Assembly (NCBI GenBank): GCA_018818165.1
Contig: JAHISP010000070.1
Span: 1-64,000 of the forward strand
From: Bacteroidota bacterium
GTDB lineage: Bacteria; Bacteroidota; Ignavibacteria; Ignavibacteriales; Melioribacteraceae
DNA length: 64,000 nucleotides
Direction of reading: 5' to 3'
The notes below the pieces were generated by a model. The model was not told the origin of the DNA. It ran no database searches and was given only the letters and a program-made list of their open reading frames with translations. The position numbers were made by a program, and so were the translations under genes. Numbering within the stretch: the stretch's first letter is position 1; each line of letters opens with the position of its first letter. Of the stretch, positions 1 to 64,000 are shown piece after piece.

Positions 1-235
1 AGCCAATATCAGCAATCTAAAGTTTTTATCTATTTTTCAGTATTTTTAGATGCTAATAAAATCAAAGCCGTTAGAATGGCTTATGCAAACTAAGCTGTTA
101 AAAATTATGGCCTATTCTGTGCTTTTTAGACAGTCTGACGGTTGGCAATATGAAAAATTGCCGATTGCGGGCTATAACCCTTTTAATACATGCTTTCCTG
201 ACAATTTTTTATACCATGTGTTGTACTTTAGTGCA
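1..235. other. Left edge, no supported gene
   Basis: I see no supported gene here. A 64-codon plus-strand reading frame (50-244) has no recognisable domain and no convincing ribosome binding site. A small inverted repeat (GGCAAT ... ATTGCC, about 145-168) precedes a GC-richer patch, gccgattgcgggctataacc. That could be the edge of an intergenic repeat, but one copy cannot show it. Confidence 0.4.
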
Positions 236-997
236 TTATTTTAAACTATTTGGAAGCATTTCTAAAAATGCCAAACACTTGTCATAATTCAATTCGTAAT
301 AATTTATTCCCAAATTTATTGTCTCATAGTATTTAGCTTGGTTAACTTTATAATATTCTTCTGATGATATTTTCCAAAAATCACGTCCCAATTTTTCTGT
401 AATAAACCACTTTTCAAGCAATCGTGCAGCTCTTCCGTTTCCATCTCGAAAAGGATGAATATGTGCAAACTTCAAATGAATTAACGAAGCAAAATAAAAA
501 ACCTCCGCTTCGTTTAGGTTAGTAGAAATCAATTCTTTAATATCATTAAAAAATGTTTTCATTTCTTGCTCAACAAACTCAGGTTCAATTGCCATATAAG
601 CTAAACCCGATTTACCAAAAACTCCAACTTGCTCAACTCTATATTTTCCTCTTTTGCTCTTTATCAGCAAAGTTTCTGAAAATATTTTGTGGCAAATCAG
701 TAGATTCTTCTCATTCAAGTTGTTATTTTGTGCAAATTTGTATGCCTCAATCAAATGCTCAATTTCCTCTATCTCTTTTCCGACTTTGAATTTGTCTTTG
801 TTCAATTCATAGTTCATAAATGAGTTTAAATCGATGCTATTTCCCTCGATATTGGATGAATAAACAGCGGATGATTTTGTTAAATAATCAATCCCGCCTT
901 TGTTCTCAGAAAAATTATAATTCTGAATTAAACTTGGGATTTCATAACCAATTGTCTGATTATGAGCAGCTAAATATTTTCGTTCAGTTATTTGCAT
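236..997 (-). CDS. Fic/DOC family protein, class II (self-inhibited)
   Basis: Fic proteins usually transfer AMP from ATP to hydroxyl side chains of target proteins. The catalytic Fic motif HPFRDGNGR is complete at residues 181-189, with the active-site His and the phosphate-binding loop intact. Near the N-terminus the segment SSNIEGN (47-53) fits the S/T-x-x-x-E-G/N inhibitory helix motif, which places the protein in class II, where an N-terminal helix blocks ATP binding. Length (253 aa) is normal for a compact Fic protein. No antitoxin-like small gene lies beside it, which agrees with an internal inhibitor. Target unknown. It is separated from ahcY by a terminator, so it is transcribed on its own. 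Confidence 0.9.
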   Translation of the reverse strand: MQITERKYLAAHNQTIGYEIPSLIQNYNFSENKGGIDYLTKSSAVYSSNIEGNSIDLNSFMNYELNKDKFKVGKEIEEIEHLIEAYKFAQNNNLNEKNLLICHKIFSETLLIKSKRGKYRVEQVGVFGKSGLAYMAIEPEFVEQEMKTFFNDIKELISTNLNEAEVFYFASLIHLKFAHIHPFRDGNGRAARLLEKWFITEKLGRDFWKISSEEYYKVNQAKYYETINLGINYYELNYDKCLAFLEMLPNSLK

Positions 998-1130
998 TTA
1001 ACCATTTCTCAAAATTCAAATATACTATTTTTTATGTAAAATCTTTTGGTTCGTGGGTTTTTTCAAGTGAGTTAAAACGACTTTGTAAGATTTAAATGTC
1101 GGATTGTGAAATAAATTTCTGCGGGAATTA

Positions 1131-1165
1131 TAAAAAAACCTCCGAGTTTTTGAATTTCGGAGGTT
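1131..1165 (-). terminator. Rho-independent terminator after ahcY
   Basis: A 9-bp perfect stem (aacctccga at 1137-1145 paired with tcggaggtt at 1157-1165) is followed on the minus strand by a run of seven T. It lies about 30 bases past the ahcY stop codon. Confidence 0.88.
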
Positions 1166-1194
1166 AATATTGTTTTTAAGTAAACTAAATGCTT

Positions 1195-2601
<1,407 letters not shown>

Positions 2602-2670
2602 TTAAATATATCCTTTTTTATCTTATTCTTAATTCCTAATCTTTTGTCTCAAATCTTATGTCTTTTATCT

Positions 2671-3810
2671 TTATGCTTTATATTTTTTAAACGTATCTAC
2701 TAAATCCAATTTTTCCCAAGAGAATTCATTTCTTCCAAAATGACCATAACTTGATGTTTTTCTGTATATTGGTCGTTTCAAATCAAGTCGACTAATTATT
2801 CCGGCTGGAGTTAAATCAACTTCTTTTTGAATCATTTCCGAAATTGCATTATCTGAAATTACTCCAGTTCCTTTTGTATCAACATAAATTGAAACTGGTT
2901 GAGCAACTCCAATTGCATAAGCCACTTGAACCAAGCATTCTTTCGCTAATTTTGCAGCCACAACGTTTTTTGCAATATGACGCGCGGCATAAGTAGCACT
3001 TCTATCAACTTTTGAAGGATCCTTTCCAGAAAACGCTCCTCCACCATGAGGCGCCCATCCGCCATAAGTATCAACAATAATCTTTCGTCCAGTAACACCG
3101 CTATCTCCGTGAGGTCCGCCTATTTCAAATCTTCCTGTTGGATTTACAAAATATTTTGTGTTTTTATCTAGATATTTTTCTGGAATAATCTTTTTAATTA
3201 CATGTTCAATAACATCTTTTTTAATTTGGCTTTGTTTCACCTTTGAGTCATGTTGTGTTGAAATTACAACAGCATCCACTCTTAGCGGTTTGTTGGTTTC
3301 ATCATACTCAATTGTAACTTGAGATTTGGCATCAGGACGTAAATAAGGCATCAGTTTTGAGTTTTTCTTTCTAATGTCGGAAAGTCTTTTAACTAATTTA
3401 TGCGCATAAACAATTGGCATTGGCATAAGTTCTGGAGTTTGGTCGCAAGCATATCCAAACATAATTCCTTGATCGCCAGCGCCGCCGGTATCAACTCCCA
3501 TTGCAATATCTGGTGATTGTGCGTGAATTGCATTTAAAACACCACATGATTCAGAATCAAATTTATATTCTGCTTTAGTATAGCCAATTTCTTTTATTGT
3601 TTTTCTTACTATCGACTCAATATCCACATAAGCAGTAGTTGTAACTTCACCGCCAACTACTACCAATCCAGTTGTTACAAAAGTTTCACATGCAACTCGT
3701 GCATTTGGGTCTTGTTCAAAAATTGCATCTAACACGCCATCTGAAATAGCGTCACAAACTTTATCTGGATGTCCTTCTGATACTGATTCAGAAGTGAAGT
3801 AATATGACAT
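2671..3810 (-). CDS. metK: S-adenosylmethionine synthetase
   Basis: Makes S-adenosylmethionine from methionine and ATP. Signature segments are all present: [14 protein letters not shown] at the N-terminus (ATP and Mg binding), [13 protein letters not shown] (about residues 109-121) and the [16 protein letters not shown] loop (about 256-271). At 379 aa it is the usual length. A GAGG ribosome binding site precedes the ATG. It follows the nucleotidyltransferase gene after 20 bases and precedes ahcY, forming part of a minus-strand operon. No SAM riboswitch fold could be recognised upstream, since the gap is too short. Confidence 0.98.
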
Positions 3811-3830
3811 AAGGCCTCATGTTTTATATT

Positions 3831-4814
3831 TTAATCATTTAAATGTTCTAACTCTAAGGAATCTCCAACATTCATTTTATGCTGACTTCCCTTTACTTTT
3901 GCATCCGCGCCAATTATAGAATCGGTGAGAACCATTCTCTTTACTTTAGAATTTCTATTTATTATCGAATTTTTTATTACCGAATCAAATATTTCACAAT
4001 TATCTCCAATAGAAACAAATGGTCCAATAACAGATTGTTTTATTATTGCAGTTGGTGAAATATAAACTGGCTCAATTATAACAACCGAGTCTATTGGTTT
4101 ATTATTTCCATTTTGAGATAAAATAAATTGGTTAGTTGAGAGCAATGTTTCTGGCTTACCACAATCATACCAACCTTCAACAGGAAAAGTTGAAAATTTT
4201 TCACCTTTGTTAATCATAATTTGAAGAGCATCAGTAAGCTGAAATTCATCATTGGTTTTTATATTTTTTTCAAAAAGTTCCTCTAAACTTCTCGCTAAAA
4301 GAGTTGAATCTTTTATATAATATAATCCAACTAAAGCTAAATTTGTTGTTGGATTTTCTGGTTTTTCAATCAATTTTGTAATAAAACCATTTTCTAATTC
4401 AGCAACACCAAACCGACGAGGGTCTTCAACAACTTTGACACCTAGTGAAGATGTTTCTAATTTAGTAATTTGATTTAAATCAACATCAAAAACAGTATCT
4501 CCAAGAATGATAATAATCTCTTCATTATTAAATGTCTTTGCAGCTTGGTAAATTGCATGACCTAAACCAAGCAATTCTTTTTGCTCAACATATACTGCAT
4601 TAATCATAGGGAAAGTAGATGAAATATATTCTTCTATTTTCTCACCAAGATATCCAACAATAAAGGTAGCTTCAGTAATATTTTCCTCAATTAGTTTCTC
4701 AACAATATGCGAAATAATTGGTTTGCCCCCAACATTTAAAAGCACTTTTGGATGAGTTAAAGTGTGTGGTTTTAACCTTGTTCCAAATCCAGCAACTGGA
4801 ATAATAGCTCTCAT
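3831..4814 (-). CDS. Sugar-1-phosphate nucleotidyltransferase (RmlA/GalU-like) with beta-helix tail
   Basis: Predicted to couple a nucleoside triphosphate to a sugar 1-phosphate for polysaccharide precursors. The N-terminus carries the nucleotide-binding motif GFGTRLKPHT (about 9-18) and PKVLLNVGGKPII. LGDTVFDVD supplies the metal-binding Asp and EKPE a sugar-binding motif. The last ~80 residues (PVYISPTAIIKQSVIGPFVS onward) show the Ile/Val-spaced pattern of a left-handed beta-helix hexapeptide domain, as in long glucose-1-phosphate thymidylyltransferase relatives. No acetyltransferase or other sugar gene lies nearby, so the nucleotide and sugar cannot be told. AAAGGGAA upstream is a good ribosome binding site. 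Confidence 0.88.
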   Translation of the reverse strand: MRAIIPVAGFGTRLKPHTLTHPKVLLNVGGKPIISHIVEKLIEENITEATFIVGYLGEKIEEYISSTFPMINAVYVEQKELLGLGHAIYQAAKTFNNEEIIIILGDTVFDVDLNQITKLETSSLGVKVVEDPRRFGVAELENGFITKLIEKPENPTTNLALVGLYYIKDSTLLARSLEELFEKNIKTNDEFQLTDALQIMINKGEKFSTFPVEGWYDCGKPETLLSTNQFILSQNGNNKPIDSVVIIEPVYISPTAIIKQSVIGPFVSIGDNCEIFDSVIKNSIINRNSKVKRMVLTDSIIGADAKVKGSQHKMNVGDSLELEHLND

Positions 4815-4904
4815 TATTTTTCCCTTTCAATATTCATTTTTTTAAGGTGAAATTTACTTAATCTTATTATCTATAGCAATTTGCAATTATCATATCCAAT
4901 TAGG

Positions 4905-5999
4905 TTATAGCTTATTTAGATTACTCCATTTAGTTATATTTTTTTGAAATGCACTATACGAATCAAATATTTTTTTGCTTATCTCATCATTTTTTGTAAT
5001 ATCAGCAATTACTTTTGCTGTTATTTCTCTAAATTTATTCATAACTTCTTCTGGAAATCTTCTAATTTCAACAGATTTTTCAGCTTCAATTTTCCCCAAA
5101 TACTCCATATTCATTTTATCAAAGTTAGAAAGTATATTTAAATTTAATGATTTACAGGAAATTCTAATTATTTCTTGCAAATATTTTGGAAGTTTATCAT
5201 AAGCAGATTTATTAACTATCATTTCAATAGCACCGCTTGGTTCAGCCCAGCCTGGATAATAATAATATTTAGCAATTTTATAAAAACCCATTAAATAATC
5301 ATGATAAGGAGCAATCCAATCTGTAGCATCAATTACCCCGCGTTCAAGATTTGTATAAATTTCACTTACAGGAGATAATATTGGAGTACCTCCAGCTTCT
5401 GATAGAACTTTTCCACCTATTCCTGGCATTCTCATTTTAAGTCCCTTAACATCAGAAATTGAATTTATTTCCTTGTTAAACCATCCACCCATTTGGGCGC
5501 CTGTATTGCCTGCTGGAAAAGGAACTAAATTAAATTTTGAATAAAGTTCATTCCATAATTCAAGTCCACCACCATAATAAAACCATGTATTTGTATCCTG
5601 AGGATTCATTCCAAACGGAACTCCAGTAAAGAACTGCGCTGATGGAACTTTGCCTGCCCAATAATAAGGTGATGAGTGACCCATTTCTGCCATTCCTTGA
5701 CTTACGGCATCAAAAGTTTCAAATGCTGGCACAAGTTCTCCTCCACCATAAACATGAATTTTCAAATCTCCATCAGACATAATTTCAACTTCTTTTGCAA
5801 ATCTATCCGCACCTTCACCCATTATTGGATAATGAGGCGGCCAAGTTGTAACCATTTTCCATTCAAATTTTTCACGGGTATGAATTGCCGCTGAGCCTGT
5901 TTCTTCCTTTTTTCCGCATGCTGCCAACAATCCCGAAGCACCAGCAACAGCAACTAAAGTGGTTTTTTTGATAAAATCTTTTCGCTTAATGTTTTCCAT
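4905..5999 (-). CDS. TRAP transporter substrate-binding lipoprotein (DctP family)
   Basis: An extracytoplasmic solute receptor of the TRAP type, which hands carboxylate-like ligands to a DctQ/DctM membrane pair. The N-terminus has a Tat-like KRKDFIKKTT stretch, a short hydrophobic core and a lipobox ending LLAAC, so it is probably a lipoprotein. Family segments such as KMVTTWPPHYP, AEMGHSSPYYW and LKMRMPGIGGKVL resemble the branch that includes mannitol/chloroaromatic-type receptors. At 364 aa it is full length. The usual dctQ and dctM membrane genes are absent from both sides; the neighbours are a serine hydrolase and a nucleotidyltransferase, so its partner must lie elsewhere. Confidence 0.88.
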   Translation of the reverse strand: MENIKRKDFIKKTTLVAVAGASGLLAACGKKEETGSAAIHTREKFEWKMVTTWPPHYPIMGEGADRFAKEVEIMSDGDLKIHVYGGGELVPAFETFDAVSQGMAEMGHSSPYYWAGKVPSAQFFTGVPFGMNPQDTNTWFYYGGGLELWNELYSKFNLVPFPAGNTGAQMGGWFNKEINSISDVKGLKMRMPGIGGKVLSEAGGTPILSPVSEIYTNLERGVIDATDWIAPYHDYLMGFYKIAKYYYYPGWAEPSGAIEMIVNKSAYDKLPKYLQEIIRISCKSLNLNILSNFDKMNMEYLGKIEAEKSVEIRRFPEEVMNKFREITAKVIADITKNDEISKKIFDSYSAFQKNITKWSNLNKL

Positions 6000-6014
6000 T
6001 TTTAATAATTTCCG

Positions 6015-7085
6015 TTAATTTTCTATGAACAAATCCGTAATTTTTTCTGCATATCCTTTTGCGTCGTAATCTCTAACATTCATTAGGACGATAATTGTCA
6101 AATTTAATTCTGGAATTTTCATAAACATATTACTAAATCCAGATGTACTTCCAGTGTGATAAGGTCGTTCGTAATTTTTATATGGGTCAAGTCTCCAACC
6201 AAATCCGTAATTAACCACTTCTCCATTTGGAAGTATTAATTTTGTAAAAGCTGAGCTTAATTTCTCTTTTGGAAGCAAAGTAGGTTTATCAATTTCAAGG
6301 CTCCATTTTGCCATATCTAAAACTGAAGAATAAATTCCACCATCGCCAAGAACGGCGCTTGTTAAGCTTTGGTCAGTATAAACAAATTCTGAATCGATAT
6401 TTGCATAACCATATGCACGATTTTCCACCGAAGAAATCCCGTTTTCAAACGCCACGCTGTTATTCATTTTTAGAGGCAAAAATATTCTTTCTTCCAAAAA
6501 TTTTGCAAACGATTTACCCGATAATTTTTCGATAATCATTACCAAAACGGCATATCCAGAATTACTGTAAAGATGTTTTGTTCCAGGTTGAAAATAAGTG
6601 GAATCTTGTTTCATTAAAATATCCAAAACATCTTGGTCTTTAAGCTGAACTGTTACGCTATCATCTATACAACTTTCATAATCCACCAAACCAGAAGTAT
6701 GCTGAAGTATTTGTCTAACAGTAATGTTTTTTCCATAATCTGGAAAACTTGGAAAGAATTTTTCTAAACTATCATCAAACGATAATTTGCCTTCGTTTTC
6801 TAAAAGCATAATTGATAATGCAGTAAATTGCTTTGTTATTGAAGCTAATCTAAAGTTGGTTTTGGGCTCGTTGATTATGCCTTGTTCTAAGTTTGCCAAG
6901 CCATATCCTTTTTCCAAAAGCACTTTATTGTTTTGCAAAATTAAAACCGATGCTCCTGGAGTTTGTGGAGTAAATTCGGAGAAAATTTCATCAACTTTTT
7001 GCTCAAAAGTTAACTCAGGTTTACACGAAACAATTACAAATACAAATACAAATACAAGCAAAATAACCAAAACTAAATTTTTCAT
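6015..7085 (-). CDS. Serine hydrolase, beta-lactamase class C / PBP-like, lipoprotein
   Basis: Penicillin-binding-protein-fold serine hydrolase. The three catalytic motifs are visible: SITK (82-85, nucleophile and base), YSN (173-175) and HTG (310-312, in place of KTG, as in esterase and peptidase branches of the class C family). The N-terminus is a long hydrophobic segment ending VIVSC, consistent with a lipoprotein signal. Function could be D-amino-peptide cleavage or ester hydrolysis; the sequence does not decide, and a true beta-lactamase role is unlikely from the family branch. An AAGGAG site sits just before the ATG. It follows the MEMO-like gene by 8 bases and is probably co-transcribed. 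Confidence 0.9.
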   Translation of the reverse strand: MKNLVLVILLVFVFVFVIVSCKPELTFEQKVDEIFSEFTPQTPGASVLILQNNKVLLEKGYGLANLEQGIINEPKTNFRLASITKQFTALSIMLLENEGKLSFDDSLEKFFPSFPDYGKNITVRQILQHTSGLVDYESCIDDSVTVQLKDQDVLDILMKQDSTYFQPGTKHLYSNSGYAVLVMIIEKLSGKSFAKFLEERIFLPLKMNNSVAFENGISSVENRAYGYANIDSEFVYTDQSLTSAVLGDGGIYSSVLDMAKWSLEIDKPTLLPKEKLSSAFTKLILPNGEVVNYGFGWRLDPYKNYERPYHTGSTSGFSNMFMKIPELNLTIIVLMNVRDYDAKGYAEKITDLFIEN

Positions 7086-7093
7086 AACTCTCC

Positions 7094-7921
7094 TTAATTT
7101 CTAAAAATTACTGCCGAAAGATATCCCACAACACTTGAATTATCATTTGAAACATCACCAGAATCGGTATGTGATAGAACTTCGGCTTTATAATCACCAA
7201 TAATATCAGCACATTCCAAAAGTGCAACTATTCCACCACCGCCACATGCTTCGCAATTATTGTCTGCCAAATCATTATAAAGTTCGGGAAATTCCATATT
7301 GTTGATTCTATCCGCAACTATTTTATCCATTTCAAACGCTTTTTCCTTTGAGTGGAAATGAGATAAATCAGAACTTACAATAATTACAATTCTTCCATCT
7401 ACAATTTGGGAAAGTACATTTGATAAATCTTGTAAAAATTGAGCACTTTGATTGCCAATAACAATTGGAACAATATTAAAATCGTTTTTAATCATCTGTA
7501 AAAATGGAAGCTGAACTTCAAGTGCGTGTTCTTTTTTATGCCCTTTGTTGCTAAAAGTTATTGTTTTACTAAGATTCACAATTTCGGCGGCAAGTTCTTT
7601 GTTTATCGGCACATCTCCAAGTGGAGTTCGGTAAAAATCGCCATCAAAAATTGAAATGCCGCTAAAATACTCGTGATGACTGGGTGATAAAATAATTGCC
7701 GTTTCAAAATCATTATTTTCTCTTAACACATTATAAGCAATTGCAGCACTTTTGCCCGAATAAATATATCCCGCATGAGGCACTACAATTCCTAAAATGT
7801 CGTTAAATTTTTTATCCAATTTATTTGAGTCTAACAAATTTGTAATCTGTTCCGAAAGTTCTGTTGCATCTTCTGGATAAAAAAGACCAGCAACCGCGGG
7901 CATTCTAACATTACTATTCAT
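7094..7921 (-). CDS. amrB: MEMO1-like protein (AmmeMemoRadiSam system protein B)
   Basis: Member of the MEMO family, related in fold to class III non-haem-iron dioxygenases; the bacterial role is not established. Visible family motifs are RMPAVAGLFYP at the start, VPHAGYIYSGKSAA and SPSHHEYF (His residues that match the family's metal-site positions), EHALEVQLPFLQ and SHTDSGD. The frame is open to 7948, but I chose the ATG at 7921 because the protein then starts just before the conserved AVAGLFYP and its ATGAATAG overlaps the stop of the upstream AMMECR1 gene by 8 bases, a coupling arrangement. The radical SAM partner that gives the trio its name is not adjacent. Confidence 0.9.
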   Translation of the reverse strand: MNSNVRMPAVAGLFYPEDATELSEQITNLLDSNKLDKKFNDILGIVVPHAGYIYSGKSAAIAYNVLRENNDFETAIILSPSHHEYFSGISIFDGDFYRTPLGDVPINKELAAEIVNLSKTITFSNKGHKKEHALEVQLPFLQMIKNDFNIVPIVIGNQSAQFLQDLSNVLSQIVDGRIVIIVSSDLSHFHSKEKAFEMDKIVADRINNMEFPELYNDLADNNCEACGGGGIVALLECADIIGDYKAEVLSHTDSGDVSNDNSSVVGYLSAVIFRN

Positions 7922-8477
7922 TTTCCACCTCATTTTCAGAAAAAACATCGGCGGTGAACATTTCGATATTTAATGTTTTCTCTTTCCAAAAATCGGAATA
8001 AAATCCAGCTTTTTGACACAAAGCTGAAAGATAATCTTCCTTGTTCATATTGTGTTCAATTGGCACTTGAGGCAGAAGCAAGCCACGTCTTCCGCTCTCA
8101 GATAAAATTAAACCGTGAATTCCTACAATAATATCGTCGTAGCTTTTCATCGGAAAAGGCTCGGAAAGAATTGATATTTCAATAGCAATTTGGTTAATCT
8201 CACTTTTTGTTAATTTAGGAAAGCGTGAATCTCCAATAGCAGCTTGTTTTGCAGCATCTTGTATGGTTTCTAAAAGAGGAATATTCGAAATAATATAACC
8301 GATGCAACCACGCAGATTTTGGTTTTTCGTTAGAGTTACAAAAGCACCTTTGTGGGAATTTAATACTGGAAATTTTGCTAAATCAACATCAATATTTTTG
8401 CTACTATCAAAAATTGATTCAATTGAACTTCGTGCAATTTTAAGCATTGCTCTTTTTTCATCGATTGAAATATTCAT
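7914..8477 (-). CDS. amrA: AMMECR1-like protein (AmmeMemoRadiSam system protein A)
   Basis: Small AMMECR1-domain protein (187 aa). The diagnostic LRGCIGY core is present (residues ~55-61), with the QAAIGDSRFPKL segment and the ISILSEP and GLLLPQVP stretches that follow in this family. Biochemical function is not established; bacterial and archaeal copies are usually found with a MEMO protein and a radical SAM enzyme. Here it is translationally coupled to the MEMO gene (8-base overlap) and starts 7 bases after the stop of the upstream DUF4905-like gene. GAGG precedes the start codon. Confidence 0.92.
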   Translation of the reverse strand: MNISIDEKRAMLKIARSSIESIFDSSKNIDVDLAKFPVLNSHKGAFVTLTKNQNLRGCIGYIISNIPLLETIQDAAKQAAIGDSRFPKLTKSEINQIAIEISILSEPFPMKSYDDIIVGIHGLILSESGRRGLLLPQVPIEHNMNKEDYLSALCQKAGFYSDFWKEKTLNIEMFTADVFSENEVENE

Positions 8478-8484
8478 AAATACC

Positions 8485-9306
8485 TCAAATTTTTATTTCC
8501 AAAATTATAACTTCTTTTTTCTCTTTTAGAATAATTGCCACGTTTTTATATAAAAAAAACGAATCTGGAGCATACGCATTTGCCGATTTATTAAGTACTT
8601 CGCTATAAATTTCCTTTCCTTTTAATAAATCAAATGCTTTCAGTTTGTTTGTAAGCTCTTTTCTACCAACAACTTGATGATAATTGAACATCAATAAATC
8701 GTCATAAATAACATAATCAACGCTATTTGATATTTCCACATTTGCTGTTTCTTCGTTTATAATTTCATCTATCTTTTCAACTTCTGAGGATAAATATTTT
8801 TCTGGGAAATTGTAATTGCTATAATCAATCATCAACTCAGCTTCATCTCGCAACACTTTAATTTCATCCGAAATTTCACCAAGTTCATCAACAATTTCAC
8901 CCGTTTTAATATTTAGCGTGTAATAATAGCGTCCTTCAAAACGATCTTTGAAAACATAAATTAAATCATTTTTAATAAATGAAAAGGCATACGATTCATC
9001 TTCCCAAAGGACTTTTTGCGTGTTAATATCAAATGCAAAAATTCCTCTGTGACCAGGCATATCGGGTTTTGCATAACGGTGAAAAAAAACTATGTCGCCT
9101 TTTATTGCTTCTATTCCAAGCCAAAATATTTCACTCATCATAAATTCGGAAAATATTTTCTTGCCGGAAAGTAAATCATAACAATGGAAATAGGCTTTCA
9201 TTTTTTCTGTGTCGCGAGTTTCGATAAAAAGTTTATCGGTATCAGTAATTTTTATTCTCCAGACTTGAAAGTCGTCACTAAATTTGAATTTCTTTTTTAA
9301 TTTCAT
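8485..9306 (-). CDS. Uncharacterised beta-propeller-like protein, possibly DUF4905
   Basis: I do not recognise a defined function. The pattern of alternating strands (VWRIKITDTDKLFIETRD, FAFDINTQKVLWEDES, KAFDLLKGKEIYSEVL) with repeated 'value is shown, then a unit such as D-x-x-x-G/Q-K' blocks looks like a PQQ/WD-type propeller, and the whole resembles DUF4905 proteins of Bacteroidota, from memory. No signal peptide, so likely cytoplasmic. The open frame extends to 9360, but the extra 18 codons are encoded by the palindromic repeat at 9322-9402; the ATG at 9306 with AAGAAG upstream is the better start. It is placed just upstream of the AMMECR1-MEMO pair on the same strand. Confidence 0.6.
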   Translation of the reverse strand: MKLKKKFKFSDDFQVWRIKITDTDKLFIETRDTEKMKAYFHCYDLLSGKKIFSEFMMSEIFWLGIEAIKGDIVFFHRYAKPDMPGHRGIFAFDINTQKVLWEDESYAFSFIKNDLIYVFKDRFEGRYYYTLNIKTGEIVDELGEISDEIKVLRDEAELMIDYSNYNFPEKYLSSEVEKIDEIINEETANVEISNSVDYVIYDDLLMFNYHQVVGRKELTNKLKAFDLLKGKEIYSEVLNKSANAYAPDSFFLYKNVAIILKEKKEVIILEIKI

Positions 9307-9321
9307 TTCTAATATCTTCTT

Positions 9322-9402
9322 AAAGAAAACCGCAAAGGCGGAAAGTCGCAAAGAAGTCAATTATTAAACCCTTTGCGTCCTTGTGTCTTAGCGGATTTTC
9401 TT
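9322..9402. repeat. Imperfect palindromic intergenic repeat (CTTTGCG type)
   Basis: The two halves face each other: aaagaaaaccgc at the left and gcggattttctt at the right, with cgcaaag and ctttgcg inside them. It fills the gap between tnaA and the DUF4905-like gene. The CTTTGCGTCCTTGTGTCTTAG kind of text recurs between genes in many bacteria; that comparison is from memory. Confidence 0.6.
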
Positions 9403-9410
9403 GTATTTCA

Positions 9411-10784
9411 TTAATCAATTGGTTTAAATTTTGCCGTAAAATGACGCAACATCGGTGCTTCGTATGTAAATTCCAAACCTTTTAGTTTTTCTCTATTTTG
9501 GAATACTTCTATTACAACTTCGGCAACATAATCAATATGACTTTGCGTATAAACTCGGCGTGGAATTGCAAAACGAACCAATTCCATTGGTGGAGCAATA
9601 TTATTTCCATCTGCATCTTTTTTACCAAACATTACACTTCCAATTTCAACTGTACGCACTCCGCCAACAACATAAAGTTCGCAAACTATAGATTGTCCAG
9701 GAAATTGACTTGGAGGAACATTTGGAAGAAATCTTTTTGCATCCAAATAAATTGCGTGCCCACCAGGTGGCTCAATTATAGGTATTCCTGCATCAGTAAG
9801 TTTATTGCCAAGATATTCTGTGCTTTTAATTCTGTAGTGAAGATAATCCTCATCAAGAATTTCCTCTAAACCTTGTGCAACGGCTTCCAAATCGCGTCCT
9901 GCAAGTCCGCCATAAGTCGGGAATCCTTCTGTTACAATAAGCAAATTGCGGCATTTCATTGCAAGATCTTCATCATTCATTGAAAGGAATCCGCCAATAT
10001 TCACTAAAGCATCTTTTTTAGCGCTCATTGTTGCACCATCGGCGTATGAAAATATTTCTTGAGCTATTTCGCGAACGGATTTATTTTCATATCCCTTTTC
10101 TCTAATTTTAATAAAATAGGCGTTTTCGGCAAAGCGACAAGCATCAATAAAGAGGGGAATTCCATATTTATTGCAAATAGCTTTGGTTTCGCGAATATTT
10201 TGCATCGAAACTGGCTGCCCGCCACCAGAGTTATTTGTAATTGTTATCATAACAACTGGAATATTTTCTGCTCCTTTTTCAGCTATAAATTTATCGAGCG
10301 CTTCAACATCCATATTGCCTTTAAAATCGGCTTTTATTTCGGGATGTTTTCCAACTTCGACAAGTAAATCAACCGCTTCGGCTCCGCTAAACTCAACATT
10401 TGCTCGTGTTGTATCAAAGTGAGTGTTGTTTGGAATAAATTTACCTTTTCCGCCAACAATTGAAAACAAAATTTTCTCCGCAGCTCTACCTTGATGTGTT
10501 GGAATTATAAATTTATCGCCAGTAATATTTCTAACCGCTGATTCAAATCGATAAAAACTGCGCGAGCCTGCATAAGATTCATCGCCATCCATAATTCCAG
10601 CCCACTGTTTTGCACTCATTGCCGAAGTTCCACTATCGGTTAGCAAATCGATTATTACATCTTCTGCTCTTACTAAAAATGGATTGTAACCAGATTCAAT
10701 AAGAATTTTTTCACGCTCTTCACGTGTGGTAAATTTAATTGGCTCCACCGATTTTATTCGAAATGGCTCAATTATTGTCTTCAT
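9411..10784 (-). CDS. tnaA: Tryptophanase (tryptophan indole-lyase)
   Basis: PLP-dependent beta-eliminating lyase that cleaves tryptophan to indole, pyruvate and ammonia. The PLP lysine lies in MSAKKD (about residue 255), and EPFRIKSVEP, LLTDSGTSAMS and THQGRAAE are shared by tryptophanase and tyrosine phenol-lyase. The choice between them rests on the segment TVEIGSVMFG: the position that is Arg381 in tyrosine phenol-lyase is Ile here, as in E. coli TnaA, and the C-terminus (LRHFTAKFK) is also TnaA-like. The frame is open to 10835, but the ATG at 10784 has GGAG at the right distance. No tnaC-like leader or tnaB permease is visible. Confidence 0.92.
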   Translation of the reverse strand: MKTIIEPFRIKSVEPIKFTTREEREKILIESGYNPFLVRAEDVIIDLLTDSGTSAMSAKQWAGIMDGDESYAGSRSFYRFESAVRNITGDKFIIPTHQGRAAEKILFSIVGGKGKFIPNNTHFDTTRANVEFSGAEAVDLLVEVGKHPEIKADFKGNMDVEALDKFIAEKGAENIPVVMITITNNSGGGQPVSMQNIRETKAICNKYGIPLFIDACRFAENAYFIKIREKGYENKSVREIAQEIFSYADGATMSAKKDALVNIGGFLSMNDEDLAMKCRNLLIVTEGFPTYGGLAGRDLEAVAQGLEEILDEDYLHYRIKSTEYLGNKLTDAGIPIIEPPGGHAIYLDAKRFLPNVPPSQFPGQSIVCELYVVGGVRTVEIGSVMFGKKDADGNNIAPPMELVRFAIPRRVYTQSHIDYVAEVVIEVFQNREKLKGLEFTYEAPMLRHFTAKFKPID

Positions 10785-11201
10785 TTTTTCTCCAAATTTT
10801 GGTGGTAACATAATTGATTGGCTAACAAAAAACAACTTAGATTTGAATTACTAACTTTAGAAAATTTTTATAAATAGATGTTTCTATTTTTGATTTTCTA
10901 AGTTTGGCAATTTTGTGATTATGTTGTGGATTATTTATCAAGTAAACTAAAATAGATAATTACACTTTCCGAAAACAAATAATATTTATCTTGTTTTATA
11001 TTTCACTGCTGCATAAAAATACTTTAAAATAGTAGTGTGGTTTTTAGTTAAAAATTGGCTAAACCAAAGTGGCAAAAATTGCACTTTCTTAATTTTGTTC
11101 TGAAACTTCAGTAATTCTGATTTTCTTTCTATTTTTAATTTCGGTGGCAATTTCCTTATTTCAATCTCAGGCTTCACTTACCAAGTGTTTAAGCTAACAA
11201 T
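10785..11201. other. Gap without a supported gene
   Basis: About 400 bases of AT-rich DNA carrying the tnaA promoter region. A 63-codon minus-strand frame (10986-11177) is Lys-rich, matches nothing I know and lacks a ribosome binding site. A near-palindrome, aagtggcaaaaattgcactt, lies at about 11068-11087. Confidence 0.5.
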
Positions 11202-11714
11202 TTATTTTACAAACCGAATAGTAAAATAGTATTTATAATCTCTTTCCATTACAACATTAATAGAGTTAATAATTGTAATTATTGTAATGTAGAGTGATAA
11301 CGCAAGAAGCAAAACAATTCCAACAATAAAGAGAACAAGAAACAGTGATACAAAAAGATATATCATCATGGTAATTTGGAAATTTAATACATCTTTACCA
11401 TGCCCATCTATTTCGGGACTTTCATCCTTTTTCATCAACCAAATAATTAATGGAAATATTGGTATTACTAAAAAATTTGATAAATGTAGTGTGAGCAGCC
11501 AAAATTTCAAATCGTCATTTTCATCAAATGTAAATTGGTAATCAAGCTCCAACCCAATTTTCTTAAGTACTAATATTCTTGGACTTATTGCCCCAGACTC
11601 AATTTTTTGAACTATACGTTCCTTAATTCCACATCGTAATGCTAATTCCTCTTGAGTTAATCCCTTTGCGGTTCTTAATTCTGCAACCTTTTTACCAATT
11701 TCATGTTGGTTCAT
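11202..11714 (-). CDS. XRE-family HTH protein fused to a DUF4870-like membrane domain
   Basis: Residues 1-60 form an XRE helix-turn-helix (IGKKVAELRTAKGLTQEELA, then CGIKERIVQKIESG and the SPRILVLKKIGLEL tail). Residues 65-170 contain three hydrophobic segments with the spacing of DUF4870 proteins (LLTLHLSNFLVIPIFPLIIWL, then HGKDVLNFQITMMIYLFVSLFLV and a last helix). The protein is thus a membrane-tethered DNA-binding protein. Its signal and target are unknown. It diverges from menA across about 240 bases; control of that operon is possible but has no direct support. Confidence 0.8.
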   Translation of the reverse strand: MNQHEIGKKVAELRTAKGLTQEELALRCGIKERIVQKIESGAISPRILVLKKIGLELDYQFTFDENDDLKFWLLTLHLSNFLVIPIFPLIIWLMKKDESPEIDGHGKDVLNFQITMMIYLFVSLFLVLFIVGIVLLLALSLYITIITIINSINVVMERDYKYYFTIRFVK

Positions 11715-11952
11715 TTTATCTCCATTCTTACTGACTCAAATCTAAATTACATAAAAGAATAATTCAACTACTTTGTTACAACTTTTCATTCATAAAGAGA
11801 CAATACTATAAGTAGTAACAGTCATTCCGAATAAAACACTTCGCACTTATTGATAGAGAAATTATGCAGCCATTATGAGCAATTAAAACACGTGAATTGA
11901 TTTTATACTTTTTGTTATCTTGCATTACTATTTTCAAAATATATGTTGTTAA

Positions 11953-12846
11953 ATGAATAACCAGACTAAAATAAACAAATTAAACATTTGGATTCTTGCC
12001 AGTCGCCCCAAGACTTTACCTGCCGCAATTGCTCCAGTTTTTGTGGGGACAGCAGTGGCGTTTAATGCCGACAAGTTAAATCTTTGGGCTGCAATTATTG
12101 CTTTAATTTGCTCACTGCTAATTCAGATTGGAACAAACTTTGTAAATGATTTATACGACTTTCTAAAAGGCACCGATGATGAAAATCGTGTTGGCCCAAC
12201 AAGAGCTTTAGCTGCTGGCTGGATTTCAACTACCCAAATGAAGTTTGCAATATATTTAACTTTTGGAATCACATTCTTACTCGGACTTTTTCTTGTTTAT
12301 CATGCTGGGTGGATAATTTTGTTAATTGGAATTTTGTCCATCATTTCTGGTTACGCATATACTGCGGGACCTTATCCGCTTGCCTACAATGGGCTTGGTG
12401 ATATTTTCGTATTTACATTTTTTGGTCTTGTTGCCACTGTTGGAACTTATTATGTGCAAGCTCTTCAATTTTCATTATTTGCTCTGTTGACTTCTATTCC
12501 AATTGGATTTTTAATAACAAACATTTTAGTTGTTAATAATTATCGCGATGCAGAAGAAGACAAAAAGAAAAACAAAAAGACTCTTGCGGTAATTTTGGGA
12601 AAATCATTTGCTCGTTATCAGTATTTGGTTTCCCTTTTTATCTCTTATTTAATCCCAATTGTTTTACTCGCCATCTTTAAAACATCGCCATTTATTTTAT
12701 TACCCTTGTTAACATTGCCTTTGGCTATAAAATTGCAGAATGAGCTTAATACTTTTAACGGCGCAAGATTAAACAATACACTTTCTCTTTCAGCCAAATT
12801 GTCAGTACTATTCTCTGCACTTTTTTCTTTAGGAATAATATTATGA
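11953..12846 (+). CDS. menA: 1,4-dihydroxy-2-naphthoate polyprenyltransferase
   Basis: UbiA-type integral membrane prenyltransferase that attaches the isoprenoid tail to dihydroxynaphthoate, the membrane step of menaquinone synthesis. The first Asp-rich motif NFVNDLYDFLKGTDD (about 63-77) and the second, NNYRDAEEDKKKNKKTLAV (about 195-213), both bind prenyl diphosphate through Mg. Nine or so hydrophobic segments and 297 aa fit the family. Its last bases overlap the menC start (ATGA), so it heads a translationally coupled menA-menC-menE operon. Confidence 0.95.
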   Translation: MNNQTKINKLNIWILASRPKTLPAAIAPVFVGTAVAFNADKLNLWAAIIALICSLLIQIGTNFVNDLYDFLKGTDDENRVGPTRALAAGWISTTQMKFAIYLTFGITFLLGLFLVYHAGWIILLIGILSIISGYAYTAGPYPLAYNGLGDIFVFTFFGLVATVGTYYVQALQFSLFALLTSIPIGFLITNILVVNNYRDAEEDKKKNKKTLAVILGKSFARYQYLVSLFISYLIPIVLLAIFKTSPFILLPLLTLPLAIKLQNELNTFNGARLNNTLSLSAKLSVLFSALFSLGIIL

Positions 12847-13901
12847 TTATTCACGATTTCAATTTTTATCCTTTTAGTATTAAGCTAAAAAGTAAATTCA
12901 TAAATGCAACCTTTAACATTGCGGCTAGAAATGGATTTATAATTAAAATAACTGATGAAAATGACTTAGTTGGATATGGCGAAGTTTCCCCACTCCCTGG
13001 CTTTAGCAAAGAAACATTTGAGGAAGCAGAAATAGCTTTAAATAAATTATATTATTCCATACTTGAAAAAGCTTCAAAAAAGGAAACGTATGATTTAAGC
13101 ACAGAGTTAATAACAATATCTTATTTGCCATCTCTTCTTTTTGGATTTGAGCAAGCAATTATTTCACTATTGGTGCAAAGAGGTGAATTAGACTCCTTGC
13201 TAACAGCGGAAAAGCGTATTTCTATTGCCGGATTGGTTGATATAAAATCTAAAGAAGAAACGCTTAAAAATGTTGACAATTTATTGGCTGAAGATTTTAA
13301 AACTATCAAAATAAAACTGGGTAAAAATACTGTTGAAAAGGATGTTGCGCTTGTTAAAACAATTACTCAACGAATTGACGACTCAATTAAAATAAGGTTG
13401 GATATAAATGGCAATTGGAATTATGAACAAGCTGAGTTTGCTGTTAATAATCTACCCATGGATAAAATTGAGTTTATTGAACAACCCGTTAATAATATAA
13501 ATGAATTAGTAATGCTTTCAGATTTTAGCCCAATACCTATTGCTGTTGACGAATCAATTGAAAACATGTCCGAAGCTAAAAATTTAATTGAGCTTTCAAA
13601 CATCCAAGTTATTGTTCTTAAACCATCTATTCTTGGAAGCATCATTAAAGCAATTTCTCTAATTAAAGTTGCCGAAAAGATGAATAAGAAAATAATTATT
13701 TCTTCCGCATTTGAGTCTGTTGTGGGCCGCTCAGCGCTTGTACTTCTAGCCTCACTCGTAAAGGGCAACCATGCACACGGATTAAATACGGCTAAATATT
13801 TTGAAAAAGATTTAGCGGCGGATAATTATCCAATTGTTGACAGTCTAATATATTTTAATCCAGTAAATTATCCACCCTACTTTAAGGATATTGAATTATG
13901 A
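12843..13901 (+). CDS. menC: o-Succinylbenzoate synthase
   Basis: Enolase-superfamily enzyme that dehydrates SHCHC to o-succinylbenzoate in menaquinone synthesis. Expected active-site positions are visible: KIKLGK (the KxK base, about residue 157), RLDINGNW and IEQPV (metal ligands) and AVDESIEN (third ligand), then VLKPS with the second catalytic lysine. At 352 aa it is typical. It overlaps menA and menE by 4 bases each, so the three proteins should be made together. GYGEVSPLPGF near residue 40 is the usual capping-domain signature. Confidence 0.93.
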   Translation: MIIHDFNFYPFSIKLKSKFINATFNIAARNGFIIKITDENDLVGYGEVSPLPGFSKETFEEAEIALNKLYYSILEKASKKETYDLSTELITISYLPSLLFGFEQAIISLLVQRGELDSLLTAEKRISIAGLVDIKSKEETLKNVDNLLAEDFKTIKIKLGKNTVEKDVALVKTITQRIDDSIKIRLDINGNWNYEQAEFAVNNLPMDKIEFIEQPVNNINELVMLSDFSPIPIAVDESIENMSEAKNLIELSNIQVIVLKPSILGSIIKAISLIKVAEKMNKKIIISSAFESVVGRSALVLLASLVKGNHAHGLNTAKYFEKDLAADNYPIVDSLIYFNPVNYPPYFKDIEL

Positions 13902-15310
13902 TTGATAATGAAATTGCCATTATTGATGATACTCGTTCAATCCTCTTTTCTGAATTAAATAGTTTGGTAAGTAAGACAGCTCAACACTATTTTAATTGTG
14001 GCATTAAACCTTACGATAACGTTGCCATACTTGGCAATAATTCAATTGAATATGTAATTGCAATTTACTCACTTTGGAAACTTGGCGCCGTTCCGGTTCC
14101 AATAAACACGCGATTAAAGAATAATGAAGTACAGTCAATAGTCGAATCTTCAAAATGCGGCATTATTATTGTTGATAAATATTTCTCCTCTATAAATTTA
14201 AATATTGCTTTAATTGAAATGACAATAAAACATGATGGTGATGATTGTAATTATAGCAATGACATTAAACCCAATGATACCGCAGTGATAATTCACACTT
14301 CTGGTTCTTCGGGCGTTCCCAAAGGAGTTGAGACAACAAACAATAATCTTTATCAAAGCTATTTGTCTTCAACCGATTCTTTTCGTTTTTCAAACTCGGA
14401 TGTTTTTTTAGCATCGTTGCCATTTTACCATATTGGCGGATTTTCGATAATAAGTAGAGCTGTTTTATCCGGTGGCGTATTGGTTATTCCCAAATCATTA
14501 CAAATGGATGATATAATTAAATCTATGCAAAGCTTTGATACAACTATCGTTTCGCTTGTTCCAACAATGCTTAAGCGAATGATTGAAGTTGGAGTTAAGC
14601 CTAATAACCATTTGAGATATTTGTTTTTAGGTGGTGGAGCAAGCAGTGACCAATTAATTAATTCAGCTCTAAATGATAACTGGCCAATCGTTAAAGTTTA
14701 CGGCTCGTCTGAAACAACCGCAATGATAACTGCTTTTTGGGGCGAGGAATTGCGACAAAACCCACCATGTGCTGGCAAACCATTAGCCAATATTGAAATA
14801 AAAATCTTAGACGATAATTTTAACGAAATTACAAATGCAGCAGTTGGGGAGATTGCAATTAAAAGTCCAACAATTGCAAAAGGATATTTAAAATTGCCAA
14901 ATTTCTGGAAGGATAAAACTCATAATGACCTTTATTTATCTGGCGATTACGGCTATTTGGACAAAGACGGGAAACTATTTGTAGTTGCTAGGCGTACAGA
15001 TTTAATTGTTTCTGGTGGTGAAAACATAGACCCACGTGAAATTGAATCTGCTCTAAACACAAATCCAAAAATTATTGAATCTTTCGTATTTCCATTACAC
15101 GATGAAGAGTGGGGCGAAATACCAGTTGCAATAATTGCCTTAAGCGAAAAGGCATCACTTTCTAAAAAAGAAATTAGCGAGTACTTAAAATCAGAATTAG
15201 CTTCCTATAAAATTCCAAAAATAATTGTTTTCACAAACGAAATTCCTAAAACAGAGCTTGGAAAAGTAAACATAAAAGAAGTGAAAGAATTATTTCGTGC
15301 TGCCGACTAA
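13898..15310 (+). CDS. menE: o-Succinylbenzoate--CoA ligase
   Basis: ANL-superfamily adenylating enzyme that activates o-succinylbenzoate to its CoA thioester. The phosphate-binding loop HTSGSSGVPKGV (about 131-142), the VYGSSETTAM motif, the SGDYGYLDKDG hinge region and the catalytic lysine in TELGKVNI near the C-terminus are all present, so the enzyme looks active. At 470 aa it is normal. menB, menD, menF and menH are not in the window. The assignment over other acyl-CoA ligases relies on the coupled menA-menC context. Confidence 0.93.
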   Translation: MIDNEIAIIDDTRSILFSELNSLVSKTAQHYFNCGIKPYDNVAILGNNSIEYVIAIYSLWKLGAVPVPINTRLKNNEVQSIVESSKCGIIIVDKYFSSINLNIALIEMTIKHDGDDCNYSNDIKPNDTAVIIHTSGSSGVPKGVETTNNNLYQSYLSSTDSFRFSNSDVFLASLPFYHIGGFSIISRAVLSGGVLVIPKSLQMDDIIKSMQSFDTTIVSLVPTMLKRMIEVGVKPNNHLRYLFLGGGASSDQLINSALNDNWPIVKVYGSSETTAMITAFWGEELRQNPPCAGKPLANIEIKILDDNFNEITNAAVGEIAIKSPTIAKGYLKLPNFWKDKTHNDLYLSGDYGYLDKDGKLFVVARRTDLIVSGGENIDPREIESALNTNPKIIESFVFPLHDEEWGEIPVAIIALSEKASLSKKEISEYLKSELASYKIPKIIVFTNEIPKTELGKVNIKEVKELFRAAD

Positions 15311-15472
15311 TTAAATTCCATTACTTTCTATTTTTATGAATTAACACTTAATCTCACAAAAAGAAATAATCTACTTTCACTAATTGAAAAATAACCTACT
15401 GAAAGGGTACCGATGAAACTCTTTTCCTCTAGGGGTGTGCACACTTTTTGTAATGGGACTAAAAGTTTAAGC

Positions 15473-15874
15473 TCATTCCTTGTTTAGATTTAACAAATTC
15501 TTAAACTCATTAGGAATATCAATTTTTTTGAAATCAATTTTATCTACAAAAACATGATTTGTTTTAACAATCGCTTTCGGTTCACCCGCTTCATCATAAA
15601 ATGTTGTTGTAAGTTGAAATGATGTATTTCCAATTTTTGATGCAGTAATTCCAATTTCTAAAACTTCATGTAGAGTAATTGGTTTTAGAAAATCAGCCGT
15701 AACAGTTACTAGTGGAATTGCAAAATGCTTATTCTCAAAATAATTTTCCTCTAAGTTGCTACTTAAAACAAATTCTTCATATGCGGAGTGTGTTAAATCA
15801 AATATTTTTGCGAAGAATAAAATTCCGCCAATATCGCACATTCCAAATTCCACAATACGTTCTGTTCTAAACAT
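15473..15874 (-). CDS. Hotdog-fold acyl-CoA thioesterase, probable DHNA-CoA hydrolase
   Basis: A 133-residue single hotdog domain of the 4-hydroxybenzoyl-CoA thioesterase type. VEFGMCDIGGILFFAKIFDLTHSAYEEF carries the catalytic-Asp region (MCDIGGI) and FAIPLVTVTADFLKPI the second strand, and the whole resembles plant and cyanobacterial 1,4-dihydroxy-2-naphthoyl-CoA thioesterases. That enzyme releases free DHNA, the substrate of MenA. Its end faces the end of menE with a 162-base gap, so it sits next to the pathway it would serve. I infer a menI role but leave the symbol blank since general thioesterases look alike. GAGG precedes the start. Confidence 0.72.
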   Translation of the reverse strand: MFRTERIVEFGMCDIGGILFFAKIFDLTHSAYEEFVLSSNLEENYFENKHFAIPLVTVTADFLKPITLHEVLEIGITASKIGNTSFQLTTTFYDEAGEPKAIVKTNHVFVDKIDFKKIDIPNEFKNLLNLNKE

Positions 15875-15952
15875 AAATACCTCGCTAATATTTTGATTGA
15901 AAGTTATGCATTTTTGATGAAATTATTTAGGCATAATTTTATATTTTCACTT

Positions 15953-17266
15953 ATGAAATTAAATTTATTATTCGCTTTATTATTATCTATTACGCTATCT
16001 GCGCAAACAAATTCCACCAAAGAAATTGTAACCACACGTTTTCCTAATGGAAATCTTAAAACTTATGGTGAATATGTTAATAGCGTGAAAGATGGTGTTT
16101 ATCAAGAGTTTTACGAATCTGGAAGCAAATGGAAAGACTGGACTTTTGTTAATGGACTTGAGGAGGGAACTTCTCTCTGGTATTTTGAAGATGGAACCTT
16201 GAGTATGCGATGGAATTATATTCACGGAAAGCTTGAAGGAAAATCGCAATGGTATTATGAAACTGGGGAACTTTGGTCAGACCCACTTTACAAAAATGGA
16301 ATTCAAGATGGATTTACGCAAACCTACTATAAGTCTGGCGAGCTTCAAGGAATATGGCTTTATAAAAATGGTGAGTTGGATGGACTTTCAAAAATATTTT
16401 ATAAAAATGGCGGTATTGAAGTTGAACGCAATTATAAAAACGGTAAAATGGATGGCATAACCAAAGTCTATTACGAATACAACCAAGTAGCCTTAGAGGC
16501 AAATTACAAAGACGATAAATTGGATGGAACTTCCTACCTTTATTTTCCCGATGGCACTATAAAAGTTATTGATACATATTCCAACGGACAAGTTACTAAG
16601 CGAGAAATATTTGAATATGGCTCGCATACAGCAAAGATTGAAGAAAGTTTCGTTGAGTTTTATGGCAATGGCTTTATCAAATCGGAACAGAATTTTAAGA
16701 ATGGCAAACTTAACGGACTTAATAGATATTATTTTCCAAACGGATATTTAAAATCTGAGCACACATATAAGGATAGTTTGCTTGATGGAATTTCATCAAT
16801 TTATTCTGAGGATGGAATTCTTTTGGAAAGCACAGAATATTTGGAAGGCAAAAAATTTGGTATTTCTAATTTATACAATGTCGAAGGAGTACTTATTGGA
16901 GAAGTTCAATATTCTAACGATTCCCTTGATGGCAAATGGAAATTGTATTATCCTACTGGACAAATTGAAGAGGAGCGAGAATATTCTTTTGGGAAAATTG
17001 TTGGCTTGTCCACAAGTTATTATTCAAATGGTAGTTTGAAAACCAAGATGGAATACTCAAATGGTAAAAAGGATGGATTTGCTACGTGGTATTTTTCCAA
17101 CGGTAAAGTTTCTGATTATGGCATTTATAAAAATGATTTACCAGACGGAAATTTTTATTCATACCATACAAATGGTTTAATTAAGCGCGAAGCTTTTTAC
17201 GTACTTGGGGAATTAACATCTGAGACTTTATATAACGAAAATGGTGAAAAGATAATAGCAAAATAG
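15953..17266 (+). CDS. Exported MORN-repeat protein (YwqK-like)
   Basis: About 437 residues almost wholly made of MORN_2-type units of ~23 residues with the core 'Y-x-N-G-x-x-D-G-x-x-x-x-Y-x-x-G'; I count roughly sixteen. These repeats build an elongated beta-sheet; the molecular role is unknown. The upstream in-frame ATG at 15893 would add 20 residues, but the ATG at 15953 gives a clean signal peptide (MKLNLLFALLLSITLSAQT), so it was chosen. Database names such as 'toxin-antitoxin system YwqK family antitoxin' attach to this fold; no toxin partner is adjacent, so I do not infer a toxin-antitoxin pair. A MITE-like element begins 5 bases after the stop. Confidence 0.85.
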   Translation: MKLNLLFALLLSITLSAQTNSTKEIVTTRFPNGNLKTYGEYVNSVKDGVYQEFYESGSKWKDWTFVNGLEEGTSLWYFEDGTLSMRWNYIHGKLEGKSQWYYETGELWSDPLYKNGIQDGFTQTYYKSGELQGIWLYKNGELDGLSKIFYKNGGIEVERNYKNGKMDGITKVYYEYNQVALEANYKDDKLDGTSYLYFPDGTIKVIDTYSNGQVTKREIFEYGSHTAKIEESFVEFYGNGFIKSEQNFKNGKLNGLNRYYFPNGYLKSEHTYKDSLLDGISSIYSEDGILLESTEYLEGKKFGISNLYNVEGVLIGEVQYSNDSLDGKWKLYYPTGQIEEEREYSFGKIVGLSTSYYSNGSLKTKMEYSNGKKDGFATWYFSNGKVSDYGIYKNDLPDGNFYSYHTNGLIKREAFYVLGELTSETLYNENGEKIIAK

Positions 17267-17270
17267 TCTA

Positions 17271-17457
17271 AGCAATTTGTCATTTCGATTCCGTTTTTTT
17301 ATCGGGAAAGGAATCTTTTTTTATGATATGTTTCCAGAAACATATCGGCACAGGATTGCACGGAATCCACTTTATGGCTAAGATTCCCAACAATCCCGCC
17401 AAGTCGGGATGGGAATGACATACAATAAAAATATTCTCTTAAGTTGACAGCATTGGT
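17271..17457 (-). mobile_element. MITE-like interspersed repeat, copy 1
   Basis: Read on the minus strand it starts with CCAATGCTGTCAACTTAA, passes a GTCATTCCC ... GGGAATCTT ... GGATTCCGTG core, and ends near TGACAAATTGCT, a decayed inverted copy of the end. The right end on the plus strand is TTAAGTTGACAGCATTG at 17440-17455. Matches the copies near 21.0 and 61.8 kb. No coding capacity. Confidence 0.7.
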
Positions 17458-17539
17458 TTATCGAAAGAGAAATCCTGTTCTAATATAAAATATATTCTTA
17501 GAGATATCTCGCAACGCTCGATATGAAATGATTATTAAT

Positions 17540-18418
17540 TTACAGCTCTGGTTCTTTATTTAATATTTCAGAAATTCTATCCGTGGGCATTTTTTCATTT
17601 GTCCAAAGCTCAAATGCCTTTGCGCCTTGCTCCACAAACATCTTCAAACCATTTAATATAGTTGCACCTTGGCTTTCAGCAATTGATAAAAATTTTGTTT
17701 TGCGCGGATTATAAACCAAATCGAAGACAATCTGTTTATCATTAAATGATTCGGGAATTGTTGTTGGTGAATCATCTTCTTCTGGCGACATTCCAATTGA
17801 AGATGCATTTACAATTAATTTCGATTTGCTCAATATTTCAATAACATCAGGGGGTGCTAATTCATAAGTTTTAATTTTTTCAAAAAGCATTTTGGATGTA
17901 AAATAATCCTTTAACGATTCTGCTTTTCCAACTGTACGATTAATGATATTAATTTTCTCAACATTAAAGCTATTTATTAAAGTATAAATTACAGAGCGTG
18001 CTGCCCCACCCGCACCAATAACACTTACTTTGCAGCCATGCAGATCTTCTTTATAATCTTCAAGAGTTTTGATTATTCCATCAACATCTGTATTGTAGCC
18101 ATGCAACTTGCCGTTTTCATTAACAACAGTATTTACAGCATTTACAATTTTAGCGCTATCTGATAATTCGTCCAAGAAATCAACTATTCTTTCTTTGTGA
18201 GGAATTGTTACGTTAAATCCTTCAATTCCCAATGCTACCATACCTCTTAGAGCATCCTTTAAATTAGCCGCAGCAATATCAAAGGGAAGATAAACAAAAT
18301 CTAAATCAAGTTTGTTAAAGGCATAGTTGTGCATCATTGGCGATAATGAGTGCTTAATTGGATGCCCAATTACTCCAATTATTTTTGTGTTATGGTTTAT
18401 TTCATTTAAAGATCGCAT
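17540..18418 (-). CDS. aroE: Shikimate dehydrogenase
   Basis: Reduces 3-dehydroshikimate to shikimate with NADPH in aromatic amino acid synthesis. The substrate site GHPIKHSLSPMMHN (about 17-30), the catalytic lysine in FNVTIPHKE (about residue 78) and the NTDVDG motif with its Asp are complete, followed by the nucleotide loop VIGAGGAARS (about 133-142). At 292 aa the gene is full length. It starts 20 bases after the TPR gene's stop on the same strand, so the two are likely one transcript. Confidence 0.96.
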   Translation of the reverse strand: MRSLNEINHNTKIIGVIGHPIKHSLSPMMHNYAFNKLDLDFVYLPFDIAAANLKDALRGMVALGIEGFNVTIPHKERIVDFLDELSDSAKIVNAVNTVVNENGKLHGYNTDVDGIIKTLEDYKEDLHGCKVSVIGAGGAARSVIYTLINSFNVEKINIINRTVGKAESLKDYFTSKMLFEKIKTYELAPPDVIEILSKSKLIVNASSIGMSPEEDDSPTTIPESFNDKQIVFDLVYNPRKTKFLSIAESQGATILNGLKMFVEQGAKAFELWTNEKMPTDRISEILNKEPEL

Positions 18419-18438
18419 AATGCCATTTAATAAAAATT

Positions 18439-19839
18439 TTATAATGTTTTGTTGCTTTGTTTCAATTCTGGAAAATCTTTTGAAATTTCATTCCTTACAT
18501 TTGGGTTATTTGAAAATGAAGATTTCAAATATTCAAATGCTTCCTTGTTATCGCTTAATAGAATTTTTTGCTTAGCTTTTACATAAAAAGAACTTGCCTT
18601 TTCTGGATGCAGTTTTGTGCACACATTAAATGCATTAATACTCTCTTTCCACTTACCTATTTCTGAATATATTTCACCAATTGTATTCCATGCGTCAAAA
18701 TTATTATTTTCCAAAGCCAATAATTTTTGATAACTCTCAATTGCAGAATCAAACTCTCCAAGATTTTTTTCAATCTGAGCCTTTGTTTGCCAAGCTTCTA
18801 CGGATTTTGCATCAAGCGAAATTGCTTTGTTAATATCTGCTAATGCTAAATCGCGTTTGTTAATATTGTTAAGGCAAACTGCGCGCGCCAAGAATGCTTC
18901 AAAATAATTCTTATCCAGTCGTAAAGATTTTGTATATTCTTTGATGGCATTTTCATACTGCTCTAGGTCTTCGTATGTTTGCCCAAGCGTAAATCTTATA
19001 GTTGGATCATTCTTATCTAATTGTACAGCATGCTTAATATTCTCAAGAGCTTTTTCATACATTTCTAAGTTTGCATAAGAAACTCCACAGTTAAACCAAG
19101 AGCTAGAAAATCTATCATTTAGTGCAATTGATATTTCAAAATCATTAATTGCTTCAATAAAATTATTCTTTTTAACAGTTACTATTCCTTTGTTGTACCA
19201 ACCCGAATAACTGTAGGGCTCAATTTCAAGAAACTTATCATATGCAAACAAAGCCTCATCCAGACTATCGGTGTATTCATAACAAAACCCTAATTCGTAC
19301 CAAGCTTCAGCAAACAATGGGTCTAATGCAACAGCTTTTTTGAACAGTTCAATTGCTTCTTTAAAATCATCGTTCCTTTCATAAAGAAATCCTAAATTAA
19401 AAAAAGCCTCTTCATTACTCTGTTCATATTTTAGAACTTCTTCAAGGGTTTCAATCGCGTCGTCAAACATTTCTAAATTTTCTTCTGCTATTGCTTTATT
19501 TATCAGAGTTTCCACATCACTAGGATTAAGCGAAAGGGATTTCTCAAATGCGAAATATGCTTCTTCAAACTCAAATTTATTATTAAGAAAAACACCTTTG
19601 TATTGCCAAAAATCAGCATTGAATGGGAAAATATCTAAAACCAATTCTGTAAGCATTAAGCCTTCTTCCACAAAATCGCTTTCAATGCATACCTGTATTG
19701 TCTCATCAATGGAGTCAACATTGAGGATAGCTGCACCGCTTTCAATTAAATCGAGACTCTCTTTTATTCTGTCTATGAGAGCATCTTCATCAAATTCAAA
19801 GTCGTCGAAGTTTTCGGGGTATTCGTTAAAATATTCCAT
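18439..19839 (-). CDS. Tetratricopeptide-repeat protein
   Basis: A 466-residue cytoplasmic protein built of about 11-12 tetratricopeptide units of 34 residues, recognised by blocks such as 'AFFNLGFLYERNDDFKEAIE' and 'AWYELGFCYEYTDSLDEALF', each with the W/L-G-Y-A-F-A-P pattern. The first ~30 residues are very acidic (EYFNEYPENFDDFEFDEDAL). No enzyme domain or signal peptide. TPR solenoids bind other proteins; the partner is unknown. It sits upstream of aroE in the same transcription unit, with no obvious link in function. Confidence 0.92.
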   Translation of the reverse strand: MEYFNEYPENFDDFEFDEDALIDRIKESLDLIESGAAILNVDSIDETIQVCIESDFVEEGLMLTELVLDIFPFNADFWQYKGVFLNNKFEFEEAYFAFEKSLSLNPSDVETLINKAIAEENLEMFDDAIETLEEVLKYEQSNEEAFFNLGFLYERNDDFKEAIELFKKAVALDPLFAEAWYELGFCYEYTDSLDEALFAYDKFLEIEPYSYSGWYNKGIVTVKKNNFIEAINDFEISIALNDRFSSSWFNCGVSYANLEMYEKALENIKHAVQLDKNDPTIRFTLGQTYEDLEQYENAIKEYTKSLRLDKNYFEAFLARAVCLNNINKRDLALADINKAISLDAKSVEAWQTKAQIEKNLGEFDSAIESYQKLLALENNNFDAWNTIGEIYSEIGKWKESINAFNVCTKLHPEKASSFYVKAKQKILLSDNKEAFEYLKSSFSNNPNVRNEISKDFPELKQSNKTL

Positions 19840-20961
19840 AATCCATTTAATTATTGTTGCATAAGCTATTATTATTAAAGAGCAAAATCAAGTTGATTTT
19901 AAAGGGGATTTATACATGAGAATAGAAAAAAAAGATGGTGAAAATGGAAAAGTAGGAGGGATGGAAGGTGGATGGGTGGAATAAAAACTTGGAATACTGG
20001 AATTAGTAGATGTGAAATCTATTTCTCTGTAGTATGTTAATAGTGAATGGTGGGGTTGGGATGTTGAGAATACATCAATTTATTGGTCTACCTTCACAAT
20101 TTTGTTTGTCATTTCAAACAAGTTCCTTGTGAGATGTCTCGGAGGAAAGCAAGATAAAAAACAAAAAGCAAAACCTAGCCAGAAAGCTTTTGCCATCAAT
20201 CAGCTCCTATGAAGCTTTCAAATGATAATGGCGTTTTATTTTTGTCATCTCTTCGAAAAATTTCTCTTCCAACAAAGAGCGTTGAAATCTCCAAAATGGA
20301 TTCTACTAAGAAAAGACATGTTATATATATAAATCCATTTTTATTTGTTATATCCGTTCAATCAGCACTTGCATTGAGCTGAGCAGAAGTCCGCTATTGT
20401 TTTGGTCTCCGAAACATTGGTTAGCACTCTGTGTTTGTTTTTAATACTTACACACCAGTACACAGAATACTATTCTGTGCTACGAAATCAATCTAATAGT
20501 ATTGCGATAAAAATTCATTATTGCGGTGTCAATAAAATTGCCATTTTCTTGTTTGATGGAGGTTAGGAAGGATTTATATTCCAACAAAACAAATACTTCG
20601 TGAATAATTTCATATTTGGCATTCAGTTACTGTCGATAACCATTCCTCGATATATTTTAATGGTGATATTTTTGAGTTTAAGAAAATTCAATAATTACTG
20701 CTGGTTTGTTAGAAATTACATTTATTATTAATAATCCAGTTGTTCTTGTCGATATAGGATTGCCTTACAACAAAAAAATGTCCAAAATATGGACAAATTT
20801 TGTCGAGAAGTGGTCATCGACAACAGTAAAACAAGAGATAATGGAAAAAAGAGACAAGAGGTTTGAGATAAATGATATGAGACAATAGACAAAAAATAAG
20901 AAAAAGTGAAATATGAAGAATGTTGGAGAGTTGGAAATTGGAAAGGAGAAAATGTGTATTT
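19840..20961. other. 1.1 kb intergenic region without a recognisable gene
   Basis: No reading frame here makes a convincing protein; the longest (20706-20888, 60 codons) is low in information. Visible pieces are a hairpin formed by cacagaat-act-attctgtg (about 20459-20477), the palindrome TGTCCAAAATATGGACA (about 20779-20795) enclosed by TTGTCGAT and ATCGACAA, and purine-rich 'gagacaagaggtttgagata' text at about 20850. The stretch is likely decayed and rich in old repeats. Confidence 0.55.
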
Positions 20962-21110
20962 ATAATTGTCGTTTTAATCAATATTGTTATAACAATAGCA
21001 TGACATTCTCAATAATCCCGACATGTTGAGATTATTGAGAATTTTAATCATAAATTTGGTTCCGTGTAAAAACAGCACGCAGTGACACGAGCTTAAGTTG
21101 ACAGCATTGG
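20962..21110 (+). mobile_element. MITE-like interspersed repeat, copy 2
   Basis: Contains GACATTCTC, a 13-bp perfect stem (attctcaataatc at 21005-21017 with gattattgagaat at 21030-21042), GGTTCCGTGTAAAAACAG and the end GCTTAAGTTGACAGCATTGG (21091-21110). The last ~55 bases align with copy 3 read on its minus strand. The left boundary is degenerate and approximate. It lies 46 bases past the stop of the ABC permease at 21157. Confidence 0.65.
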
Positions 21111-21156
21111 TTGCGCCAGGGAAACACTATGCAATGTCAAATGACCACTATGCTAT

Positions 21157-22326
21157 TTATCCGCCTCGCAGAGCTGTTACAATATTTAATCTTGCAGCTC
21201 TAATAGCTGGGAAGAAACCTCCGAAAATGCCCATGACTGCGGCAAAAACGATACATGAAATAATTATTGATGAATTCAATGCAAATGAGAATGATAGATC
21301 TGCAAATGAATTCCAATTGAGCGTTGAAATTGTAAGGAATTGTAAAAAAGAAGCGAAGAATAATCCAACCGCTGCGCCAATCAATGAAATCAACAAAGCT
21401 TCTGTAACAAATACGGTTAAAACACTTCTTCTGCTAAATCCAAGAGCGCGCATTGTGCCTATTTCAATTGTACGGTTAGAAACCGCCGCATACATTGTAA
21501 TTGCCGCCCCAATAATAGCTCCGAAACTAAAAATAATTGTTATAAAAGTTCCAAGAATCCTGATGAATGTTGCTAAAATTTCTGACTGCATCTCAAAAAA
21601 ATGCTGTTCGGACATAACCTCAAATTGTTGAAGGCGTTTATCAGCTGCGAATTCTGTTTTAAATCTATCAAAATTATTTGTATCGTCTAATTTTAGCGTA
21701 ATTGTTGAAGCCGTATTGCCCCGATTAAAAGCGTTTAATAGCTGTGATGCATCGCCCCACATTTCTGATTCAAACCCGCTTCCGTTATCCTCAAAAATTC
21801 CGACAACCGACCAAAAATCACCTGCAAATTTTACTTTGCTGCCAACCTGCGCACCGTCAAATTTATTGGCTACTGATTTCCCAACTATTAATTCGCGTAA
21901 CGAGGGATTAAACATTCTGCCTTCATCAATTTTTACTTGTGGGCGTAAATCTTTGATAATTGGCGAAACTCCTCTTACGGTAATATTACTAACGCCACCT
22001 GTTTTTATTTTTAGGTTAATAACAACAACCGGTTCGGCAGAAAAAATTGGAGTTCCATCCGGTTTTTTTGCGATATGTGTTAAAGATTTAATAATGTTTT
22101 GTGTATCTCCATCTATTATACTTGAAATTTCTCCTGTAGAAGATTTTCGCTGAACTTTTACATTATCAGGAGAACCTGTTGATATCAACGTTTTTTGCAC
22201 ACCGTAAGCCATCATCAAAACGGCTGCAAACACAAATACAACCAATGAAATACCGCTTATTGTAATTATTGTTGTTAGTTTTCTTGTTCTAAAATTCTTT
22301 ATCATATATTTAAAAGGGACAGCCAT
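21157..22326 (-). CDS. ABC transporter permease (FtsX/MacB type)
   Basis: Membrane subunit with one N-terminal helix, a ~200-residue periplasmic domain, then three C-terminal helices (the FtsX domain, ending FPAIRAARLNIVTALRGG). This topology belongs to MacB/LolC-like systems that move lipoproteins, peptides or drugs through a periplasmic adaptor. It is 389 aa, with AGGAG before the ATG. It is the last gene of the minus-strand operon adaptor-ATPase-permease-permease (25467 to 21157), so it would pair with the preceding permease and share the ATPase. The substrate cannot be told. Confidence 0.92.
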   Translation of the reverse strand: MAVPFKYMIKNFRTRKLTTIITISGISLVVFVFAAVLMMAYGVQKTLISTGSPDNVKVQRKSSTGEISSIIDGDTQNIIKSLTHIAKKPDGTPIFSAEPVVVINLKIKTGGVSNITVRGVSPIIKDLRPQVKIDEGRMFNPSLRELIVGKSVANKFDGAQVGSKVKFAGDFWSVVGIFEDNGSGFESEMWGDASQLLNAFNRGNTASTITLKLDDTNNFDRFKTEFAADKRLQQFEVMSEQHFFEMQSEILATFIRILGTFITIIFSFGAIIGAAITMYAAVSNRTIEIGTMRALGFSRRSVLTVFVTEALLISLIGAAVGLFFASFLQFLTISTLNWNSFADLSFSFALNSSIIISCIVFAAVMGIFGGFFPAIRAARLNIVTALRGG

Positions 22327-22411
22327 TTTAATCTCCTAAAAATTTTTCTTTTGGGATTTATAAACACAATTGTGTTTAAAGTTTATACTTTTATTTTCAA
22401 GAAAAATATTT

Positions 22412-23569
22412 CTATCCAACATGTCTAAATCCATCAACAATTTTAGTGTTTAAAGCTCTATGAATTGGGAAGACAGAGGATAAAACGCCTACCAAAAGCG
22501 TGGCGGTTACTGCTAATATAATTGTAATTGGCTCAACGTAAAAATATGGGAAAAACCCTTTTGGCATCGCTCTTTCAAATCCCTCAATAAGAGGATATAA
22601 TAAAAACAATCCAACGCCTCCTCCTAAAAAAGAAATTAACAAAGATTCTCCAAGTATTAAACCGGTAAGATGTTTTGCCGAAAAACCAAGAGTTTTGAAT
22701 ACAGCGTATTCTCTGGTACGCTCTCTAGCAGCCATTATCATTGTATTAGCCAATACCAGCATAATAATTCCAATTATTGCAAATGACATAAAATTCATAG
22801 AAGTAATAATAGCACCGGAGGCTGAAATGAATCCTTGAGTAAAAGCCTTTTCAGTTTCAGTTTTTGTTTCTGCTGTTGAGTTCATAAAAAGCGCATCAAT
22901 TTGTTTGGATACACTGGCAGAATTATTTGGGTCTTCAATCTGAACAATATACCATCCAACACTATTTGCGCGGCCTGGACTTTGTTGCAGCATCGTTTCA
23001 TTTAAGTATTCATAATGGAAAAGCATCTGCGTGGCGTCGGTATTTTGATCACGGGGAGTATAAATACCTTTTACATTAAATTCCCATCTACCAGGATAAA
23101 TATCGCCCTCTAAAACAACTTGGTCGCCAAGTTTTATATTGTATTGCTTAGCAGTCTGCGAACCAATAATACAAGCGTTTCTGTTTTTTTTATACTCTTC
23201 CATCTCATCTTTGGGTACAATAAATTCCGGATAAACGACAAAATAATTATCGTCAACAGCCATGTGAGCGAAAAAATTACTTTTGTCCTTATAAACTCCG
23301 CCAAACCAATTAGCAGCCCCTATTTCTTTTACACCTGGCACGGAAGCAATTTTGGCTCTATATGAAGCGGGCAATGGAAAGATAAACGAAACTGCTTGTC
23401 TTGTAATTAATCTATTTGCGCTTGCAGCATCAACACCAGAATTCCAAACGGTTACAACCGTTCTTAACAAACCAAAAGCAATTATAGCTATTGCTATACC
23501 AATTATTGTAAGTGAACTTCTAAGTTTATGCCTAAGCGAGTTCTTAAAAATCAATTTTAATAATTTCAT
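22412..23569 (-). CDS. ABC transporter permease (FtsX/MacB type)
   Basis: Second FtsX-type permease of the operon, 385 aa. An N-terminal helix (LTIIGIAIAIIAFGLLRTVV), a periplasmic MacB_PCD-like domain and a C-terminal triple-helix FtsX domain (AIIGIIMLVLANTMIMAARERTREYAVFKTLGFS) are visible. The ERTREYAVFKTLG box is the coupling helix where the ATPase docks. It lies 10 bases after the ATPase stop and 85 bases before the second permease, consistent with a heterodimeric transporter. Confidence 0.92.
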   Translation of the reverse strand: MKLLKLIFKNSLRHKLRSSLTIIGIAIAIIAFGLLRTVVTVWNSGVDAASANRLITRQAVSFIFPLPASYRAKIASVPGVKEIGAANWFGGVYKDKSNFFAHMAVDDNYFVVYPEFIVPKDEMEEYKKNRNACIIGSQTAKQYNIKLGDQVVLEGDIYPGRWEFNVKGIYTPRDQNTDATQMLFHYEYLNETMLQQSPGRANSVGWYIVQIEDPNNSASVSKQIDALFMNSTAETKTETEKAFTQGFISASGAIITSMNFMSFAIIGIIMLVLANTMIMAARERTREYAVFKTLGFSAKHLTGLILGESLLISFLGGGVGLFLLYPLIEGFERAMPKGFFPYFYVEPITIILAVTATLLVGVLSSVFPIHRALNTKIVDGFRHVG

Positions 23570-23579
23570 AATATTTCCT

Positions 23580-24269
23580 TTAATGGCTTTGCCCGTTAGT
23601 TGACAAAACTCCTTTATCGAGATGTAATAAACTACTAGCTCTACTCGCTGCGTGTGGATCGTGGGTTACCATTACAATTGTTTTATTAAATTCTTTGTTT
23701 AATCTTTCCATCAGTGTTAAAATTTCATCAGCGGAGTTTTTGTCCAAATCACCAGTTGGTTCATCGGCTACTAGCAGCAATGGGTCAGTAACAATTGCTC
23801 TAGCTATAGCAACACGCTGTTCTTGCCCGCCTGATAATTGTTTTGGATAATGATAAATTCTATCGCCCAACCCTACAATATTCAAGGCTGTTTCAACGTG
23901 TTTTTTTCTTTCGGATTTATTTAATTTTGTTAATAACAGAGGAAGTTCCACATTTTCAAAAGCAGTTAAAACGGGAATTAAATTATAAAACTGAAATACA
24001 AAGCCAACATTTGACGAACGCCATTTTGCGAGAGCCGATTCATTAAGCTTTGAAATATCAGTACCTGAAACTGAAACACTTCCGTTTGTAGGTCTATCAA
24101 TTCCTGCAATAATATTTAATAATGTTGTTTTACCTGAACCTGAAGGGCCCATTAGCGCGAGAAACTCACCCTCATTAACGTTTAAACTTAATTCAGAAAG
24201 TACAGGAATTTCCAAACTATTTCGCCAATAAGATTTGGAAAGATTGTTGACTTGAATAATATCTGCCAT
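23580..24269 (-). CDS. ABC transporter ATP-binding protein (MacB/LolD type)
   Basis: The nucleotide-binding subunit of the operon. Walker A is GPSGSGKT (about 41-48), the signature is LSGGQEQR (about 143-150) and Walker B is LLVADEPTGDLD (about 166-177); the D-loop and switch His (THDPH) are present. The LolD/MacB branch is shown by GEFLALMGPSG and VGFVFQFYNLIP. At 229 aa it is a typical stand-alone ATPase. It is the only ATPase gene of this kind near either tripartite operon of the window, and might in principle also serve the ATPase-lacking one at 40.9-45.0 kb. Confidence 0.95.
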   Translation of the reverse strand: MADIIQVNNLSKSYWRNSLEIPVLSELSLNVNEGEFLALMGPSGSGKTTLLNIIAGIDRPTNGSVSVSGTDISKLNESALAKWRSSNVGFVFQFYNLIPVLTAFENVELPLLLTKLNKSERKKHVETALNIVGLGDRIYHYPKQLSGGQEQRVAIARAIVTDPLLLVADEPTGDLDKNSADEILTLMERLNKEFNKTIVMVTHDPHAASRASSLLHLDKGVLSTNGQSH

Positions 24270-24285
24270 TATTACCTCACGATAC

Positions 24286-25467
24286 TTATTTATTAATTTT
24301 TACTTTTATTGCTTCTTTAATATCTTCGGTGAGATCATCTATTATCTCATCACCATTTTGTAAACCGCTTGTTATTTCAATATACGAATCAAAATCTTTA
24401 CCGGTAGTTACATTTATTTTGTAAGCTTTTCCGTCATTAACTTTGAAAACTGTATTATTCAAAATAGCTGTTTTGGGAATTACTAAACTTGGTTTTTCAA
24501 CTTCCAAATCTGATTTCATCGCGTTTTTGAGGAAAAGAACCTTCGCGCTCATTTCTGGTAAAACGCGTTGGTCATAATTTTTAAATCCGACTTTAACCAT
24601 AACAGTCGCTTTTCCTCTATCGGCAGTAGGAACAATTTTAGCAATATATCCGGCATAATTAAAACTTGGATAAGCGTCCAAAGTTATTTGACAATCTTGA
24701 TCTGGAATAATTTTTTCAATATTTGATTCACTTACATCCGCTTCAACTTGAAGCGATGACATATCGGCAATTGTTACAACCGCCGATTTTGAATTTACAC
24801 TTGCCGCTAAAGGTGCAACAATTTCACCAACATCCGCATTTTTGCTGAGTACCGTACCATCAAAAGGTGCACGGATTATTGTATTTTCCAAGGAAACTTC
24901 CGCGGAAAGAACCGTCGCTTTTGCCACATCAATTGAAGCTAAAACTTTACGATAATTCGCCTCTGCTGCATCAAGCGTTATTTGGCTTGATAATTCTGCG
25001 GCGAACAACTGCTTTTCTCTATTATAATTATTTTCAGCTTCTTTTAAAGAAGCTTCACTAAATTTTAAATTAGCATTTGCTTGCGCATACAATGCTTTCA
25101 TATCATTATCTTCTAACCTAGCAATTATTTCATCTCTTTTTACTTTATCACCTTCAACAACGCCAAGATAAACAAGTCTGCCGGTTCCTTTAGAAGCAAT
25201 TGCCGCTTTTCTTTGAGCAACAACATAGCCACTTGCAGTTAATACAGCGTTGTTTTGAGCATTAGATTGTAAAACTGCGGTTGCCATTTTTACTTCAACT
25301 TCGGGAGCTGTAATTTTTTCCCAACCAATGTATAAAACGCTTGCTAAAACAACAATGATAACCGAGGTAATTATTATTCTTATATATTTTTGCTTTTGTT
25401 CGGGATTTTTATTTCTCTTTGATTTTTCAATTGTTAAAGAAGATAAATCAGCATTTTTTGCTTCCAT
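24286..25467 (-). CDS. Periplasmic adaptor protein (HlyD/RND type) of the ABC exporter
   Basis: Membrane-fusion subunit with an N-terminal transmembrane anchor (about 30-50), a split biotinyl-lipoyl domain (AAIASKGTGRLVYLGVVEGD and NTIIRAPFDGTVLSKNADVGE), a coiled-coil hairpin of Ala/Lys/Glu heptads between (about 110-180), and beta-barrel and C-terminal domains. It is 393 aa. It heads the four-gene operon and would link the inner-membrane permeases to an outer-membrane channel; no TolC gene lies in this operon, so the TolC at 40.9 kb or another must be used. Confidence 0.92.
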   Translation of the reverse strand: MEAKNADLSSLTIEKSKRNKNPEQKQKYIRIIITSVIIVVLASVLYIGWEKITAPEVEVKMATAVLQSNAQNNAVLTASGYVVAQRKAAIASKGTGRLVYLGVVEGDKVKRDEIIARLEDNDMKALYAQANANLKFSEASLKEAENNYNREKQLFAAELSSQITLDAAEANYRKVLASIDVAKATVLSAEVSLENTIIRAPFDGTVLSKNADVGEIVAPLAASVNSKSAVVTIADMSSLQVEADVSESNIEKIIPDQDCQITLDAYPSFNYAGYIAKIVPTADRGKATVMVKVGFKNYDQRVLPEMSAKVLFLKNAMKSDLEVEKPSLVIPKTAILNNTVFKVNDGKAYKINVTTGKDFDSYIEITSGLQNGDEIIDDLTEDIKEAIKVKINK

Positions 25468-25746
25468 GTAATTCTCAAGATTTTTATTACAAAATTATTA
25501 CAAAGTATTTAAACTTAAATAAAGATTAAAAATATTCTAGTAAAATTACTACCAAATATAATTGAATGTAAGCAGTTTTCGGTAAATTAACGGATTATAT
25601 CGGTCAATTTTTACTGAAGTCGGGGTTCGTTGAGTCTATCTCAAAAGTAATTATAAAATTAAATATATTTGCCACAACAAAAGGAAGCTTTCCAATTTTA
25701 TTTGTAATTTATACTAAGTGAATCATAAATTAATTAAAGTCTTTGT

Positions 25747-27564
25747 ATGAAAAAGCTATCAGTTATTTCTTTGTTTTTAGTGTTGAATACATTTTTAAGT
25801 GCTCAAAATATAATAGTTAATAAAATTGAGCCACCAAATTGGTGGGAAGGGATGAAGTATAATAAAATTCAACTTATGGTTTATGGCGAAGGGCTTAATA
25901 ATGTTGAAGTAAAAAGTGAAGACTTGAAAATTATAAATGTTGAACCAGTAAAAAATAGCAATTATTTGTTTGTGGATGTTGACTTAAATTCAACAAAAGC
26001 GGGCAGTTATGAAATAACATTTTCTAATGGAAAAAGTGAAGCAAGCATTGATTTTCCAGTTTATGAAAGATTGCAATCACCAAATATTCATCGAGGATTT
26101 AATCAAGAAGATGCAATATATCTTATTATGCCAGATAGATTTGCAAATGGTGATGTGAAAAATGATTTTGTGGAAGGCTATGTAGATAGTTTTCAAAACC
26201 AGTATTCCCAAGCTAGGCATGGTGGTGATATTAGTGGAGTTATTAGCAAACTCGATTATATAAAAGAGTTGGGATTTTCAACTATTTGGCTAACGCCGGT
26301 TGTTGAAAATAATACGTTTAGAAGCTATCATGGATATTCTGCAACAGATTTTTATAAAGTAGATCCACGTCATGGTAATTTGGAAACTTATAAAACCCTT
26401 GTAAACACAGCGCATGAAAAGGGATTAAAAATTATTATGGATCATGTTGCAAATCATATTGCAATTGATCATCCTTGGATTAAAAATCTTCCAACAGCAG
26501 ATTGGATAAACGGAACCGTAAAAAATCATCTAGAAGCTAATCACCACAAAATGGTTTTCACTGATCCATATTCTGATTCAGTGACAATTAAGCATGTGCA
26601 AGAAGGTTGGTTTGTTGATTATATGCCAGACCTAAATCACAAAAATAAATTTTTGGCAAATTATATAATTCAAAATACTATTTGGTGGGTTGAATCTACA
26701 GGAGTTGATGGAATTCGTGAAGATACTTATCCTTATTGCGACCAAAAGTTTATGTCGCGTTGGGCGGAAGCAGTTTTAACAGAATATCCTACTTTAAATA
26801 TTGTTGGCGAAGTCTGGACTGGCGACCCGGCATTCCTTTCGGGTTATCAGGGCAATAATAAATTTAGTAAATACAATACAAATCTTCCGGCTTTAACCGA
26901 TTTTGGGATGCGGGATGTGCTTGTTAACTGTCTAACTGGAAAGGAATCCATTTATAAATTTTACACAACTCTCGCTTCCGATTATCTCTACCCGGATGTA
27001 AGCCAGTTGGTTACATTTGTTGATAACCACGATGTTGGCAGAGCTATGTTTTATGCTGATTCTGATATTGAAAAATTCAAAATTGCATTTCATCTATTGT
27101 TTACTACTCGCGGCATTCCACAAGTCTTTTATGGAACTGAAATTGGAATGAAAGAAAATGAAGACCATGGAACTTTGAGGAAAAATTTTCCTGGTGGGTT
27201 TCCAAATGATGATAGAAATGCATTTACTAAAACTGGCAGAACAGATTATGAAAATGATATTTATAATTTCTTCAAAAAAATGCTAACACTTCGCAAAGAG
27301 CACCCGGCACTATCAAAAGGGAAGTTAATTCACTTCCCACCCCAAAATGATGTTTATATTTACTTCAAAAAAGCTGATGATGAGTTAATTATGAATGTAA
27401 TAAATACAGGAAATAATGATGCTAAAATTGATTTGAGCAAATTTTCAAATATCATTAATGGAAAAATAAATTTTATTAATCTTTATACTTCCGAGGAGCT
27501 ATTAAATAAAAATGATATTTTAAAAATTGAAGGCAAAAAAGCAGAAATGTTTTTAGTTAAGTAA
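25747..27564 (+). CDS. Exported GH13 alpha-amylase / neopullulanase (SusA-like)
   Basis: Glycoside hydrolase family 13 enzyme with a signal peptide (MKKLSVISLFLVLNTFLSAQ) and an N-terminal cyclomaltodextrinase-type domain (IVNKIEPPNWWEGM onwards, about 22-120). The barrel starts at IYLIMPDRFANGD. All four GH13 regions are visible: MDHVANH (I), GVDGIREDT with the Asp nucleophile (II), VGEVW with the acid Glu (III) and FVDNHD (IV). The protein is 605 aa and ends in a beta-sandwich. It likely cuts malto-oligosaccharides or pullulan in the periplasm. It stands alone: no SusC/SusD pair or transporter is adjacent. Confidence 0.94.
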   Translation: MKKLSVISLFLVLNTFLSAQNIIVNKIEPPNWWEGMKYNKIQLMVYGEGLNNVEVKSEDLKIINVEPVKNSNYLFVDVDLNSTKAGSYEITFSNGKSEASIDFPVYERLQSPNIHRGFNQEDAIYLIMPDRFANGDVKNDFVEGYVDSFQNQYSQARHGGDISGVISKLDYIKELGFSTIWLTPVVENNTFRSYHGYSATDFYKVDPRHGNLETYKTLVNTAHEKGLKIIMDHVANHIAIDHPWIKNLPTADWINGTVKNHLEANHHKMVFTDPYSDSVTIKHVQEGWFVDYMPDLNHKNKFLANYIIQNTIWWVESTGVDGIREDTYPYCDQKFMSRWAEAVLTEYPTLNIVGEVWTGDPAFLSGYQGNNKFSKYNTNLPALTDFGMRDVLVNCLTGKESIYKFYTTLASDYLYPDVSQLVTFVDNHDVGRAMFYADSDIEKFKIAFHLLFTTRGIPQVFYGTEIGMKENEDHGTLRKNFPGGFPNDDRNAFTKTGRTDYENDIYNFFKKMLTLRKEHPALSKGKLIHFPPQNDVYIYFKKADDELIMNVINTGNNDAKIDLSKFSNIINGKINFINLYTSEELLNKNDILKIEGKKAEMFLVK

Positions 27565-27605
27565 AGCAAGAGTGAAAGATATTTCTTATGGTTGATGTAA
27601 TTACA

Positions 27606-27710
27606 AATCCAACGTTTTTTGTTGGATTAAGCTCTGCAAGAATCTCTATGTGACAGATTGCTTGGGGATGAAAATCCTTGGAATGACTGGCTGCAGCAGA
27701 TAATTTGCTT
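27606..27710. repeat. Hairpin plus degenerate intergenic repeat
   Basis: A hairpin, aatccaac-gtttttt-gttggatt (27606-27628), follows the amylase stop and may end its transcript. Next to it is aagctctgcaagaatctc (27629-27646), the reverse complement of which recurs in the intergenic region at 36621-36635 (attcttgcagagctt). Confidence 0.45.
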
Positions 27711-28891
27711 TATTCAAAAAATGCAACAATTGCTTTAATTACTTTATCAACAGTTGCATCGGGGCATGAAGCGCCGCTTGTAATAGCAATATCAACAATC
27801 TCTTTATTGGGCAAGAAATTATTTGTAACTACATCCTCCTTTTTTGAAAGGTCAAAATGAGAAATACTTTCCTTTGAAATTAATTTTGTTTCGTCTGAAA
27901 TAAAATAGGTTTTGAATTTCTCTTCAAGCAACTCAACAATATGCGAAGTATTTGAGCTGTTATATCCACCAACAACAATTGCTAAATCAACTTTTGTATT
28001 CATTAATTGCAGAGTTGCGTTTTGGTTATTATTTGTAGCATAACAAAGTGTATCGCGTGTGTTTGCAAAATGTTCAGAAAAACTTGCTTCACCATACTTT
28101 TGCATAAAGGAATTTTTAAGGAGAGTTGAAATTTCTTCAGTTTCACTTGCTAACATTGTCGTTTGATTAACAACTCCAATTTTATTAAAATCAGTTTCGG
28201 CATTAAAGTCCTGCGTATATTTTCCTTCAAATAATCTGTAAAATTCAGAAATAGGAATTTCGCCCAAAATTATTTTTGATAATAATTTTGCTTCTTCAAT
28301 ATCTCTTATTATTACTGCGGGACCATTTGGTGCTGTGTGTGAAAATGTTGCTCTTGTTTCTTCGTGTTTGGCTTTTCCGTGTATAATTATTGTAAATCCG
28401 TTTTTACCTAACTCTTCTGATTTATTCCAAACTTTTTCTACAAATGGGCATGTTGTATTATATTTATAAGGGTCAATTGCTAAAGCATTAAGTTTCTTTT
28501 CTATTTCAAGCGTTGTTCCAAATGCTGGAATTATTACAATGTCGTTATATGTTAATTCGTTCCAATCAATTAAATTATTCCCTTTTGTATCCTGAATAAA
28601 TTGAACGCCAAGAAGTGAAAGCTCTGTGTTTACTGTTGGATTGTGAATCATTTCGCTGAGCAGAAAAATGCGTTTGCCACTGTTTTCATTTATGGCTTTA
28701 TAAGCTATTTCAATTGCATTTTCAACTCCAAAGCAAAAACCAAAATGACGTGCAATATGAAAACGTACTTTTCCAAAATCCAAAATTGAGGGACTGCAAT
28801 CTTTGCCTTTGGGATCCTCTTCCTTGCGCTGGTTTTTAATTTTGGAAATTATTGAACTTCTGTATTTATCGGGTATTTGAAATGTTCTCAT
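27710..28891 (-). CDS. ispH: 4-Hydroxy-3-methylbut-2-enyl diphosphate reductase
   Basis: Iron-sulfur enzyme that makes IPP and DMAPP in the last step of the MEP isoprenoid pathway. The three cluster cysteines are visible in HFGFCFGVENA, NTTCPFVEKVW and SGASCPDATVD. The His of HNPTVN and the SNTSHIVEL-type contact region are also present. At 393 aa it is the long form known from cyanobacteria, plastids and Bacteroidota relatives, with an N-terminal extension of ~40 residues and an insert after the second cysteine. It is the last gene after sufE and the PepSY gene; SufE delivers sulfur for such clusters. The proximity to menA-type quinone synthesis is only genomic. Confidence 0.96.
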   Translation of the reverse strand: MRTFQIPDKYRSSIISKIKNQRKEEDPKGKDCSPSILDFGKVRFHIARHFGFCFGVENAIEIAYKAINENSGKRIFLLSEMIHNPTVNTELSLLGVQFIQDTKGNNLIDWNELTYNDIVIIPAFGTTLEIEKKLNALAIDPYKYNTTCPFVEKVWNKSEELGKNGFTIIIHGKAKHEETRATFSHTAPNGPAVIIRDIEEAKLLSKIILGEIPISEFYRLFEGKYTQDFNAETDFNKIGVVNQTTMLASETEEISTLLKNSFMQKYGEASFSEHFANTRDTLCYATNNNQNATLQLMNTKVDLAIVVGGYNSSNTSHIVELLEEKFKTYFISDETKLISKESISHFDLSKKEDVVTNNFLPNKEIVDIAITSGASCPDATVDKVIKAIVAFFE

Positions 28892-28922
28892 TATTTCACA
28901 CTTTCATTAAATTGATTATTTT

Positions 28923-29486
28923 CTAGACGTAATAATAAATTACTAAAAATAATATTGGAATTACTGTTCCCAAAAGAAGAAACCATTTGCCTCTTCCAAA
29001 AAAACCTTGTTTTCCTTTTATCATAAAAAAACCGGAAATAGCAAGAAAAATAAGTGCAACAGCAAAAAGATCTGCAATCCAAGTCCATAAATTTTTGACT
29101 TTATTTAAATGGAGAAAATTTGATTCCTTAAATCCACGTCTATTTCCAATGGATTCAACAATTACATCGCCTGTTGTTAAATTTGCCGAAAATGTTTTTC
29201 CTTCAAGAAAAATATCAATTTCGTGCGGACTTGTTCTAAAATAGCTTTTTATAGAATCCGTAATATTTAATTCTGATACTACATATTGTTTTGCTTCAAT
29301 AGCTGTATAAACTGAATCATGAATAGGTTTAATAGAAATTAAGTTCTTTTCCACAATATAGTTAGGGTTCCAATCGTTAATATGGTTTACTGCAATGCCA
29401 GAAATTGAATAAATTACTGTAAGAGTTGCCGCCACATAGCCAATATCTCTATGCAAAACTCTAATTAATCTTCGCCACTTAATCAT
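28923..29486 (-). CDS. PepSY-associated TM protein
   Basis: Membrane protein of 187 aa with an N-terminal helix (about 15-35: YVAATLTVIYSISGIAVNH), a periplasmic loop of ~80 residues including the FLEGKTFSANLTTGDVI beta-hairpin, and two C-terminal helices. The arrangement, starting with RVLHRDIGYVA (a His-Arg-Asp motif), is that of the PepSY-associated TM helix family often found near siderophore or respiratory genes. Function is unknown. It overlaps sufE by 4 bases (ATGA) and ends 31 bases before ispH, so the three form one operon. Confidence 0.8.
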   Translation of the reverse strand: MIKWRRLIRVLHRDIGYVAATLTVIYSISGIAVNHINDWNPNYIVEKNLISIKPIHDSVYTAIEAKQYVVSELNITDSIKSYFRTSPHEIDIFLEGKTFSANLTTGDVIVESIGNRRGFKESNFLHLNKVKNLWTWIADLFAVALIFLAISGFFMIKGKQGFFGRGKWFLLLGTVIPILFLVIYYYV

Positions 29487-29914
29487 AATTGTTTCTTACT
29501 TAATGCGTTAAAAGCTACAGCATAAAGTTGAATTTGTTTAAGCATAGCGCCAAGTCCGTTTTTTCGAGTTGGGGAAAGATGATTATCAATACCTATTTTG
29601 TGTAGAAATTCTGGCGGTGAAGAAAGTATTTCTGTTGGTGTATGTTCGGAATAAACTTTAACCAATAAAGCAGCTAATCCTTTAACAATTGTTGAATCGC
29701 TATCAGCATCAATATGTAATTTGCCATCATTAAATGAAGCATTTAACCAAACTTGCGATTGGCAGCCTTCAATTTTATTTTTATCAGTTCTTAATTCCTC
29801 AGGAAAAGGTGCTAAATCACGCCCAAATTTTATGATACGGACATATTTTTCATCCCATTCTGAAACGTTTTCAAATTCTTTTACTATTTCCTGTTGAATT
29901 TCACTAATTGTCAT
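29483..29914 (-). CDS. sufE: SufE-like cysteine desulfuration protein
   Basis: Accepts persulfide sulfur from the SufS cysteine desulfurase and passes it to SufB for Fe-S cluster assembly. The acceptor cysteine is in EGCQSQVW (Cys51, the same number as in E. coli SufE), with the typical LRTDKNKIEGC lead-in and the PTEILSSPPEFL segment. It is 143 aa and full length. It starts the operon with the PepSY gene and ispH; no other suf gene is in the window. Confidence 0.94.
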   Translation of the reverse strand: MTISEIQQEIVKEFENVSEWDEKYVRIIKFGRDLAPFPEELRTDKNKIEGCQSQVWLNASFNDGKLHIDADSDSTIVKGLAALLVKVYSEHTPTEILSSPPEFLHKIGIDNHLSPTRKNGLGAMLKQIQLYAVAFNALSKKQL

Positions 29915-30055
29915 AACTTCTCATTTTTTAATTTTAAATATACAAATCTTTATCAAGATAAATTATCGGATATCATTTTACATTAAAAACTTAAAATTAT
30001 AATTGAATAATTGAGTATTTTTATGAGATTATTATTTAACGAATGAAAGATTATT

Positions 30056-31489
30056 ATGAAATTACTTTTGAAACAATTCTCACTTTTACTTTTTGTCATT
30101 TTTGTTTTTACTGGCTGTTCCAAACAAGAAAATACTAAACCCAAAAATATAATTATTTTTATCGGCGATGGAATGGGCTATAACCATGTAGATGCAACAA
30201 GTTATTATGAATATGGTGAATTAGGATTGCAAGTATATGAATCTTTTCCTATAAAATTAGGAATGAGCACATTTATGGTTGGTGGCGAAGTTTATAAGCC
30301 AGATTCAGCATGGACTAATTTTAAATACATTTTGAAAAAACCTACCGATTCAGCAGCTTCTGGAACTGCATTAGCAACAGGAACTAAAACTTATAAAGCA
30401 CGTTTATCAGTTGATACTCTTGGAAATATCTTGCAAACTGTGCTTGATTTTGCAGAAACAATTGGTAAATCAACAGGAGTTGTTACTACAGTGCCGTTTA
30501 GTAATGCTACTCCAGCAGCTTTTGTTGCGCATAATGCAAGCCGTTATCAATATAAAGAAATTGCAAAAGAAATGATTATGGATAGCAAAGTGGATGTAAT
30601 TATGGGTGGCGGACATCCATTTTATAATCCCGATGGAACTCCAATTAAATCGATAAATGAACGATTTGTTGGCGAAAAAGAAGCCTACGATATGGTTGTT
30701 GGTGATAGTTCTGCATTAAAAAATGAAGAAAAAATATTTAATTATGTTGGTGGTAAAAACACTTGGGATGCATTAAAAAATGGTGAGGCAGGTTCTGATG
30801 CTGATAATGATGGAATTAATGATCCATGGCAGTTAATTGAAAACAGAGAAATGTTTCAAAAATATGCAAAGGGAGAAACCCCTAAAAGAGTAATTGGAAT
30901 ATTTAAAAGTGGACAATCAACACAAGTTGAACGAGATGATTCTTTGGACGATGGAATGCCGTTTTCAGCTCCGCTTAATGATCAAGTTCCAACATTAACC
31001 GAAATGACTTTATCAACAATTAATATTTTAAGTAAAAATCCAAATGGATTTGTAATGATGAGCGAAGGTGGCGCAATTGATTGGGTTGCGCATCACAACC
31101 AATTACACAGAACTATTGAGGAGCAAATTGATTTCAACAAGGCAATTGAAGCAACTTGCAAATGGGTTGAAGAAAATAGCAGTTGGGATGAAACTTTAAT
31201 AATTGTTACAGCTGATCACGAAACTGGATATTTGCTTGGACCAGGTTCAAATGTAAAAGTTAATGATTCAGATGTAGATTTGTGGAAGCCAATTGGAAAT
31301 AATGGAAAAGGAAAACTTCCATCAGTTGAGTGGTTTTCTAAGGACCATACAAATTCTTTGGTTCCATTTTATGCAAAAGGTGCTGGAAGCATTCTTTTTC
31401 AGGAAAGCATTAAAGGAAATGATGATGTAAAAGGAAGTTATATTGATAATACTGATGTTGGAAATGTTGTAAAACTATTGTTAAAATAG
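30056..31489 (+). CDS. Alkaline phosphatase, lipoprotein
   Basis: Phosphomonoesterase of the PhoA superfamily, 477 aa. The lipobox VFTGC ends at Cys21, so it is probably anchored to a membrane facing the periplasm or outside. Metal and catalytic motifs are complete: GDGMGYNH (Asp38), TDSAAS with the nucleophile Ser99 (matching E. coli Ser102), MGGGHP, EGGAIDWVAHHN and TADHETG. It has Tyr after the DGMG motif as in other bacterial lipoprotein types. No pho-box or phosphate transporter is seen; it stands alone, with the T9SS haem-like protein 100 bases downstream. Confidence 0.94.
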   Translation: MKLLLKQFSLLLFVIFVFTGCSKQENTKPKNIIIFIGDGMGYNHVDATSYYEYGELGLQVYESFPIKLGMSTFMVGGEVYKPDSAWTNFKYILKKPTDSAASGTALATGTKTYKARLSVDTLGNILQTVLDFAETIGKSTGVVTTVPFSNATPAAFVAHNASRYQYKEIAKEMIMDSKVDVIMGGGHPFYNPDGTPIKSINERFVGEKEAYDMVVGDSSALKNEEKIFNYVGGKNTWDALKNGEAGSDADNDGINDPWQLIENREMFQKYAKGETPKRVIGIFKSGQSTQVERDDSLDDGMPFSAPLNDQVPTLTEMTLSTINILSKNPNGFVMMSEGGAIDWVAHHNQLHRTIEEQIDFNKAIEATCKWVEENSSWDETLIIVTADHETGYLLGPGSNVKVNDSDVDLWKPIGNNGKGKLPSVEWFSKDHTNSLVPFYAKGAGSILFQESIKGNDDVKGSYIDNTDVGNVVKLLLK

Positions 31490-31589
31490 CAATTAAGGGA
31501 TTTGAATATAACAAGACAATATGTCTTTTGTTTCTCTCTAATTTTACTTATTTTGTGTTGCCTTTGCAAACAAATTAAGTGAGAATGAA

Positions 31590-32240
31590 ATGAAAAAAAT
31601 ATATTCTACAATTGTAATATTCTTTATGCTTGGCTCAATTCTATATATAGTTGGACGTTCTTTTAGAGTATCTAAAATTCCTAACGGTAGTAAAACATCA
31701 TGTAACACTTGTCATACTAATGGAGGAGGCACACCACGAAATCCATTTGGCATTGCAGTTCAATCAAAAGTTACTCCAAATGGTACTGAGAGCTTTTGGA
31801 ATCCTGAGTTTGCTGCGCTTGATTCTGATGGAGATGGTTTTACAAATGGCGAGGAACTTCAAGACCCAAACGGATTATGGAAGGAAGGTGAACCTAATCC
31901 TGGTGATTTTTCTCTAGTAACAAATCCTGGAAATCCAAATAGTATTCCAACCTCAGTATTTGATAATATAAATGTTTTTTCATTTCAGTTATCTAATAAT
32001 TATCCAAATCCTTTTAATCCAAGCACAATAATTAGATATGAAATTGGAAATACAAGTGATGTTAAATTGAAAATATACAATTTACAGGGTGAAGAGATTA
32101 AAACCCTAATCAATAAAGAACAAACTGCAGGAACGTATGAAGTTCAGTTTAATGCTAACGGATTAAGCTCAGGAGTTTATTTATATAGATTACAAGCGGG
32201 CAATTTTATTGAAACTAAAAAGATGACATTAATTAAATAG
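31590..32240 (+). CDS. Exported CXXCH protein with calcium loop and T9SS sorting domain
   Basis: An N-terminal hydrophobic segment (about 5-23) precedes TSCNTCHTNGGG, a single CXXCH haem-c-type motif (about residues 36-45). Residues ~75-90 hold LDSDGDGFTNGEEL, an acidic calcium-binding loop of the EF-hand/thrombospondin type. The last ~75 residues are a type A T9SS sorting domain: LSNNYPNPFNPSTIIRYEI, then VKLKIYNLQGEEIKTL and the SGVYLYRLQAGN end. It is thus expected on the cell surface or outside. If the motif binds haem, this is a very small T9SS-exported cytochrome; no second haem motif is present. No enzyme domain is seen. Confidence 0.85.
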   Translation: MKKIYSTIVIFFMLGSILYIVGRSFRVSKIPNGSKTSCNTCHTNGGGTPRNPFGIAVQSKVTPNGTESFWNPEFAALDSDGDGFTNGEELQDPNGLWKEGEPNPGDFSLVTNPGNPNSIPTSVFDNINVFSFQLSNNYPNPFNPSTIIRYEIGNTSDVKLKIYNLQGEEIKTLINKEQTAGTYEVQFNANGLSSGVYLYRLQAGNFIETKKMTLIK

Positions 32241-32251
32241 AATTCAAAAAT

Positions 32252-32282
32252 GTAAAGATGACTTAGCTAGTCATCTTTACAA
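32252..32282. terminator. Hairpin between converging genes
   Basis: A 13-bp perfect stem (tgtaaagatgact at 32252-32264 with agtcatctttaca at 32270-32282) around tagct lies just after the T9SS gene stop and before the end of the opposing AlkD gene. The following tracts are only mildly T-rich on each strand. Confidence 0.7.
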
Positions 32283-32295
32283 TAATATTGGAACG

Positions 32296-32976
32296 CTAAC
32301 TTTTATTAATAATTTTTAACGCTTCTCGTTTGCTAAGACCAGATAATCTATTTTCGTTTTCATTAACAAACTTAAATACTGATTTTGGATTTGTTTTGGA
32401 ATATTCGCGCAATGCCCATCCAATAGCTTTTCGATGAAAAAATTCTGTTGAACTATTATGTTTCATAATATATGAAAAGAGCATTTTTTCATCTGTGGCT
32501 TGTTTGTATTTTAATTGAAATAAAATGGCGGTTCTGTTTAACCACATATCATTAGCATTAATCCATTTTTCGGAGATAGATTTTTTCAATTCTGGATACA
32601 ACTTAAAATGATTTCCAACAATAATTGCAGCAATATAATCAACAGTATCCCACCAACTTTTGGTTTTAATCATATATTCAAATAAAAAATAATCATCTTG
32701 TTTTAATAATTTTGAATATTTAGAAAGCAATTCCATCGCAAAATATTGGAGTTCTCTTTGAGGTTCATTCCAAAGCTCTTTTATAATGCCTTCTATTTCT
32801 TCAATTGTAGGAAGATTCTCTTTTTTTAGGAATGGTTTGCAAAGCTCTTTTCGTAAAGGGGATTTAATACCGTAATATTCAAATTTGTTTTTCATATATT
32901 TTGCCATATAAAAAGCGTTATCTGAATTTAAATTTTGGGAGAATACAATTTTGATTGATTCAACATATTCTGACAT
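32296..32976 (-). CDS. DNA alkylation repair protein (AlkD-like HEAT repeat)
   Basis: Member of the AlkC/AlkD glycosylase superfamily, all-helical HEAT-like repeats that excise bulky or positively charged alkylated bases. The 226-aa length, the YMAELLSKYS-like and TKSWWDTVDYIAAIIVGNH segments (the Trp-Trp-Asp-x-Val-Asp motif) and the RKAIGWALREYSKTNPKSV end are characteristic. The aspartate in SWWDTVD matches the residue used for catalysis in AlkD. It sits alone between T9SS and porin genes. Confidence 0.92.
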   Translation of the reverse strand: MSEYVESIKIVFSQNLNSDNAFYMAKYMKNKFEYYGIKSPLRKELCKPFLKKENLPTIEEIEGIIKELWNEPQRELQYFAMELLSKYSKLLKQDDYFLFEYMIKTKSWWDTVDYIAAIIVGNHFKLYPELKKSISEKWINANDMWLNRTAILFQLKYKQATDEKMLFSYIMKHNSSTEFFHRKAIGWALREYSKTNPKSVFKFVNENENRLSGLSKREALKIINKS

Positions 32977-33020
32977 GAAATTACCTTAAAATTTTAGGTG
33001 TCAATATATGTGATTATTAA

Positions 33021-33064
33021 AAAAAAGAAAAGGCAGATACCTAGGAGTAAAAATATCTGCCTTT
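33021..33064 (-). terminator. Terminator after the TorF porin gene
   Basis: Stem aaaggcagata (33029-33039) with tatctgccttt (33054-33064), followed on the minus strand by a T-rich tail. It overlaps the 3' end region of the glnK-amt-porin operon. Confidence 0.82.
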
Positions 33065-33069
33065 AAGAA

Positions 33070-33771
33070 TTAGAGACTAATTCCAAAAACGAAATGTGTA
33101 ATTTCTTGATTAGGATTAAGAATATAAGAGCCAAAAATTGGAAGAGAAAAGTCTTCGGTAATTTTAATTTCTTTTGAAGCTGTAACTCCAATATTAACTA
33201 AGTTAAAATCAGTTGTTCCATAATACATGTTTGTTCCACCAGGTGTTGCTCCAGCAAATACTGTTAAATCAACTGCTTGAACGGAAGTTGAATACCCAAC
33301 TTCAAAATAGGATGAATTATCAGTATCATTATAAACATTTACGAAGGCAGAAAGGTAGAGTGCGGATAAAGAAACTGTTCCACCAACTTCAATAATGTGT
33401 GCACCGGTACCGTCTTCATAATTACCAAATTTAATTCCAGAGTTTGGGAAATAATAGTCAGTTACAATTAAATCAAGACTAGCACTGCCTAGCTCTAATG
33501 AATAACCTAAATACAAATCAAGCTCATCTGCGGGAGCAGAAATTGCATCACGACCTAATTGATAAGCACCCCAAGCTCCAATCTCTAAGCCACTATATGA
33601 AAATGCTAACGTTGGTTGAATACTTGGTGACTGTCCAAAATCTGTACCTCTCCAAACATATCTGCTTACAACATCAGTTCCAAGACTAACTTCAGCCTGT
33701 GCAAATAAGGCAGATGAACAAAGTAATAATAATAGTGCAGCAACAATAATTTCTAAATTTTTCTTTTTCAT
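33070..33771 (-). CDS. TorF-family outer-membrane porin
   Basis: 233-residue beta-barrel candidate with a cleaved signal peptide (LLLLLCSSALFAQA) and alternate hydrophobic strands ending in the aromatic FVFGISL, as in outer-membrane proteins. The start of the mature protein, VSLGTDVVSRYVWRGTDFGQSPSIQPTL, is the TorF signature. It lies 30 bases after amt in the glnK-amt operon, so it may be a pore for ammonium or nitrogen compounds in the outer membrane; this role is inferred from context only. TorF relatives are often neighbours of amt genes. Confidence 0.85.
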   Translation of the reverse strand: MKKKNLEIIVAALLLLLCSSALFAQAEVSLGTDVVSRYVWRGTDFGQSPSIQPTLAFSYSGLEIGAWGAYQLGRDAISAPADELDLYLGYSLELGSASLDLIVTDYYFPNSGIKFGNYEDGTGAHIIEVGGTVSLSALYLSAFVNVYNDTDNSSYFEVGYSTSVQAVDLTVFAGATPGGTNMYYGTTDFNLVNIGVTASKEIKITEDFSLPIFGSYILNPNQEITHFVFGISL

Positions 33772-33801
33772 AATAAGGTCCTTTTTATAATTGATTAATA
33801 T

Positions 33802-35124
33802 TTAAGATACTTTTTCAAAATCTGGATATGCTTCCATACCATGTTCGCTAAAATCAAGTCCTTCCATTTCTTCTTCTGGAGAAACTCTAAGTCCAATTGT
33901 TTTCTCAATTGTTTTGAATAAAATAAATGCTAGAGGGAAAACCCATAAAAACGCTGCCACAACACCTAATGCTTGAACTCCAACAACACTCCAAGAAAAT
34001 CCGTTAATATCAAAAACTCCAGCAGCTATTGTACCAAAAGCGCCACAGACAGCGTGAACGGAAACAGCACCGACAGGATCGTCTACTTTTAGGATTCTTT
34101 CAATGAACAAAACGCTATATACAACAATTACTCCAGCAAGTGCTCCAATAATTACTGCACTTAAAGGAGATACATTGGCGCATCCAGCTGTAATTGCAAC
34201 TAATCCTGCAAGTGCGCCGTTTAATGCCATACTACCATCAGGTTTGCCAATTGCGAACCAAGCAGTAAACATTGCAGCTATTGCGCCCGCAGCGGCGGAT
34301 AAATTTGTGGTAACAGCAATTAATGCAATATCAGTATTTGCTACAGTTGTACTTCCAGCATTAAAACCGAACCATCCAAACCACAAAATGAATGTACCCA
34401 AAGCAGCTAAAGTAATATTATGACCAGGTATAGCTTTTGGCTTTCCGTCTTTTGTAAATTTACCAATTCTTGGTCCTAAAACTATTGCACCAGCTAATGC
34501 AGCCCAGCCACCTACAGAATGCACCACAGTTGAACCAGCAAAATCTATAAATCCTAATCCTTCTAACCAACCACCGCCATGAAATAAACTTCCCCAAGCC
34601 CAACTTCCAAATATTGGATAAATAATTGCTGAAATTGCAACGCTATAAATTAAATAACTTACAAACTTTGTCCTTTCAGCCATTGCACCCGAAACGATAG
34701 TTGCAGCGGTGGCGGCAAAAACTACTTGAAACATCCAAAATGCATACAGCCATGAATCACCATCTTTTGCAAAATCTTCCAATAAAAATCCATCAGTTCC
34801 AAACCAGCCTGTTGTTGTAACGCCAAACATTAAGCCAAACCCTATTAGCCAATAAGCCAAGCTGCCAAAGGCAAAATCCATTAAATTTTTCATCATAATG
34901 TTTATTGCGTTTTTTGCGCGTGTTAAGCCAGTTTCAACCATAGCAAAACCAGCTTGCATAAAAAAGACCAGAAATGCGGCAACTAAAGTCCAAACATAAT
35001 TTGCATTTGTTTGAACATCAGCAATTGCTTTTGCATTTGATTCAACAGTTGGTGCATCTTGTCCATACAAAAATATTGGTACAAGAATAAGAAAAGCGAT
35101 TACACTTTTTATTGATGCTTTCAT
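33802..35124 (-). CDS. amt: Ammonium transporter (Amt/AmtB family)
   Basis: Integral membrane channel for ammonia/ammonium. A signal-like first helix and 11 further helices follow; the pore's twin-His residues appear in FAGSTVVHSVGG and VGAVSVHAVCG, and WMFQVVFAATAATIVSGAMAE carries the external aromatic and central motif. The 440-aa length is typical. It is downstream of glnK with 45 bases between, the arrangement in which GlnK plugs the channel when nitrogen is plentiful, and upstream of the TorF porin. Confidence 0.97.
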   Translation of the reverse strand: MKASIKSVIAFLILVPIFLYGQDAPTVESNAKAIADVQTNANYVWTLVAAFLVFFMQAGFAMVETGLTRAKNAINIMMKNLMDFAFGSLAYWLIGFGLMFGVTTTGWFGTDGFLLEDFAKDGDSWLYAFWMFQVVFAATAATIVSGAMAERTKFVSYLIYSVAISAIIYPIFGSWAWGSLFHGGGWLEGLGFIDFAGSTVVHSVGGWAALAGAIVLGPRIGKFTKDGKPKAIPGHNITLAALGTFILWFGWFGFNAGSTTVANTDIALIAVTTNLSAAAGAIAAMFTAWFAIGKPDGSMALNGALAGLVAITAGCANVSPLSAVIIGALAGVIVVYSVLFIERILKVDDPVGAVSVHAVCGAFGTIAAGVFDINGFSWSVVGVQALGVVAAFLWVFPLAFILFKTIEKTIGLRVSPEEEMEGLDFSEHGMEAYPDFEKVS

Positions 35125-35169
35125 AAAATATCTCCAGTTAATAATATAAAAATCTTGTTTAAAAATTTG

Positions 35170-35508
35170 TTAAAGAGCGGCTTCGCCAGATTCTCCAGTT
35201 CTAATTCTGATAGCATCGTCAATTTGAGAAATGAATATTTTACCATCTCCAATTTCGCCAGTCTTACAAGTGTCTAAAATAATACCTATTGCTAATTCAC
35301 ACATTTCTGATGCACAAACAATTTCAATTCTAATCTTTGGCACAAATGCCAAACTATATTCTGAACCACGATAAATTTCAGTGTGCCCTTTTTGTCGTCC
35401 ATATCCACGAACTTCAGAGACAGTTAAACCATTAAAGCCTGCTTCTTGTAAAGCTGATTGAAGTTCTTCTAACTTATGTGGTCTTATTATTGACTCAATT
35501 TTTTTCAT
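35170..35508 (-). CDS. glnK: Nitrogen regulatory protein P-II
   Basis: Small trimeric signal protein that senses ATP/ADP and 2-oxoglutarate and controls Amt. The T-loop tyrosine used for uridylylation is Tyr51, in GHTEIYRGSEYSLAF, and the second signature GKIFISQIDDAIRIRTGE is complete. Although the frame is open from 35520, the ATG at 35508 gives the canonical MKKIESIIRPHKLEE start with a GGAGAG site upstream, so I use it (112 aa). It leads the glnK-amt-TorF operon. Confidence 0.97.
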   Translation of the reverse strand: MKKIESIIRPHKLEELQSALQEAGFNGLTVSEVRGYGRQKGHTEIYRGSEYSLAFVPKIRIEIVCASEMCELAIGIILDTCKTGEIGDGKIFISQIDDAIRIRTGESGEAAL

Positions 35509-35794
35509 AACACTCTCCACTATTTAATAAATTATGTATATCGCCATTATTACCTAAAATAATAAGGCAGCGATGCGAAAGTATATAAATAAATAATAAT
35601 AATCAAGAGAGTAACATAAAAAAATAAAATAGCACAATATTTGGAAGTTAAAAACACATCATTTGTTTAGAATTTGTGATACTATTATAAAATCAATAAC
35701 ATGCAAATTTGTCTTGAAGTTGAGAGGTTCAGAAAATATCATTTCACCTAATTCAAAAATTAGCTGAATATATTTTAAACCCTTTTAGCAATCC

Positions 35795-35825
35795 TGTTGT
35801 CAAAGAGTCAAATTCTTTAACAACA
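35795..35825 (+). promoter_or_regulatory. 12-bp inverted repeat in the leader of the Cys-rich lipoprotein
   Basis: TGTTGTCAAAGA (35795-35806) and TCTTTAACAACA (35814-35825) are inverted with one mismatch around gtcaaat. It ends 13 bases before the ATG at 35839, so it could be an operator or a leader hairpin that affects access to the start. Confidence 0.5.
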
Positions 35826-35838
35826 GATAGGTAACAAG

Positions 35839-36513
35839 ATGAAAAAAAATATCTTTTTAGCAATATTCACATTGGCTTTTCTGGTTTTAATAATTGGATG
35901 CAATGAAAAATCTGATTTACCCAATAACCCAGAACAAAATGCAAATGAAGCAGGCGATTTTTATGTTCTTGGTATTGATGATGCAATGGCTTCAATTGAA
36001 GATGCAACTTTAGAAAAAAACATGAACTTTACTCCAGATTTTGAAAGCAATGATTTCTTTTTTGATGGAAGACACGAGCGAAAAGACAAATTTAAAGGAA
36101 AGGGTTTACGTTTGGGTGTTGTATTTTCAAAGCTAGATTTGAATGAAAATCAAAAAGATACAATTAAAACTATATTTGATGAAAACCGTGAGTGCTTATC
36201 TATTCCATTTAAACAATTCTGTGAAGCTGCAAAAGAGATAATGGAAAATAGAAAAGATGTACTAAAAGCAATTAGAGATAAAGTTAAAAATGGGGAACTA
36301 TCAAGAGCGGATGCACAGTTAGAAATAAAGAAAATTAATGAAGCTACCAGAGAAGAAATTGAAAATAACGAAGCATGTGCTGAAGCTAGAATTGCTATTT
36401 GCGCATGCAATACAAATATGCTTGAAAATATTGCTTCTATTCTAGATGAAACTCAACTAGCTTTATGGAACAAATGGTTAAGTGAACGTCCCAATCCTTG
36501 TATAGGCGGTTAA
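35839..36513 (+). CDS. Helical lipoprotein with Spy/CpxP-like segment
   Basis: 224 residues, lipobox ending LIIGC (Cys21). Residues 95-210 are mostly helical; LDLNENQKDTIKTIFDENREC resembles the 'L-T-x-x-Q-x-x-x-I' segment of Spy/CpxP-type periplasmic chaperones and metal-sensing relatives. Eight cysteines are spread over the mature part (ECLS, QFCEA, EACAEA, ICACN, PNPCIGG), more than usual for this type. I do not know a specific role; metal binding or disulfides are possible. It diverges from glnK with a 330-base gap. A long inverted repeat is in its leader. Confidence 0.6.
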   Translation: MKKNIFLAIFTLAFLVLIIGCNEKSDLPNNPEQNANEAGDFYVLGIDDAMASIEDATLEKNMNFTPDFESNDFFFDGRHERKDKFKGKGLRLGVVFSKLDLNENQKDTIKTIFDENRECLSIPFKQFCEAAKEIMENRKDVLKAIRDKVKNGELSRADAQLEIKKINEATREEIENNEACAEARIAICACNTNMLENIASILDETQLALWNKWLSERPNPCIGG

Positions 36514-36536
36514 TTTATATAAATGAGTATGCTCAA

Positions 36537-36640
36537 AAAGATTGTTTCGGTTATTTCGATGTTTTCTTGCCGAAGCAATCTTTCTATTTCGAAGCGAATT
36601 AGAAAGATTGTCCCAAAGGAATTCTTGCAGAGCTTCACTC
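36537..36640. repeat. Two hairpins with the shared ATTCTTGCAGAGCTT motif
   Basis: An inverted repeat (aaagattgtttcgg with ccgaagcaatcttt, one G-T pair) follows the lipoprotein gene stop. Next comes attcttgcagagctt (36621-36635), the text that occurs in reverse at 27631-27645. A dispersed intergenic repeat of a second kind is likely, degenerate in both copies. Confidence 0.45.
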
Positions 36641-36712
36641 TGATTGCAATAACAAATACAAAAGAATTTTTTAAGGGTGAACTAATAAATTAAGATGTTA
36701 TAAAATTATTTT

Positions 36713-36745
36713 AAGGGGTTGATAATCTTCAACCCCTTTTTTTTA
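36713..36745 (+). terminator. Terminator between converging genes
   Basis: Perfect stem aaggggttga (36713-36722) with tcaacccctt (36729-36738), followed on the plus strand by a run of T (ten in total counting the two paired T). Serves the lipoprotein gene from the left; the TonB receptor gene ends just right of it. Confidence 0.85.
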
Positions 36746-36746
36746 T

Positions 36747-39236
36747 TTAAAATTCAATATCTAAACCAAGAACTGGAAGAATAGAAAATTGATAAACATT
36801 ATCTATAGTTCCATCTGAATTGTATTGATAGTTTGCAATATTTTTTCTGTTGTAAATATTTTGGAAGGAAAGATTTATCACTAAATTCCAAGTGCTAAAA
36901 TTAAATCTGCTATTAAATCCAAAATCTAATCGATGATAATCGGGATAGCGCATTCCATTAATGTTTTCATTTGCTTGCCATGCCCCTTTAGTCCAAGTTA
37001 CACCGCCAACTCTGTGTTGTTCACTAGTTGTGTAAACCATTTCAGTATAAGGTTTTCCACTAGCATATCTCCATTTCAAGCTCAATTCCATATCATCTGA
37101 AATTGGTAAAAGGTAAGTTGTGTATTTTAAAATAGCTGGAAGTTTGTCTAAAGTTTTACGCGCATCACTAAAACGTTTACCAATAATAATATTTAACACA
37201 TAAGGGAAATCATAATCAGATACATAACTTTTACCTTCCATGTCTATTCTTGGATCTTCAACCTCTGTCCAAGTGCGTGAAAAGCTTAAAGTTCCATACA
37301 AATCTTTCACAAGTTTTTGCTGTAGCATAAAATCAATTCCATAAACATTTTGTTTCCCAACGTTTAATTGCTTTTCCGAACGGAAAGTTGGATCACTTTG
37401 ATGAACAAAATTTTCGCTAACAGGTATGTTGTTATATTTTTTATAGAATCCTTCTACTGTTAATTTTAACCCATCATCCAAAATGTGTTCAACGCCTAAA
37501 ATGAAATGACGTGAGTGACTGTTTTTCAAAAATTGATTTTCGTTTGTCTGATATCTATCACCATAAGTTGGATAAGAATGAGTTTGATAATATTCCCCAT
37601 ATGCAAAATTAATATTTGTTATTAGTGGAATTAAATAATAAGAAGCAGAAAAGCGTGGGCTTACGTTGGCAGCATTTGAGTATGTAAATACATCATATCT
37701 TGCACCTATATTAAGAATTAATCTATCAGAAAAGAAGTTAAGTTTATCATTAACAAATAGATATGATTTATTTTGATTTAATAAATCAAGGTTTGTAGTT
37801 AAGTTTGCAGCTTTTTGAATAATTGAAGTTTCGTGAACTCCATCATTATTGGTATCAAATCTAACAGTATCTGCATCAATAAAAGCAGATTGCTCATAAC
37901 CACCAAACTTCAATTGACCACCAAATTCCAGTCTATTTATTTTTGAAATTGACCAACCAAATTGAGCTTTAAGAGCAGTTTCAAGGTTATCACTTTTATT
38001 AGAGTAGATATATCTTGAGTTCAAAACTTTGGAATCAGAAATACTACCATCACCATCAAATTGGCGCTCAGTATAACTGTATCCAAAATCAACTTCGTTA
38101 TGATAATTATTAGCATAAAGTGTTATTACTGAAAAAAGATTTTTTGACCAAACACTGTTCAATGAAATTCCGCTTGCCCATTGATTTTGATGAACATCAA
38201 TAATTTGTGTATCAACAGAATCTATTTGATTAGCTTTTTCTTCATAAATATTATCAGGCAAACCATCAAATTTTATTTTATCATTTCCATAAATTCCAGA
38301 CCAGGAAAGCTTATGCTTGTTTGAAAGATTGTACATAAATCTAAATTGAGCATCGTAATAAATTGGAATTGCAGTTAATCCAAAAGATTTTGCAATTAAA
38401 TCAATATAGCTTTTTCTTGCAGATATTAACCACGAACCATTGCCATTATCAATTGCTCCTTCAAGTGTGGCACCAACTCCAGCCATAGAAATATTTGTTT
38501 CACCAACAAATGGCTGTGATGTAATTCCGTCTCGAGTTTTAATATTCATAGCAGAGGACATTTTATCGCCAAATTTTGAGATAAATCCACCTGTTGAAAA
38601 CTGTATATCCTGGATTAGTTCAGTATTTATCATATTAATTGGACCACCGGAATTAAACTCGTTTGGGTAATGATTTGTGGAATGCAGCTCCATATTATCA
38701 AAAATTGTTAAATTTTCGTTTGGTGAACCGCCACGGACAAGAAGTTCATTTGTTTGGTCGTTAGAAAATGAAACGCCAGCCATGCCTTGCAAAATTCTTT
38801 GAAAATCAGACATAGAACCAGGAGAACGACGAACTTCTTCAACTCCAAGTGCAATTGTGCTTAAATTATTTTCAATTACTGCTTTGTCAAAATAATCTGC
38901 AGTTACAGTCACTTCATCCATTTTTAAAGTTGTTGGAGAGAGTTGAACATCAATATAAGTCTGACTTTTGGTTTTTATAATTATATCGGTTTTAATAACA
39001 GTTTCAAATCCAATTAGTGAAACTTTTATTGAATATGAACCGACTGGGACATTAAATTCAAAATTGCCATTAATGTCTGTAGCAGCTCCAACATTTTCCA
39101 ATTCGGTAATTAGTATGTTTGCTCCAATTAAAGCTTCTTTTGTTGATGAATCAATTACTTTGCCGGAAAGCGACCCAGTTTGGGCAAAACTAAGATTTGA
39201 TATTAATAAAACCAACACCAGTATTTTTAACTTCAT
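36747..39236 (-). CDS. TonB-dependent outer-membrane receptor with carboxypeptidase-regulatory N-domain
   Basis: 829-aa outer-membrane protein. A signal peptide (KILVLVLLISNLSFAQ) is followed by a beta-sandwich domain of the carboxypeptidase-regulatory type (GSLSGKVIDSSTKEALIGANILI, 20-105), a plug domain (MSDFQRILQGMAGVSFSNDQTNELLVRGGSPNENLTIFDNMELHST, about 140-250) and a long 22-strand barrel. The last residues LPVLGLDIEF form the terminal strand. There is no SusD-like or siderophore gene beside it. The ligand is unknown. A membrane-bound LytTR regulator follows after 140 bases. Confidence 0.93.
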   Translation of the reverse strand: MKLKILVLVLLISNLSFAQTGSLSGKVIDSSTKEALIGANILITELENVGAATDINGNFEFNVPVGSYSIKVSLIGFETVIKTDIIIKTKSQTYIDVQLSPTTLKMDEVTVTADYFDKAVIENNLSTIALGVEEVRRSPGSMSDFQRILQGMAGVSFSNDQTNELLVRGGSPNENLTIFDNMELHSTNHYPNEFNSGGPINMINTELIQDIQFSTGGFISKFGDKMSSAMNIKTRDGITSQPFVGETNISMAGVGATLEGAIDNGNGSWLISARKSYIDLIAKSFGLTAIPIYYDAQFRFMYNLSNKHKLSWSGIYGNDKIKFDGLPDNIYEEKANQIDSVDTQIIDVHQNQWASGISLNSVWSKNLFSVITLYANNYHNEVDFGYSYTERQFDGDGSISDSKVLNSRYIYSNKSDNLETALKAQFGWSISKINRLEFGGQLKFGGYEQSAFIDADTVRFDTNNDGVHETSIIQKAANLTTNLDLLNQNKSYLFVNDKLNFFSDRLILNIGARYDVFTYSNAANVSPRFSASYYLIPLITNINFAYGEYYQTHSYPTYGDRYQTNENQFLKNSHSRHFILGVEHILDDGLKLTVEGFYKKYNNIPVSENFVHQSDPTFRSEKQLNVGKQNVYGIDFMLQQKLVKDLYGTLSFSRTWTEVEDPRIDMEGKSYVSDYDFPYVLNIIIGKRFSDARKTLDKLPAILKYTTYLLPISDDMELSLKWRYASGKPYTEMVYTTSEQHRVGGVTWTKGAWQANENINGMRYPDYHRLDFGFNSRFNFSTWNLVINLSFQNIYNRKNIANYQYNSDGTIDNVYQFSILPVLGLDIEF

Positions 39237-39379
39237 TTATTCTCCAGTTTCTAAAAATTATTTCATACAAAAGTAAATGCTTATTATTTAAAATGAAGTT
39301 GATTGTGATAAACAGCAATGATTTTGTGATGAAAAGACAAATAATAATTCAATTAGCGAGATTTGGGACGAATGGGATT

Positions 39380-40240
39380 TTAGATTGTTCCAAAATTTAT
39401 TTCTTGAGAAAAATTACGAGAAACTGGAATTTGAAAATCGAGAGCATCCATATGCAAATATAGCGCACGGGCATTTCCAGAAGTTTTTGTAACTTGATTT
39501 ATATTTACAAAATATGATTTATGACAGCGAATTATAGTTTTATTCTCGTATAAATCCTCTTCAATTTTTTTCATAGTTGTTCTAATAATTTCTCTCTTCA
39601 GGTTATTCTCCTCAGTGAAATATAAAGTAATATAATTGCCCATCGATTTTATACACAAAAAATTATTTTGAGGAATTGATATAGAAATATTCTGTGATAT
39701 AATATTTATGTTTTCTACTTCCAGATTATTATTGAGTTTTGATTCAAGTTGCTTGTTAACTATTGCAGAAAGATTCTCGTTTGAGTGACGCATTCTTAGT
39801 TCAAAAAAATAAACTAAAAATAAACTGGGCAAAAATCCAACGGCAATAGTCATAAATAGAAAATTAGTAATGGAGTAATCCAAATCCACTGGCTTTTCTA
39901 CTGATTGGAAATATATCCAGTTAAGAATTGCAATTGGGATAATCATTATAAAATTATGCACAAAGCTTTTCCAGATATTCCATTTTTCTGGTAAAAAAAA
40001 ATCCTTAAATAAGTTCATGGAAACAAAACCATTAAAAAGAATAACAAAACTTGTAATAACTCCATAACCAGAAAAATATAAATATTTGTATTTTTCAACT
40101 TTATCCAGACCAAATGGTTGAAATACCGAAAGGAAAATGAAAATAAAGAATCCAAAACCTATTGCTAGTACAACTTTGTCTTTGGAAGATTCAATTATAG
40201 GACAAGGGCGGTTTAATATTTTTGTAAGTGTCTTTAGCAA
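39380..40240 (-). CDS. Membrane-anchored LytTR-family transcriptional regulator
   Basis: Four hydrophobic helices in residues 25-155 (IGFGFFIFIFLSVFQPFGLDK, then three more) precede a LytTR DNA-binding domain in residues 190-286 (CIKSMGNYITLYFTEE, IIRTTMKKIEEDL, IIRCHKSYFVNINQV). The classic receiver domain is missing, so it is not a standard response regulator; it belongs to the sensor-less, membrane-tethered group common in Bacteroidota relatives. It is upstream of the TonB receptor on the same strand, 143 bases away, and could regulate it; this is not shown. Ligand unknown. Confidence 0.88.
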   Translation of the reverse strand: MLKTLTKILNRPCPIIESSKDKVVLAIGFGFFIFIFLSVFQPFGLDKVEKYKYLYFSGYGVITSFVILFNGFVSMNLFKDFFLPEKWNIWKSFVHNFIMIIPIAILNWIYFQSVEKPVDLDYSITNFLFMTIAVGFLPSLFLVYFFELRMRHSNENLSAIVNKQLESKLNNNLEVENINIISQNISISIPQNNFLCIKSMGNYITLYFTEENNLKREIIRTTMKKIEEDLYENKTIIRCHKSYFVNINQVTKTSGNARALYLHMDALDFQIPVSRNFSQEINFGTI

Positions 40241-40365
40241 TAATTTTCAATAAATAGTTATTTTAAAATGAAATTTAAACAACTATTTAAATGTAATCAA
40301 ATGCCTTCCCCCATTCACATTTAGGTGATTTATCTAAAATGATTATCTGGACGTGACACAAAATC

Positions 40366-40755
40366 TTAAAATTTTTTTAATATTCTATGCTTTGGTTTAC
40401 TTTCGCTAAAACAGCAGACTAAATACAAAAGTCCAGTGAGTGGAAAAAGCAGAAAGAAAATTCCTAATTTTAGATAATCAGAGAAAATGGCATTAATAAT
40501 TATAAAAACTAAAAATCCAACAATAATTAAAGCACCGCCAATTCCTTCCCATTTCCAAGCAGAAAAAAGTCCTGCTAATATTACAAACAACGATGTAGTT
40601 AACAAAAACTCCCTACTTGTTAAGTTAAATGAGTTTGGAAATGTTTCTCCAAGTGCAAGCAAAATAACTACAAAAATTAATAGGATACTAAATAAATGTG
40701 CCAAGTATCGCACTGTAGGAATAAATGCTTTTCTTGAAAATTTTAATGGTTTCAT
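40366..40755 (-). CDS. Small membrane protein of unknown function
   Basis: 129 residues with four hydrophobic stretches (about 15-40, 45-65, 70-92, 95-115), no motif that I know, and a basic C-terminus (KPKHRILKKF). It is preceded by AGGGAGGAA upstream of the ATG, so translation is plausible. It sits between the LytTR gene and the TolC operon; whether it belongs to either is unclear. Membrane-inserted helices in a short protein suggest a regulatory or scaffolding role only by analogy. Confidence 0.6.
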   Translation of the reverse strand: MKPLKFSRKAFIPTVRYLAHLFSILLIFVVILLALGETFPNSFNLTSREFLLTTSLFVILAGLFSAWKWEGIGGALIIVGFLVFIIINAIFSDYLKLGIFFLLFPLTGLLYLVCCFSESKPKHRILKKF

Positions 40756-40913
40756 TTTTTCCTCCCTAATGTTTTAAAGAGAATTACTTCGAGGTTCTTA
40801 TAAGGTAAGAAATATTTTGAGATTGAGCAATATTAAATTTTCGCAGTGTGAAAATTTAAGGAAATATTTAAAAATCATAAAATATATGCTAATACTAAAA
40901 CACAAAAAAAATA

Positions 40914-42344
40914 TTATTGATACTTTTTGTAAGTCTTTCTTTCTAAATCAGCAACGGCAAGATTGTAATCAATTAAAGCACCAATACTATTATTTTTTGC
41001 TTCCGTAAGTCTAAGCTGCATTTGAGCTAAATCAAAGCTTGAAATTGTTCCAGACTTAAATCTTTCTACAGAAATGTTATAACTTTTTTCTGCAATTTCT
41101 ACTGATTTACTTAATACTTCAACTCGGGCTTTTGCCGAATTAATTTTATTAATAGTTGCAATAACATCATTTTTGATTGTCTTTTCCAAATATTGATATG
41201 CAAGTTTTTCTATCAGCAAATTCGTTTCAGCAACTTCTACATCTCTAGAAGTTTTTCCCCAATCCCAGACAGGAACTGATAAAGTAAGTGCTACATAAAT
41301 ATCATCTAATAGTTTATCAAAAAGTGTTTGAAATTCAGAATCGTTATTGCTAATTCCATATCTTGCATTAAGGACAATTTTAATGTTTTTTCGTGAATCA
41401 ACTTCATTAACATTTAGTTTTGAAAGGTAAATATCATTTTCTTGGTTTAATAAATCCGATCTATTTTTCAAAGCACTTGCAATTGCAACGCTATCATCAA
41501 TAACTAAAGGTTCATATAAAAGGTTGGAAATTATATCAATATCATTTTCAAGTTCTAAACCGAGAAGGATTTTAAAATTGTTTTTCCCCTCTTCAAAAGT
41601 GCGTTTTGAGTTTAGAAGATCATTTTTACTAGCTGCCAAATCCACTTCCAATTGAAGTGCTTCAACTTCTGCAATTAATCCAGCATAAAATTTATTTTGC
41701 GCAGTTTGGTATGATTCCTCGTTTTGCTTAACTTTTTCTTGTGTAATTGATAAGCTTTCTTTTAATCTATATAAATTATAGAAAGCAGATTTAACATCAT
41801 AAATTAAATTCTGTTCGGCATATGTATAATTTCTTGCTGCTTTTTTAAGATTTATTTCTGAACGCTCTAAGTTAGCCCATTGTGTATTAAACGTAAATAA
41901 AGGTTGGTTTAATGACACAGAAACGTTTGTATAATAATCTTTAGTTAAATCAAGATTTGTCCCAAATTGCTCTCTGCCAAATATTCTTCCCACAACGTTA
42001 ATATTTCCATTAGAAAAGATTAAAGGCTGATTTAAACTAAGCCGCCCTTCAATTCTGGAACTACCAAGTTCATAAAATTCTTCTTTACTTTCTGCTGGAT
42101 TAAACTGACTAACTAGACTCTTTGAATAACTTGGTATATCAAATTCTAAATCCAGTTTAGAAAAAAGACTTGCTTTAAAAGCTTCCAAACTTTTTTCGGA
42201 AGCCAATAAAGAGTATTCAGCATTTTTAATTCCAAAACTCTTTTGCAATGCAATATTAATAGATTTTTCTAGCGTAAAAATTTCCTGTGCAAAGCAAAAA
42301 CTGGGAATTAAAAACATGATAGTTATTTGAAGAATTTTTTTCAT
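40914..42344 (-). CDS. TolC-like outer-membrane efflux protein
   Basis: 476-aa channel protein with a signal peptide (ILQITIMFLIPSFCFAQE) and long alternate helices of the OEP family (two copies: LNVSLNQPLFTFNTQWANLERSE and LTLSVPVWDWGKTSRDVE are equivalent parts). SFDLAQMQLRLTEAKNN near the end is typical. It forms the outer channel for the HlyD-MacB-type system encoded just upstream (14 bases from the permease). Confidence 0.92.
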   Translation of the reverse strand: MKKILQITIMFLIPSFCFAQEIFTLEKSINIALQKSFGIKNAEYSLLASEKSLEAFKASLFSKLDLEFDIPSYSKSLVSQFNPAESKEEFYELGSSRIEGRLSLNQPLIFSNGNINVVGRIFGREQFGTNLDLTKDYYTNVSVSLNQPLFTFNTQWANLERSEINLKKAARNYTYAEQNLIYDVKSAFYNLYRLKESLSITQEKVKQNEESYQTAQNKFYAGLIAEVEALQLEVDLAASKNDLLNSKRTFEEGKNNFKILLGLELENDIDIISNLLYEPLVIDDSVAIASALKNRSDLLNQENDIYLSKLNVNEVDSRKNIKIVLNARYGISNNDSEFQTLFDKLLDDIYVALTLSVPVWDWGKTSRDVEVAETNLLIEKLAYQYLEKTIKNDVIATINKINSAKARVEVLSKSVEIAEKSYNISVERFKSGTISSFDLAQMQLRLTEAKNNSIGALIDYNLAVADLERKTYKKYQ

Positions 42345-42358
42345 TTTAAACCAATAAA

Positions 42359-43648
42359 TTATTCATAACGAAGAGCATCAATGGGATCTTTTTCTGCCGC
42401 TTTTTTTGCAGGATAACTTCCAAAAATAAATCCAACCATTACTGAAACAAAAAATGCAAGAATTATTGAAGAAGGAGTTATTATTGTCCGCCAATCGGCA
42501 TAGTTTGAAATTATTGATGTTAGTATAAATCCAGTAAGAATGCCAAGTAAACCACCAATAAAGCTAATTGTTAAAGCCTCAAAAATAAATTGATTTAGAA
42601 CATTTTGCCTTGTTGCACCAACAGCTCTTCTAATTCCAATTTCTTTAGTACGTTCCATAATATTTGCAAGCATAATATTCATAATGCCAATTCCACCAAC
42701 TAAAAGAGAAATGCCAGCAATTGCGCCCATAACAATGTTAAAAATATTTTGAGTTTTTTGCTTTTGAGCCATTATCTCTTCTGGAATAATTATTCTATAA
42801 TCTAAAACGGCGTAATGTTTTCTTGTAAGAATTCTTTTTATAATGCCAGCAACAATTACAATTTTATCATCACCAGTAACTTTAACAGTTAACTGATTAA
42901 TTGTTTTCCTATCAATTGCATTTGCAATTTTTCCTATATCCAGCCAATTGATTTCATTCCTTTTTGAAGGATCAATATATTTATCCATTTTATAATTCAT
43001 GGTAGAAAGTGGAATATAAACATCCTGATTAAAATTTCTGAAGTTGGTACTTGGTGTATTTTCCACTAAATTTTTTTTTGCTGAAATAACTCCAATAATA
43101 GTAAACCAAAAATCACCAATTTTAATTTTTTCATTTATCGGGTCTTTATATTTGAAAAGTTGTGTTTTAATATCCGCACCAATTACGCATACGTTAGCGT
43201 ATCTTTCCATATGCTGTTTATTGAAAAAATTACCAGACTCTAAGTTGGAATTAAAAGTGGTAGGATAGTTGGTGGTAGTTCCAATAATATTTGCTTCAAG
43301 GATATTGGATTTATATACAATTTTTTCAAGAGATTCTCTTTGCGGAGTAAGAGAAATAATAAATGGACAGATATTTTTTATTGCAGTTAAATCATCTAAA
43401 GTTAATCCAGGCGAAAATGAAGTTGGCTCTTTTTCGTTAACTTCAGACATTTCAGATTTTATAATTATGTTATTTGAGCCCAAAAGCTCAATCTGTTCTA
43501 ATGTTTCTCTCCTAGCACCCTCACCAATAGAAAGCATTGCTATTACAGAAGCAACTCCAAATATAATGCCCAACATTGTTAAAAATGTTCGCAGTTTATT
43601 GGCGTTTAATTCTTCAAGTCCTATTTTAAAAAGATCTAGCTTTTTCAA
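42359..43648 (-). CDS. MacB-type ABC permease, ATPase-free
   Basis: 429-aa permease of the MacB type: an N-terminal helix (ANKLRTFLTMLGIIFGVASVIAML), a MacB_PCD periplasmic domain and a C-terminal FtsX domain (GIGIMNIMLANIMERTKEIGIRRAVGA ... ). It lacks the nucleotide-binding domain found in full MacB. The first codon is TTG, read directly after the TAG of the HlyD gene (zero gap), so translation is probably coupled to that gene. No ATPase gene is in this operon, so it must use one from elsewhere. Confidence 0.9.
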   Translation of the reverse strand: MKKLDLFKIGLEELNANKLRTFLTMLGIIFGVASVIAMLSIGEGARRETLEQIELLGSNNIIIKSEMSEVNEKEPTSFSPGLTLDDLTAIKNICPFIISLTPQRESLEKIVYKSNILEANIIGTTTNYPTTFNSNLESGNFFNKQHMERYANVCVIGADIKTQLFKYKDPINEKIKIGDFWFTIIGVISAKKNLVENTPSTNFRNFNQDVYIPLSTMNYKMDKYIDPSKRNEINWLDIGKIANAIDRKTINQLTVKVTGDDKIVIVAGIIKRILTRKHYAVLDYRIIIPEEIMAQKQKTQNIFNIVMGAIAGISLLVGGIGIMNIMLANIMERTKEIGIRRAVGATRQNVLNQFIFEALTISFIGGLLGILTGFILTSIISNYADWRTIITPSSIILAFFVSVMVGFIFGSYPAKKAAEKDPIDALRYE

Positions 43649-45025
43649 CTATTTCCCATTTTCTGGCATTTGAACTGAACTATCTTTTGATAAATCGTCA
43701 GCAGAAGTATCATTGTTAATATCTATTAATGCTACAACATCTCTGTCTTCAAGACCACTTTCAATAACTACAAAATCATCACTTTTTTCACCAATTGTAA
43801 CATTAACTTCATCAAAGCTAGAGCCATTTTTTTTGTAAACAATAAAATTTTCTCCATCCTCAAATAAAGCCTCGTGTGGAATAAAAATTTTGTTTTTAAT
43901 TTCATTAATAATTATTTTGTTGCTTGTTGTCATTCCAGGTTTTAATATTTCTGAGGCACCTTCTATATCAATAAAAACATCAAATACCTTTATAGTTGAT
44001 TGACTATCTTTTTGTTTTCCCAATTTTGCAACTTTTGAAATAGTGCCAATAAAAGAACTGTCTTGAAAAGCATCAAGTTTTACCAGGACTTTTTGACCAA
44101 TTTTGACTTTACTTATATCAACTTCATTTACAAAAGTTCGGCTTTCCATTTTTGATAAATCAGGTAAAGTAACTATTCCTTGTCCTGGCCAAGGTTGATC
44201 ACCAATTTGAAACTTTTGACCTTGATTGTTCCAGTTATTTCCATAAACAACTAAACCCTCGCTGGATGAAATTAGTGTAAGATCATCCAAGTCTCTTTTT
44301 GCTTTTTCCAAGTCGTTATTTTTTTGCCTAATTTCAACATTCATGTTTTCTAATTCAGATTTTTGAATTATTCTATTAGACTCAAAGGTTTGTTTTATTT
44401 TTTGAAAATTCAATTCATTTTTCCTATGCTGAAGTTCAGCTTCTCTTCTTTTTGCTTCAGCTTCAAATTTCATTTGTTCCATGCTTAACTTCGATAATTC
44501 AAAGCTAAGCTCAGCACTTTTTAAATCCGATTCCATTTGAGCTATTTGTGACTGATGATTGGCTAATAATTTATCCTTATTAGAACGAGATATTTCCAAT
44601 TGTGCTTCAACATTTTTTACAATTGCCAACGCTTCAGTAGGGTCAAATTTTGCGACAACTTCTCCAGCTTTAATATATTCACCTTCTGGTACCAACTGAA
44701 CAATTTTCAAAACACCTCTAACTCTTGGAGCGGAAATTGCTATTGAACTTTTTGCTGACATTTCTCCACTTTCGGTAATTGAAACTAAAAACACATTCTT
44801 TTTTACCGTAAATGTTGGAATATTTGAATCAATTGATGAGCTTGTGGATAGATAAAGCACTACAAATATTGCTAATAAAACTATTATTGGTAGTGAAAAT
44901 TTGCTTCTAAATATTTTAGGAAATTTTCTTTTGTTTGCAAAATTAAGGTATTTCTTGTTTGCCTGATTAATTTTGTTTATAAAATTAAATGTTGAGCCAG
45001 AGAGATTACTTTTTAATTTACCCAT
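43649..45025 (-). CDS. HlyD-type efflux adaptor
   Basis: 458 residues. Residues 50-70 form the membrane anchor (LPIIVLLAIFVVLYLSTSS); then two lipoyl half-motifs (SAPRVRGVLKIVQLVPEGEYI and ISSSEGLVVYGNNWN) enclose a long coiled coil (about 130-240). An extended beta domain follows, which ends with an acidic tail. It is the first gene of the three-gene minus operon adaptor-permease-TolC. The ATPase that drives such a system is missing. Confidence 0.9.
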   Translation of the reverse strand: MGKLKSNLSGSTFNFINKINQANKKYLNFANKRKFPKIFRSKFSLPIIVLLAIFVVLYLSTSSSIDSNIPTFTVKKNVFLVSITESGEMSAKSSIAISAPRVRGVLKIVQLVPEGEYIKAGEVVAKFDPTEALAIVKNVEAQLEISRSNKDKLLANHQSQIAQMESDLKSAELSFELSKLSMEQMKFEAEAKRREAELQHRKNELNFQKIKQTFESNRIIQKSELENMNVEIRQKNNDLEKAKRDLDDLTLISSSEGLVVYGNNWNNQGQKFQIGDQPWPGQGIVTLPDLSKMESRTFVNEVDISKVKIGQKVLVKLDAFQDSSFIGTISKVAKLGKQKDSQSTIKVFDVFIDIEGASEILKPGMTTSNKIIINEIKNKIFIPHEALFEDGENFIVYKKNGSSFDEVNVTIGEKSDDFVVIESGLEDRDVVALIDINNDTSADDLSKDSSVQMPENGK

Positions 45026-45257
45026 ACTACATCTTCATAATTATTGAGTGAATAAAAAATAAAAAATATTTTAACAAATAAAAAGGCATTATTTAATATT
45101 ATATTAAACAATACAACTTTTTGTAAATTAGATGATAATTAAAATTCAGATTTGTGGAAAAACCCATGCCTAAAGATATACAATTGAGTAATTTTATAAT
45201 GCGTTTTATTTGTAAAATAGTGATGAGTTTGCAAAGAATTAGAACAATGGAAAAAAA

Positions 45258-46055
45258 ATGAACATTAAAATTGTAATAATTTCTGGACTGTTTTTATTAA
45301 GTTTTATAGGATGCAGTTCATCTAAGATGATTCAAAGTAGGCAGGCTGAAACGGAAATTGTTGTTGATGGAAATCAAGATGAATGGAGTGGAAAGTTAAA
45401 ATTTATTGAAAATGAACGTGCGGCTATTGGATTTCAAAATGATGATAAAAATCTTTACATCTGTTTTGTTTCGGCAGATAAAGCGGGCGTAATGAAAATT
45501 TTATCACTTGGTTTAACAGTGTGGTTTCAGCCAGAAAATGGTGAGCAAATGGTTGGTCTGCAATTTCCTAAAAGAATGGATAAAGTAGCACCAAGAAGTT
45601 TAATGGGAAAGAATAGAGAGCAGAATGAGAAAACAGATTTTGAAGTAACCGTAAAGACAATGATGCAAAACCAAGGTGAGTATTCCATTGTAAATGAGGA
45701 TGAAGAAATTCTTTTTGCTTCTCCCATAGGTAGCAATGATGGATATCAAATTAAAATTGGAGTACAAAATCAGCAATTTGTTTACGAAGCAAAAATTCCA
45801 ATTGGGAATAATAATTTAGCGCAAATTCCAATTAATGTTTTTCCAAACGAAAAAATTAAAATTGGCTTTGTAAGTGGGGAATTTGATAAAGACGAAATGA
45901 AAAATGATGCTCCGATGGATAGTGAAACATCGGACGGTCAAGGAAGTCGTAAAGGAATGGGTGGAGGTCGTGGAAATGGAGCTGGTAAACAAGGGTTAAA
46001 TAGAACCGGAATTAAAAGATTAAATTTTGATGTTGAAGTTAAGCTGGCTGAGTAA
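45258..46055 (+). CDS. Lipoprotein with CBM9-like N-terminal segment
   Basis: 265 aa with lipobox FIGC (Cys19). Residues 32-90 (IVVDGNQDEWSGKLKFIENERAAIGFQNDDKNLYICF) have the 'D-G-x-x-D-E-W' start of CBM9/DOMON-like beta-sandwich domains seen in surface lipoproteins. A Gly/Met/Arg-rich linker (GSRKGMGGGRGNGAGKQG) lies near the C-terminus, before KRLNFDVEVKLAE. No catalytic residues were seen. Function unknown; the exporter operon to the left runs the other way. Confidence 0.65.
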   Translation: MNIKIVIISGLFLLSFIGCSSSKMIQSRQAETEIVVDGNQDEWSGKLKFIENERAAIGFQNDDKNLYICFVSADKAGVMKILSLGLTVWFQPENGEQMVGLQFPKRMDKVAPRSLMGKNREQNEKTDFEVTVKTMMQNQGEYSIVNEDEEILFASPIGSNDGYQIKIGVQNQQFVYEAKIPIGNNNLAQIPINVFPNEKIKIGFVSGEFDKDEMKNDAPMDSETSDGQGSRKGMGGGRGNGAGKQGLNRTGIKRLNFDVEVKLAE

Positions 46056-46076
46056 CTTATAAATTGTTAGCTACAG

Positions 46077-46702
46077 TTGTTAAAAAAATGTAGAGGAATT
46101 GTACTCGACAGCGAAAAACCATATTATCGTGTTGCTACCAATGTACATTACTCCTTCATTCTTGATTTTTCAGATAATTCAGCAGAATCTTCTATTTATC
46201 ATAATTCATATAGTGAATATCTTGAATTAGGTAAAAAATATAAATCCGAATTTGAAAATGAATTTAGCACGTGGCTTGCAGACAAATTTAGAGATAGAAT
46301 ACTTAGCCTATCTAATTTATTGTTACGCCTCAGAGATAGTTACACTGCAAACAATTATTTTGGTTTTTTAGAAGATACATTAATAAAAATGAAAGTAAAG
46401 AGCATAGGTCACTTAAGAGCAGACAGCGGATTATATGCAAAAAAAAACTTAGAATATTTGGAGAAAGGTCGATTAAAAGTCGTAAACTATATCATTGCAG
46501 CAACGTTTTACAGACCAATAAAATTAGCCATGTCCTATAAGAAAACATGCTTAAAACTGGATGAAGGCTTAGAAATAGCAGAAGGCAGTTATCAAGCATA
46601 GTATTGGGATTCACCTCGCAGAATGATAAAAGGTAAGAAATAAATAAACGTCCCAAAACAGCCGGCAAGCAACTTCGCTTATTTGAAGAAAGTGAAATAT
46701 TA
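46077..46702 (+). pseudogene. IS1380-family transposase remnant
   Basis: Residues from about 46300 on (RDSYTANNYFGFLEDTL, GHLRADSGLYAKKNLEYLE, IAATFYRPIKLAMS, LDEGLEIAEGSYQA) match the DDE part of IS1380-type transposases. The reading stops at 46599 (TAG), yet the family text continues: YWDSPRRMIK, then after a frameshift KRPKTAGKQLRLFEESEI (about 46646-46700). The start of the open frame (46077-46290) is not recognisable as transposase. Internal deletions, a stop and a frameshift make it inactive. Inverted repeat ends could not be found. Confidence 0.75.
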
Positions 46703-46860
46703 GAACTATCGTTACTGTTGTTTTATTACATGGATTGCCTTTTATTTTGATGGAATATTGCAAAAATTTGAACACGCAAACGGGTTCTGGTTTTGTTTTA
46801 AATATTGCCTATTAAAATTAAACTCCTAACGGAGTATGTAATAAGAAACGAATTATATTT

Positions 46861-46902
46861 TAAAATAAAAAAGGCTAACAAACATTTTCAGTTTGTTAGC
46901 CT
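46861..46902 (-). terminator. Terminator of the pilin-like operon
   Basis: A 12-bp stem, aggctaacaaac (46872-46883) with gtttgttagcct (46891-46902), is followed on the minus strand by a T-rich run (TTTTTTATTTTA). It lies ~30 bases after the stop of the last pilin-like gene. Confidence 0.88.
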
Positions 46903-46934
46903 AAAACTAATTAGAATAATTAAATTTCTAACTA

Positions 46935-47327
46935 TTATGGATTTGGAAAGGTAGTAGCAGTAATAGCATTTGGTGAAAATACCATTTGAACTGTAATTTT
47001 ACTTCCATTAGCGCCATTTTCTGTACCAGTTGCAAGTAAAGTAACTTGTTGTGCAGCAACAGTAGCAGTAACAGCAGCACCCATGTTAGCAGTTGAATCC
47101 AATGATGTAGGAACTGTCCAACCAGTAAATGTGTTTCCGCCACCACCCATTGCAGCAGGTTTTCTGTAATATTGTTGAGCCATTGAGCCAATAGTTTGTA
47201 AGTCAGCTACTAAAGCACTTTTATTGGCTTCAACGCTGCTTGCTGTAAATACATTAATACCTACAACTACCGCAATACCTACTATAATTACTCCAAGAAC
47301 GATAAGTAATAATTGTTGTTGTCCCAT
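46935..47327 (-). CDS. Pilin-like protein with Gly-Gln-rich N-terminus, paralogue 2
   Basis: 130 residues: MGQQQLLLIVLGVIIVGIA, then a long hydrophobic helix, a short helix (EANKSALVADLQTIGSMAQQYY) and a C-terminal beta part starting KPAAMGGGGNTFTGW. The layout (Gly followed by a ~20-residue hydrophobic helix then a helix-plus-sheet head) is that of type IV pilins and pseudopilins, but the Glu5 and Phe1 of classical prepilins are absent. Q-rich 'GQxSLE'-type starts are known from archaeal class III prepilins; this protein resembles that style rather than bacterial pilins. AAAGGAG lies just upstream. It is ~40 bases behind its paralogue. Function not known. Confidence 0.8.
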   Translation of the reverse strand: MGQQQLLLIVLGVIIVGIAVVVGINVFTASSVEANKSALVADLQTIGSMAQQYYRKPAAMGGGGNTFTGWTVPTSLDSTANMGAAVTATVAAQQVTLLATGTENGANGSKITVQMVFSPNAITATTFPNP

Positions 47328-47365
47328 TTGTTTCTCCTTTGTTTGTTAAAGAATGTTATTTGTTT

Positions 47366-47746
47366 TTAATTTATTATTTCTACATTAAATTCAGTAGGCA
47401 AAACAGTTATTTTAACCTCAACTGAATCGTTTCCTTGTACAACTTCGTTACCAACTCCTATTATTACAACATTATTTTCAGAAACAGTTGCTACAAAATT
47501 TCCGTTTGCGTTTGTTTTTAGTAATTCAGGTATATCCCAACCAGTAAATTTATTAGAACCACCCCCCAAAGCAGTTGGAGTTTTGTAAAACTTTTGAGCT
47601 TCACTTGCAAGATGTATAAGATCATTTGTTACGTTATTTCTTTTTGCTTCAATTGCATTGGCAGTAAACAGATTGATACCAACTACAACTGCTACACCGA
47701 CAATAATAATGCCAAGCACAATAAGTAATAGTTGCTGTTGTCCCAT
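47366..47746 (-). CDS. Pilin-like protein with Gly-Gln-rich N-terminus, paralogue 1
   Basis: 126 residues beginning MGQQQLLLIVLGIIIVGVA. It is a close paralogue of the gene downstream: the first 29 residues match nearly throughout, and the AQKFYKTPTALGGGSNKFTGW segment lines up with AQQYYRKPAAMGGGGNTFTGW of the other. The tails differ (VSENNVVIIGVGNE... versus VTATVAAQQV...), as in surface proteins that vary in the exposed part. The frame is open from a TTG at 47749, but the ATG at 47746 has AAAGGA 8 bases upstream. No prepilin peptidase, assembly ATPase or platform gene is near. Confidence 0.8.
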   Translation of the reverse strand: MGQQQLLLIVLGIIIVGVAVVVGINLFTANAIEAKRNNVTNDLIHLASEAQKFYKTPTALGGGSNKFTGWDIPELLKTNANGNFVATVSENNVVIIGVGNEVVQGNDSVEVKITVLPTEFNVEIIN

Positions 47747-47984
47747 CAAATTCCTTTAGTTTTTTGTTTTATCGTAACAAGACAAATTTGATGCCAGTTT
47801 AATAAATATATTACCAAATATTTCGATTTGAAACAAAATATAATTAATAAAGTGTATTTATTTTTTAATATAGAGTAATTTTAGTTTGTTTTTTTTCAAA
47901 AATAGAAATTTAAAAAGAAAATTGAATGCTAATAAGAATAAATGATTAATAAATTATAAGGATATTTTATAAATATTAAAATAA

Positions 47985-48060
47985 AACATGTAATAATTAC
48001 ATGTTAAGAAATTACAAGGTAGTATTTACGTGTAAATATTACACAAAAGGTAATATTTAC
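47985..48060 (-). promoter_or_regulatory. Palindrome cluster upstream of the pilin-like genes
   Basis: Two perfect inverted repeats lie ~240-300 bases upstream of the pilin-like start: AACATGTAA-TAA-TTACATGTT (47985-48005) and GTGTAA-ATA-TTACAC (48030-48044), followed by GTAATATTTAC (48050-48060). Arms of TTAC / GTAA recur in all three, like sites for one dimeric regulator. This is inference; no regulator is assigned. Confidence 0.45.
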
Positions 48061-48088
48061 TTGCGTGGTTGGATTGTTTGTTAGGGTA

Positions 48089-48128
48089 ATTCCAGTCTGC
48101 ACATATTCTTGTATGTACAGACTGGAAT
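48089..48128 (-). terminator. Long stem-loop after aspS
   Basis: attccagtctgcacata (48089-48105) pairs with tatgtacagactggaat (48112-48128), 17 bp with a single wobble, around a six-base loop. It begins 11 bases past the aspS stop, but no U-run follows, so a terminator role is not certain; it may protect the mRNA end. Confidence 0.5.
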
Positions 48129-48138
48129 AAGAGTTAAT

Positions 48139-49905
48139 CTATCTTATTTTAATAAACAATTCTTTAAGTTGTTCTTCGTCAACAAAAGAAGGAGAATCAT
48201 CCATTAATGAGGATGCACTACTTGTTTTAGGGAAAGCAATTACATCTCTAATTGAATCTTCACCAGCAAAAAGCATTGCAAGTCTATCAAATCCAAAAGC
48301 AATACCTCCATGAGGTGGAGCGCCATATTTAAAAGCATTCATTAAGAAACCAAATTTAGTTTCAGCTTCTTCTTTAGAAACGCCTAAAGCATCAAACATC
48401 CGTGATTGCAATTCTGAATTGTGAATTCTTATTGAGCCTCCGGCAATTTCATTGCCATTTAAAACTAAATCATATGCTCTAGCATTAACACTTCCAGGAT
48501 CTGTTTCCAATTTATCTACTTCATCCAAATTTGGAGATGTAAATGGGTGGTGCATTGCATAAAAACGCTTTGTATCTTCATCCCATTCCAAAAGAGGAAA
48601 GTTTGTAACCCATAGAAGTGATGGTTTTGTATCTGGTTTAATTAAATTTAATCTTTTTGCCATTTCAAGACGTAAAAAGCCCATAATCGAAAGTGATTTC
48701 ATTTTTGGTCCTGAAATAATAAATAATAAATCACCTGGCTTTGCACCCAAATTATCAATTATTCCTTGTTTTTCGTCATCAGTCATAAATTTAGCAACAG
48801 GGGCATCCAACCCGTCTTCAGTTACTCGCATCCAAATTAAACCACCTGCACCAAGTTGTTTAACAAAATTTGTTATTACATCAAGCTGATTTCTTGTATA
48901 ATCGCCACAACCTTCTGCAACCAAGCCACTTATAATTCCTTTGGATTCAATTGCATCTTTAAATACTCTAAATTCAGAGTTTTCAAAAACATGATTAAGT
49001 GTTTTCATTTCCAAATTGAAACGAAGATCAGGTTTATCACTTCCATATTTTTCCATAGCTTCGTGGAAATCCATTCTTCTAATTGGAGTTTCAATTTCAG
49101 AATTTTTAGTTTCTTTATAAAGTTTAACCATTAAACCTTCAACCATTTGAAAAATATCTTCTTGGTCAACAAAAGACATTTCAATGTCTATTTGAGTAAA
49201 TTCTGGCTGTCGGTCGGCACGTAAATCTTCATCTCTAAAACATTTAACTATTTGAAAATATTTATCAAATCCAGAAACCATTAATAGCTGTTTGTATGTT
49301 TGTGGAGATTGAGGTAAAGCATAAAATTTTCCACGATGAATTCGGCTTGGAACAAGAAAATCGCGAGCACCTTCGGGAGTTGATTTCATTAAATAAGGAG
49401 TTTCAATTTCTAGAAATCCATTATCATTAAAATAATTTCGAACAGTATTATACATTTTAGAGCGCATTATTAGATTTTTTTGCATTTTTTCACTTCGTAA
49501 ATCTAAATAGCGGTATTCAAGTCTGATGTCTTCATTAACATTTTCACTTTTTTGAATAGGAAATGGAGGAGTTTTTGCTTCATTAAGAATTATAATTTTG
49601 TCAACCATAACATCAATTAAGCCAGTAGGAATTGATAAATTTTCAGTGTTATCAGGTCGTTTTCTAACAGTACCTTCTACTGCTACAACAAATTCACTTC
49701 TCAATGCGGAACCTTCTTTATGCGATTCAACATTATAATGGGGTTCAAATACAATTTGGGTAATTCCATATCGGTCTCTTAAATCGACAAAAATTACACC
49801 GCCAAGATCGCGTCTGTTGTCAACCCAACCATTTAGAATTACCTTTTCCCCAATATTTTCTTCTCTTAATTCCCCACATGTGTGAGTTCTTCTGTTAAAT
49901 TTCAT
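48139..49905 (-). CDS. aspS: Aspartyl-tRNA synthetase
   Basis: Class IIb synthetase that charges tRNA-Asp. An N-terminal OB anticodon domain (1-110), the class II motif 2 (FRDEDLRADRQPEFTQIDIEM), the bacterial GAD insert (about 280-420) and motif 3 (GIAFGFDRLAML) are present; total length 588 aa is typical. The gene is monocistronic: it is followed by a stem-loop, then by the pilin-like genes' regulatory region. It diverges from mlaE. Confidence 0.97.
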   Translation of the reverse strand: MKFNRRTHTCGELREENIGEKVILNGWVDNRRDLGGVIFVDLRDRYGITQIVFEPHYNVESHKEGSALRSEFVVAVEGTVRKRPDNTENLSIPTGLIDVMVDKIIILNEAKTPPFPIQKSENVNEDIRLEYRYLDLRSEKMQKNLIMRSKMYNTVRNYFNDNGFLEIETPYLMKSTPEGARDFLVPSRIHRGKFYALPQSPQTYKQLLMVSGFDKYFQIVKCFRDEDLRADRQPEFTQIDIEMSFVDQEDIFQMVEGLMVKLYKETKNSEIETPIRRMDFHEAMEKYGSDKPDLRFNLEMKTLNHVFENSEFRVFKDAIESKGIISGLVAEGCGDYTRNQLDVITNFVKQLGAGGLIWMRVTEDGLDAPVAKFMTDDEKQGIIDNLGAKPGDLLFIISGPKMKSLSIMGFLRLEMAKRLNLIKPDTKPSLLWVTNFPLLEWDEDTKRFYAMHHPFTSPNLDEVDKLETDPGSVNARAYDLVLNGNEIAGGSIRIHNSELQSRMFDALGVSKEEAETKFGFLMNAFKYGAPPHGGIAFGFDRLAMLFAGEDSIRDVIAFPKTSSASSLMDDSPSFVDEEQLKELFIKIR

Positions 49906-50370
49906 TGTATTAATCCTACACTTATTTCTTTTGAAACTAAATTAACATCACAATTTTATGATGTACGTTTCATAAATATTCATTTTAAAATTAAAAAATT
50001 GACCACAAAAATAGCAAAATAGTGTTCTTATTCAAAGGAATATTAGATACTAAGCACAACAATTAAACAACTATTTGAGTTTTTATTCATTAAATTGAAG
50101 AGAAGTGAATGGATATTCAAATATTTATCTTTTAATTGATTACATAACCATGTTTTAAATACTAGTGGTTATGTAATAAACCTCTTTAAACAATTCTATA
50201 AGCAACTGTTATAAAAATGTAACTAAATTGATAAAACATGTTTTTTATAGTATAAAATATATAATGATTTCAAATTTAAACAGTGAGTTTTTTACTAAGT
50301 AAATATCAGAAATAGTTTTTACAATTCTTCACTAATTGCTATCTTTATTTTCAAATTTATATAAATAATA
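49906..50370. other. Divergent promoter region between aspS and mlaE
   Basis: AT-rich spacer with no gene in it. The inverted repeat TTACATAACCA (50140-50150) / TGGTTATGTAA (50166-50176), 11-bp arms separated by 15 bases, is the main structure; it could be an operator for either gene. Confidence 0.5.
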
Positions 50371-51180
50371 ATGAATATACCTAAAATCACATATAAGCGT
50401 AATGCCAATTTTAACGAGAAACTTCAAAGTTTTTTTGTAAATATCAGTGGACTAACGGTTTTTAATATTGAATTTTTTAAACAGCTTTTCACACTTCCAG
50501 TTGATATTGAACAAATTAAAAAACACATGAGTGAATTGGGCGTTAAAACATTCTCTATTGTTGGTATTATGGGATTTATTTTAGGATTTGTGCTTGCGTT
50601 ACAATCATATCCAGTTTTAGAAAGATTTGGAGCAACGGATTTTCTTCCTGCAACGGTCTCGCTTTCCATAATTAGGGAATTAGCTCCAATACTTACGGCA
50701 TTAATATTTGCTGGAAGAGTAAGTTCGGGTATTGGTGCGGAAATATCTTCGATGCGTGTAAGTGAGCAGATTGATGCAATGGAAGTTTCAGCGATTAATC
50801 CATTTAAGTATCTTGTTGTTTCCCGAGTGATTGCAACAACTTTTATTTTGCCAATTTTAACTATATATGTAATAATGATTTCCCTTATCGGTGCATTTAT
50901 TGCCGTTATTATGACTGACAATATGAGTCTAATTTATTTTATGAATGCCGTAATTTCCTCAATTGCTTTTGGTGATTTTATTCCTGCTTTAATAAAAACT
51001 TATTTTTTTGGATATATTGTAGGAATTGTTGGTGCATATAAAGGATATACAGCAGATGGCGGAACAGAAGGCGTTGGGCGCGCTTCAACTACTGCAGTGG
51101 TTATGGCTTCATTGTTAATTCTACTTGTTGATATGGTGATGGTTAAAATTACAGTTTGGCTTTGGCCTTCAATAGGATGA
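50371..51180 (+). CDS. mlaE: MlaE-family lipid transport permease
   Basis: Permease (269 aa) of the Mce/Mla lipid transport system. It has five or so membrane segments and the family motifs GFILGFVLALQSYPVLERFGA, RELAPILTALIFAGRVSSGIGAEISSMRVSEQIDAMEVSAINP (the coupling region) and the YKGYTADGGTEGVGRASTTAVV signature. It starts a three-gene plus operon: permease, ATPase and MlaD/MCE protein. Likely moves phospholipids between the membranes; direction unknown. Confidence 0.95.
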   Translation: MNIPKITYKRNANFNEKLQSFFVNISGLTVFNIEFFKQLFTLPVDIEQIKKHMSELGVKTFSIVGIMGFILGFVLALQSYPVLERFGATDFLPATVSLSIIRELAPILTALIFAGRVSSGIGAEISSMRVSEQIDAMEVSAINPFKYLVVSRVIATTFILPILTIYVIMISLIGAFIAVIMTDNMSLIYFMNAVISSIAFGDFIPALIKTYFFGYIVGIVGAYKGYTADGGTEGVGRASTTAVVMASLLILLVDMVMVKITVWLWPSIG

Positions 51181-51189
51181 TAAATTAGA

Positions 51190-51936
51190 ATGAAAAAACC
51201 AATTATTGAAATAAAAAATTTAGAAAAAAGTTTTGGTGAATTAAGGATTCTTAATAAAATTTCACTTGATGTTTTTGAAGGTGAAAATTTTATTGTATTT
51301 GGTCAGAGTGGAACTGGGAAAAGTGTGCTTTTAAAATGCATTGTTGGGTTATTAATACCCGACGGGGGTGATATTTTATTGAATGGTAAAAGTATTTTAA
51401 ATTTACCCACAAATGAATTAAATGAAATTAGAAAATCGATGGGGTTTTTATTTCAAGGCGCTGCATTGTATGACTCTATGTCTGTGAGAGAAAATTTGCA
51501 ATTTCCATTAATTCGGAATTATTATTTTTCTAAAGAAGAACTAGATCATAAAGTAATTTCAACACTTAATATGGTTGGTTTGGAAAGTGCTATCGACAAA
51601 ATGCCTTCTGAACTTTCCGGTGGAATGAGAAAGCGTATTGGGTTGGCACGTGCAATTATTACGGACCCCAAAATTATGTTGTACGATGAACCAACAACTG
51701 GATTGGACCCAATTACATCAAAAGAAATTAGTGTTCTTATTTTAGAGTTGCAAAAAAAATTAAATATGACTGCAATTGTTGTTACGCACGATTTACTTTG
51801 CGCAGAAATAATTGCTGATAGAGCTATTGTTATTAGTAATGCTTCAATTATAAAAGAAGGAACTATAAAAGAATTAACTTCGTCAGATAATAAATTATTA
51901 AGAAACTTTTTTAGCAATGAAATTATTAAAGAGTAA
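51190..51936 (+). CDS. mlaF: MlaF-type ATP-binding protein
   Basis: 248-aa ABC ATPase for the MlaE permease. Walker A GQSGTGKS (about 37-44), Q-loop FLFQGAALYDSMSVRENL, signature LSGGMRKR (about 139-146), Walker B IMLYDEPTTGLDP and the switch THDLL are present. Starts 9 bases after mlaE. The GMRKR signature and the AALYDSMSV segment are typical of the Mla/Mkl branch. Confidence 0.95.
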   Translation: MKKPIIEIKNLEKSFGELRILNKISLDVFEGENFIVFGQSGTGKSVLLKCIVGLLIPDGGDILLNGKSILNLPTNELNEIRKSMGFLFQGAALYDSMSVRENLQFPLIRNYYFSKEELDHKVISTLNMVGLESAIDKMPSELSGGMRKRIGLARAIITDPKIMLYDEPTTGLDPITSKEISVLILELQKKLNMTAIVVTHDLLCAEIIADRAIVISNASIIKEGTIKELTSSDNKLLRNFFSNEIIKE

Positions 51937-51967
51937 TTAGTTGCTTGTTTTTTGTTAGGAGAATAAT

Positions 51968-52999
51968 ATGTTTAAAAGTTTTGAAGGGGCACGATTAGGA
52001 ATTTTTATTTTCATTGGAAGTTTACTAATAGTAATCTCCATTTTTACTATTGGAAATAAAGAATCACTTTTTGTGGAGACTATTGTTGTTAATTCTCGGT
52101 TTGAAAATGTTGAGGGATTAAAAACCGGGGCTCCTGTTAGATTAAGTGGATACACAATTGGAAGTGTGAGCAATATTGTTCTTGAGGGCGATTCTGCCGG
52201 AACTGTTATTGTAAAAATGCATATCGAAAAAACACTTCAGCACTTTATTAGATTAGATAGCGAAGCATCAATTGTTACAGAAGGATTAGTTGGCAAAAAA
52301 GTTGTTTCCATAACTCCTGGATCACAGAATCAATCAATTATTGAAGAAGGAAGTTTCATTAAATCAAAAACTCCGCTAAACATTACTCAAGTTATAGAAG
52401 ACACACAATCAATTATAATTTATATTAAAAATATTACAAAAGATTTTGCTGATATTGTGCAGAAAGTAAATGCAGGCGATGGTTCAATTGGAAAACTTGT
52501 AAATAATGATGACCTCTACACGGCTGCTGTGGATGTAACTTCAAGTGCTAAAGTAAGTTTAGATTTAATTACTGCTAAAATGGGTCAAATATCTGAACTT
52601 ATTGTCGAAACAAATGGTACAGCAAGCAAAGTATTTAAAGATATTGATACTACTATGGTGGCAGTTAAAAAAATTGTAACTAGAGTAGAAAATGGTGACG
52701 GCTCAATTGGAAAATTAATTAATGATAATGATTCATATGACTCACTAAGAGTTATGGTAAATAATTTAACTGCAACAACTGAAGCTGCAAAAATTGGTTT
52801 AATTTCGTTTTCAGAAAATATGGAAGCACTAAAACATAACTGGTTGTTTAAGAAATATTTTGAAGAACGTGGCTATTGGAGCAAAACAGAAACAGACAAT
52901 AAAATTGAACAGCTTGATAACCAAAATAAATTGCTAGAACAAAAAATAAAAGAATTGCTAAAATTAAAGGCAGATATTAAGGAGATGCCTAAAAAATAA
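51968..52999 (+). CDS. mlaD: MlaD/MCE-domain protein
   Basis: 343 aa with one N-terminal anchor (LGIFIFIGSLLIVISIFTIG) and a single MCE domain (about 35-115: VNSRFENVEGLKTGAPVRLSGYTIGSVSNI and KKVVSITPG), then ~200 residues of helical tail with a Lys/Glu coiled coil at the end (NKIEQLDNQNKLLEQKIKELL). The MCE domain forms a hexameric ring for lipid passage. There are two GDGSIGKL(V/I)N(N/D) repeats about 80 residues apart, a feature shared by MlaD proteins of this lineage. No MlaC, MlaA or MlaB gene follows. Confidence 0.93.
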   Translation: MFKSFEGARLGIFIFIGSLLIVISIFTIGNKESLFVETIVVNSRFENVEGLKTGAPVRLSGYTIGSVSNIVLEGDSAGTVIVKMHIEKTLQHFIRLDSEASIVTEGLVGKKVVSITPGSQNQSIIEEGSFIKSKTPLNITQVIEDTQSIIIYIKNITKDFADIVQKVNAGDGSIGKLVNNDDLYTAAVDVTSSAKVSLDLITAKMGQISELIVETNGTASKVFKDIDTTMVAVKKIVTRVENGDGSIGKLINDNDSYDSLRVMVNNLTATTEAAKIGLISFSENMEALKHNWLFKKYFEERGYWSKTETDNKIEQLDNQNKLLEQKIKELLKLKADIKEMPKK

Positions 53000-53270
53000 C
53001 TTATTAATCATGTATATAATATCTTGTTTTTTATTTGATAAAAATGCTTAAAATCAAAAATATGTCGTGCAAAATATAATATTAGATAACTCGTCTAATT
53101 AATTTATCAATTTATATTTGGCAAATAAAATATTTCGTTTATAGCCTAAAAGGTTAATGTCTCTTTTCTAATAATAATTTGTAAAATACTTTGCATGACA
53201 ACTGATATAAAAAAATTTTGCATATCTATAATATAAAATTTCATAAAACAATTTAGAAATATATAAAATA

Positions 53271-53770
53271 ATGAATAGATTTCTATTTACATTTGGTGTC
53301 CTATTCCTCATCTGGTTAGGTTTTACAACTTCGTTGAACCCACAAGAATTAATTGTTAGAGCATAGTAAGCTTAATAATTGTTTCATTTTCATTTAAGAC
53401 TTTCACTAAATATGGGCTTTCATTTTTTTAAACCAAAGAAGCTGTTTAATATTGTAAAATTTATTTTTGTTTTCCTAATCGCATTAATAAAACAAACTTT
53501 GAAATTTTACTCCAAGTAATAAGTCCTAAATAACCAATCAATCCAGGCATTGTAACTTATAAAACACATTTAAAAAACGACACGGCTAAAGTATTTCTTG
53601 CAAATGCAATAAATCTAACAGCTGGAACTCTTACTATTGATGTTATTAGTGCTGAGTTATTTATACATTGGATTGACGTTATATCAAATGACCAAGAGAT
53701 TATTCTTAATCAGATTGGCGCTGAATTTGAAAGCATATTAAAGAAATATTTAAATGGTACAATTATTTAG
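53271..53770 (+). pseudogene. Mrp/Mnh antiporter subunit E, decayed
   Basis: Begins MNRFLFTFGVLFLIWLGF (53271 on), then stop at 53364. In the same frame, NMGFHFFKPKKLFN and VKFIFVFLIALIKQTLK follow; in another frame, PINPGIVTYKTHLKND, AKVFLANAINLTAGTLTID and ELFIHWIDV match the MnhE core 'LA-x-x-I-x-x-x-x-GTLTVD'. Several stops and at least two frameshifts show it is dead. It would have been part of the multi-subunit Na+/H+ (Mrp) antiporter. Confidence 0.8.
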
Positions 53771-53772
53771 AT

Positions 53773-53911
53773 TTAATAAGGTTAATTATAATATTGGCTG
53801 CTGTAATTTTAACAGTTGTTAGAAAATTTAACTGACCAACGGTATCGGATAGAATTGTAGCACTGGATACTTAGCAACAATTTCAATCGCTGGTTTAGTT
53901 GTATTCAACAA
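53773..53911 (+). pseudogene. Mrp/Mnh antiporter subunit F, fragment
   Basis: LIRLIIILAAVILTVVRKFN, stop, then PTVSDRIVALDT, stop, followed after a one-base shift by LATISIAGLVVF. The DRIVALD core is the MnhF signature. The fragment runs directly into the dihydroorotate-dehydrogenase-like remnant, so a deletion has joined the two. Confidence 0.7.
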
Positions 53912-54312
53912 ATTCTTTACTCAAGATTTTGATATTGAAACTGAAAGAATGACACAGAATTATGTATATAGTTCGCCACGTGATATTGTACTTTCTCTAC
54001 GTTGGGTTTCAATTTTATCAAGTCAATTAAAAGCAGAGGAAGAAAATAATTGTAGCATAGTTGCCTCAACCATTGTTCATGATTGAGAGGGTAATACTTG
54101 CTGGTGCAGATGCTGTGCAAGGAGCATCCACTATATACTTAAATGGCTATGAACAAATTGGCAAAATATTAACTAAACTTGAATCATGGATGCAAAAATA
54201 AGAGCTACAAATCAATTGATGAATTAAAACGCAATAAGTCATATGATGGTGGGGAAATCTTGAACAATACGAAAGAACTCAGTTTATGAAAAATTTTGGC
54301 GACAAGGTTTAG
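53893..54312 (+). pseudogene. Dihydroorotate-dehydrogenase-like protein, C-terminal remnant
   Basis: GLVVFNKFFTQDFDIETERM, LSLRWVSILSSQL and, after shifts, AGADAVQGASTIYLNGYEQIG, LTKLESWMQK and ERTQFMKNFGD read like the final third of the DHOD-like protein family of Bacteroidota relatives (known there by segments such as 'LRWIAIL' and 'AGAD...STLYKNG'). Interrupted by stops and frameshifts. A transcription terminator still follows. The join to the MrpF fragment is at GLVVFN. Confidence 0.7.
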
Positions 54313-54333
54313 ATTTATTCAAAATTGTTTTTT

Positions 54334-54370
54334 AACCCAAATCCAACACTATGGATTTGGGTTTTTTTAT
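54334..54370 (+). terminator. Terminator beyond the gene remnants
   Basis: Stem aacccaaatcc (54334-54344) with ggatttgggtt (54353-54363), followed by a run of T. A complete intrinsic terminator left after the decayed gene. It isolates the Fur operon from upstream readthrough. Confidence 0.9.
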
Positions 54371-54385
54371 ATTATTAGTTATATT

Positions 54386-54404
54386 GATAATGGTTATCAT
54401 TAAC
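54386..54404 (+). promoter_or_regulatory. Fur box upstream of the Fur-family gene
   Basis: GATAATGGTTATCATTAAC matches the classical Fur box GATAATGATAATCATTATC at 16 of 19 positions, and its centre TGATAA-TGG-TTATCA is a perfect palindrome. It ends 11 bases before the fur start codon, so autoregulation by the encoded Fur protein is likely. Confidence 0.8.
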
Positions 54405-54415
54405 ATAAGTGTAAA

Positions 54416-54886
54416 ATGACAAATATTGAAAAAATAAATTCAAAACTAAACGAAAATTTTGCTGAAAAAGGTTTTCGACTAACTGCCCCAAGAAAAGCAG
54501 TTTTAAGTATATTAAGCCAAAACATGAATCATCCAACAGTGGAGGAAATTTATTTACAAGTTCATGAAAATTATCCATCAATAGGGATGATGACTGTTTA
54601 TCGTACTTTAGATTTATTGGTTGAGTGGGGAGTTGTTCATAAATTTGATTTTAGCGAAGGTAAAGCAAGATATGAATTAATTGATCATCCAGATGGAATT
54701 GGGCACCATCATCATTTGATTTGTCATAATTGCAAAAAGATAATTAACTATACTGATTTTATTGATGAAGAATTTAAATTTATTACAAAACTTGAAAAAC
54801 AGTTAAGTAAAAAACATAAGTTTCAAATTACAAAACATATTATTGAATTTTACGGTGTATGTGATAGTTGTGTTATTAATAATTAA
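54416..54886 (+). CDS. Fur-family metal-dependent regulator
   Basis: 156 aa. Winged helix in the first ~85 residues (FRLTAPRKAVLSILSQ, MMTVYRTLDLLVEWGVV), then the dimer domain with a GHHHHLICHNCKK motif (His97-100, Cys103, Cys106) and a second CXXC (Cys149, Cys152) for structural zinc. Whether it senses Fe, Zn, Mn or peroxide cannot be judged from sequence; the iron-type box upstream supports Fe-Fur or PerR types. It heads the plus-strand run of eight genes, with the next gene after 14 bases. Confidence 0.9.
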   Translation: MTNIEKINSKLNENFAEKGFRLTAPRKAVLSILSQNMNHPTVEEIYLQVHENYPSIGMMTVYRTLDLLVEWGVVHKFDFSEGKARYELIDHPDGIGHHHHLICHNCKKIINYTDFIDEEFKFITKLEKQLSKKHKFQITKHIIEFYGVCDSCVINN

Positions 54887-54900
54887 GCATGGAGGATAAA

Positions 54901-55191
54901 ATGCCAAATAGAAATCAAATGGGACCAAGTGGAATGGGACCAATGACAGGAAGAGGAATGGGAATTCAAGAAAGAAGAGGTTTTAATAGAGGATTTAATT
55001 CAGGTTATGGGCGAGGATGTGGTTATGGCAGAGGAAATGGTTTTGGAAGAGGATTTGGATTTGGATATGGAATGCAACTAAATTCAAATGCCAATAATGC
55101 AAATCTATCTCAAAAGGAATTTTTGGAAAATGAATTAAAAATAATGAAAGAACAAGTTGTGCGGCTTGAAGAACAGCTTGGAGAGGTCTAA
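54901..55191 (+). CDS. DUF5320-like Gly/Arg/Met-rich protein
   Basis: About 96 residues: PNRNQMGPSGMGPMTGRGMG at the start, then a Gly/Arg/Phe-rich central part (RRGFNRGFNSGYGRGCGYG) and a C-terminal coiled coil (LSQKEFLENELKIMKEQVVRLEEQ). That layout is DUF5320. An earlier in-frame ATG (54889) exists, but GGAGG at 54892-54896 fits the ATG at 54901. DUF5320 genes are often beside metal-related or NifB/NifX-type genes in anaerobes, from memory. One Cys and many Met could bind a soft metal. Confidence 0.8.
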   Translation: MPNRNQMGPSGMGPMTGRGMGIQERRGFNRGFNSGYGRGCGYGRGNGFGRGFGFGYGMQLNSNANNANLSQKEFLENELKIMKEQVVRLEEQLGEV

Positions 55192-55286
55192 AAAAAGAAT
55201 TTGAATTTAAGTATAAAATTGATTTGATGACTATTCTGGAAAAAGACTAATTTATAGAATTGGAAATGTTAGGATGGAAAGGGTAA

Positions 55287-56327
55287 ATGATTAAAATGCT
55301 AATTGAAGTTTTGCCAATAGTAAAACAAGCACTAATGATAACAGGCTTTGTCTTTGTGATGATGCTAATTATTGAATATGTTAATGTTCAAACAAAAGGT
55401 CTCTGGCAAAATAATATTTCGCAAAGCAAGTGGAAACAATATGCATTTGCTGCGTTTCTAGGGGCAATTCCTGGATGTTTAGGAGCTTTTACTGCAGTAG
55501 CATTGTATTCACACAGATTAATTTCTTTTGGTGCAATTGTAACGGCAATGATTGCAACTAGTGGTGACGAAGCTTTTGTAATGCTGGCAATGTTTCCTTT
55601 GCAAGCATTAGGTATAACTTTACTTATTTCAGTAGTTGGAGTTTTAAGTGGTTATTTAGCGGATAAAATTCCCTACTTCACAAAACTAAGTGACAAATTT
55701 GCTGAAAATAAATTTCCACTTCACGAAGAGGAAAAATGCGAATGCTTTACAGTGGGAAATATTTTTGCACAATTAAAAAATCCTTCTTTTTACAGAATTA
55801 ACATTGTTGTTTTAATTTCAATATTTTTGATAGCAGTTGGAAGTGGAATGCTAGCAGGCAATGCAGAACTTTGGATTAAAATTACAATTATTTCAGTTGT
55901 TTCAATTTCTTTATTTATTGTTTTAACAGTACCAGAGCATTTTCTTAAAGAACATCTTTGGGATCATATTGTAAAAGTTCATATACTAAGAATATTTTTA
56001 TGGACTTTTGGAACGCTTTTTGTAATTCATTTTGCTATGAATTATTTTGATATTAATTCCTTTATTGAAAATAATATGTTTGTTATTTTAATTATAGCTG
56101 TGCTAATTGGGGTTATTCCAGAATCAGGACCACATTTAATTTTTGTAACACTTTTTGCTGCTGGAACAATACCTTTAAGTGTTCTTGTTGCAAGCTCCAT
56201 TTCACAAGATGGACATGGAATGATTCCATTATTAGCAGAATCTAAATTAAGCTTTCTTTCAGTTAAAGCAGTAAATATAGTAGTAGCATTAATAGTTGGT
56301 GGTTCTATTCTTCTTTTAGGTCATTAA
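55287..56327 (+). CDS. Putative 10-TM heavy-metal exporter (ArsP_2 / manganese-transporter-like)
   Basis: 346-aa integral membrane protein, about ten hydrophobic segments. FLGAIPGCLGAFTAVALYSH and IGVIPESGPHLIFVTLFAAG form an inverted pair of related halves: 'G-x-I-P-G/E' motifs near the middle of each, as in the ArsP_2 family. A cytosolic loop has CECF. Known homologues are annotated as arsenic or manganese exporters; the ion is not determined. It is 95 bases downstream of the DUF5320 gene. The DAIVTAMIATSGDEAFVMLAMFP segment carries conserved acidic residues inside a helix, suitable for cation transport. Confidence 0.8.
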   Translation: MIKMLIEVLPIVKQALMITGFVFVMMLIIEYVNVQTKGLWQNNISQSKWKQYAFAAFLGAIPGCLGAFTAVALYSHRLISFGAIVTAMIATSGDEAFVMLAMFPLQALGITLLISVVGVLSGYLADKIPYFTKLSDKFAENKFPLHEEEKCECFTVGNIFAQLKNPSFYRINIVVLISIFLIAVGSGMLAGNAELWIKITIISVVSISLFIVLTVPEHFLKEHLWDHIVKVHILRIFLWTFGTLFVIHFAMNYFDINSFIENNMFVILIIAVLIGVIPESGPHLIFVTLFAAGTIPLSVLVASSISQDGHGMIPLLAESKLSFLSVKAVNIVVALIVGGSILLLGH

Positions 56328-56354
56328 AATTATATAACAAAATAATAGGGAGTT

Positions 56355-58211
56355 ATGTTAAAATTAAGAAATCAATTTATTCTAGCACCAGTAAAACTTG
56401 GATATAGCGACGGTACTGGAGTTGTTACTGAAAAGCACTTACATTACTACGATTTGAGAAGTAAACACATAGGAGCAGTAAATATAGAACCGCTTTATAT
56501 GGATGCAGGATTAAGAGAGTTACCAACTCAGCTTGGGATAGATAATGATAATAAAATTATAGGGTTAAAATCGTTTACTGAACTAATCCATAAAAATGGA
56601 GCAAAAGCTATAGCAAATATAAATCATGCTGGAAGAATGGCTAACCCAAAAATTCCAGAAAACTATTTCTGGTCATCAAGCAATATCCCTTGTCCAAACG
56701 GTGGTGCAACTCCAATTAAAATGAACAGAGAAATGATGGATAAGGTTAAAGTGATGTTCATAGAATCTTCAAAAAGAGCAGTTGCTTCAGGGTTTGATAT
56801 TATTGAAATTCAATTTGGGCACGGATATTTGCTTGCTCAATTTATTTCTTCAGATGTAAATGATAGAACAGATGAATATGGCGGAAGCTTTGAAAATAGA
56901 ATAAAATTCCCAATAGAAGTATTTAAAGCCGTTAGAGAAGCAGTTAAGGTTCCTATTATTGCACGTATTAGTGGCGATGAAATGATTCCAACTGGTTATC
57001 ACATAGATGAAATGATTAAATTTTCTAAAATATTAGAAACTGAAGGAATAGATGCAATACATGTTTCTGCTGGTTCAGCTTGCGCGACACCACCTTGGTT
57101 TTTCCAGCATATGTTTGTTCCTAAAGGGAAAACTTGGGAATTAGCAAGTAATATAAAGGAAAACGTAAAAGTACCAGTAATATTTGTTGGTAGAATTAAT
57201 TCAAAAAAAGATATAGAGTTTATAAAAAATAAATTCCAAGCTTATTATATTGCTATTGGCAGAGCAATGATTGCTGATCACAATTTTATAGGTAAATATT
57301 TAAAGTTAGTTGATGGTAATATTCGTCCTTGTTTAGCATGTGCCGAAGGTTGCTTAGGCGGAGTTAAAGCAGGCAAAGGTTTAGGCTGTGTAGTTAATCC
57401 ATTGGTAAACACAGGATTACCAGAAGTGGAAAAAGCCAAAGTTTCAAAAAGGTATGCAGTTATAGGAGGAGGGCTTGCTGGAATGGAAGCAGCAATCACA
57501 TTAAAAGAGCGTGGTCATCTTGTTGATCTCTTTGAAAAAAACGAACTGGGAGGACAATTTAATTTGGCTTATTTACCACCAAATAAGGAGAGTCTGAAAG
57601 AAATAGTGGAATATTTAACAAATGAAATTAAAGAACAAAATATAAATTTAATAAACAAAACTGCAACGGCTGCTGATTTTGAAAATAAAAAGTACGATGG
57701 AATTATTTTAGCAACAGGTGCGGTGCCATCTGTTCCTCCAATAAAAGGATTAAAAAAATATTATTGGACCGAGTTTTTAGAAGATTCACAATTACCTAAA
57801 AATAAAACTATTTTAGTTGTTGGTGGCGGACTTATTGGACTTGAAGTAGCTTCAAAATTGGTGGATGGAAATAACAATGTAATTATTGTTGAAATGCTTG
57901 ATGAAATTGCTCGTGATATGGAAATAATAGAAAAGGCAATGACTATTAAAAAATTACAAATGAAAAAAACAGAAATAATTACAAACCATAAAGTAGTTGA
58001 AGTTAATGGAAATAAAGTAATTATTATAGGGGATGGAATTATAAAAGAAATTAATGATGTAGATGAAATAGTAATTGCCGCTGGAATGAAAAGTTACATT
58101 CCATTTGAATATACAGGCAATACTCCAATTTATAAAATTGGAGATGCTCTTAAAGTGGGTAAAGCACAAGAAGCAATTCACGAAGCGTATGCATTAGCAT
58201 TAAATTTATAA
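56355..58211 (+). CDS. Old-yellow-enzyme / FAD / Fe-S oxidoreductase (2,4-dienoyl-CoA-reductase type)
   Basis: 618 aa. Residues 1-320: OYE-type FMN barrel (NHAGRMANPK near 90-105, FGHGYLLAQFISSDVNDRTDEYGGS near 150-180). Residues 324-345: RPCLACAEGCLGG...GLGC, a four-cysteine 4Fe-4S site. Residues ~365-618: FAD/NAD(P) domain with AVIGGGLAGMEAA and ILVVGGGLIGLEVA loops. The layout matches bacterial 2,4-dienoyl-CoA reductase and trimethylamine-dehydrogenase relatives, but substrate is unknown. It starts 27 bases after the exporter gene. Confidence 0.9.
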   Translation: MLKLRNQFILAPVKLGYSDGTGVVTEKHLHYYDLRSKHIGAVNIEPLYMDAGLRELPTQLGIDNDNKIIGLKSFTELIHKNGAKAIANINHAGRMANPKIPENYFWSSSNIPCPNGGATPIKMNREMMDKVKVMFIESSKRAVASGFDIIEIQFGHGYLLAQFISSDVNDRTDEYGGSFENRIKFPIEVFKAVREAVKVPIIARISGDEMIPTGYHIDEMIKFSKILETEGIDAIHVSAGSACATPPWFFQHMFVPKGKTWELASNIKENVKVPVIFVGRINSKKDIEFIKNKFQAYYIAIGRAMIADHNFIGKYLKLVDGNIRPCLACAEGCLGGVKAGKGLGCVVNPLVNTGLPEVEKAKVSKRYAVIGGGLAGMEAAITLKERGHLVDLFEKNELGGQFNLAYLPPNKESLKEIVEYLTNEIKEQNINLINKTATAADFENKKYDGIILATGAVPSVPPIKGLKKYYWTEFLEDSQLPKNKTILVVGGGLIGLEVASKLVDGNNNVIIVEMLDEIARDMEIIEKAMTIKKLQMKKTEIITNHKVVEVNGNKVIIIGDGIIKEINDVDEIVIAAGMKSYIPFEYTGNTPIYKIGDALKVGKAQEAIHEAYALALNL

Positions 58212-58229
58212 AATTAGCTTGAGTAGAAT

Positions 58230-58679
58230 ATGACAAAGAAAACAAAAATTGGAATAATAATTTGCGATCGTTATAAAACATGCGCAGGTGGTAAATGTTT
58301 TAGAGCAATGTACAATAGAGAAGGTGCTTTTGATATTTACTCAAAAGATGAAGATGTTGAATTGGTTGGTTATACAACTTGTGGCGGATGCCCAGGTGGA
58401 AATATTGAATATGCTCCCGAAGAAATGAAAAAAAATGGAGCAGAAGTTATTCATCTCGCTACTGGGTTGGTTGTTGGATATCCTCCTTGCCCTTATCTGG
58501 AAGACTTCCAAAAATTTATTCCAGAAAAATATGGGATGAAAGTTGTTGTAGGAACTCATCCAATTCCAGAAAAATATTATGAGACACATACAAATTTAGG
58601 AACTTGGAAAAACGAAAAATGGAATGATTTAACTGCTCCAACATTAAAAGCTAAAGAAACTCGATTAGCATACGACTAA
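58230..58679 (+). CDS. CGGC-domain protein
   Basis: 149 aa. Residues 1-60: IGIIICDRYKTCAGGKCFRA (Cys12, Cys18, Cys23) and TTCGGCPGG (CGGC at 51-54); residues 80-90: GYPPCPYLEDF. The arrangement is the CGGC domain, a putative metal-binding domain. No signal peptide. The gene is 18 bases after the oxidoreductase gene. In family members the CGGC motif is thought to bind a metal, as yet unproven. Confidence 0.88.
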   Translation: MTKKTKIGIIICDRYKTCAGGKCFRAMYNREGAFDIYSKDEDVELVGYTTCGGCPGGNIEYAPEEMKKNGAEVIHLATGLVVGYPPCPYLEDFQKFIPEKYGMKVVVGTHPIPEKYYETHTNLGTWKNEKWNDLTAPTLKAKETRLAYD

Positions 58680-58693
58680 ATTTAAGGAAGTTA

Positions 58694-59473
58694 ATGAAGC
58701 TCACTATCTTAACGGAAAATGTAGCTGGTGGAATTTGTGCCGCAGAACATGGTTTATCATATTTAATAGAATATGATAAACAAAAAATATTATTTGATGT
58801 TGGGCATTCCAATATTTTTTTGCAAAATGCTAAATTGCTAAATATAAATATTGATGAAGTGAAAACTGTTGTATTAAGCCATGGCCATTGGGACCATGGC
58901 AATGGCTTAAAATATTTGAAAGATAAAACTCTCATTTGCCATTCAGGAGCCTTTATTAAAAGATACAGAAAAGGCGGTACTGAAAATATAGGATTAGAAG
59001 AGACTTTTAATGAATTAAAGAATAGATTTAAAATAATAAAATTAATAGAGCCTTACTTAATTTCAGATAAAATTATATATCTTGGTGAAATACCACGACA
59101 CAATTCGTTTGAATCACAAACAACAACATTTGTTGATGAAAATCGTAATGATGATTTCGTGCTTGATGATTCTGCCCTTGCTGTTACTGTTGGAAATGAA
59201 TTAGTAGTCATTTCAGCTTGTTCTCATTCTGGTATTTGTAACATTGTTGAACATGCTAAACTCGTAACAGGAATTGAAAAAGTAAAAGCAGTATTTGGTG
59301 GCTTCCATTTAAAAGAAAATAATTATCAGACGAAAGAAACAATAAATTATTTTAAGAAAAATAATATAAACGAAATTCATCCATCTCATTGCACGGAATT
59401 ACCTGCATTGGTGGAATTTTATAATGTGTTCAAAATAAAACAAGTTAAGACTGGGATGGTTTTTCATTTATAG
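58694..59473 (+). CDS. MBL-fold metallohydrolase (COG1237 type)
   Basis: 259 aa. HGHWDH at 63-68 (di-metal site), SACSHSG (about 175-181) and GGFHL (about 204-208) are the ligand-bearing segments. The order is that of COG1237, close to proteins named after methanopterin synthesis (dihydropterin-ribosylaminobenzene phosphate synthase); that name should not be taken literally. It starts 14 bases after the CGGC gene. The IPRHNSFE segment between core strands is a family feature. Confidence 0.88.
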   Translation: MKLTILTENVAGGICAAEHGLSYLIEYDKQKILFDVGHSNIFLQNAKLLNINIDEVKTVVLSHGHWDHGNGLKYLKDKTLICHSGAFIKRYRKGGTENIGLEETFNELKNRFKIIKLIEPYLISDKIIYLGEIPRHNSFESQTTTFVDENRNDDFVLDDSALAVTVGNELVVISACSHSGICNIVEHAKLVTGIEKVKAVFGGFHLKENNYQTKETINYFKKNNINEIHPSHCTELPALVEFYNVFKIKQVKTGMVFHL

Positions 59474-59532
59474 TGTTTCGATAATCAATTGATTTTATTT
59501 ACTCATGCTGTTAAAAATATTTTAAGGAAATA

Positions 59533-60021
59533 ATGCAAACAATAACATACGAGCCAATTGGAATTATTCACTCGGAATTTATTAAACCGAAGGGAGTGCC
59601 TATTCAACCAACTGGAGCAAATATGGCAAAGGGAAGTATTGATTTGTTTCCCAAATATATTGAAGGATTAAAAGATTTAGATGGATTCTCGCATATTATT
59701 TTATTATACCATTTCCATTTATCAAAAATACCAGAGTTAATTGTAAATCCTTATATGGATAATGAAGAAAAACACGGAATATTTGCAACACGCGCTCCAA
59801 GCAGACCAAATAGTATTGGGCTTTCTATTGTTAAACTAATTGGTATTGAGAAAAATATTTTATTTATTCAAGATGTAGACATTGTGGATGGCACACCTCT
59901 ACTAGATATTAAACCATATATTTCAAAATTTGATTTACGGGAAAATGTAAAAATCGGCTGGCTAAATAAAAATATTCATAAACTATCCGAAACTAAAGAT
60001 GATGAAAGGTTTACAAATTAA
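59533..60021 (+). CDS. trmO: tRNA (t6A37) N6-methyltransferase TrmO (TsaA family)
   Basis: 162 aa. YEPIGIIHSEFIKPKGVPIQ at the start, then YHFH, ATRAPSRPNSIGLSIVKL and DGTPLLDIKPYI are the TrmO/TsaA beta-barrel signature. In E. coli it methylates t6A37 of certain tRNAs with SAM. The family also occurs in anaerobes next to metal and cofactor genes, so the local role may differ. It is 60 bases behind the MBL gene. Confidence 0.9.
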   Translation: MQTITYEPIGIIHSEFIKPKGVPIQPTGANMAKGSIDLFPKYIEGLKDLDGFSHIILLYHFHLSKIPELIVNPYMDNEEKHGIFATRAPSRPNSIGLSIVKLIGIEKNILFIQDVDIVDGTPLLDIKPYISKFDLRENVKIGWLNKNIHKLSETKDDERFTN

Positions 60022-60145
60022 TGTTGGAAGGGTTAAGTTTACCGAAAATATTACTACACATTTCTTGAAGGAAAAAATTCAGAACTAATAATTGTAATGG
60101 TAAAAAGAACTAAAATTTAATATATAAATTATAATTGAGATAAAA

Positions 60146-61108
60146 ATGGCAATAGTATTTGGCCCAGTTCCATCTAGGCGATTAGGAAGAAGTTTGGGTA
60201 TTAATAATATTCCACCAAAGGAGTGTTCGTATGCCTGTGTTTACTGTCAACTTGGAAACACAATAAAATTAAAAGTTGTTAGAGAGGAATTTTATACAAC
60301 AGAACAGATTGTTGAAGAAACTAAAGAGTTGATTAATAAAGTCAATTCAGAAAACAACAAAATAAATTATCTTACCATTGTTCCAGATGGTGAACCAACA
60401 CTTGACCCAAATTTAGGCAAAACGATTAGGGCATTGAAACGATTTAATATTAAAATTGCGGTTATCACTAATTCATCATTATTAGATAACAAGAGTGTTA
60501 GAAATGATTTACTAGAGGCTGATTGGGTTTCGGTAAAAGTTGATGCAATTTCGGAAAATGTTTGGCGTGAAATTGATAGACCACATGGAAAGTTAAATCT
60601 CCAATCTATTTTAAGTGGGGTAAAATTATTTGCAGCCGAGTTTCCAAATTACTTGGCCGTTGAAACAATGTTGGTAAAAGGAATTAATGATTCTGGTGAT
60701 GAAGTTAGGAAAATATCAAAATATGTTAAGTCATTAAACCCCAATAAAGTATATATATCAATTCCAACAAGACCGCCAGCAGAAACAAATGTTGAATCAC
60801 CTAATAAAGAAAGTTTAAATATGGCTTATCAGATATTTGCTACTCAGGGCTTAAACGTTGAACTGAATACTGGTTATGAAGGAAATGAATTTTCATCAAC
60901 AGGGAATTTAGGTGAAGATATTTTAAATATTACTGCAGTTCATCCAATGAGAAAAGATGCTGTTGAAGATTTAATAAAAAAAAATAATGGTAGTTGGGAA
61001 GCCATTAATTATCTTGTGGAATCTGGCAAGCTATTAAAATCGGAATTTAATGGGAGCATATTTTATATGAGAAACTTAAAAGAATGGAGAAAAAATAAAA
61101 ACAACTAG
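60146..61108 (+). CDS. Radical SAM protein (COG0731-like)
   Basis: 320 aa. GPVPSRRLGRSLGINNIPPKEC leads into the cluster-binding CSYACVYC motif (Cys27, Cys31, Cys34; CX3CX2C). The GEPTLDP motif (about residue 90) and the later ETMLVKGIND segment support COG0731, with the Trp-Arg wyosine-type relatives. Product unknown. It is the last plus-strand gene of the run, 125 bases after trmO. The SAM comes from the metK pool; no relation to the AMMECR1-MEMO type (COG1180) radical SAM enzyme was seen. Confidence 0.85.
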   Translation: MAIVFGPVPSRRLGRSLGINNIPPKECSYACVYCQLGNTIKLKVVREEFYTTEQIVEETKELINKVNSENNKINYLTIVPDGEPTLDPNLGKTIRALKRFNIKIAVITNSSLLDNKSVRNDLLEADWVSVKVDAISENVWREIDRPHGKLNLQSILSGVKLFAAEFPNYLAVETMLVKGINDSGDEVRKISKYVKSLNPNKVYISIPTRPPAETNVESPNKESLNMAYQIFATQGLNVELNTGYEGNEFSSTGNLGEDILNITAVHPMRKDAVEDLIKKNNGSWEAINYLVESGKLLKSEFNGSIFYMRNLKEWRKNKNN

Positions 61109-61214
61109 AACCTACTTTAAACAAAAAATTTAGTTGTTAGATTAAAAATAATTTTCATGTCTTAGAAATATTATTATTGGATAATTGTTGGCTTTGAAAA
61201 TAGTTAAGATTAAA

Positions 61215-61238
61215 ATAGGCGTTCAAAAGAACGCCTAT
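61215..61238. terminator. Hairpin between converging genes
   Basis: Perfect 10-bp stem: ataggcgttc (61215-61224), loop aaaa, gaacgcctat (61229-61238). On the minus strand it is followed by TTTTAATCTT, so it terminates the DUF2147 gene; the plus-strand tail is weak. Confidence 0.8.
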
Positions 61239-61251
61239 AAAATGTTAAGTG

Positions 61252-61704
61252 CTATATTTCGCCAGTATATCTAATCCATTCTTGCGTACGATAGAAAAAG
61301 GCAATGTAACCACGAACTTGTAATTTCCCGTTTTCAACCCATAGTTTACAGTCGTAAGTTTTACCTTTTTTAGGATCAAGAATTTCACCGTCATTCCATT
61401 CCTCGTCATCAAGAACCATATCTTTAATAATTGTCATTCCAAGAATTTTTTTATTTTTCCTTGCATCATCATCATCACATTTGTCACAAATTGGGTCAGG
61501 ATCTTCGCCTGGTTTCCTAAATAACTTTACAATATCTCCATAAAGTTTTCCGTCTTTCAAATATATTTTTACAACAGATTTTGGATTTCCAGTTTCGTCA
61601 TCAATAGATTTCCATAATCCAGTAATTTCTTCATGTTGAGCAAATATAGTATTCGAAAGTAATAAGAATATAATAGATGCCGATAATATAAATAGTCGTT
61701 TCAT
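61252..61704 (-). CDS. DUF2147-domain exported protein
   Basis: 150 aa with signal peptide (LSASIIFLLLSNTIFAQ). GLWKSIDDETGNPKSVVKIY starts the domain, ILGMTIIKDM and GKTYDCKLWV are central, and the ending is RTQEWIRY; these are DUF2147 features (8-stranded barrel, exported). The acidic Cys-containing loop DPICDKCDDDD may bind a metal or form a disulfide. Function unknown. Confidence 0.88.
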   Translation of the reverse strand: MKRLFILSASIIFLLLSNTIFAQHEEITGLWKSIDDETGNPKSVVKIYLKDGKLYGDIVKLFRKPGEDPDPICDKCDDDDARKNKKILGMTIIKDMVLDDEEWNDGEILDPKKGKTYDCKLWVENGKLQVRGYIAFFYRTQEWIRYTGEI

Positions 61705-61771
61705 TCTTTCTCCTTTGTTATCAAAGTGTTATTGGATTGTGCAAAATATGAATTTTTAGATACTTCTCAAA

Positions 61772-61907
61772 GAGCAATGTTGTCAACTTAAGCTCTTGTC
61801 TTTCCGTGGTGTTCCTACACGGAATCTTTTTAATCGAAAAGATACCCGATGAAAATATTCGGGAATGACACTCTACAAAAACATTACATTAAGTTGAAAG
61901 CATTGCT
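61772..61907 (-). mobile_element. MITE-like interspersed repeat, copy 3
   Basis: 136 bases with inverted ends: gagcaatgttgtcaactta at the left and ttaagttgaaagcattgctc (to 61907) at the right. On the minus strand it reads end, GTCATTCCCGAATATTTTC, core with GATTCCGTGTAGGAAC, end. It is the copy with both ends intact. It lies between the divergent DUF2147 and PPIase genes. Confidence 0.75.
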
Positions 61908-62016
61908 CAGAGAGCTGAAATTTAAAACTAATTTTGTTTATCAATTAGAGTGATAGTTTTGTTAATTTAGAATTTAGTAAAGAAATTAATTAGTAAATAA
62001 TAAATAAGGATGTTTT

Positions 62017-63462
62017 ATGATGAGAAAAAATATTTTATTTACAGCAATTCTATTGTTTTTATTAGCTAGTGTTGGAATATCTCAAACTGGCAAACCACAA
62101 TATATAATAAGAACAGAGCAAAATGGAGTTGATTTTGGTTCATTCACAATTGAATTATTTCCTCTTATTGCTCCTTTGCATTCAGCATATTTTGACAGCT
62201 TAGTTGCAATTAGTTTTTTTGATTCAACTGCATTTCATAGAGTTGTCCCCGATTTTGTAATACAAGGTGGTGACCCAAATTCAAAATATTTACCAAGAGA
62301 AACATGGGGCGAAGGTGATCCTTCGCAAGCTACTATTCTTGCGGAGTTTTCCGGAGTTTCGCATTTACGGGGAATTATTGGGGCAGCTCGTGATACCGAT
62401 ATAAATAGTGCAAGCTCACAATTTTATGTGAATGTTGCGGATAATGAATCATTAGATGGTGCTTACACTGCATTCGGAAGAGTCATTTCTGGAATGGAGA
62501 TAATTGATTTAATTGTAAATGTACCAAGAGATGCAAATGATAATCCAATTGATAAGATTGAAATGTTTGTAACAAAGGGTGGATTTACTAATTCGGTTCC
62601 AACAATACCCGAATTAATTTCACCAAATGATTTGGGAATAGGCATAATTGTGGGTGATTCATTAAAATGGATATCGGATGAAGATGTTGTTGAGTACTCA
62701 GTTCAACTTTCAAAGGATGAAAATTTTGATTCTCTTTATATAGATGCCAAAGTAGGTAAAAGTTTTTATAGAATTATTAATTTAGAACTGGGAAATATTA
62801 AATACTATTGGAGAGTTAGTGCTAATAATGGTGGAAATAAAAGTGACTATTCTGTGGTACACTCATTTAACTCATCAATTAAAGCTCCAGTACTTGTGTC
62901 GCCTGCAGTAAACGAAGATAGTGTTTCGATTACACCAAAGTTAGAATGGTTGCCAGTAAATGGTGCTACAAAATATAAAGTGCAAGTTTCAAAAGCTCCT
63001 CTTTTTACATCTCAAAATATTGTTGTAGATGTTGATACGGTTACTGTTAATTATTTTGTAACTCCAACATTACAAGAAAAGAAAAGTCATTACTGGAAAG
63101 TCTTTAGTTTAACTGATGAGTATGTTGGTCCAAGCTCAGACTTTAGAAGATTTGTAACAGGCAGTTTAACAGCAATAAAATCGATTGGAAAATTACCAAT
63201 AAATTTTAGCTTGTCACAAAATTATCCAAATCCATTTAATCCAAGTACTACAATAGAATTTTCAGTTCCACAAAAGTCTAAAGTTTCCTTAGAAATATTT
63301 AATATCAAAGGAGAACTAATTGGGCAATTGATTAATAGCGAATTGGCAGCTGGAAAATATCAGTATAATTTTAACGCAAATGAATTAAGCAGTGGATTAT
63401 ATTTATATAAAATTGTTGCTGGCGAGTTTACTTCAACTAAAAAAATGTTATTATTAAAATAA
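62017..63462 (+). CDS. Exported cyclophilin-type peptidyl-prolyl isomerase with T9SS sorting domain
   Basis: 481 aa with signal peptide (ILLFLLASVGISQ). Residues ~45-195 form a cyclophilin domain: AFHRVVPDFVIQGGDP, RGIIGAARDTDINSASSQFYVN (equivalent of the FSSGM...SQFFI text) and AFGRVISGMEIID. Residues ~200-395 hold two fibronectin-III-like beta-sandwich units (VEYSVQLSKDENF, TKYKVQVSKAPLF). The last ~75 residues are a type A T9SS domain (LSQNYPNPFNPSTTIEFSV). Some active-site residues look changed (no HxxF Trp). A surface-exposed PPIase is unusual. Confidence 0.9.
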   Translation: MMRKNILFTAILLFLLASVGISQTGKPQYIIRTEQNGVDFGSFTIELFPLIAPLHSAYFDSLVAISFFDSTAFHRVVPDFVIQGGDPNSKYLPRETWGEGDPSQATILAEFSGVSHLRGIIGAARDTDINSASSQFYVNVADNESLDGAYTAFGRVISGMEIIDLIVNVPRDANDNPIDKIEMFVTKGGFTNSVPTIPELISPNDLGIGIIVGDSLKWISDEDVVEYSVQLSKDENFDSLYIDAKVGKSFYRIINLELGNIKYYWRVSANNGGNKSDYSVVHSFNSSIKAPVLVSPAVNEDSVSITPKLEWLPVNGATKYKVQVSKAPLFTSQNIVVDVDTVTVNYFVTPTLQEKKSHYWKVFSLTDEYVGPSSDFRRFVTGSLTAIKSIGKLPINFSLSQNYPNPFNPSTTIEFSVPQKSKVSLEIFNIKGELIGQLINSELAAGKYQYNFNANELSSGLYLYKIVAGEFTSTKKMLLLK

Positions 63463-63469
63463 AAATAAA

Positions 63470-63494
63470 TTGAGGGAAGTTTAACTTCCCTCAA
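63470..63494. terminator. Hairpin between PPIase gene and hemL
   Basis: 11-bp stem ttgagggaagt (63470-63480) with acttccctcaa (63484-63494) around tta. Followed on the minus strand by AATTTATTTTTATTTT; it ends hemL and, less clearly, the PPIase gene. Confidence 0.83.
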
Positions 63495-63498
63495 CATT

Positions 63499-64000
63499 TT
63501 ACAACAATTCTTTCAAAGATAAATAATTTGCTTCAATAGTTTTGTCTAAATCTTCTTTTGAGTGGGCTGTGGAAATAAACATTGCTTCAAATTGTGAAGG
63601 AGCTAAATAAACTCCGTTTTCCAACATTTTATGAAAATATTTCCCATATAGCGGTGCATCGGATGTTAACGCTGATGCAAAATTATCAACCTTTTTATCC
63701 GTAAAGAAAAGACAGCTCATTGAGCCAACTCTGTTCATAGCAAAGGATTTATTAAATTTCTTCATATTCTCTTTTATGCCGTCTTCTAAATACTGGCTTT
63801 TTTCTTCAAGAATATTATAAAGATTTTTATTTTCTTTGATATGTGTAAGAGCAGCTATTCCCGCGCTCATTGCAAGTGGATTTCCGCTTAATGTTCCAGC
63901 TTGATAGACTGGACCAACAGGAGCAAGTGTATCCATAATATCTTTTCTCCCACCAAAAGCACCAACTGGAAGTCCGCCACCAATAATTTTTCCAAATGTC
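63499..64000 (-). CDS. hemL: Glutamate-1-semialdehyde 2,1-aminomutase, C-terminal part (cut by window edge)
   Basis: PLP enzyme of the C5 tetrapyrrole pathway. The reading continues to the window edge: [18 protein letters not shown] with the PLP lysine (about 63989), followed by [18 protein letters not shown] and, at the end, [15 protein letters not shown]. The first ~260 residues are outside. A Met at 63936 is internal, not the start. Confidence 0.95.

Follow-up and report, generated by a model that had tools for sequence, protein, structure and literature searches.

The pilin-like gene pair and its predicted fold

The window, the whole 64,000-nucleotide stretch of DNA that was analysed, comes from a member of the Melioribacteraceae and encodes two small pilin-like proteins in tandem on the minus strand. 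The first gene of the pair (pilin gene 2, 47366..47746) encodes 126 amino acids beginning MGQQQLLLIVLGIIIVG, and the second (pilin gene 1, 46935..47327) encodes 130 amino acids beginning MGQQQLLLIVLGVIIVG; we annotate both products as leaderless type IV pilin-like subunits. Each start codon is preceded, at a distance of 6-7 nucleotides, by a Shine-Dalgarno-like sequence on the minus strand: AAAGGA (47753..47758) supports the ATG of gene 2 at 47746, and AAGGAG (47334..47339) supports the ATG of gene 1 at 47327. An intrinsic terminator of the pair (12-bp stem, 7-nt loop and T run) follows gene 1 on the same strand at 46902-46872. Upstream lies aspS, encoding aspartyl-tRNA synthetase (48139..49905, minus strand); it is the conserved upstream neighbour of the pilin pair and marks the ancestral site, and it stands outside the pilus gene set.

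The two proteins are 44% identical and have in common the MGQQQLLLIVLG start, a continuous hydrophobic helix and a GGG-x-N-x-FTGW motif. A first-pass annotation of the DNA had described tandem open reading frames with a common start, a hydrophobic helix, an FTGW motif and divergent tails, and had noted that Phe1 and Glu5 are missing from both proteins; it was right on all of these points. Scans of both proteins against Pfam and NCBIfam gave no significant match, and neither protein matched the Pfam N_methyl family (PF07963). A sequence-profile search of solved structures was likewise without a significant match, the best pilin row being Geopilin with an E value of 0.75.

The AlphaFold2 model of pilin gene 1 (139 sequences; mean pLDDT 87.7) has a helix at residues 3-55 followed by strands at 82-90, 95-104, 110-117 and 122-129. 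The model of pilin gene 2 (57 sequences; pLDDT 84.7) has a helix at residues 2-55 plus four antiparallel strands, and helix length in the two models is 53-54 residues. Foldseek alone returned no match below 0.001 for the pilin model, and we realigned its match list with VIA-align, which ranked type IV pilins at the top. For protein 1, the top 12 rows were all type IV pilins (Z 6.3-9.3; next row 4.9), and for protein 2 so were the top 18 rows (Z 5.7-9.5; next row a phage baseplate, 5.5). Z values of this size can, by themselves, mean only a common arrangement of secondary structure, and our argument rests on the consistency of the rows together with the genomic context. Residue 1 of full-length mature pilins aligned mostly to model residues 2-4; the N-terminus as encoded thus corresponds to that of a processed pilin. 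As modelled, both window proteins have the lollipop fold of type IV pilins, with a long N-terminal helix and an antiparallel sheet as the head. Structure prediction had been suggested as a check on the pilin-like label, and the label is upheld by the fold of both models and by the gene neighbourhood, in which synteny with a type IV pilus machine is conserved.

Spread and N-termini of the MGQQQ family

Searching with a single protein recovered the MGQQQ family in 52 of 58 relatives, far beyond chance and mostly in two to four copies, and a profile search found MGQQQ pilins in 129 of 395 genomes of the phylum, spread over several classes. The named matches fall mainly in Melioribacteraceae and Ignavibacteriaceae, with one Kryptonia genome (Candidatus Chrysopegis kryptomonas) and one Calditrichaeota MAG. 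Because the contig scan that gave these named matches used the pattern MGQQQLLL, the invariance of residues 1-8 in the named set is partly by construction. Among 254 members from all loci, 232 start with MGQQQ and nearly all of the others with MG[TSHNM]xQ; a Gly ahead of the hydrophobic stretch is nearly universal among the major pilins.

The annotated starts are supported across the family. A Shine-Dalgarno sequence is correctly placed in 185 of the 254 homologues, as against 11 control windows, and most members have an in-frame stop 0-5 codons before the start. In 68 of the 254 this stop is at most one codon away, and a hidden leader is therefore impossible in these proteins. Only Met-Gly precedes QQQ, so the hydrophilic leader ending in Gly or Ala that defines a class III signal peptide is absent. 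Positions 1-24 contain no acidic residue in 139 sequences, none of which has Glu5. The N-terminus is uncharged, and an Arg or Lys is conserved at position 36, after the helix, in 132 of the 139 sequences; with this distribution of charge, the positive-inside rule does not favour a pilin topology.

This genome encodes a third, divergent paralogue (MGTKQLLLI; MGTKQLLLIAISVF) at L046:9767-10195 (G000:C35). It adjoins a gene for a 567-amino-acid protein in which we recognize, by eye, a sigma-factor-like N-terminus, one transmembrane helix and a FecR-like C-terminus; this neighbourhood possibly represents a dedicated minor pilin or a sensor. The pilin head domain (YY-x-P..GGGG..F) also occurs fused to other membrane anchors, at L048:9313-9993 (G001), L058:7817-8491 (G034) and L049:9261-10415 (G037), the partners being a zinc-ribbon plus DUF4190-like protein and a lipoprotein-like protein.

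The assembly machine and its link to the pilins

The first-pass annotation had stated that no assembly genes are adjacent to the pair. This is literally true at the locus, but an assembly operon is present on another contig of the same genome, at G000:C61. That operon contains no pilin gene and encodes a PilC/GspF-like platform, a PilB-like ATPase, a PilT-family ATPase, a 516-amino-acid protein, a 302-amino-acid protein, a secretin and a response regulator. Its ATPases score best on the bacterial PilB and PilT models (the PilT-family ATPase with 315.1 bits against a cut-off of 319.1), its platform scores on GspF and its secretin on GspD. The 516-amino-acid protein has a PilN match and is probably a PilMN fusion; the 302-amino-acid protein gave no match to solved structures and is, by appearance, a probable PilOP-like protein.

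In relatives, the MGQQQ pair lies directly upstream of an operon with the order PilC-PilB-PilT-PilMN-302-amino-acid protein-secretin. The platform gene is found within 3 kb downstream and on the same strand in 61 of 72 testable named pilin loci, and aspS is present at 44 of 79 pilin loci. We infer an ancestral order of aspS-pilin-pilin-pilC-pilB-pilT-pilMN-302-amino-acid protein-secretin-response regulator. Close relatives of the window (L005-L007, L064, L065 and L067) have aspS-pilin-pilin without the platform. There are no assembly genes beside the window pair because the operon has relocated and only aspS-pilin-pilin is left at this site in the close relatives; their absence thus reflects relocation in this genus and is not a trait of the pilin family. 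On the side of the pair where relatives carry the platform operon, the window has an open reading frame (46077-46601, plus strand) with a weak match to DUF5752 (E 0.0036, below cut-off), which is possibly tied to the relocation.

Pilins and platform also occur together across the phylum. Among the 395 genomes, the pilins occur in 129 and the platform in 130, with 128 genomes encoding both; the Fisher p value of 2e-101 is only nominal because the genomes are related.

Candidate minor pilins accompany the major ones. Other classes carry three genes between pilB and pilT whose products are GspI/PilV-, GspJ/PilW- and GspK/PilX-like; these labels are based on gene order, size and motifs and not on a family match, the third (GspK/PilX-like) family having a weak match to DUF4900. 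The first minor-pilin family was found in 51 of 58 relatives, and this genome carries two minor-pilin trios in tandem at G000:C12. The minor families, too, start at the helix, with MGTGQ/MNTGQ (MGxGQ), MGFST/MGSQV and MGGKG/MFGKG, respectively. In two genomes of one family, a gene between pilB and pilT encodes a cyclic-nucleotide-binding-like protein (L175:5741-6244 and L176:15750-16286), which may regulate how the pilus extends and retracts.

Prepilin peptidase and the maturation of the pilins

We looked for A24 prepilin peptidases with a model that also recovers bacterial and archaeal enzymes in control genomes. A match was present in 16 of the 129 pilin genomes and none was detectable in the other 113; 112 genomes have pilin and platform without an A24 match. 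Canonical N_methyl pilins are likewise present in all 16 A24-bearing pilin genomes; by their coordinates, an A24 gene and a canonical pilin gene are no more than about 1.3 kb apart in each of the 16. Among the named genomes, 21 of 24 have no A24 match, including two MAGs labelled M. roseus, a one-chromosome Ignavibacterium MAG and the Kryptonia genome; the Calditrichaeota MAG has a match. In this genome, the only A24 peptidase found is encoded at C73, in a canonical T2SS-like operon with GspF, an N_methyl pilin (MENKFLKRTDG|FSLTEL) and GspE. The prepilin peptidase of matching specificity for which the first-pass annotation had proposed a check seems not to exist. As an explanation for the family, we rejected the idea that the MGQQQ pilins are served by the PilD of this genome, since most pilin genomes have no detectable PilD. 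Beside the C73 operon lies a large gene of the Rhs/YD-repeat-like type, and after it come several orphan C-terminal cassettes (L045:413-11580).

Of 33 genomes that have canonical pilins, 14 gave no match with the A24 model, and 12 of those 14 lie outside the MGQQQ pilin set. A divergent peptidase could therefore escape the model, and the misses would then affect whole lineages and not be independent of one another. Two relatives (G215 and G219) have weak, short A24 matches of about 165 amino acids, and seven genomes of another family (G077, G139, G154, G190, G249, G267 and G327) have canonical N_methyl pilins and no A24 match. The Pfam A24 model may therefore miss short divergent peptidases.

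These data bear on how the pilins mature. They could be ordinary type IV pilins with a two-residue leader (MG) that a classical A24 enzyme cuts after Gly2, giving Gln1 as in archaeal class III substrates. Formally, Met-Gly is a minimal leader ending in Gly; the Gly before the hydrophobic stretch of the major pilins would suit such a cut, and this genome does encode an A24 peptidase. However, we consider this very unlikely: in most pilin genomes the enzyme was undetectable, where it is found its gene accompanies the canonical pilins of another system, Glu5 is missing, and in minor pilins that begin with MNTGQ or MFGKG no Gly stands at a shared -1 position. Processing by a peptidase common to these lineages that is either unknown or highly divergent would fit the imperfect detection seen in the canonical-pilin genomes, but the conserved operon contains no candidate peptidase and only Met-Gly could be removed, for which methionine aminopeptidase, acting on Met before Gly, would be enough to take the Met; we regard such an enzyme as improbable.

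It is similarly doubtful that the apparatus is a T2SS-like secretion pseudopilus and not a surface pilus. The GspF and GspD scores of platform and secretin and the GspI/J/K-like minor subunits would agree with a pseudopilus, whereas the PilB-type and PilT-family ATPases (the latter just under its cut-off) have those as their best models and, with the PilN match, point to a type IVa pilus (T4aP); this genome, moreover, has a separate T2SS-like operon with its own canonical pilin. The charge pattern, in which the N-terminus is neutral and an Arg or Lys follows the helix, and the fusion of the head domain to DUF4190-like membrane proteins would be consistent with small membrane proteins that hold their C-terminal domain in the cytoplasm and are not pilins at all. 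Set against the predicted pilin fold and the near-perfect co-occurrence and synteny with the pilus machine, this reading is scarcely tenable.

We think it quite probable, instead, that the pair encodes the major subunits of a type IV pilus that are translated in mature form and assembled without a prepilin peptidase, the lineage having kept the machine and the fold and lost the leader, Glu5 and processing. The computed basis for this proposal of born-mature pili is the fold, the co-occurrence of the gene sets, the synteny, the start sites and the 113 of 129 genomes without a detectable A24 enzyme. Met-Gly-Gln-Gln-Gln as encoded would be the N-terminus of a processed pilin; because of this correspondence, there would be no leader to remove. 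As signal-anchored proteins, the pilins would enter the inner membrane by means of the helix that each carries and would lose at most the Met, with no further proteolysis. The PilB/PilC-type machine encoded at G000:C61 would then polymerise them into a filament, with the leaderless minor pilins from G000:C12 as the tip complex, and the secretin would be the channel through which the filament is extruded. The PilT-family ATPase suggests that the filament can retract, and the pilus would presumably serve in adhesion and/or twitching. The Gln3-5 triad may take over the role of Glu5 and Phe1. It is also likely that Ignavibacteria, Kryptonia, other classes of the phylum and at least one Calditrichaeota genome make type IV pili from wholly born-mature major and minor pilins, in which the peptidase and methylation are dispensable and GQQQ replaces the Glu5 register.

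The MGQQQ pilins resemble the major pilins of T4aP (PilA/PilE, PF07963) in the lollipop fold, the linked PilB, PilC, PilT-family, PilMN and secretin genes and the GspI/J/K-like (PilV/W/X) minor subunits. They differ in having no leader, Glu5, Phe1 or PF07963 match and, mostly, no detectable PilD in the genome. The system would work like a type IV pilus, yet its subunits fall outside the usual sequence definition of a pilin (signal peptide, Glu5 and PF07963). The first-pass annotation had compared the pair with archaeal class III prepilins, which carry an SPIII signal with Gln at +1 and are processed by PibD/EppA. What they share is a Gln near the start of the hydrophobic helix; in contrast, the MGQQQ pilins have a bacterial, T4aP-like machine, no leader past Met-Gly, no Glu at +5 and, in most genomes, no A24 enzyme of the PibD type detected, and the comparison is not supported.

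Prepilin peptidase counts as a core and probably ancestral part of type IV filaments (PMC10191384, PMC6668835), and the purpose of pilin methylation is unsolved (PMC10191384). MSHA pilus loci lack a prepilin peptidase of their own, and MSH genomes carry one in another system (Denise et al. 2019, PMC6668835). They are thus similar to the loci described here in being pilus loci without a peptidase gene, and different in that no peptidase at all is detectable in 113 of the 129 genomes considered here and the pilins are leaderless. In the open-access literature, with most subscription papers outside the search, we found no earlier description of leaderless pilins, of type IV pili without a peptidase or of the MGQQQ start. 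Pilin searches that use PF07963 or the SPIII motif will overlook this whole branch of bacteria. The lineage seems to have lost the leader, Glu5 and the peptidase together, which opens the role of each to a direct test in cultured Melioribacter roseus, for which a closed genome exists.

In M. roseus, pilT, pilQ, pilB and pilC have been reported and pilA and pilD were not found, and the set was taken as incomplete (PMC3534657). These genes belong to the same system as the window pilins, for which pilin and minor-pilin candidates are now identified; a candidate for the missing pilA is thus supplied for genomes described as having incomplete pili. In a candidate M. roseus genome (G012), which has no A24 match, two MGQQQ pilins lie beside the platform operon and a minor-pilin trio is present.
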